Shown: piece by piece, positions 1 to 37,168 of the stretch
How the letters are laid out: every line of letters starts with the position of its first letter
How positions within the stretch are numbered: position 1 is the stretch's first letter
From: Clostridiaceae bacterium
GTDB taxonomy: Bacteria > Bacillota > Clostridia > DSM-8532
Direction of reading: 5' to 3'
DNA length: 37,168 bases
Assembly (NCBI GenBank): GCA_012730095.1
Contig: JAAYBO010000146.1
Coordinates: 1 to 37,168 of the forward strand
Made by a program: the position numbers and the translations under genes
The notes under the pieces: model-generated
What the model was told of the DNA's origin: nothing
The model's database searches: none
Seen by the model: the letters and a program-made list of their open reading frames with translations, nothing else

Positions 1-1141
1 GCTGGCGCATGTTTGTATCCATTGCGCCCGCAAGTTTCTGTACAGTTTGGACTGTTGAGGATACCTCGCTTACAATCTGTCCGACATCGGACACAAGCTG
101 CCGGTTGTATGAGGTCATTTCATCGGCCGCTTCCCGTATGTTGTTAGAGAAGCCTTCAATACTGCGATAGTTTTCAACAACAATATCGGAGGTTCTCGTT
201 AAGGCTTCGGTTACTTTAATGAAATTGACGTCCATTCTTTCGATATTGTTCCGCATGTTCAGGTTAAATTCATTCAAATCCCTCATATTTGACGCAAAAT
301 TGGCAAGTGAATTGTCAAACTTTTCAACAGTTGCGTCAAGCGTCTGGCTTGATACATTAACATCCATAACCACATTGGTAAGCTTTTCTCCAAAGCTTTC
401 AACCGTATCCTTAAGAGTAGTCTGGATTTTGTCACCAAACTCCATAAATGTTTCTCTTAAAATGTTGTTCATCATTGTATATTCGGTTTCTTTATCCTGC
501 GCAACCACAAGGGAGACTGTATTATCCAGATACTCTTCAATATGAACCATGAGGTTTTCTCGTACCTCTTCAGCGTTTACAACAGTAAGAAGGATTGTGA
601 GGATTATAGAACAGCCAATGCCGACCAAGCTTGTTACAAAGGCCACCGACATGCCTTGAAGCGATGAAACGAGGCTTCTGAGTAAATCCTGAATACCCTC
701 GTTTTCAACAATATCAGTTATATCCATATTTATAAAAATACCAGCTATCTGGCTCACGGCAACCGTTAAGCCTACAAAGGTACCAAAAAGGCCTAACGTA
801 ATCAAAAGGGTATTGCTGTTTTTTATAAACCGCTCCCACAAAGCCGTGCCCCTAAGCCTTAAATTGAAGCTCTTTTCAATTATAGCCTGTGTGTTTACTT
901 CACTGTAGCTGCCTGCTGCGGTATTTTTATAGTCTTCGATAATTTTGTTAAGAATATCCGAGTGAAATGCTCCCTCTTTTCTGCGGCGCCAGTCGAGTAA
1001 ATCGTCAAGGATTACGGTATACTTTTTTCTGATTATCAAATTGGCAACAAATGATATAATAAAAACGATAAAAGTGATTGTTATTATGTACATGCCAAGA
1101 CCGCGTACCTGCTGATAAATGTTTACTAAAGACTCAACCAA
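1..1141 (-). CDS. MotA/TolQ/ExbB proton-channel family protein with long coiled-coil C-terminal tail, ZorA-like (3' end truncated by window edge)
   Basis: Manual reverse-strand translation from TTG at 1141 is open to position 1 (~380 codons). N-terminal TM (GLGMYIITITFIVFIISFVANLII), then NTLLITLGLFGTFVGLTVAVSQIAGIF and LVSSLQGMSVAFVTSLVGIGCSIILTILLTVV, typical of MotA/ExbB/ZorA channels, followed by a long heptad-rich tail. Not in the ORF track because no stop lies inside the window. Confidence 0.75.
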   Translation of the reverse strand, partial: MVESLVNIYQQVRGLGMYIITITFIVFIISFVANLIIRKKYTVILDDLLDWRRRKEGAFHSDILNKIIEDYKNTAAGSYSEVNTQAIIEKSFNLRLRGTALWERFIKNSNTLLITLGLFGTFVGLTVAVSQIAGIFINMDITDIVENEGIQDLLRSLVSSLQGMSVAFVTSLVGIGCSIILTILLTVVNAEEVRENLMVHIEEYLDNTVSLVVAQDKETEYTMMNNILRETFMEFGDKIQTTLKDTVESFGEKLTNVVMDVNVSSQTLDATVEKFDNSLANFASNMRDLNEFNLNMRNNIERMDVNFIKVTEALTRTSDIVVENYRSIEGFSNNIREAADEMTSYNRQLVSDVGQIVSEVSSTVQTVQKLAGAMDTNMRQ

Positions 1142-1408
1142 TTTACACACACACCTTTCGTCAGCGGTAAGATTATATAATTTCTGTTAAAAATATCGGA
1201 ATGCTGATTGTAATATCTTTATGCGTGGTTTACATACGGCATAAATTTACTTATAATCAGTATAGCATATTTATTAAAAAAACAAGATTACAAATGGATT
1301 AAGAATGCAGAAAAACAAAAGGAAATTTACTATTTTATTTGAGTTCGGGAAATAATTTGATAAAAACAATAATGTTTACATAATTGTTATAAAGAGGAGG
1401 TTAATAAT

Positions 1409-1759
1409 ATGATAAAAAAAGCAGAGGAAATGAAATTGGAAATCAGGGAGCAAATGCGGGGCGGCAATGGAAACGTTGAAATAATGCATATTCTAAACAT
1501 TGATGAAATGAAGGGAAAAGTCCGGCTGTTTGCAAAAATCACGCTGAACCCGGGATGCTCGATAGGCATGCACCAGCATGAAGGAGAGGAAGAAGCTTAT
1601 TATATACTTAGCGGTACCGCTAAGGTAAATGACAATGGAACAGAAAGGATTGTAAAGCCTGGTGACGCTGTACTTACGGGAAACGGAGCATCGCACTCCA
1701 TCGAAAATGCAGCGGATAAGCCGCTTGAATTTATCGCCGTAATAATGCTTTATGTATGA
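1409..1759 (+). CDS. Small cupin-domain protein
   Basis: Cupin motifs GCSIGMHQHEGEEEAYYILSGTAKV and PGDAVLTGNGASHSIEN; RBS agaggagg upstream. Confidence 0.9.
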   Translation: MIKKAEEMKLEIREQMRGGNGNVEIMHILNIDEMKGKVRLFAKITLNPGCSIGMHQHEGEEEAYYILSGTAKVNDNGTERIVKPGDAVLTGNGASHSIENAADKPLEFIAVIMLYV

Positions 1760-1995
1760 TGCGATGGAAATCTCCGCCTGAGTCATCAGCCATTTAGCAT
1801 GACCAACAACAACTTAAGCTTAAATTAATAGGCTTAGGTGGATTAACCCGTTTTCGGAATTGCAGGTGTAAAAGTAAAAAATGAAAGTACAAACTCTTAA
1901 TATAAAAGACGCATATTTATTGACCGAATGTATGGTTCTACTGAGAATGAGTGGCAAAAACGAGGCAGTTTAAAGTATTTTATCGGAGGAAATTT

Positions 1996-3189
1996 ATGTT
2001 TGGAAACAGTTCTGCATTTAAAATCTCACGGACACCGTATATAATATTTGGCCCGGGTAAATTCAGGTGTTTGGCAGATCTTCCGCTGGTAAAAAACGCC
2101 CGGCGCATTGTTCTTGTTATAGGGGGAAAGTCATTTGAAAGCACTCCTCAATACGCGTGGATAACCAAAAAGCTGAAGCAATTACGGATAGAAGCATTAA
2201 ACGTCAGGGTTTCGGGGGAGCCTTCTCCGGAGCTTATAGACAACGCTGTTTCAGAATACCGGGGCTTCGATATTGATGTGGTTGTTGCAGTAGGCGGAGG
2301 GAGTGTTATTGATGCAGGGAAAGCCATATCAGCAATGTTTTCAAAAACCGAATCGGTTATTGCATACGTCGAAGGTGTCGGCGAAGGTAAAGTACATGAT
2401 GGAACGAAGATCCCTTTTATTGCTGTGCCAACAACGGCAGGCACAGGAAGCGAAGCGACTAAAAATGCCGTACTTGGACGAGTTGGCAGCAACGGATTCA
2501 AAAATTCATTAAGGCACGAGAATTTCACACCTGACATAGCTTTGGTCGATCCTGAACTTACGTTATCATGCCCTTTAAATGTGACGGCATCCAGCGGTAT
2601 GGATGCACTTTGCCAGCTTATAGGCTCATACATGTCAACGTCGGCTTCCCCTTTAACTGATGCTTTAGCGCTGTCCGGGATTGAATCGGTTCGTGATTCG
2701 CTGATAGACGTCAGCACAAATGAACCCGGGAATATTGACAAAAGGGCAAAAATGTCCTATGCCGCGCTCGTGTCTGGTATTACTTTAGCTAATGCCGGCC
2801 TTTGTGTCGACCATGGATTTGCTTCATCTATAGGAGCGCTTTTTAAAATTCCCCATGGTGTAATATGCGGTATAGTTCTACCTGAAACGGTCAGAATGAG
2901 TATAAACGAATTGATGTCCAATGAGAATGAAAGTGAATATCACTTAAGTAAATATGCCCGGCTTGGAGAAATACTTACAGGGGAATGCTCAAAAAATGTT
3001 GAAAAAGCTTGCGGCGCTTTGATTGAATTTTTGAAAAACCTTAGAATTGGTTTAGGTCTGCCTGGCCTTGGAGCGTTCGGAGTAACCGAAAAAGATGCCG
3101 AAATAATAGCATTAAAAACATCAAATAAAAATAACCCTGTAAGGCTGAGTACGGAGATTTTGAAAAATATTGTTGTAAATTCCCTTTAA
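1996..3189 (+). CDS. Iron-containing (group III) alcohol dehydrogenase
   Basis: VVVAVGGGSVIDAGKAISAM, PTTAGTGSEATKNAVL, HGFASSIGALFKIPHGVICGIVLP motifs. Start moved from 1951 to ATG 1996, preceded by cggagga. Confidence 0.9.
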   Translation: MFGNSSAFKISRTPYIIFGPGKFRCLADLPLVKNARRIVLVIGGKSFESTPQYAWITKKLKQLRIEALNVRVSGEPSPELIDNAVSEYRGFDIDVVVAVGGGSVIDAGKAISAMFSKTESVIAYVEGVGEGKVHDGTKIPFIAVPTTAGTGSEATKNAVLGRVGSNGFKNSLRHENFTPDIALVDPELTLSCPLNVTASSGMDALCQLIGSYMSTSASPLTDALALSGIESVRDSLIDVSTNEPGNIDKRAKMSYAALVSGITLANAGLCVDHGFASSIGALFKIPHGVICGIVLPETVRMSINELMSNENESEYHLSKYARLGEILTGECSKNVEKACGALIEFLKNLRIGLGLPGLGAFGVTEKDAEIIALKTSNKNNPVRLSTEILKNIVVNSL

Positions 3190-3514
3190 AGTCACACGCT
3201 TGTATGAATTATGCACCGAAATATTAACGCTTAAGCGCATAAATGCTACAAAGAAGTTTACATATCCATTATTCAGATACGATGCCTGTCAATTGTTCTA
3301 TTCACGATTTCCGGTTTGGTGTTAACTTGTGTGATTTTTACTGTAAAAATACTGTAAAAATTACTGTATTAATAAAAAAACATAAATGGTATATTTTAAG
3401 CAGTCAATTTATATTGTGTAAAATCACAGCAAAATACTGCATACTGCAAGAATCTCCAAAAATATAATTTTTAAAGGGTTTATAAAACATAAATTCAGTC
3501 TTGGAGGTATAAGC

Positions 3515-4480
3515 ATGCAGCCGGTAAACAAGATAGCACAAAGAAATCAAAAATATATTTTTAGTAAAAAGAATATTAAGCGTTTAAACCAGCAAAAGTA
3601 TTTGCTTCTTATGTCATTACCATTTGTGATATGGGTTATTATCTTTAAATATATACCCCTCTGGGGCTGGACGATGGCTTTTCAGCAGTATATACCCGGA
3701 AAGGGTTTTTTTCAGCAGGAATGGGTTGGACTGAAGTATTTTATTATTATGTTCCAGGATAACTACTTTTATCTGGTTTTAAGAAATACTCTGGCAATGA
3801 GCATACTTTCTCTCATATTTGGTTTTACACTCCCGATCGTTTTGGCAATACTATTAAATGAAATCACAAAACAAACATTTAAACGTATGGTTCAGACCAT
3901 TTCATACCTTCCTCATTTTGTTTCCTGGGTTATTGTTGCAAGCTTATTCAATAAAATGCTCTCTATTGACGATGGTGTTGTGAACAATATTCTTATGGCT
4001 CTGCGTATTGTTGAGCAGCCGGTTCAATTTATGGCAAAACCGAACTTTTTCTGGGGTATTGTAACCTTTGCCGATGTCTGGAAGGAAATCGGATGGAATT
4101 CAATTATATTCCTGGCGGCTATTGCAGGAATATCTCCTGAGCTATACGAATCGGCAATGGTAGATGGCGCGGGCAGGTTTAAAAAAATCTGGCATATAAC
4201 GCTGCCAGGTATTCTCCCTACCGTTATGGTAATTTTAATTATGAGTATAGGAAACTTAATCAATATTGGTTTTGAAAAACAGTTTCTTATGAGAAACTCA
4301 TTGGTTCGCGACTATTCCGATGTTTTGGATTTGTATATACTGGACTATGGAATATCGGCCGGAAGATGGGCCTTCGGTACGGCAGCGGGCATGTTCAAAT
4401 CATTAGTCAGTATTATTCTGGTTTTTACAGCTAATGGAATAAGCAGAAAAGTTGCCGGAATTGGCATTATAACCAAATAG
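3515..4480 (+). CDS. ABC transporter permease, LplB-like (CUT1 family)
   Basis: Multi-TM; EAA-type loop ELYESAMVDGAGRFKKIWHITLPGILPTVM; RBS ggaggtataagc. Confidence 0.88.
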   Translation: MQPVNKIAQRNQKYIFSKKNIKRLNQQKYLLLMSLPFVIWVIIFKYIPLWGWTMAFQQYIPGKGFFQQEWVGLKYFIIMFQDNYFYLVLRNTLAMSILSLIFGFTLPIVLAILLNEITKQTFKRMVQTISYLPHFVSWVIVASLFNKMLSIDDGVVNNILMALRIVEQPVQFMAKPNFFWGIVTFADVWKEIGWNSIIFLAAIAGISPELYESAMVDGAGRFKKIWHITLPGILPTVMVILIMSIGNLINIGFEKQFLMRNSLVRDYSDVLDLYILDYGISAGRWAFGTAAGMFKSLVSIILVFTANGISRKVAGIGIITK

Positions 4481-4494
4481 GGGGATGAAAAGCC

Positions 4495-5382
4495 TTGAAA
4501 AGGATGTCTGCGGCAGATATAATCTTTCATACTTTTAATTATTTACTGATGATTATTTTGATGATTGCCACACTGTACCCATTTCTGAATGTGTTGGCGA
4601 TATCCCTGAATAATTCAATTGATACCGTGAAGGGTGGCATAACAATATTCCCAAGGGAATTTACTTTTTTGAACTATGCAGAGATCTTTAAAACGAAAGC
4701 ATTATTAACCTCGGTCATTATTTCAGTTCTAAGAACTATTATTGGAACTTTTACGGGTATTATCAGCACAGCCATGGTTGCTTTTGTTATCAGCAGACAC
4801 GACTTTATAGCCAGGAAGGCGGTTACCATACTTTATATTATCACGATGTATGTGAGCGGGGGGTTGATTCCCGAGTATATGTTAATAAGAAATCTTCGGC
4901 TTACGAACAATTTTCTTGTTTATATCCTGCCCGGGCTTATCAGTGCATTTAATGTGATAGTGATACGTTCTTTTATTGACGGGCTGCCGTTTGAACTTCA
5001 AGAATCAGCCAAACTGGACGGCGCAAACGATTTAACCATATTTTTCAGAATTATATTTCCGTTATGTACCCCGGCAATTGCTACAATTTCATTGTTCATT
5101 GCGGTGGGTCAGTGGAATTCATGGTTTGATACATACCTTTACTGCAGTTCAAACAAAAAACTTACAACACTGCAATTTGAACTTCAAAAAATACTTTTAA
5201 GCGCCCAGTCATCAGGACAACAGGATATCTACGGTTCTTCCGATCTTGCACAAAAAAGAGTCTCGCCTGAATCATTAAGAATGGCGATGACAGTTGTGGC
5301 TACGATGCCCATTGTTATTGTGTATCCGTTTGTGCAGAAATATTTCATTAAGGGTTTAACGCTCGGCGCAGTGAAAACTTAA
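4495..5382 (+). CDS. Carbohydrate ABC transporter permease, YtcP-like
   Basis: EAA loop ELQESAKLDGANDLTIFFRIIFPLCTPAIAT; C-terminal YPFVQKYFIKGLTLGAVK; directly follows the first permease. Confidence 0.88.
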   Translation: MKRMSAADIIFHTFNYLLMIILMIATLYPFLNVLAISLNNSIDTVKGGITIFPREFTFLNYAEIFKTKALLTSVIISVLRTIIGTFTGIISTAMVAFVISRHDFIARKAVTILYIITMYVSGGLIPEYMLIRNLRLTNNFLVYILPGLISAFNVIVIRSFIDGLPFELQESAKLDGANDLTIFFRIIFPLCTPAIATISLFIAVGQWNSWFDTYLYCSSNKKLTTLQFELQKILLSAQSSGQQDIYGSSDLAQKRVSPESLRMAMTVVATMPIVIVYPFVQKYFIKGLTLGAVKT

Positions 5383-5414
5383 GCTTTGGCTTTCAATGGG
5401 ATAACCAGGCAGGA

Positions 5415-5430
5415 TGTGTAAGCTTGCACA
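5415..5430. promoter_or_regulatory. 16-bp near-perfect palindrome between permease and solute-binding protein genes
   Basis: TGTGTAAGCTTGCACA; 7 of 8 half-site positions symmetric; followed by gcaTTTTT. Confidence 0.4.
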
Positions 5431-5508
5431 GCATTTTTACCGGAATTCAAGCTTAACCTTAAATGGCGTGTCTCATTGTAAATAAATTAATATAAGGAGG
5501 TTATTTGA

Positions 5509-7221
5509 ATGAAAAGAACGCTACTACTAATTCTGGTACTTGTAATGATAACATTAGCTGCCGGATGCGGTCCGCAAGTTACAGGCACACAACCGACAAC
5601 GACGCCGGCACAAAAAGGTGCTTCTTCAGATGATACAGCTCCAGCGGATGCAGCTCCCGAACCGATCACATTTACAATGTATAATGTTGAAACGGATGCA
5701 TACCCGGACACCGACTTTTCCAGTCCTGTCGCACAGGAAATCAAAAAAGCAACCGGAGTTACGCTTGAAATTGAAAATGCGGTCAGCAGTGACGCGGGGA
5801 AACAAAAACTATCTCTGATGGCAGCCAGCGGTGACTACCCGGATTTTGTCTACGGCAAAGGGGACCTCAGTATTTTAAAGAATGTTAACGCCATTATAAA
5901 ATTGGATGATTTAATCGAACAGTACGGACCGAATATCAAGAAATTCTATGGAGAAATTGACATTAAAAGACTGCGTTGGAGTCTTGATGATCCTTCCATA
6001 TACTATGTTGGCGGAAAAGAAGTAGGCCAGGAAAATATGGAGCCTAACGCGGGTTTCCAGCTGCAGTTGGGAGCCGTTAAGGCATTGGGCTACCCAAGGC
6101 TCAGAACACTGCAGGATTTTGAGAATGCTATACGTACATTCTACGAGCAGAATCCAACGCTGTATGGTCAGAAATCAATACCCCTTTCACTTTTGGCCGA
6201 TGATTGGAGATTTATGATAACGGTTTCAAATCCCGCTAACTTTGCTACAGGCAACAGCGATGACGGGGAATGGTACATAGATATTGAAACCCTTGATGCG
6301 GTGAGGCATTTGACAAGGGATGAGGTGAAGGAATACTTCAGATGGCTGAACGGTATGCACGATAAAGGCTTACTTGATCCGGAAAGCTTTGTACAAAAAT
6401 ATGATCAATACAAAGCTAAAATCGCTTCAGGCAGGGTAATTGCTTTGGCTGATGCAAGATGGGAAATCGACGAGGCTGTTACCGCACTGAAAAAAGATGA
6501 AAAATATGAAGCCGTATACGGATATTTTCCAATAACTATAGATGAATCAGTTAAATTCGCCGATTTCCAGAGTGCCGGATATCTTGGCGGTTGGGGAATG
6601 GCTATCACCACAAACTGTAAGGATGTTGTAAGGGCAATCAAGTTCATTGACTGGATGTGTACCGAAGAGGCACAGATATTAACCCACTGGGGCGTAAAAG
6701 ACCTTCACTATACTATAGAGAACGGAAAGAGGGTATTGAAGCCGGAAGTAAAAGAAATGAGAAATTCAGACCCTGCATGGCAGCAGAAAACCGGTATTAA
6801 GAAATACTGTTATCCTTTCCCGACATACGGAAATGCTGTAAAAGATTCAACAGGCCAGTATTTTGAAGCTTTTGATACGCTTGAAGAGATAGCTGCCCGG
6901 CAGCTGCCTATTGAAAATGAGGTTCTGAGCCATTACGGCGTAAATACATGGAAAGAATTGTACCCGCAAGCGGATGAGTTCCCCGTTAAGCCTTATGGTG
7001 CGGCATGGCTGGTAAATATAGAAGATCCCGAATGGAAAGCGGCGGACGACAGGATTCTAAAGACAGGGTACAGGATGATACCGGCAATCGTAATGGGAGA
7101 TCCTTCCGAATTCGACGCAAAATGGGCTGAATATCAACAAGCGTTAAAGGATGCAGGATTGGATATGGTTACGGAACAGTTCAATAAGGTACTCAAGGAA
7201 AGAACAAAATTATGGCAGTAA
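5509..7221 (+). CDS. Extracellular solute-binding lipoprotein (LplA-like)
   Basis: Lipoprotein signal MKRTLLLILVLVMITLAAGCG; solute-binding protein body; RBS aaggagg; follows the permeases. Confidence 0.9.
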   Translation: MKRTLLLILVLVMITLAAGCGPQVTGTQPTTTPAQKGASSDDTAPADAAPEPITFTMYNVETDAYPDTDFSSPVAQEIKKATGVTLEIENAVSSDAGKQKLSLMAASGDYPDFVYGKGDLSILKNVNAIIKLDDLIEQYGPNIKKFYGEIDIKRLRWSLDDPSIYYVGGKEVGQENMEPNAGFQLQLGAVKALGYPRLRTLQDFENAIRTFYEQNPTLYGQKSIPLSLLADDWRFMITVSNPANFATGNSDDGEWYIDIETLDAVRHLTRDEVKEYFRWLNGMHDKGLLDPESFVQKYDQYKAKIASGRVIALADARWEIDEAVTALKKDEKYEAVYGYFPITIDESVKFADFQSAGYLGGWGMAITTNCKDVVRAIKFIDWMCTEEAQILTHWGVKDLHYTIENGKRVLKPEVKEMRNSDPAWQQKTGIKKYCYPFPTYGNAVKDSTGQYFEAFDTLEEIAARQLPIENEVLSHYGVNTWKELYPQADEFPVKPYGAAWLVNIEDPEWKAADDRILKTGYRMIPAIVMGDPSEFDAKWAEYQQALKDAGLDMVTEQFNKVLKERTKLWQ

Positions 7222-7303
7222 AAAAGGCCAAAGGCAAGCCCGCATAATATAATAAAGCGATGGCGCCGGATTGACAAAGAGCCATTTAATAGCAACAGAG
7301 GGA

Positions 7304-7329
7304 TGGAGTTGATAAAAAAATCAATTCCA
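7304..7329 (+). terminator. Possible stem-loop terminator after the solute-binding protein gene
   Basis: TGGAGTTGAT-A6-ATCAATTCCA, 10-bp stem with one G-U; downstream T-tract is weak. Confidence 0.35.
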
Positions 7330-7398
7330 CCCCTTGTTTGCGTTCTATTTGCCCGGCATGTTTGGTATATACCATGGTATTTATTAATTACATAGTAA

Positions 7399-7680
7399 GA
7401 GTACAATATTGCCCTGGGATACAAGTTTTCAAAAAACCAGTATTTTATTGAGTTTTTGGAAGGTTATGATAAAATTATAATTGTTAAGAAGATTGTTTCA
7501 GCCGCTAATCAAGCCGCATCCGGATACTTGTGTCATAAGCTTTCGAATGATAAAAAAGATGAATTTGGCGTTTTTGATTAACCAATAAGGATCAATTATG
7601 GTGAGCATGAGAAGCCTTATTTTGAAGCCGCCGATATCGGGAACAACAACTTATATGGGAGAAGATTTAATTGCGGATAA
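7399..7680 (+). pseudogene. Decayed nucleotidyltransferase remnant resembling RmlA/RfbA (glucose-1-phosphate thymidylyltransferase)
   Basis: Open frame with no recognisable start, interrupted by one in-frame TAA at 7579-7581: ...IVKKIVSAANQAASGYLCHKLSNDKKDEFGVFD*PIRINYGEHEKPYFEAADIGNNNLYG. Resembles the RmlA core (ATVFGYxVxDPERFGVVEFD ... ISIEEKPxxPKSNYAVTGLY). Confidence 0.45.
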
Positions 7681-9485
7681 ATCATATTACAAGAAAATTT
7701 AACAATATTAAAATCGGAGAAAAGCTTCTTCTTTCATACATACTTGTTGTCTTCCTGCCTGTACTGTTAGTTGGCATTATATTAATCACCGGTATAAGGA
7801 ATATGGCGGTAGAGAACGCAATTCGCGAGGCAACTTTCAATGTAGAAAGAATTTATACCAGAGTGGATGAAGCAATGAAACTGTTGATGAATATTTCGTA
7901 CAAGCTGCAGATGGATCAAAATTTGGAGCGGCTGCTTTTAACCAATTATAAGGGCGATCAGGAAGTATTCGAGTCTTATTATGAATATACTGAATTTAAC
8001 AATTTAATAAATTTATACAGCAGTGAAGTACGGGAAATTAGAATTTATTCAGAAAACCAGACTTTATTGAATTCAGGGCATTTTTATAAAGTAACGCCCG
8101 AGTTATCAGAGTCCGAATGGTATCAGAATATTGTAAAAGCGAACGGAAAAATTCGATGGCAATACCTGCAGGATGATTATCATAGCCGGTACCATTTATG
8201 TCTTACAAGGCTGATAAAAACCAATCTGGGAAATAAAACCACAGGGGCGCTTATCATAAGCATGAATGGCGATTATCTGAATTCTCTTTTAAGAAACGAG
8301 CCCTATGATATGTATTTCTGCGATGACAATGGGAATATAATAGCATCAGGTAAAAGAGATATGGTTGGGAAAAATATTAATGATTCTGAAATTTCAATTA
8401 TTGCATCTCTGAGTGATGGTTCATGGCAAACAGAATATTTTGGAATGCCCGCTAATGTAATTGTCCGTAATATGTCACCGGGTTTGTATAACGGACACTT
8501 TAAGATTGTTTCGATGGTGCCTGTAAGTTTTATTGAGAGACAGGCGACAGAAGCGGCTGTGTTAGGTGTTGTCATCATGATATCCTGCCTGTTGTTTGCC
8601 TTTTTGTTGATTATTGTTTTTACAAGGGCAATCAGCAAGAGAGTGAAAAAATTAAGCATGGATATGCATGAGGTTGCCATGGGCAATTTTGATTTAGATC
8701 CTACCATGGACGGCAAGGACGAAATCGGTCAGCTTTCGGAAGATCTGGGGGTTATGATTCACGGTATCAAGCAGTTAATAAATGAAATTCAATATATTGA
8801 TGCGCAAAAGAATCAACTGGCAATAAAACAACGGGAAATAAAATTAAAACTTCTTGCGAATCAGATAAACCCGCATTTTTTATTTAACGCGTTGGAAACA
8901 ATTCGGATGAACGCTCATAGTAAAGGCGACAGAGAAATTGCCGAAGTTGTGATGCTGTTGGGTAAAATAATCAGAAAAAATCTTGAAACCGGTAATGAGA
9001 TGGTTTCATTGGAAACTGAAATGGATCTTGTGAAAAGTTATTTAAAAATTCAGAAATTCAGGTATAGAGATAGGATAAATTTTTCTATTCAATATGAGAA
9101 TGATGAAATCAGGGAAAGTAAAATTCTGCCGATGACCATTCAGCCTATTGTAGAAAACTCCGTCATACACGGCATTGAATCAAAACAGTGTGACGGTAAG
9201 ATATCTATCTATCTTGCTAAAAAGGACGGGTGTCTTGTTATTACTGTCGAGGATAATGGCAACGGTATGAACAAGGAGAGGCTTCAGGAGTTAATCCTGT
9301 CGCTTGATGAAATGGAAGATGCTTCCGGAAGCAGAATTGGACTGAAGAATGTCCATCAAAGGATACGACTTTTTTATGGCGACAAGTACGGCCTGAGAAT
9401 TGATAGTGTTGAGAACATAGGGACTCGTATAGAAATTATAATGCCTGGTGAGTGGTGTGAAAAAGTTAAAAGTATTAATTATTGA
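7671..9485 (+). CDS. Sensor histidine kinase, YesM-type (HAMP, His_kinase, HATPase)
   Basis: TTG start; two TMs, HAMP, QINPHFLFNALETIRM phospho-acceptor region, HATPase VENSVIHGIE / VEDNGNGMN. Confidence 0.9.
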   Translation: MRINHITRKFNNIKIGEKLLLSYILVVFLPVLLVGIILITGIRNMAVENAIREATFNVERIYTRVDEAMKLLMNISYKLQMDQNLERLLLTNYKGDQEVFESYYEYTEFNNLINLYSSEVREIRIYSENQTLLNSGHFYKVTPELSESEWYQNIVKANGKIRWQYLQDDYHSRYHLCLTRLIKTNLGNKTTGALIISMNGDYLNSLLRNEPYDMYFCDDNGNIIASGKRDMVGKNINDSEISIIASLSDGSWQTEYFGMPANVIVRNMSPGLYNGHFKIVSMVPVSFIERQATEAAVLGVVIMISCLLFAFLLIIVFTRAISKRVKKLSMDMHEVAMGNFDLDPTMDGKDEIGQLSEDLGVMIHGIKQLINEIQYIDAQKNQLAIKQREIKLKLLANQINPHFLFNALETIRMNAHSKGDREIAEVVMLLGKIIRKNLETGNEMVSLETEMDLVKSYLKIQKFRYRDRINFSIQYENDEIRESKILPMTIQPIVENSVIHGIESKQCDGKISIYLAKKDGCLVITVEDNGNGMNKERLQELILSLDEMEDASGSRIGLKNVHQRIRLFYGDKYGLRIDSVENIGTRIEIIMPGEWCEKVKSINY

Positions 9486-11010
9486 TGATGAATACTTTAT
9501 TAGGGAAGGCTTAAGGACCATCATTGATTGGAACAAATATGGCTTTGAAATTTGCGGTGATACCGACAATGGAAAGGATGGCCTTGAAATGGTAAGGCAG
9601 CTTATGCCGGATCTGATTATTGTAGATATTAAAATGCCTGTTATGGATGGACTGCAAATGGTTGAAGAGCTGCGGAAACAGGGCTTCGGATGCAAGGTTG
9701 TAATATTGACGGCATATCCTGATTTCAGGTTTGCTCAAAAGTCAATTGAGCTGAATATTGATTCATATCTGCTAAAACCAATTGAACAGCAGGCATTAAT
9801 CGAAAAGATAACAAAAGTGCACAACTCAATTATAAATACTCAGGAAATGAAACAATATATGGATGAAAGCATTTCCCTATCAAAGGACAAGATCATAGAA
9901 CAAATAGTTATTGGGAACATACCCTGTGTTCGCCTTGAAAAATACAATATGGTGTACGGCTTTGACTTTCCATGGAGGAATTACACAGTAGGATTGATTG
10001 ATATAAGTACGAATTTGCCGGAAGAGATCAATCTCAGGAACAATATCATGAGCGAGGCTGAAAATTATATCTCAAAATATGGGTATGGATATGTTTTTTA
10101 TACTGATAAGTATATAGGCGTTTTATTAAAGAATATGGTCCAGGATTTGCTGCCGCGTATTCTAAAAGAAATCCAGCACAGTATATTCGATAAACTTAAA
10201 ATCAGTGTAACAATTTCACTTGGAGAGTCTGTGGGAACAATAGAGGATGTAAAGAAATCATATATTGTTGCATGTAAATTAATGGATAAAAAATTTTTAT
10301 ACGGTCACAACAAAATTATGATGGGTTTCACCAGGCATGGTTGTACGGATAAGAGCTGTTATTCCATTAATGATTTTAATCTTGCCGGTGTCCTTGATAA
10401 GCTTTATAATGCAGTAGATTTAAATTACCCTGTGCAAATAAATAATATTTTAGAGGAAGTGAAGAATTATTTTTTATTAAGCGAAGCGGATGAGGATACA
10501 ATTAAAATCAATTATACGGATATGCTCATTAGTATTGTTACTCGACTGTCGGTAAAGAACAAAACATTGGAATACCATGTTTGTGAAAAGAAGGAAATGA
10601 TAAGTCAGATATATAAAAAAACAAGCCTTTTGGATCTGCATGGTTATATCAAATACAAATTGATTTCATTGTCAGACGAGCTTTCGGGGTTAAGACCTGA
10701 AGATACCATAAAAAAAATGACAGATTACATTGAAAGGAACTATGACCTGGATATTAAGCTTGAAACTCTTGCATCTATTTTCAACTATAACAGCAATTAT
10801 CTTGGCAAACTCTTTAAATGCAATACAGGTCAAAGTTTCAACACATACCTCGATCATGTCAGAATTGAAAACGCAAAAGCACTGCTTCAAAGGGGGTTTA
10901 AGGTATATCAGGTAGTCGATAAGGTTGGCATCAGGGATATCGATTACTTCTATAAGAAATTCAAAAGATATACCGGAATGTCTCCTTCATGCTTCAGGTC
11001 CAAAGGATAA
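9448..11010 (+). CDS. Response regulator with AraC-type HTH, YesN-type
   Basis: Receiver KVLIIDDEYFIREGL, DLIIVDIKMPVMDG, LTAYPDFRFAQ, LLKPIE; C-terminal AraC HTH (FKCNTGQSFNTYLDHVRIENAKALL...VGIRDIDYFYKKFKRYTGMSPSCFR). Start may be GTG 9457. Confidence 0.92.
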   Translation: MSGVKKLKVLIIDDEYFIREGLRTIIDWNKYGFEICGDTDNGKDGLEMVRQLMPDLIIVDIKMPVMDGLQMVEELRKQGFGCKVVILTAYPDFRFAQKSIELNIDSYLLKPIEQQALIEKITKVHNSIINTQEMKQYMDESISLSKDKIIEQIVIGNIPCVRLEKYNMVYGFDFPWRNYTVGLIDISTNLPEEINLRNNIMSEAENYISKYGYGYVFYTDKYIGVLLKNMVQDLLPRILKEIQHSIFDKLKISVTISLGESVGTIEDVKKSYIVACKLMDKKFLYGHNKIMMGFTRHGCTDKSCYSINDFNLAGVLDKLYNAVDLNYPVQINNILEEVKNYFLLSEADEDTIKINYTDMLISIVTRLSVKNKTLEYHVCEKKEMISQIYKKTSLLDLHGYIKYKLISLSDELSGLRPEDTIKKMTDYIERNYDLDIKLETLASIFNYNSNYLGKLFKCNTGQSFNTYLDHVRIENAKALLQRGFKVYQVVDKVGIRDIDYFYKKFKRYTGMSPSCFRSKG

Positions 11011-11027
11011 ATAAATGTTACTTTTCT

Positions 11028-11095
11028 AAGCTGCATTCCGCTATAGTTACCTTATATTGTATAATAGTTCTTCTTATTTGGCTGGACAGCAGCTT
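11028..11095. repeat. Dispersed repeat, copy A, with terminal 7-bp inverted repeats AAGCTGC/GCAGCTT
   Basis: Core AGCTGCATTCCGCTATAGTTACCTTATATTGTATAATAGTTCTTCT is closely similar to the reverse complement of ~36973-37018, and shares the exact 16-mer TATTGTATAATAGTTC with 37049-37064. Confidence 0.5.
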
Positions 11096-11133
11096 GGAAT
11101 TAGCATTTCTGCCGCTTGTTCAGTGCTTTTTTC

Positions 11134-11161
11134 TTGCAAATTAGAAAGAAGTTGATATAAT
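11134..11161 (+). promoter_or_regulatory. Sigma-A-type promoter for the homocysteine operon
   Basis: TTGCAA-N16-TATAAT about 80 bp upstream of ATG 11240. Confidence 0.5.
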
Positions 11162-11239
11162 AAGAATAAGATTTTTGGGCCAGCGTCATTAGAACAGTTG
11201 ATGGCCGATGTCAGGACAATTAAAGCAGGAGAGATAGGA

Positions 11240-12394
11240 ATGGCAATAAAAACAATAGATGAAATAAATGAAAAAATAAGGGAAGGAAAAGCGGTCGTCG
11301 TAACTGCCGAAGAAATGATAGACATTGTCGAGCAGAAAGGCGCCAAAAAAGCGGCTCAAACAGTTGATGTGGTTACGACAGGCACTTTCAGCCCGATGTG
11401 TTCCTCCGGTATGTTTATAAACTTTGGGCATTCTGCTCCTCCAATCCGGATGACAAAAGTATGGTTAAATGATGTTTCAGCCTATGCTGGTATTGCCGCG
11501 GTCGACGCATATATAGGAGCTACGGAGCTTTCCGAAAGCCAGGGGATGGCTTACGGCGGCGCTCATGTCATTGAAGACTTTATCGGCGGCAAGGACATCC
11601 GCCTTTACGCGGAAAGCCCTGGTACCGACTGTTATCCCAGAAAGACGATAACCACGACAATAAATAAAAATAATGTAAACCAGGCTTATATGTTCAACCC
11701 AAGGAACTGTTATCAGAATTATCCGGCGGCAACGAATTCTTCAGACAAGACCATATATACATATATGGGTACGCTGCTGCCGCAGTTTGGAAATGTAACG
11801 TACTGCACGTCAGGGCAGTTAAGCCCCTTGCTGAATGATCCCGAATACCGGACAATCGGTATCGGAACACGTGTATTTTTAGGCGGGGCTCAGGGATATG
11901 TAGCATTTGAAGGCACACAGCACGACCCCGGCCAGGAACGCATGACGAATGGAACCCCTGCTAATTTGGCAGGGACGCTTGCACTAATCGGGGACGTAAA
12001 AAAAATGACGACGAAATATATAAGGGCGGCGACATATGAAAAATACGGAGTCAGTTTGTTTGTTGGTATTGGTATTCCAATTCCGATACTTGATGAAGAT
12101 ATGGCGATAAAAACTTCGATATCGGATAAGGATATTTATACTAAAATTGTTGATAAAAGCGGTAGGACAGATTTTTCTCAGCGGGTTTCGTATCAGGAGC
12201 TTAGAAGCGGATTCGTTGAGATAAACGGCAGGACGGTTCCCACTGCACCTTTATCCAGCATGAAGATTGCCAGGGAAATTGCCTCTGAGTTAAAAACCCT
12301 TATTAAACAGGGAGAGTTTTTTCTGACAGAACCTGTGGAGCTGCTTCCCAGGCATGATAAACGTCTAAATAAATTGGATATAAGGGGGGATTAA
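11240..12394 (+). CDS. Homocysteine biosynthesis protein (COG1900 / DUF39 HcyBio family)
   Basis: VVTTGTFSPMCSSGMFINFGHSAPPIRM, AYGGAHVIEDFIGGKDIRLYAESPGTDCYPRK, NPRNCYQNYPAATNSS, GTRVFLGGAQGYVAFEGTQH. Start moved to ATG 11240 after aggagagatagga. Confidence 0.9.
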   Translation: MAIKTIDEINEKIREGKAVVVTAEEMIDIVEQKGAKKAAQTVDVVTTGTFSPMCSSGMFINFGHSAPPIRMTKVWLNDVSAYAGIAAVDAYIGATELSESQGMAYGGAHVIEDFIGGKDIRLYAESPGTDCYPRKTITTTINKNNVNQAYMFNPRNCYQNYPAATNSSDKTIYTYMGTLLPQFGNVTYCTSGQLSPLLNDPEYRTIGIGTRVFLGGAQGYVAFEGTQHDPGQERMTNGTPANLAGTLALIGDVKKMTTKYIRAATYEKYGVSLFVGIGIPIPILDEDMAIKTSISDKDIYTKIVDKSGRTDFSQRVSYQELRSGFVEINGRTVPTAPLSSMKIAREIASELKTLIKQGEFFLTEPVELLPRHDKRLNKLDIRGD

Positions 12395-12395
12395 C

Positions 12396-12818
12396 ATGAA
12401 AACGATTAAGGTAAGTCTTACGTTTCCTCCCGCAAAAGTAACATTTCCTCTAATGACAATGTTAGTACGGCAATATCAGTTGGAAGTAAATATACTTCAT
12501 GCGGATATCAGGTTGAACAAAACCGGAAAGCTAATAGTTGAGATGACCGGAAAGAAGGAAAATATCGATGAAGCCCTAACATTCATTGAAGAGCATGGTA
12601 TTTTATATCATATCTTTAATGGGATGCTTACATGGCAGGAGGATAAATGCGTCCATTGCGGAGCCTGTACATCTGTTTGTCCGTCAAGAGCCCTTACTAT
12701 AAAGGCGCCTGATTATATTCTTAATTTCGATAAGGAGAAATGTCTTGTATGCGGATTGTGTGTAAAGGCTTGCCCGCTTGGAATTATGCGTCTTGCTCAG
12801 GCAGACAATGATGAATAA
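12396..12818 (+). CDS. NIL-domain 4Fe-4S ferredoxin (partner of COG1900 protein)
   Basis: N-terminal NIL domain (VSLTFPPAKVTFPLMTMLVRQYQLEVNILHADI...GKLIVEMTG) plus CVHCGACTSVCPSRAL and CLVCGLCVKACPLGIM. Confidence 0.92.
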   Translation: MKTIKVSLTFPPAKVTFPLMTMLVRQYQLEVNILHADIRLNKTGKLIVEMTGKKENIDEALTFIEEHGILYHIFNGMLTWQEDKCVHCGACTSVCPSRALTIKAPDYILNFDKEKCLVCGLCVKACPLGIMRLAQADNDE

Positions 12819-12861
12819 ATTTTTTCCTATTGCAGGAAGGCGGAATAAAGCAGGTTAGAGT

Positions 12862-13593
12862 ATGAATCCGAAGGAAAATGTGAAGCATTACAGAAGAATT
12901 TTCAACGGAGATGGTTTGGTTTACTTTAATTGTAAGGTAAAGCAATCAGATTTATGTATCGGAGCCGAATATAATTTAAAAAAACAGGCGGAAGAAAGCA
13001 TTAAAAAATACCGGCAGCAGGTGGAAGAGTATATCCGTAAGCAGCCGGTTTTTTTACATAGTCTTGAGCCTGTAAAACCTCTTCCCGGAGCTCCTGAAAT
13101 TATCAACCATATGTGCAGGGCATCCGCGGCGTGCGGCGTCGGCCCTATGGCCGCAATTGCCGGAGCTGTTAGTTTTTATGTTGCAATGGATCTTATTTGT
13201 TATACCAACGAACTGGTGGTTGAAAACGGGGGGGATATATATATTGTCGGAAAAAGAGAACGGGTTGTGGGTATCTACGCCGGCCAGTCGGCTTTAACCG
13301 GTAAGATTGGTGTGAAAATATCTCCCGATACCCTTCCTGTCAGTATTTGCACATCTTCCGGAACTGTTGGGCATTCATTAAGTTTTGGCTCGGCCGATGC
13401 CGCAGTTGTTCTGTCGAAAGATGCCTGTCTCGCGGATGCTGCCGCAACAGCAGCGGGGAATATGATCCGCAGTCGTAACGATGTAGAAAAAACTTTGAAT
13501 AAGTTAAAAATGATCCCGGGTATTACAGGGATTCTTATAATTATCGGCGAGGATGTTGGAGTTTGGGGAAATATTGAACTGGTAAGCCTTTAA
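12862..13593 (+). CDS. UPF0280 family protein (COG2122)
   Basis: FNCKVKQSDLCIGAEYNL, ACGVGPMAAIAGAVSFYVA, VENGGDIYIVG, PVSICTSSGTVGHSLSFGSADAAVVL. Confidence 0.88.
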   Translation: MNPKENVKHYRRIFNGDGLVYFNCKVKQSDLCIGAEYNLKKQAEESIKKYRQQVEEYIRKQPVFLHSLEPVKPLPGAPEIINHMCRASAACGVGPMAAIAGAVSFYVAMDLICYTNELVVENGGDIYIVGKRERVVGIYAGQSALTGKIGVKISPDTLPVSICTSSGTVGHSLSFGSADAAVVLSKDACLADAAATAAGNMIRSRNDVEKTLNKLKMIPGITGILIIIGEDVGVWGNIELVSL

Positions 13594-13611
13594 CCGGAAG
13601 AAGGGATATTA

Positions 13612-14277
13612 TTGAACCAGGCGGGTATATTAATTCAGGTTTTTTGCGTAGTTTTAGCAACAGCAATACTTGTTTATCTTTACGTAAACGGCAGAAGGTC
13701 AAGAGCAACATACAGCTATATGTTGTGCATTGGTTTATTGTTCTTGTGGCATATGGCTGAGATTTTTTTGTTAATGTCCGAAAACGATGCTCAGGTGATA
13801 CTGGCTCTAAAGATTAAATTCCTGCCTGTTGTATACATAGGTGTATCGTGGCTGTATTTTTGTTTAAGCAGTACACATTCGAAGCTGGTTGAGAATAAGT
13901 TTTTTATAACGCTTATAGTGTTTTTCCCTGCGGCATGCTATTTCTTTTTACTTACAAATGAATGGCACAATCTGTTCTTTACAGCATGGGATTACAGAAT
14001 CACTACTAACGGCCCGGTTTTTTGGATTCATACGGTTGAATCTTATTTATGTATTTTTATTGGAACCGTCTATTTCTTTATATATTATTTAAAAAGAAAA
14101 ATAGGTGCAAGTTTTAAGAGAATTATGTGGCTTGTCAGCGCTGTTATGTTGCCTATGACTGCAAGTTTACTGATGGTTTCCGGAGTGATACCAAACTGTG
14201 GGATAGATATTACGCCTCAGGTTTTACTGCTGACGCTTATTTTGTTTGGACTTAAGTCTATTACAGGGGTTTTTTGA
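13612..14277 (+). CDS. Histidine-kinase N-terminal 7TM-type membrane sensor module (stand-alone)
   Basis: Six to seven hydrophobic segments; no kinase domain; immediately precedes the histidine kinase ORF. TTG start. Confidence 0.75.
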   Translation: MNQAGILIQVFCVVLATAILVYLYVNGRRSRATYSYMLCIGLLFLWHMAEIFLLMSENDAQVILALKIKFLPVVYIGVSWLYFCLSSTHSKLVENKFFITLIVFFPAACYFFLLTNEWHNLFFTAWDYRITTNGPVFWIHTVESYLCIFIGTVYFFIYYLKRKIGASFKRIMWLVSAVMLPMTASLLMVSGVIPNCGIDITPQVLLLTLILFGLKSITGVF

Positions 14278-15362
14278 ATCTAATACCGGTCGCTGCAAGG
14301 CATTTCATTCTAAATATGTCGGACGGAATAATAATTATTGATGACGAAAACCTTGTTGTAGGCGTAAACGAATCGGCTAATAAGCTTTTTCCGGGGTTAT
14401 CACTGAAAATATACGATTCGGTTCGAAAGCTTTCAGCTTATATAAGGCAGAATACTCACGAAGAATGTGCAAATAAGCTTGCTGATATGCTTGAAGGAAT
14501 AAAAACCTCCGATAAGAAAAAAGGGAATTTGACGATTGCCGGCAAGAGCGTAAATATGGAGATCAGGAGTTTAACAGGTCCGAATCAGATATCCGCGGGA
14601 AAAATGATAATTGTTGAAGATCGGACGGAAGAACAGCAGCTTTTGGATGAAATCAAAAACAAAAACGAATTGCTTGTAAGAGCAAATGAAAGGCTTACGC
14701 AGTCTAATTGCAAACTTGTGGAAGCGAATAAGCGTCTTGAAAAATTTACGGAAACTATTGAAGAATTGGCAATTTCAAGAGAGAGAAACCGGGTGGGTCG
14801 GGAAGTGCATGATACGATAGGCCATACCCTTACATTATTAATAGCGCTTGTCGAGAATGCAAATTCAAAATTGAATTCTAACCGAAATAAAGCCGCGGAA
14901 ATTCTGGATGAATGCATAGAGTTGTCACGTAAGGCTCTGAATGATATTAGAATGAGTTTAAATGGGACATGTGAGGAAACCTTTAAAAGAACAAACCTTG
15001 AAGAATGGATGAATTACCTTGTGAAAACAAACTCAGCCTCAGGGGTAAATGTTGAGTTTCTACTAAGTGAAGATATTCCCGCCCTTGATTCCTCAAGGAT
15101 AATGGTTATATATAGGATATGCCAGGAATCTATAACTAACGCAATACGTCATGGCCAGGCAAAAAAAGTTAGCATAATTATAAAAAATCAAAAAAATGCA
15201 ATAAGGCTGTATATATTTAATGATGGAAAAGGGTGCACCGAAATAAAAAAAGGTTACGGCCTTACAGGTATGGAGGAAAGGGTTAATAAACTTGGGGGCA
15301 GTATTTCATTTGGTTCAGATGGAGAAAAAGGCTTTAATATTATCGCTGAAATACCCATTTAG
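14274..15362 (+). CDS. PAS plus HisKA_3/HATPase sensor histidine kinase (NarX/DesK-like)
   Basis: PAS-like GIIIIDDENLVVGVNESANKLF; ERNRVGREVHDTIGHTLTLLIALVENA (HisKA_3); RICQESITNAIRHGQAKKV, GKGCTEIKKGYGLTGMEERV (HATPase). TTG start overlaps the upstream stop (TTGA). Confidence 0.88.
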   Translation: MNLIPVAARHFILNMSDGIIIIDDENLVVGVNESANKLFPGLSLKIYDSVRKLSAYIRQNTHEECANKLADMLEGIKTSDKKKGNLTIAGKSVNMEIRSLTGPNQISAGKMIIVEDRTEEQQLLDEIKNKNELLVRANERLTQSNCKLVEANKRLEKFTETIEELAISRERNRVGREVHDTIGHTLTLLIALVENANSKLNSNRNKAAEILDECIELSRKALNDIRMSLNGTCEETFKRTNLEEWMNYLVKTNSASGVNVEFLLSEDIPALDSSRIMVIYRICQESITNAIRHGQAKKVSIIIKNQKNAIRLYIFNDGKGCTEIKKGYGLTGMEERVNKLGGSISFGSDGEKGFNIIAEIPI

Positions 15363-15419
15363 CATGTTTGTTTAGCTGTGTATTTCACCTTTACCGGATA
15401 TTGAAAGGAGTTTATTTTA

Positions 15420-16064
15420 TTGAAAAATGGTATGATTCGTGTAGTTATTGCCGATGACAGCCTTGTTTTCAGAGAAGCAATAGCAAGCCTTCTTTCACAG
15501 GATCCTGAAATTTTAATTGTTGCAAATGCATCTAACGGAAGAGAGGCTTATACCAAATGCAAAGAATATAACCCGGATATAGTATTAATGGATGTACGCA
15601 TGCCGGTATGCGACGGTATTGAAGGGACCAAGCTGATAAAAGACAGTTTTCCGGAAATAAAAGTAATAATGTTCACAACCTTTGAAGACAAGGATTATAT
15701 TACCGAAGCGATAAGGTACGGCGCAGAAGGTTATGTTTTTAAAGATTCAGGTCAGGACCATATCCGAACTGTTATTAAAAGTGTAAAAAAAGGCTATCCG
15801 GTTTTTCATCAAAAAGCGTTGAATACTATGCTTGAGTCAATTCCGGAAACAACTGCCGAAAAAGTGGATATTGATTTAAATCCTGCGGAAAGCAAAATAT
15901 TATCCTATATTGTGGAAGGGAAAAGCAATAAGGAGATTGGTATTCTTTTAATGCTTAGCGAAGGAAGAATACGCAATATAGTAAGCGATCTTTTTGAAAA
16001 AACAGGCACGTCCGATCGCACTCAACTGGCTGTTTTTGCAGTAAGAAACGATCTTGTGGATTAA
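15420..16064 (+). CDS. NarL/LuxR-family response regulator
   Basis: Receiver RVVIADDSLVFREAI, DIVLMDVRMPVCDG, MFTTFEDKDY, VFKDSG; LuxR-type HTH LNPAESKILSYIVEGKSNKEIGILLMLSEGRIRNIVSDLFEKTG. Confidence 0.92.
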   Translation: MKNGMIRVVIADDSLVFREAIASLLSQDPEILIVANASNGREAYTKCKEYNPDIVLMDVRMPVCDGIEGTKLIKDSFPEIKVIMFTTFEDKDYITEAIRYGAEGYVFKDSGQDHIRTVIKSVKKGYPVFHQKALNTMLESIPETTAEKVDIDLNPAESKILSYIVEGKSNKEIGILLMLSEGRIRNIVSDLFEKTGTSDRTQLAVFAVRNDLVD

Positions 16065-16117
16065 TCTGCGGGTTCCCGTATTTCGGCATCCTGTTGACTT
16101 AGTGCTTATTGAATTAT

Positions 16118-16171
16118 AGAAAAAGAAAAAAAGGTCAAACTGTGGGGGGCAAAAATAAGTACAGTTTAACC
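16118..16171 (-). terminator. Rho-independent terminator on the minus strand (downstream of the DUF4046-like gene)
   Basis: Minus strand: GGTTAAACTGT-N17-ACAGTTTGACC followed by TTTTTTTCTTTTTC; 11-bp stem with one G-U. Confidence 0.65.
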
Positions 16172-16236
16172 TGTTTCTATAAAGACTAATCATTATATTA
16201 TTACATTTTTATTTAAATGGAAAGTACCTGTTCCTC

Positions 16237-16259
16237 ACTTTATTGTATACCAATAAAGT
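16237..16259. repeat. Perfect 9-bp inverted repeat ACTTTATTG-TATAC-CAATAAAGT
   Basis: Read directly; 15 bp beyond the stop of the minus-strand gene. Confidence 0.6.
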
Positions 16260-16274
16260 AAAACGAGTTGACAA

Positions 16275-17663
16275 TTAAGCCCCGCCGCGATATCTGCTTA
16301 TCAAAGCCTGGTGCTGCAAGCTGTTTTTTTTGTATTTTATCACCAGGGGGATAATTTCAGATTTCTTAAGATATCTGTTTCGAATGGTTAAGTGATTTTC
16401 CAGATTATTTTCCTGGACAAGCTTCATTATCGTCTTATGATCAACATGATGCGTGTCCATTACTTCCTGTATGGTTATGTAGTTGTTAATCGGCCTCGGA
16501 ATTAATGGATCGCCCCCAAATTCCCTTTTGCATGTGAGAGAAATAGTAGTCGGGTTGCTTCCCAGTTTTTCAGCAATTTCGACATATGTATGCCTTTTTT
16601 TTCTTAATTCCCATATCTCTTCGGGATTCAGAGCGGCATGATCCTCTCTTGCAGTTTTATATATATAGCCGAACTGATTGATAAGGTCCCTTATGGTTAC
16701 ATTTCTTTTTTGTGCATGTCTTTTAAGGAAAGAATACGCGCTGTGGTTAGCATGAAGATTGTAAATAAATTTACCTGTTGATACCTGCTTAAGACGATTG
16801 AGTATTAAAGAGTCTTCAAGCTGTTCTTTCTGCATTTTGATTTCAGTTTTCAAAAAATTTAAGTTTTGGCTGTTGCCTATTGTTTTATAAAGGTAAAACT
16901 CTTTTGCTTTAAGCGGGTTACCGTCAAAAGCCGCTAATAGCATGCTAATAAGGCCAAGCTGTCTGAAACTTGAGCAGTTAAGCAGCAGAATTTGCTCGCG
17001 TGTCAGTTGGTTTTCATTAAATGTTTTGTCCATAAGCCTGTATGCATTATCAAGAACTTCCTGCCGCAAGTTTGTTTTCCATTTTGTCTTGTAGCGAAAA
17101 TCGGAAGGATGGAACCGTCCGGGATACACAAAATTAAAAAGCTTGTAAACAGACCAGTCAAAACGGGATAATACGTTATAAATATTATATTTCAGCAGCC
17201 GTTTTTTCCAATCATATTTTGGAATTAAGTCAACACGGCGGATACCCTCTTTAAGAATCATATGCTGAACAGCTTCAATAACATATTCGTCGTTATCCCA
17301 AATACCATGGCTGCTCCACATCCATTCAGTCAGCTGACGTTTTTTGAATTCTTTTGGATATGCGTTTTTTAAAACACTTAGTATATCATTTTTAAATACC
17401 GTTTGGATCATACCCGACAGACGGTTCTTCACAAGCATTTCCTTGATCTGTTTCAGATTATAAGATGGAAGGTCCAAGCAAGAAGTATTTTCGAGTTCCT
17501 CTAAACAATACCTTGTAATAATTTGAGAATTAGGGCGGATACCATCCATATCTTTTTCGTTTTGCCAAAAATTCCTTCTGAAAAACCGGCCTGTTTCAAT
17601 TACATCTTTATATTCGGCCAAAGCTTTCAACTGCTCGCGGCTTAGGTCAAAGAGCTTTTTCAT
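16275..17663 (-). CDS. DUF4046-like protein with C-terminal HTH-like region
   Basis: Repeated modules with (L)xxAYPxxFxxxxx / VYPGRFHPSDF spacing and W-x-n elements; C-term YVEIAEKLGSNPTTISLTCKREFGG and ITIQEVMDTHHVDHKTIMKLV are HTH-like. Start set to ATG 17663 preceded by agaggt on the minus strand. Confidence 0.6.
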   Translation of the reverse strand: MKKLFDLSREQLKALAEYKDVIETGRFFRRNFWQNEKDMDGIRPNSQIITRYCLEELENTSCLDLPSYNLKQIKEMLVKNRLSGMIQTVFKNDILSVLKNAYPKEFKKRQLTEWMWSSHGIWDNDEYVIEAVQHMILKEGIRRVDLIPKYDWKKRLLKYNIYNVLSRFDWSVYKLFNFVYPGRFHPSDFRYKTKWKTNLRQEVLDNAYRLMDKTFNENQLTREQILLLNCSSFRQLGLISMLLAAFDGNPLKAKEFYLYKTIGNSQNLNFLKTEIKMQKEQLEDSLILNRLKQVSTGKFIYNLHANHSAYSFLKRHAQKRNVTIRDLINQFGYIYKTAREDHAALNPEEIWELRKKRHTYVEIAEKLGSNPTTISLTCKREFGGDPLIPRPINNYITIQEVMDTHHVDHKTIMKLVQENNLENHLTIRNRYLKKSEIIPLVIKYKKNSLQHQALISRYRGGA

Positions 17664-17787
17664 TATAATACCTCTGAAATTGAAAACGTAGTATTTTTGT
17701 TCCGTTTGGTTCGACCAAAATCGCATATCGTTAGCTTCACTATCTATAATTATTGGGCTGGGGATATCTACGGGAATTTGAAATACT

Positions 17788-17816
17788 TTGCAAACAGAAC
17801 AATAGTATTATATAAT
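17788..17816 (+). promoter_or_regulatory. Sigma-A promoter upstream of orphan gene and birA
   Basis: TTGCAA-N17-TATAAT. Confidence 0.65.
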
Positions 17817-17864
17817 ATTTTAGAAGATTCGCGCAAGATTCGATATGCTTTTTATTCTTATTGT

Positions 17865-17930
17865 CCGGTTCTTGAGCCGGGAATCCCGGCCGCATAACCG
17901 AAAGGTTATTGTTAAATGCACAGTCGCGGT
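17865..17930 (+). other. Hairpin-rich 5' leader (candidate structured RNA, class unassigned)
   Basis: GCCGGG-AAT-CCCGGC (17876-17890), overlapping alternative CCGG-N8-CCGG (17865-17880), ATAACC-GAAA-GGTTAT GNRA-tetraloop hairpin (17894-17909), and CCGC (17890-17893) / GCGG (17926-17929) enclosing it. Confidence 0.45.
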
Positions 17931-17954
17931 AAAAGTGGGGGGAGAATCTTAAAA

Positions 17955-18614
17955 ATGGCGGTGATATACTATTATGTTCCCGAAGATAAATTGGAAGATA
18001 TAATAGACTGTGGCCTTAAGCTTTCAGAGTGGAAGGACGGTTATCAAAGCACGCCATGGGAAGGAATTGAAAAACCCTGTTTTTCGGCTTTTTTGCACCC
18101 ACTTGACGACGACAGGCATAAAGATCGTTCATATCGCTGCATAAAGATAGATATCCCAATGGAATACTGCGTGGTCTATGACAGCGATTTATACCGCGTC
18201 AGCAATGAATTTCCGGAACTGAAAGAAAAATTTATTAAATCGATGGTTCCATTGGATGAGTATATATTCGGTTCGATTCGAAGGCCGGGATGCTTTGTAT
18301 TTACAACTGTCCTTTCAGAACAGATCAGCCTGCTTGGCAAAAGTATGGATGAACCCATTTTATATGAGAACTCGGAGATTCTTTATGTAAATAACATACT
18401 GCAGCAGTTTAACGATTCGTATCATGAATTTAATAGCGTTCTTTTATACAGCTATTTGACTATGCAGGAGCAAAAGGGCGTTTTTAGATGCTATAGAAGC
18501 GGGGAAAACAATATTGCCGTTTTTTTTGACAAAGAATCAAACCAATATATTTCCATACCAATTCCCGATTATTATAAGTATAAATATAAAAAATTTCATT
18601 ATACAAAAAAGTAG
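17955..18614 (+). CDS. Hypothetical protein of unknown family (~219 aa)
   Basis: Start moved to ATG 17955 after ggggggagaa; compact protein MAVIYYYVPEDKLEDIIDCGLKLSEW...; promoter and leader upstream. Confidence 0.75.
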   Translation: MAVIYYYVPEDKLEDIIDCGLKLSEWKDGYQSTPWEGIEKPCFSAFLHPLDDDRHKDRSYRCIKIDIPMEYCVVYDSDLYRVSNEFPELKEKFIKSMVPLDEYIFGSIRRPGCFVFTTVLSEQISLLGKSMDEPILYENSEILYVNNILQQFNDSYHEFNSVLLYSYLTMQEQKGVFRCYRSGENNIAVFFDKESNQYISIPIPDYYKYKYKKFHYTKK

Positions 18615-18624
18615 GATTTATTAT

Positions 18625-19626
18625 ATGAAAACAAAAGAAACTCTGCTGAAAATATTGGTAAATAATAAAGGCAGGTTTATATCCGGCGAAACACTGAGTG
18701 AAAAACTAAAGATATCACGCTCGGCAGTATGGAAGCATATAGCGGAGCTTAGGAAAGAAGGTTATGTGATCAGTGCCGTTTCAAGGCGCGGATATAAAAT
18801 GGGAGTATATCAGGATGTTTTTAACCGGTGTGCAATAGCCAGCCAGCTTAATTCCACTGTTCTTGGGAGCAACTTGATTTTCTGCGATGAAATAGATTCA
18901 ACGAATAATGAATTGAAACGGCTTGCTGCAAACGGAGCCGCTGAGGGTACAGTTGTTGTCGCCGAAACCCAATTAAGCGGAAGAGGCAGGAGGGGGAGAG
19001 CCTGGAATTCAAAACCTAACCTGGGGATATACATGTCTGTTCTTTTAAAGCCTGATATTGCTCCGGAAAATGTTCAGGTTATTACGTTGGCGGCTTCAAG
19101 CGCCGTATGTAACGCGATTATGCCCTTTATCGATATTAAGCCGGGTATAAAGTGGCCGAATGATATTCTAATAGAAAACAGAAAAGTCTGCGGCATTCTT
19201 ACCGAGATGACTGCGGAGCCCGAAAAAATTCATTCAGTAGTCGTTGGAATTGGCATAAATGTAAATCACGAGGAAGATGACTTTTGCGGAGAGCTTAAAA
19301 ATACCGCGGCATCTCTGCGCTGTTTTTCAAAAAGTGATATCTCAAGGAGTATGCTTACGGCCAGGGTGCTGGAAGAGTTTGAAAAATTATACCTGGATTT
19401 TATCAAAAACAAAAGCACAGATAGGTTTCTGAATATTTGGAGGAGCTTTTCAGTAACGATTGGATATGATATTATCATATACCAGGGCGACAAAACAATA
19501 AAAGCCAAAGCACTGGATGTTATGGATAACGGATGCCTTTTAGTCCAGACACAGGACGGCGGGCGGCAGTTAATATCCTCCGGGGAGGTATCTGTGCAAG
19601 TACCTCAAAATGGAAAGAATCAATGA
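18625..19626 (+). CDS. birA: Biotin--[acetyl-CoA-carboxylase] ligase / biotin operon repressor
   Basis: N-terminal HTH (LKISRSAVWKHIAELRKEGYVI), catalytic AETQLSGRGRRGRAWNS, KWPNDIL, CGILTEM. Confidence 0.95.
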   Translation: MKTKETLLKILVNNKGRFISGETLSEKLKISRSAVWKHIAELRKEGYVISAVSRRGYKMGVYQDVFNRCAIASQLNSTVLGSNLIFCDEIDSTNNELKRLAANGAAEGTVVVAETQLSGRGRRGRAWNSKPNLGIYMSVLLKPDIAPENVQVITLAASSAVCNAIMPFIDIKPGIKWPNDILIENRKVCGILTEMTAEPEKIHSVVVGIGINVNHEEDDFCGELKNTAASLRCFSKSDISRSMLTARVLEEFEKLYLDFIKNKSTDRFLNIWRSFSVTIGYDIIIYQGDKTIKAKALDVMDNGCLLVQTQDGGRQLISSGEVSVQVPQNGKNQ

Positions 19627-19659
19627 AAATTGAATAGTATATATTTGGGAGGTAGTTTA

Positions 19660-19929
19660 ATGTCACAAACCAGTGGTTATAAAAACACAAATAAAAAAAA
19701 GAATGTGAATCAGAGAAGGGAAAATAATCCCCGCTCAAATTACAGAAAAGGCGGCCGGAATGATTTTTATAAAAAGTCTTCACGGTATAAATCCGACAGT
19801 TTAGTTGCAAGAATATCAAATCCGAAAAGGGAAGAATCAGTTGACGACATTAAAATGGATATAGAAAAAATTGAAAAGGATATCCAATTTGAAATAAAAC
19901 AGATTCGCAGTATCAAGCTTGGATTGTAA
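19660..19929 (+). CDS. Small basic low-complexity hypothetical protein (~89 aa)
   Basis: RBS gggaggtagttta before ATG 19660; N-terminal half rich in N/K/R/S, C-terminal helix DIKMDIEKIEKDIQFEIKQIRSIKLGL. Confidence 0.65.
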   Translation: MSQTSGYKNTNKKKNVNQRRENNPRSNYRKGGRNDFYKKSSRYKSDSLVARISNPKREESVDDIKMDIEKIEKDIQFEIKQIRSIKLGL

Positions 19930-19989
19930 ATTCTCCACGCAGCTCCCTGAGCGAAGCGAATTAACTGTATGCTGGAGGTGGGATGCCGT

Positions 19990-20778
19990 TTGTTGTTAGC
20001 GGTTGATGTCGGAAACACAAACACTTCTCTTGGCTTGTTTGACGGGTATAAGTTAAAATACCAATGGCGTATTTCTACAGATAGGGATAGGACTTTTGAT
20101 GAAACGGGAATGCTTTTCCGATCGCTTTTTCAATCCGTCGGTGAGAATATGCAATCGATAAAAGACGCTATTATCTGTTCGGTTGTCCCTCCAGTGATGC
20201 GTTCATTCACAAACGCCATATTAAAGTATTCGGACAAAAAACCAATAATAGTAGGACCTGGAACAAAAACCGGAATAAATATTAAATATGAGAACCCGCG
20301 TGAAGTGGGAGCGGATAAAATTGTTAACGCTGTCGGAGCGGTCAAGCTATACGGCGCTCCGGTGATAATTGTTGATTTTGGCACTGCGACCACCTACTGT
20401 GCCATTAACCGTAATGGTGATTATTTGGGCGGTGTAATTTGCCCTGGTATTAAAATATCGGCTGAGGCGCTGTTTGACAAAGCAGCAAAGCTCCCAAGGG
20501 TCGAGTTTATTGAACCGCGTTATATTATTGGGCGAAATACCGAAACAAGCATGCAATCAGGATTGTTTTACGGTAATGTGGGACAGGTGGAGTATCTTGT
20601 AAGGGTAATAAAAAAAGAAATGCGCGAAGAGAATATTAAAGTAGTTGCCACAGGAAGCGCTGCAATGTTTATTGCTTCGAAACTTAAATGTGTTGATGAA
20701 ATTAACCCGGTGCTTACCCTTGAAGGATTAAGAGAGATATATTATATGAATATTATTCCGCCGTCCGGCACTTTATGA
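19990..20778 (+). CDS. coaX: Type III pantothenate kinase
   Basis: LLLAVDVGNTNTSLGLF, VPPVMRS, GADKIVNAVGA, VDFGTATTYCAINRNGDYLGGVICPG; TTG start after ggaggtggg. Confidence 0.95.
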   Translation: MLLAVDVGNTNTSLGLFDGYKLKYQWRISTDRDRTFDETGMLFRSLFQSVGENMQSIKDAIICSVVPPVMRSFTNAILKYSDKKPIIVGPGTKTGINIKYENPREVGADKIVNAVGAVKLYGAPVIIVDFGTATTYCAINRNGDYLGGVICPGIKISAEALFDKAAKLPRVEFIEPRYIIGRNTETSMQSGLFYGNVGQVEYLVRVIKKEMREENIKVVATGSAAMFIASKLKCVDEINPVLTLEGLREIYYMNIIPPSGTL

Positions 20779-20874
20779 CATTATATTTTCCGGTCATTCA
20801 AAAAATAAAACCCCTCTGGTTCATGTATCAGATACTGCTAAAATCGGGCAAAACAATGCAAGGAAGGTATGTAA

Positions 20875-22050
20875 ATGGGCAATAGTGAAAAAATTGCATT
20901 ATCTCTCCACAGGCAGTGGAAAGGTAAAATTGAAGTTATCAGCAGGGTACAGGTAGATACAAAAGAGGCTCTTTCCGTGGCGTATACCCCAGGAGTTGCG
21001 GAACCCTGCAAAGAGATACAAAAAGACATAAATTTGTCATATCTGTATACAAGGCGCAGCAATATGGTAGCTGTTGTAACCGACGGAACGGCGGTCCTTG
21101 GCCTTGGCGACATCGGTCCTGAGGCGGCAATGCCGGTTATGGAAGGGAAATGTCTTTTATTTAAAACATTTGGGGATGTAGATGCTTTTCCCATTTGCAT
21201 ACGTTCAAAGGATACGGATGAGATTGTAAGAACCGTCGAGCTTATTGCTGGAGGGTTTGGCGGGATTAATCTGGAGGATATTTCCGCACCGCGGTGTTTT
21301 GAAATTGAAAGAAGGTTGAAACAATCGCTGGACATTCCGGTTTTTCATGACGATCAGCATGGAACTGCCGTTGTTACTTTAGCCGCGATGATAAACGCAC
21401 TTAAAATTGTGGGCAAACCGATAAACGACATTGAAGTAGTTGTTAATGGAGCGGGTTCGGCCGGAATTGCAGTCACCAGGCTGTTGATGGTAATGGGGCT
21501 GAAAAATGTTGTTTTGTGCGATACGAAAGGTGCTATTTATAAAGGACGTGAAGGCCTGAATGAAGAGAAAGAGATAATGGCTGAAGTATCCAACAAAAAA
21601 AGAAAGAAGGGCAAACTTTCGGAAATTATACATGGAGCGGATGTTTTTATCGGTGTTTCCGCAGCGGGTGTACTGACTAAAGAAATGGTAAAAACAATGG
21701 CTCCAAATCCGGTAGTCTTTGCAATGGCGAATCCGGTACCTGAGATTATGCCGGATGAAGCTAAGGAAGCCGGGGTGAAAGTCATTGGAACGGGGAGATC
21801 GGATTTTCCAAATCAGATTAACAACGTACTTGCCTTTCCGGGGATATTCCGGGGCGCTCTTGATGTCAGAGCCCGGGATATTAATGACGAAATGAAAATT
21901 GCCGCCGCCAATGCAATAGCTTCCCTTGTCAACGACAATGAGCTGAAGCCTGAGTATATTCTGCCCACACCTTTTGATCCGAGGGTTGGGAAATTTGTTG
22001 CTCATCATGTCGCGGAAGCGGCTAAAAAGTCCGAAGCGGTACGGATTTAA
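20875..22050 (+). CDS. NAD(P)-dependent malic enzyme
   Basis: SVAYTPGVAEPCKEI, AVLGLGDIGPEAAMPVMEGK, DDQHGTAVVTLAAM, NGAGSAGIAVTRLL, FALANPxPE-like VFAMANPVPEI. Confidence 0.95.
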   Translation: MGNSEKIALSLHRQWKGKIEVISRVQVDTKEALSVAYTPGVAEPCKEIQKDINLSYLYTRRSNMVAVVTDGTAVLGLGDIGPEAAMPVMEGKCLLFKTFGDVDAFPICIRSKDTDEIVRTVELIAGGFGGINLEDISAPRCFEIERRLKQSLDIPVFHDDQHGTAVVTLAAMINALKIVGKPINDIEVVVNGAGSAGIAVTRLLMVMGLKNVVLCDTKGAIYKGREGLNEEKEIMAEVSNKKRKKGKLSEIIHGADVFIGVSAAGVLTKEMVKTMAPNPVVFAMANPVPEIMPDEAKEAGVKVIGTGRSDFPNQINNVLAFPGIFRGALDVRARDINDEMKIAAANAIASLVNDNELKPEYILPTPFDPRVGKFVAHHVAEAAKKSEAVRI

Positions 22051-22369
22051 TCAGATGACGCTCCTATTTAAAACAGCGGAATAAATTGCTTAGCAATTTA
22101 AACAAGTCTTTTATTGTTTTTATATGGGAAAATTTCTTTATAACGGTATAATTTCAAAACAGAAAGCTCACATTAAAAACAGGGATTAGATGCCATAAAT
22201 TTAAAAATTCAACAAATAAAAGGGGTAATAGCGTGTAATAATGAGATATTTAAAGATAACTCAAGAATTGTTATGAAATATTGACCTATTTGAAAATAAA
22301 GGCGATATTCAGCGCAATATATCGGATAGAACTATTTGCTTCAAAGCAAAACTCTATATTAATATTGTA

Positions 22370-22396
22370 TTAGCACTCGTTAGGGATGAGTGCTAA
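22370..22396. promoter_or_regulatory. CIRCE element (HrcA operator)
   Basis: TTAGCACTC-N9-GAGTGCTAA, exact consensus, upstream of groES. Confidence 0.97.
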
Positions 22397-22484
22397 TATT
22401 ATAAATTCTTTTGAACGCTGCCGCTAATACGGTTAATAATGCGTAAATTAAATTCAAACACCCGGCACTGCCGGAAAAGTATAA

Positions 22485-24414
<1,930 letters not shown>

Positions 24415-24436
24415 AATAGTTAAAAACGTATTAAAG

Positions 24437-24467
24437 GGCACGGTATGTTTACATATCGTGCCTTTTT
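24437..24467 (+). terminator. Rho-independent terminator of groESL
   Basis: GGCACGGTATG-TTTA-CATATCGTGCC-TTTTT; 11-bp stem with one wobble. Confidence 0.88.
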
Positions 24468-24482
24468 GTTACTGTAAAAAAT

Positions 24483-24687
24483 ATGATAAAATAACCCTCA
24501 CCCGTTACCGAAATCAAAGATTTTGAACGGGTACTCTATAGTATTGTATCATGAGTTTATGCAGCCGGTGCCCGGCTGCCCTCGGCTTCGCAAGTGAAAA
24601 TCTTACGATTTTCTTAAAATTCATGATATAATAACCTCACGCGTTACCGAAATCGTAGATGATTTCCTTAAATTCAAGATAAAATAA
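24483..24687. repeat. Structured intergenic repeat array (degenerate modules with hairpins)
   Basis: ATGATAAAATAACCCTCACCCGTTACCGAAATC (24483-24515) recurs as ATGATATAATAACCTCACGCGTTACCGAAATC (24623-24654); a third partial module at ~24660-24687; hairpins GCAGCCGG-TGC-CCGGCTGC (24561-24579), GAAAATC-TTAC-GATTTTC, GAAATC-GTAGAT-GATTTC. Confidence 0.7.
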
Positions 24688-24703
24688 ATGAAGGGGGGAT
24701 AAA

Positions 24704-25612
24704 ATGAATACCGAACTGTTTCCTAAGACATGGCAAGAGTTTATAAACAATTCGGAATATCTGCCTGTGGTTATCAATTCCATAGAACGCCATGTTGATG
24801 CTGATTGGTCAAAAACCGAAAGCCGTCACTGTTATTATGAAATGATTTATGTTAAAAAAGGTATATCGATGCTTGAAATAGAAAATATAAAAACTATGCT
24901 CGGGCCAAATGACATAATTATTATTAAACCGCAAAAACTGCACACGCTGAAAGTACAGGAAGGATGCAAATGTGAATTTATTGTACTGTATTTTTCTTTT
25001 GCTTCGGGTATTGAACAAAAAACACCGAATTATCCTTCCGAAATTTCAATAGAAGACTTCATAAATTTTTTTACAGGAAATCATACCGGCCCTTTTTTAA
25101 AACTTAAGGTAAACCAGAAAAATGACATAATAACCATACTAAACCGGCTTGTATCGGAAAAAGCACAGGAGCAATTCGGAAGCGACTTCCTTATACATCT
25201 GTTAATCCTGGAGCTTTTTGTATTAATTTCCCGCGCACTTAAACTGGAATGGGAAAGAAGCATTACCGATGACAGTTTAAAGCAAAAAGAGCTTGTTAAT
25301 CTGGCTGAGGAATATATTAGAAACTATTATGAACGGAATATAGGGCTTAGCGATATCTCGGGATATGTATTTTTAAGTCCCAGTTACTTTACGCGTATTT
25401 TTAAAAGGCAAACGGGACAAACACCTATCAATTATTTGATAAACCTGCGTATAGACCGGGCGAAGGAGCTTTTGTCAGAATCGGATGAAAAGGCAAGCGA
25501 TATAGCACTGAGTGTAGGTTTTTCAAACCAGCAGCGCTTCAATGAAACATTCAAAAAAATTACCGGAATGACACCAATTGAATACAGGAAAATAAAGCAA
25601 AGAAGGGCCTAA
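24704..25612 (+). CDS. AraC-family transcriptional regulator with N-terminal cupin domain
   Basis: C-terminal HTH (ISGYVFLSPSYFTRIFKRQTGQTPINYLINLRIDRAKELL...ALSVGFSNQQRFNETFKKITGMTPIEYRK); RBS gaagggggg. Confidence 0.93.
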   Translation: MNTELFPKTWQEFINNSEYLPVVINSIERHVDADWSKTESRHCYYEMIYVKKGISMLEIENIKTMLGPNDIIIIKPQKLHTLKVQEGCKCEFIVLYFSFASGIEQKTPNYPSEISIEDFINFFTGNHTGPFLKLKVNQKNDIITILNRLVSEKAQEQFGSDFLIHLLILELFVLISRALKLEWERSITDDSLKQKELVNLAEEYIRNYYERNIGLSDISGYVFLSPSYFTRIFKRQTGQTPINYLINLRIDRAKELLSESDEKASDIALSVGFSNQQRFNETFKKITGMTPIEYRKIKQRRA

Positions 25613-25677
25613 AATTTTTGCAATGTCTGAACAGTAACAGCCATTAATTACATAAACCCGCGATTAAGCAAAAACCC

Positions 25678-25707
25678 TTGACAAACAAAAGGAAGCGGTG
25701 ATACAAT
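25678..25707 (+). promoter_or_regulatory. Sigma-A promoter of the L7Ae/str operon
   Basis: TTGACA-N18-TACAAT, ~165 bp upstream of GTG 25875. Confidence 0.6.
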
Positions 25708-25874
25708 ATTCCAGTATTTAAATTCGGCATGGGTATCATGCTGTTTTTGCGTGCTTATGCTTAGTATTAATGTAAGCTTTGCCGCATGCTTATGCATAAA
25801 TACTATTAGTAAAAAAAGCAATTTTTTCCGTTGTTTTGATCGGGATTGCAAAAGTATTGGAGGGAAATAGAAGC

Positions 25875-26126
25875 GTGCTGGATGATTTAAAGCATCATAG
25901 CAAAGTCGTAGGCATGAAGCAAACTATGAAGGCTGTGGAAGCAGACAGGGTTCAGACGGTTTACATTGCTAACGACGCAGATGAGAGGTTAGTTTCGAAA
26001 ATAACGGATCGATGCAGGATAAAAGGTATTAAAGTAATAGAAGTTGAAAGCATGAAGATTTTGGGAAAGGCATGCGGTATTGATGTGGGAACCGCGGTTG
26101 CCGCTATTTTAGAAGAACAAAAATGA
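25875..26126 (+). CDS. Ribosomal L7Ae/YbxF-like protein
   Basis: VVGMKQTMKAVEADRVQTVYIANDADERLVSKI...CGIDVGTAVAAIL; GTG start after ggagggaaatag; precedes rpsL. Confidence 0.9.
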   Translation: MLDDLKHHSKVVGMKQTMKAVEADRVQTVYIANDADERLVSKITDRCRIKGIKVIEVESMKILGKACGIDVGTAVAAILEEQK

Positions 26127-26269
26127 AGCATAAATGAGGTTTTATCTAATCCTTTTTGGGATAGGAAGTAACATTAAAAATTGTTTTTTGCCAAAAATGC
26201 CGTAAGGCTTTTCATTTGCTCATAAATGGGCAATAGATAAATGGAGTTTATTATAAGGAGGTGAAAAAG

Positions 26270-26683
26270 ATGCCAACCTTTAACCAGTTAGTAAGAAAGG
26301 GAAGAGAAAAAGTGACCCAGAAGTCTGATTCCCCGGCGCTTCAATTTGGTATGAATACACTGAAAAAAAGGCCTATTACTATTTCAAGTCCGCAGAAGCG
26401 TGGTGTTTGCACGGTTGTAAAAACTACAACACCGAAAAAACCAAACTCCGCACTTCGCAAAGTCGCAAGGGTACGCCTTACAAACCAGATTGAAGTAACC
26501 GCGTATATTCCAGGCATTGGGCACAACCTGCAAGAGCATAGTGTTGTGTTAATACGCGGAGGACGTGTAAAAGATCTCCCTGGCGTACGTTATCACATAG
26601 TTCGCGGAACTCTTGACACAGCCGGTGTAACAAACAGAATGCAGGCTCGTTCAAAGTACGGGGCTAAAAGACCAAAAAAATAA
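26270..26683 (+). CDS. rpsL: 30S ribosomal protein S12
   Basis: [52 protein letters not shown] aaggaggtg. Confidence 0.99.
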
Positions 26684-26791
26684 GGCATAAACACAGTGAA
26701 ATTTGAAAACAATAACAGGATACTGCGCGTGCTTCAGCGCGTTGCATATAGATTAACAGATACTATTATACAACTGCTGAGCGCTCACGTT

Positions 26792-26838
26792 CCGAAGGAC
26801 AGGGACGAGTACCTGTGATACGCGGGTCTTCCGGCCCG
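26792..26838 (+). other. Possible structured RNA in the rpsL-rpsG spacer (candidate S7-type regulatory site)
   Basis: CCGAAGGAC (26792-26800) pairs with GTCTTCCGG (26826-26834), 8 of 9 including a wobble; alternative CGGG-TCTTCCGG-CCCG (26823-26838) and ACAGG/CCTGT (26799-26816). Confidence 0.4.
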
Positions 26839-26866
26839 ATTGTTATCATGTGAGGAGGGAAGGAAA

Positions 26867-27337
26867 GTGCCAAGAAGAGGACATGTGCCGAAACGGGATG
26901 TATTGCCCGATCCGATTTATAATGACAAGGTTGTAACAAAGCTAATAAACAATATTATGTTAGACGGCAAAAAAGGTGTGGCACAGCAAATAGTTTACGA
27001 CGCATTCGACATTATACGCGAAAAAACCGGGAAAGAACCTCTGGAAGTGTTTGAGCAGGCATTGAATAATATAATGCCTGTTTTGGAAGTGAAGGCGAGA
27101 CGAGTTGGCGGTGCCACATACCAGGTCCCAATAGAAGTTCGCCAGGATAGAAGGCAGGCTCTTGGGCTTCGCTGGCTTACCAATTATTCGCGTCAAAGAA
27201 GCGAGCGTACAATGAGCCAGAGGTTGGCCGGGGAAATTTTGGATGCGGTAAACAATACCGGTAATGCCGTGAAAAAGAAAGACGATACTCATAAAATGGC
27301 AGAGGCTAATAAGGCGTTTGCACATTACAGATGGTAA
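26867..27337 (+). CDS. rpsG: 30S ribosomal protein S7
   Basis: [31 protein letters not shown]...[15 protein letters not shown] start after gaggagggaagg. Confidence 0.98.
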
Positions 27338-27370
27338 TCAGCATATACGACTGATGAAAGGAGGACATTG

Positions 27371-29473
27371 ATGCCTCGAGAATTTAGCCTGGCAGATACA
27401 CGTAATATAGGTATTATGGCGCATATTGACGCAGGCAAGACAACAACATCCGAACGTATCCTGTTTTATACCGGGCGTCTTCATAAGTTAGGAGAAGTCC
27501 ACGAAGGCGCTGCTGCTATGGATTGGATGGAACAGGAACAGGAAAGAGGTATTACGATAACATCCGCTGCAACTACCGCCCAGTGGAAAGGCACAAGGAT
27601 CAATATTATTGATACGCCTGGCCACGTTGACTTTACAGTGGAAGTTGAACGTTCGCTTCGTGTACTGGATGGAGCAGTAGCCCTGTTTTGCGCTAAAGGC
27701 GGTGTTGAGCCTCAGTCCGAAACTGTATGGCGTCAGGCTGATAAATACAAAGTTCCGAGAATTGCATACATTAATAAAATGGACATTAGGGGCGCCGATT
27801 TCTTCAACTGTATCAAAATGATGAAAGACAGGCTGAAGGCAAATGCGGTTCCTATTCAACTGCCAATAGGAAAGGAAGAGAATTACCAGGGGATTGTTGA
27901 TCTCGTGGAGATGAAAGCATACTACTTTCGTGACGATTTAGGAAAGACAATTGAAGAAGAGGATATCCCTGAAAATATGAAGGAACTGGCTGATGAATAT
28001 TATAATAAGCTTGTTGAAGCTGTTTCAGAAAGAGATGAACAGCTTATGGAAAAATATATTGAAGGCCAGAAATTAACGAAGGAAGAGCTTATGAAGGGAA
28101 TACGCATGGCGACTATTAATGTTGACATTATTCCGGTAACATGCGGCTCTTCTTATAAAAATAAGGGTGTCCAAAAACTTCTTGACTGTATTGTTGCATA
28201 TATGCCTTCACCGTTAGATGTTCCGCCTGTAAAAGGCTTGATTCCAGGTGATTCGGATGAACATGAAGAAGTTGAGCGTCACGCAGATGATAATGCTCCG
28301 TTTTCCGCACTCGCGTTTAAGATTATGACCGATCCTTATGTTGGAAGATTAGCTTTTTTCCGCGTATATTCAGGAATGCTGAATTCAGGCTCGTATGTGC
28401 TTAATTCAACAAAAGACAGGCGTGAGCGGATAGGAAGAATTCTTCTAATGCATGCCAATCACAGAGAAGAAGTACAAACGGTTTATGCCGGTGACATAGC
28501 GGCGGCTGTTGGCCTGAAGTCAACCTCTACCGGGGATACGCTGTGCGATGCTAATCATCCGATTATTCTTGAATCAATGGAGTTTCCAGAACCGGTTATT
28601 AATGTGGCAATCGAACCAAAAACAAAAGCAGGGCAGGATAAAATGGCGATTGCTCTTCAAAAAATGGCTGAAGAAGATCCCACTTTCAGGGTGTCAACAA
28701 ACCATGAAACCGGTCAGACAATTATTTCCGGCATGGGTGAACTTCATTTGGAAATTATTGTAGACCGCATGTTAAGAGAATTTAAAGTAGAGGCGAATAT
28801 TGGCAAGCCTCAGGTTGCTTATAAGGAAACAATCCGCAAGGCCGTAAAAGCTGAAGGTAAGTTTATACGCCAGACCGGCGGGCACGGGCAATACGGGCAC
28901 TGCTGGATAGAGGTTGAACCGCTGCCTTCGGGCGGAGGCTATGAATTTGAAAGCGCAATAGTCGGAGGTGTTATACCAAAAGATTATATTCCGGCAATTG
29001 ACGCGGGAATCCGGGATGCAATGAACACGGGAATTCTTGCCGGTTACCAGGTTGTTGACGTAAAGGTAAGGCTTTTTGACGGTTCATACCATGAAGTGGA
29101 TTCATCAGAAATAGCGTTTAAGGTAGCAGGTTCCATTGCTTTTAAGGAAGCGATGAAAAAAGCCGATCCGGTTTTACTCGAGCCTGTTATGAAGGTCGAA
29201 GTAACAACTCCGGAAGAATATTTGGGAGATATTATAGCGGATTTGAATTCCCGGCGCGGTCATATTGACGGCATGGAAACACGTGCGGGAGCACAGGTAA
29301 TTTCAGCGTTTGTACCGCTTAGCGAGATGTTCGGCTATGCGACAGAGCTGCGATCCCGCTCCCAGGGCAGAGCAATATATTCAATGCAATTTGATCATTA
29401 TTCCGAAGTACCTAAGAGCATACAAGACAGGATAGCCAGCGGAATAGGGCCGGATTTCGGAGAATTGCATTGA
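27371..29473 (+). CDS. fusA: Elongation factor G
   Basis: [46 protein letters not shown]-terminal [18 protein letters not shown]. Confidence 0.99.
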
Positions 29474-29498
29474 CAGTAAAAACATGTTAATATAATAT
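29470..29498 (+). promoter_or_regulatory. Internal promoter for tuf overlapping the fusA stop codon
   Basis: TTGACA (29470-29475; TGA stop at 29471-29473) with TAATAT at N17 (or TATAAT at N15). Confidence 0.5.
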
Positions 29499-29591
29499 TA
29501 TTTATACCGGTTAAAGACAGGTTAAATTTTATCTAAACTAATTTATAAATTATCAACAGTTTTTGAACTGTGTGTAAGGAGGAGAATTTCG

Positions 29592-30797
29592 ATGGCAAAA
29601 GCTAAATTCGAAAGAACAAAACCCCATGTTAACATTGGTACAATTGGTCACGTCGACCACGGTAAAACCACTCTAACGGCAGCAATTACAAAAGTTTTGG
29701 CTCTTTCAGACCAAAAAATTGAAGTAAAGGACTATGCACAAATTGATGCCGCACCTGAAGAAAAGGAAAGAGGTATTACTATTAATACCGCCCACGTCGA
29801 ATATGAAACACAGAATCGACATTATGCCCACGTGGACTGCCCCGGTCACGCTGACTACGTAAAAAATATGATTACCGGAGCCGCTCAAATGGATGGAGCA
29901 ATTTTGGTTGTTTCGGCAGCCGACGGCCCAATGCCGCAAACACGTGAACATATTCTTCTGGCGCATCAGGTTGGCGTTGATTACATTGTTGTATTTCTTA
30001 ATAAATGTGATCAGGTAGACGATGAAGAACTCATCGAGCTTGTTGAAATGGAGTTAAGGGAACTTTTAAGTGAATACGAATTCCCTGGCGACGATATTCC
30101 CATAATCCGTGGTTCGGCTCTTGAAGCACTGGAATGCGAATCCACCGATCAGTCAGATCCAAAGTATGCACCAATACTTAAACTGATGGAAGCGGTTGAT
30201 GCCTATATTCCTACGCCTAAACGTGATACCGAATTGCCGTTCTTAATGTCGGTTGAAGATGTTTTCACAATTACCGGCCGCGGAACTGTTGCTACCGGAA
30301 GAGTTGAAAGAGGAACCCTTAAGGTCGGCGAAGAAGTTGAGATTGTCGGACTTGCCGATGAATCCAGAAAAACTGTCGTTACCGGTGTTGAAATGTTCAG
30401 AAAGCTTTTGGATCAAGCACAGGCAGGAGACAATATCGGTGCTCTCTTAAGAGGCGTGCAGCGTACTGAAATTGAAAGGGGACAGGTTCTGGCTAAACCC
30501 GGATCAATTACCCCGCATACGCAGTTTACCGCTGAAGTATACGTTCTGACAAAGGAAGAAGGCGGAAGGCACACTCCTTTCTTTAACGGATACCGCCCGC
30601 AGTTCTTCTTCAGAACAACTGACGTTACCGGCAATATCAAGCTTCCCGAGGGTACTGAAATGGTTATGCCGGGCGACAATGTGACAATGGAAATTTCTCT
30701 TATAACACCTATAGCTATGGAAAAGGGTCAGACCTTCTCAATACGCGAAGGTGGGAGAACGGTCGGAGCAGGCCGTGTTGCTGATATTATAAAATAA
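29592..30797 (+). CDS. tuf: Elongation factor Tu
   Basis: [58 protein letters not shown]. Confidence 0.99.
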
Positions 30798-30807
30798 TTG
30801 AACAGCG

Positions 30808-30839
30808 AAAGAAGCGAAGGAACCATCCTTCGCTTCTTT
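30808..30839 (+). terminator. Stem-loop terminator after tuf
   Basis: AAAGAAGCGAAGGA-ACCA-TCCTTCGCTTCTTT, perfect 14-bp stem; T-run short. Confidence 0.75.
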
Positions 30840-30946
30840 AATACTGCTTTGCAATTTCAACACATAATTTCAAAAAAAATCAATCACGCAAAACCTTTGC
30901 CCCTTACCTATTCGCCAATAACCACCCTTTCATCCATAATAAAACA

Positions 30947-30975
30947 TTGAAATAAGACAGTGTGTAGAGTATAAT
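30947..30975 (+). promoter_or_regulatory. Sigma-A promoter for lon, implying a ~240-nt leader
   Basis: TTGAAA-N17-TATAAT. Confidence 0.55.
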
Positions 30976-31038
30976 AACTATACATAAAAGATGGACATGC
31001 ATATCACAGTGCAATAAGCCGGTGTCTTTTCAGTACAT

Positions 31039-31077
31039 AGCAGCCGTATTTGTTCAAACTGAAACAAACAGGCTGCT
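31039..31077. other. Stem-loop in the lon leader
   Basis: AGCAGCC / GGCTGCT with inner TTTGTT / AACAAA. Confidence 0.45.
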
Positions 31078-31224
31078 GTTAAATCCTGTTTTACTATAGA
31101 ATCTTTATTAGTTTAGGCCGAACATACCTTAAATACGCTTGAAATATTAATAAAAATGTAATCTGCAGGTACTGGATGCCTATAACTAAAACACGGGTAA
31201 TGCATTGAAAGGATTTGATTTTTA

Positions 31225-33654
31225 ATGGCACAGGGAAATAAAAATTCTAAAACAGTAATAATGCCGCTTTTGCCTCTGCGCGGGCTTGTTGTATTTCCGC
31301 ATATGATTCTTCATTTTGACGTTGGCCGGACAAAATCTGTAAAAGCTCTGGACGAAGCAATGATGAAGGATCAAATGATATTGCTATGCGCACAAAAAGA
31401 TCCCGGTTTGGAAGAACCGGATTTTAATGATATATATCCAGTGGGCACTATTGCGAAAATAAAGCAGTTGCTGCGGCTTCCAGGGGACACTATCCGGGTA
31501 TTGGTGGAAGGTTTGGAACGAGCACGTATTATTGAACACATACCGGAAGAGGAATACTATAAAGTTTGCCTGAAGGTATGCCCAAACCCGAAAAAACTGC
31601 CTAAAAAGCCTGAAACTGAAGCATTGATCAGACAGGTTATCGGTTATTTCGAAAAATATGCCAAACTTACTAACCGCATCCCTTCGGACACCACATTTAC
31701 TATTACTTCGATGGAGGATTACGCGAGGCTTTCAGACGTAATTGCGGCAAATATGGTTTTAAAGCTGGATCAGAAACAACGTATATTGAATGAGATTTCA
31801 CCAAAAAAGCGCTTAGAGAAATTATTGGAACTATTGATAAGAGAAATCGAAATCCTTGAGGTTGAGCGGAACATCAACAACAAGGTACGGCAGCGTATTG
31901 ATAAAAGCCAAAAGGAATATTATCTCAGGGAACAATTAAAAGTGATCCGAAATGAACTTGGCGAAGAGGATCAACAAAACAACGAAACAGAAGAGTACCG
32001 TGAAAAAATAGCAAAAGCCGAGCTTCCGGAAGAAGCTGAAAAAAAAGCGCTTAAAGAATTGGACAGGCTGTCGAAAATGCACTCTATGTCAGCCGAGAGC
32101 GGTGTAATCCGTACGTATCTTGATTGGATTATTGAAATGCCGTGGAACAGAAAAACAGAAGAAAACCTGGATTTAAAAAATGCCGAAAAGGTTCTTGATG
32201 AAGATCATTATGGTTTGGAACAGGTAAAGGAGAGAATAATAGAATACCTGGCCATAAGAAAGCTGAAGAATGGCCTTCATGGACCGATTATTTGCCTTGT
32301 CGGACCTCCCGGCGTTGGGAAGACCTCTGTTGCGCGTTCAATTGCGAAGGCGCTGAACCGTAATTATATTCGAATGTCTTTGGGAGGAGTCAGGGATGAA
32401 GCCGAAATCAGAGGACACAGACGGACTTATGTGGGCGCTTTGCCGGGCAGGATAATTAATGCCGTGAAGCAGGCAGGCTCCAAAAATCCTTTGATTCTCC
32501 TTGATGAAATAGATAAAATGTCAAGTGATTTCAGGGGAGATCCTGCTTCTGCAATGCTTGAAGTTCTTGATGGAGAGCAGAACAGGGAATTCAGGGATCA
32601 TTACCTTGAAATACCGTTCGATCTTTCGGATGTGATGTTTATAACAACTGCCAATAACAAGGATACGATACCCAGACCGCTTCTTGACAGGATGGAAATA
32701 ATTGATATCCCGGGGTATATTGAGCAGGAGAAAATACAAATAGCGTTACGGCATCTTATCCCGAAGCAAATTAAAAACCACGGCCTTCAAGCAAGGCAGA
32801 TACGTTTTGAACAAGGAGCCATAAGGGATATTATTAATTACTATACACGCGAGGCCGGGGTAAGAAACCTGGAACGTCAAATTTCGGCCGTATGCCGTAA
32901 AGTTGCCAGGCATATAGTGTCGGGAGAGAAGAAAGCCGTGCGTGTAACGCAGAAGAGCCTTGCAAAATACATTGGGAGTAAAAAATATATGTATGATATG
33001 GCTAATGATCACGATGAGGTTGGAATAGCCCGCGGCCTGGCATGGACGCCTGTGGGCGGCGATACGCTGTCGATAGAAGTGAATATTATGCCGGGAGATG
33101 GCGCCGTGGAACTGACAGGCCAGCTGGGTGACGTAATGAAGGAATCAGCCAGAATTGCAAGAAGCTATGTGCGTTCGATAGCGGAAGCTGTTGGAATTGA
33201 AAAAGACTTTCACAAAAAATACGATATGCACATTCACGTTCCTGAGGGGGCAATACCGAAAGATGGGCCTTCAGCAGGTATAACTCTTGCAATTGCTATG
33301 ATTTCAGCGCTTACAGAAATCCCTGTAAAGAAAAATGTAGCTATGACCGGAGAGATTACATTAAGAGGAAAGGTTTTGCCTGTCGGTGGTTTGAGAGAAA
33401 AAGTGCTTGCAGCTCATAGAGCCGGTATTGATATAGTATTATATCCAATGGAAAACAAAAAAGATCTTGAAAAGATTCCGGAAAATATACGTGAAAAGCT
33501 AAGGTTAATGCCGGTTTCTTCAATGGATCAGGTGATTGGATCCGCATTGATAAAATATCCGTCATTGAAAAAGAATAGTGATGATTCGGGTGAAAATGAT
33601 ATTTTCCCGATACAGAAAACAAAAACTGAAGCAGCGGTTACAGTTGAGCAATAG
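31225..33654 (+). CDS. lon: ATP-dependent protease La (Lon)
   Basis: [48 protein letters not shown] (catalytic Ser), [15 protein letters not shown] (catalytic Lys). Confidence 0.99.
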
Positions 33655-33655
33655 T

Positions 33656-33695
33656 ATAATAAGAAAATGGCCGAAACCGGCCATTTTCTTATTAT
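33656..33695. terminator. Bidirectional-looking terminator after lon
   Basis: AATAAGAAAATGGCCG-AAAC-CGGCCATTTTCTTATT; perfect long stem. Confidence 0.8.
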
Positions 33696-33837
33696 TGCGA
33701 CTTTAATAAATAGTATGTTAAAATAACGGAAGAAAATGCTTAACAATTATAGCACATTAGGTTGCACAGCGTTTTCTTTTTTATATGCGATGCGAATAAA
33801 ACATATAATATACAACAACATATTTTGGAGGATTTTT

Positions 33838-35034
33838 ATGCTTATAGTTAACGCTAAAATCGTTTCAATGTCTGACAGACTGAAACGGCCTGATGGCTCA
33901 AAAAATATTGTCACATTTGAAAATGGGTATATACATATTGAAGGCAAAATCATTAAAGCAACAGGTCCGATGGAAAATTGCCCGCATGACGCTGATATTA
34001 TAGACGCGAAAGGCAGATACGTAATGCCGGGTTTTGTCGATGCGCATACACATATTGGGCTCTTTGAAGATTCGGTCGGTTTTGAAGGAGATGACGGAAA
34101 TGAAGCGACAGACCCCGTTACTCCGCAATTGCGGGCTATCGACGGTATATATCATGCCGACCGGTCATTCGACGAAGCAAGACAATGGGGAGTAACGACC
34201 GTCGTTTGCGGGCCTGGAAGCTCGAATGTTATATGCGGCCAATTTGCGGCATTAAAGACATATGGCCGTTCAGTGGATGAAATGGTTTTTAAGCAGCCTT
34301 GCGCAGTTAAGGTTGCTTTTGGAGAGAACCCCAAATCGGTTTACCATGAAAAGAGCCGAATACCGAGCACGCGTATGACTACTGCGGCAATTCTGCGCGA
34401 GCAGCTTTACAAAGCGAAAGAATATATGGATAACTGGGAAGACTACAAAAAAAATCCGGATGAGAAAGACAAGCCTGAGTTTGATATAAGGCTTGAGACG
34501 CTAATTCCTGTGCTGAAACGCGAACTGATAATGAAGGTTCATGCTCACAGGGCGGATGATATTCTTACAGCGCTTCGCATAGCCGAGGAATTTAATCTGG
34601 ATATTACAATAGATCATTGTACCGAAGGTTATATGATTGCCGATATACTAAAGGAAAAACATGTTAAGGTAATTTTGGGTCCATTGCTGACCGACAGATC
34701 GAAAATTGAAATGAGAAATCAGAACATTGAGGCTCCGGGAATTCTTTCCAGGGAAGGGATTCCGGTTGCGATTATGACAGATCACCCATGTGTACCGATA
34801 CAGCATTTATTGTTATCTGCTTCTGTCGCAGTAAGGGAAGGCATGGACGAAGAGGATGCACTTAAGGCGATAACTATAAATGCCGCAAAAGCTGCGGGAA
34901 TTGATGAAAGAGTTGGAAGTCTTGAGCCCGGAAAGGATGCGGATATTGTTATATTCAGCGGATATCCGTTCGATTACAAAACAAAAGTGGATGTAACAAT
35001 AATAAACGGTAAGGCTGTATACCGGCGATTGTAA
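33838..35034 (+). CDS. Amidohydrolase family protein (imidazolonepropionase-like)
   Basis: VMPGFVDAHTHIGLFEDSVGFEGDDGNEATDPVTPQLRAIDG, MKVHAHRADDI, MTDHPCVP, NAAKAAGIDERVGSLEPGKDADIVIF. Start at ATG 33838 after ttggaggattttt. Confidence 0.92.
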   Translation: MLIVNAKIVSMSDRLKRPDGSKNIVTFENGYIHIEGKIIKATGPMENCPHDADIIDAKGRYVMPGFVDAHTHIGLFEDSVGFEGDDGNEATDPVTPQLRAIDGIYHADRSFDEARQWGVTTVVCGPGSSNVICGQFAALKTYGRSVDEMVFKQPCAVKVAFGENPKSVYHEKSRIPSTRMTTAAILREQLYKAKEYMDNWEDYKKNPDEKDKPEFDIRLETLIPVLKRELIMKVHAHRADDILTALRIAEEFNLDITIDHCTEGYMIADILKEKHVKVILGPLLTDRSKIEMRNQNIEAPGILSREGIPVAIMTDHPCVPIQHLLLSASVAVREGMDEEDALKAITINAAKAAGIDERVGSLEPGKDADIVIFSGYPFDYKTKVDVTIINGKAVYRRL

Positions 35035-35051
35035 GATATGGAGTGAAAGCA

Positions 35052-35699
35052 ATGAATCCGATTATCAAGTTTTATCAAAGGACAATAGAAAACGTATTTA
35101 CACATCTTAATGCAGTTGCGAAACCGGGTTCTATTGTCTTTCTTGGGGATTCGATAACAGACTTTTTCCGTGTAAACGAGTTTTTCCCCGGAGTATACGT
35201 AATAAACAGGGGTATAAGCGGTGACACAACCGATGGAGTGCTGAACCGTCTTGCCGAAAGCGTTTATGAATTATCTCCGTCAAAAATCTTTTTAATGATA
35301 GGGACAAACGACCTTGGAAATAAAAAGTCTGTGGAATATATTTCCGGGAACATAAGAAAAATTATATCGGAAATTAAGCGAAATTGCCCGCAAACTAAAA
35401 TATATCTGGAGTCAGTGTACCCGGTTTCTTTATTAAAAGACAAAAAAATAAAAAAATTCATTGTTAGGAAAAGAAACAATAGAGATATTTCAAGGCTGAA
35501 TGACAAACTCAAAAATATGGCGGATGAAATGGAAATAACATATATCGACGTTTACAGCCACCTTGTGGATGGAAGCGGGAATATCAAAACCGAATACACG
35601 GTGGAAGGGCTTCATCTTACAATTCAAGGATATAGTGTTGTTGCCGATGTTCTACGTCCATATGTCCTTAATGATTTCACCGCTGAATGCACGCCATAA
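35052..35699 (+). CDS. SGNH/GDSL-family hydrolase
   Basis: FLGDSITDFF (block I), NRGISGDTT (block II), LMIGTNDLG (block III), VEGLHLTIQGY (DxxH-like block V, here EGLH). Confidence 0.88.
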   Translation: MNPIIKFYQRTIENVFTHLNAVAKPGSIVFLGDSITDFFRVNEFFPGVYVINRGISGDTTDGVLNRLAESVYELSPSKIFLMIGTNDLGNKKSVEYISGNIRKIISEIKRNCPQTKIYLESVYPVSLLKDKKIKKFIVRKRNNRDISRLNDKLKNMADEMEITYIDVYSHLVDGSGNIKTEYTVEGLHLTIQGYSVVADVLRPYVLNDFTAECTP

Positions 35700-35767
35700 T
35701 CACAGGTTCGATTTTTTAGTATTTGCAGCTAACTGCAGCAAAAATCAAATACGGGTGGTGCTGTAAA

Positions 35768-36928
35768 ATGAATGAAAGTTATTGTCTTGTTCTCGCTGGG
35801 GGAGGAACGAGAGGTGCATATCAACTGGGAGCATGGAATGCATTAAAAGAAACAGGCATTTCCGTACGGGCGATTGCGGGAACATCAATAGGTGCTATAA
35901 ACGCCGCATTCATTATCCAGGGCGATATTGAGAAAATGGAACAGCTCTATTTCAATATTGATATTGATGATGTAATGGATGCTAATATAGATATGAAGAA
36001 AAATAAAAGCCTATTCAGCATTTCCAACGTTGTTAAGGTAGCAAGGGACTATATCCGGCATAAAGGCTTCAGTAACGAACCATTACGCAGGCTTCTTGAA
36101 AAAAATCTTGATCTGGAAAAAATATACGCATCAGATATGGATTTTGGTCTCGTAACATACTCTATAAAGGATCATAAACCATTGGAAATATTGAAAAAAG
36201 ACATAAAAAAAGAAGAATTCATTCAGTATCTATTGGCATCCGCCTGCTTCCCCATTTACAGGGCACAGAAAATTGGCGAAAATGTTTTTCTTGACGGGGG
36301 TTTATATGACAATCTGCCAATTAATATGATGATTAAAGCAAACTATAAAAGATTTATTGTTATAGACAGTTCGGCAATTGGAATGAGGAGGGGATTAATC
36401 AGCAAGGACGTTTATATAAAATTTATCCGTCCTTCTGAATCTCTTGGCGGAATTTTTGAGTTTGACAAAGAAAGAATCAGAAAGAATATCCTGCTTGGTT
36501 ATCTTGATACGCTTAAAGCTTTTTCTAAGCTGCAAGGTCATAGATATTACTTTAAGACCGATGATTTTAATGAAGTTTTAACAGAGTTTAACCTGCAAAC
36601 TATTGCGGGTTTGGAGTTTGCAGCAAAAGTATATGGCATGGATCAATATAAAATATACAATTCCGAAGACTTTTTCGAGGAACTTTTAAACAGGCATCAT
36701 GAAGCGACCGCCAGATACAACAGGATAAAAAAGGTTTCCGGTATTACGGCGGTGATAAAGGAATATGAAAGCATCAAGCATCTTTTGCATAAGGATCTGA
36801 TTCTATGCTTTTTTATCGACAAGATATCGGATGAGCCGCTTTTCAGCGCCTTTGGCGACAATATACCGTTTTCAGACTATATAGCGGCCGGGCGCGCGCT
36901 TATCGAACTTGAAAACCAAAGGTATTAA
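35768..36928 (+). CDS. Patatin-like phospholipase
   Basis: LVLAGGGTRGAYQLGAW oxyanion motif, IAGTSIGAINAAFI (GxSxG), VFLDGGLYDNLPI (DGG/DGA). Confidence 0.93.
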   Translation: MNESYCLVLAGGGTRGAYQLGAWNALKETGISVRAIAGTSIGAINAAFIIQGDIEKMEQLYFNIDIDDVMDANIDMKKNKSLFSISNVVKVARDYIRHKGFSNEPLRRLLEKNLDLEKIYASDMDFGLVTYSIKDHKPLEILKKDIKKEEFIQYLLASACFPIYRAQKIGENVFLDGGLYDNLPINMMIKANYKRFIVIDSSAIGMRRGLISKDVYIKFIRPSESLGGIFEFDKERIRKNILLGYLDTLKAFSKLQGHRYYFKTDDFNEVLTEFNLQTIAGLEFAAKVYGMDQYKIYNSEDFFEELLNRHHEATARYNRIKKVSGITAVIKEYESIKHLLHKDLILCFFIDKISDEPLFSAFGDNIPFSDYIAAGRALIELENQRY

Positions 36929-36979
36929 TATGCCGAATCACCCGCTGTTTACCTGGTTTAAACAGTACAGTAATTAGAG

Positions 36980-37064
36980 GAACTATTGCACAATAACGGA
37001 AACTATAGCGAAAATGCAGCTCTTGCAAATGAAGCTCCTTGTTGACGTTATTGTATAATAGTTC
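36980..37064. repeat. ~85-bp inverted-repeat element, dispersed repeat copies B and C
   Basis: GAACTATTGCACAATAACG (36980-36998) and CGTTATTGTATAATAGTTC (37046-37064) are inverted with 17/19 matches; the left arm plus adjacent sequence matches copy A near 11.03 kb in reverse complement. Confidence 0.6.
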
Positions 37065-37168
37065 GCCGAACATTATTTCCGCGGGTCCTGCTTCGGATGT
37101 TTCGTTTACTTGTGCGACAAAGCACCTACCAACAACACGCTTTAGATCATGATTTATTTTCACATAGA

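Follow-up and report, generated by a model that had tools for sequence, protein, structure and literature searches.

The window (the whole stretch of 37,168 nucleotides analysed here, which a search of its own assembly identifies as contig C87:1-37168) opens inside a gene, and its edge cuts the first member of a three-gene chromosomal cassette that we call A-B-C. The interpretation that we favour, to which we give a probability of about two in three, is that A-B-C, a chromosomal cassette inherited mostly vertically, encodes a motor of the 5:2 type that is driven by ions, is not flagellar, resembles the ZorAB motor of the Zorya systems, is equipped with a TPR adaptor and probably serves a housekeeping role.

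Organisation of the A-B-C cassette

Gene A lies on the reverse strand and is open to the window edge (Table 1). Its start is placed at a GTG codon at position 1150, a TTG at 1141 also being possible. It was from this TTG that the initial annotation had read a reverse-strand gene of ~380 codons; the gene is confirmed, with 383 open codons, and both of the motifs quoted for it, LGLFGTFVGL and GMSVAFVTSLVGIGCSIIL, are found in gene A. The reading frame is more than a chance one because protein A has orthologues with 92% identity over the full length in two genomes of the same genus, and with 71–76% identity in other genera of the family.

The left flank can be read through a second contig, C144. 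Bases 1-127 of the window are identical with the end of C144 and are found nowhere else in the assembly, from which we conclude that the window edge is an assembly break and that C144 is its left flank. Three relatives (L057, L061 and L062), in which the same gene order lies on one contig, support the join. The leftward extension that the initial annotation had called for thus completes gene A to 492 residues, the remaining 109 codons being on C144 (L003:19280-19735, sharing 127 bases with the window).

Protein A consists of a ZorA-like motor core followed by a coiled-coil tail. A ZorB/OmpA-like partner had been predicted for it, and B, immediately downstream, answers to this description, with one N-terminal transmembrane helix carrying the motif WPSFTDVMS and a C-terminal OmpA peptidoglycan-binding domain (Pfam, E 2.5e-9). 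The three genes run in the same direction with short gaps between them. The third, C, gives weak TPR matches; its predicted structure is a confident helical solenoid, TPR-like (pLDDT 89.6), for which the structural matches are generic TPR proteins. We found no known effector domain in C and no PADLOC match for it. On the 3' side of C, in the same orientation, is the gene for ribose-phosphate diphosphokinase (prs), beyond which come convergent genes for a dUTPase, a DUF948-like protein, ZapA and a sigma-70 factor. No match to ZorC, ZorD or ZorE models, and no PADLOC nuclease or helicase, was found in this left flank.

On the window side, the genes from position 1409 to about 11200, encoding a cupin, an Fe-type alcohol dehydrogenase and a sugar ABC transporter, separate the motor from an HcyBio gene that is close to it in related genera. 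These genes resemble insertions specific to the lineage; a genome of the same genus (G002) has the cupin and dehydrogenase only.

Table 1. Positions and supporting observations for the A-B-C cassette and its motor-loss variants (coordinates refer to the window unless a locus is named).
Feature	Position	Strand	Observation
Overlap with the end of contig C144 (C144:23608-23734)	1..127	.	127 bases identical, same assembly
Gene A, N-terminal 383 of 492 codons	2..1150	-	Open reading frame; rest on C144
A transmembrane helix 1, about residues 20-40	1031..1093	-	Hydrophobic stretch; AlphaFold helix
A transmembrane helix 2, about residues 112-137, GLFGTFVGLT (T124, T129)	740..817	-	T124 in 48/48 motor cores
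A transmembrane helix 3, about residues 162-192, GMSVAFVTSL (T173, S174)	575..667	-	T173 in 47/48 motor cores
A proximal tail, residues 216-285	296..505	-	Evolves most slowly of all cassette segments where C is present
A distal coiled-coil tail, residues 286-383, continuing to residue 492 on C144	2..295	-	Sequence
B, 320 aa	L003:18259-19221	-	Outside the window, directly downstream of A
C, 319 aa	L003:17283-18242	-	Outside the window, third gene, after B
Motor-loss variants	L119:8153-10717; L131:4507-7019; L132:8010-10456		B absent, tail and C kept

Relationship to known ion motors

Comparison with curated profiles places A and B nearest to ZorA and ZorB, at a distance. Matches of the whole A protein to ZorA models are weak (PADLOC, E 1.9e-12). 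In NCBIfam, A scores 38 and 33 bits against ZorA cut-offs of 190 and 100, and B scores 34 and 29 bits against a ZorB cut-off of 400, so that neither protein reaches the level of family membership. When the core of A (residues 1-215) was searched separately, to exclude bias from the coiled coil, all of its PADLOC matches were to ZorA (best 1.1e-12), and ZorA models were the sole motor models matched in NCBIfam (best 8.4e-7, 28 bits against a cut-off of 100), with no match there to MotA, TolQ or ExbB. The comparison with ZorA, MotA, ExbB and TolQ that the initial annotation had proposed therefore identifies A as an ion-motor subunit of the ZorA type.

Comparisons with solved structures gave matches of differing strength. 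The top matches of the A and B profiles among solved chains are the ZorA (E 9e-11) and ZorB (E 4e-21) of the type I complex 8vvn. A Foldseek search with A ranks the chains of 8vvn, ExbB, TolQ and E. coli ZorAB at the top, the closest matches of its membrane part being to ZorA, ExbB and TolQ chains, with none reaching E 0.001; the AlphaFold model of A (17 rows) is of low confidence (pLDDT 70, pTM 0.40) and was used as weak support. The Pfam MotA_ExbB family matches 13 of the 17 A members at E<0.01, the window protein falling below the Pfam cut-off. Judged from these searches, ZorA and ZorB are the closest named families of A and B, yet the scores are far below the curated cut-offs.

The residues on which a motor of this kind would depend are strongly conserved. 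In the 18 B sequences, W18, P19, F21, D23 and S26 of the transmembrane segment are invariant, as are D233, N241, S245, R248 and N294-R296 of the OmpA domain. The threonines at positions 124 and 173 of A, in helices 2 and 3, are close to universal among motor cores (Table 1), and the one exception at T173 occurs in a protein without a B partner. The Ser/Thr residues of the pore helices in A, and the single transmembrane helix with its aspartate in B, are both features that define the 5:2 ion-motor superfamily. In the solved ZorAB structure the aspartate at the corresponding position is packed against a ZorA-derived Ser/Thr ring and is required for defence, and ZorB anchors to peptidoglycan (PMC11890865).

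The A tail, C and the two modules

The presence of C is closely associated with the form of the A tail. In the class survey C was found in 28 genomes, all 28 of which have an A with a complete distal tail, and in none of the 24 other A-bearing genomes at the profile threshold. Conservation of the proximal tail (residues 221-280) is 0.71–0.80 in proteins that occur with C, compared with 0.22–0.32 in those without it, whereas that of the motor core is similar in both. Residues 216-285, the most slowly evolving segment (Table 1), are a candidate docking site for C. In mirror-tree comparisons of the parts of A with C everything correlates, with partial r values of 0.45 for the distal tail, 0.36 for the core and 0.16 for the proximal segment. 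On the core tree the state of C requires only 5 changes (3–5 in bootstraps, at least 2 being forced by starred branches), and shared ancestry thus explains part of the association between tail and C. In two of the 24 genomes scored as lacking C, both of family f24, a diverged, C-like TPR gene was seen by eye, below threshold, after A-B (L130:5708-6820 in genome G113 and L075:1-984 in G054).

In 21 of the loci read, A and B occur with no C beside them, so that the motor can exist without it. B is absent genome-wide (E ≤ 1e-25) from exactly three C-bearing genomes, G364, G115 and G245, which provide the motor-loss variants of Table 1. The A protein of G364 carries a partial deletion of the TM2 region and alanine in place of T173; in those of G115 and G245 one apparent transmembrane helix has taken the place of the entire motor core and leads into the tail. 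In all three, C lies directly after A, and the tail and C are intact. Where B has gone, the residues that depend on it decay, but the tail and C are retained. We conclude that the cassette is made up of two modules, the motor core with B and a separable tail with C, for which the motor-loss genomes are the best evidence.

Distribution and inheritance

The A profile matches 52 of 391 genomes of the class at E ≤ 1e-15 but, among 399 genomes from the phylum, only three in addition to the window's own at E ≤ 1e-10. In most genera of the window's family the cassette adjoins a cluster of genes for ZapA, a U32 peptidase, a dUTPase and an M20 peptidase, the U32 and M20 genes being absent from its neighbourhood in the window's own genus. 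Its neighbours in other families include YkuD and GH3 enzymes (f54), yunB and ligA (f22), and elsewhere GH38 and pyroglutamyl peptidase genes. Only A, B and C are common to the loci across families; the neighbours differ, and all are housekeeping genes. Because other families have other neighbours, the zapA, dUTPase and U32 genes were rejected as functional partners.

On the motor-core tree the members are mostly grouped by family, one f22 member being placed elsewhere. This largely taxonomic tree and the housekeeping context speak for vertical inheritance. No plasmid-borne A was found; plasmids gave seven partial, weak matches to B, which we read as matches to the OmpA domain only. Within f22, two members have a full-length tail and C, and the third (L128, genome G204), the one that groups elsewhere, is a short A-B without C.

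Neither A nor B was detectable in genomes G009, G014, G018, G023, G024, G025 and G027 of genus g2 in the same family, which indicates that the cassette is dispensable in that lineage. FliG was found in 36 of 44 carriers, those without detectable FliG being f14, several f40 members, G079 and G291, and Spo0A was undetected in several carriers. Neither flagella nor sporulation is therefore required, and links to both were rejected. In genome G291, two large genes of 1170 and 1133 aa, neither with a Pfam or PADLOC match, flank an A-B pair that is divergent (555 and 275 aa; L133:4050-14372); this locus is possibly a different ZorAB-based system.

Proposed function and alternatives

On the model of the homologous ZorAB and MotAB, five A subunits, each contributing three transmembrane helices to a core lined by Ser/Thr residues, would surround a dimer of B. 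D23 of B would act as the ion carrier, while the OmpA domain of B would clamp the complex to peptidoglycan. Passage of ions at D23 is predicted to rotate the A ring, together with the tail bundle in the cytoplasm, against a B held to the wall; from the tail, rotation or a change of state may then be handed to C as a cytoplasmic TPR adaptor, and C could in turn engage a further, unnamed partner. The task of the cassette is probably a housekeeping one, related to the envelope or the cell cycle, and not phage defence. More tentatively, A-B-C may represent an undescribed class in Clostridia, a wall-anchored 5:2 motor that delivers torque inwards through a long tail to a dedicated TPR adaptor, with the motor and tail-adaptor modules evolutionarily separated at least once.

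The initial annotation had raised a defence system as one of two options. A divergent type of Zorya, in which A and B would detect an entering phage at the wall, with C as the effector or its recruiter, is in keeping with ZorA and ZorB being the named families nearest to A and B, with the ZorA-like long tail and with the peptidoglycan anchor of B (PMC11890865). The likeness to ZorA-ZorB of Zorya types I–III extends to the GTF and AFxTS motifs in the transmembrane helices of the A core, to the cytoplasmic location of the tail, to the transmembrane aspartate and C-terminal OmpA domain of B, and to the A-B gene order. Against this, no ZorC/D, ZorE or ZorF/G effector was found adjacent to the cassette, in the left flank or by PADLOC scans of the neighbours, and no nuclease, helicase or other known effector adjoins it; in their place is C, which is TPR only and draws no PADLOC match. 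The A tail, of about 275 aa, is built differently in lineages that lack C. The locus is chromosomal and syntenic within the family, lying among housekeeping genes in a context common across genera, rather than sporadic, mobile or in defence islands; A is not on plasmids, many members are A-B alone, and the tail and C persist after loss of the motor. With profile scores so far below the curated ZorA and ZorB cut-offs, we regard a divergent Zorya as unlikely, each of the genomic tests applied to it pointing away from defence. The evidence fits the other possibility raised in that annotation, an unrecognised motor-driven complex.

The motor-loss genomes might instead mean that the function resides in A and C, with A as a coiled coil tethered to the membrane and C as its TPR partner, forming for example a scaffold, and that the ion motor is an accessory which several lineages have discarded. 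We consider this improbable, as the motor residues hardly vary in any member that has B, and A-B also occurs without C. Clostridia are expected to be monoderm, and an energiser of the TolQR/ExbBD type acting on an outer envelope layer is accordingly very improbable in such a host; A does have the 3-TM fold of these subunits, and Foldseek matches to ExbB and TolQ, but it matches no TolQ or ExbB model, B carries an OmpA peptidoglycan-binding domain and is not of the TolR/ExbD type, and no TolA- or TonB-like gene adjoins the cassette. Most carriers do have FliG, and A-B shares with the flagellar stator MotAB its superfamily, the ion-motor principle, the transmembrane aspartate and an OmpA-type peptidoglycan anchor. 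On another contig, however, the window's genome encodes a conventional flagellar MotA-MotB pair, which makes A-B a second motor; that this second pair also powers the flagellum is scarcely credible, since A has three transmembrane helices instead of four and matches no MotA model, and carriers without detectable FliG contradict it.

Implications

The role of ExbB/ZorA-family proteins in Gram-positive bacteria has been stated to be an open question (PMC9389320). The A-B-C cassette, for which we found no published description in the open-licence literature, provides a defined, mostly vertically inherited ZorAB-like system in Clostridia, and its natural motor-loss variants make that question testable. 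It also carries a caution, that matches to ZorA and ZorB profiles are not by themselves grounds for naming a defence system. If Zorya arose from such a housekeeping motor, or the reverse, this would help to explain the origin of the Zorya engine. A-B-C is probably a motor that Clostridia use routinely and that has gone undescribed.
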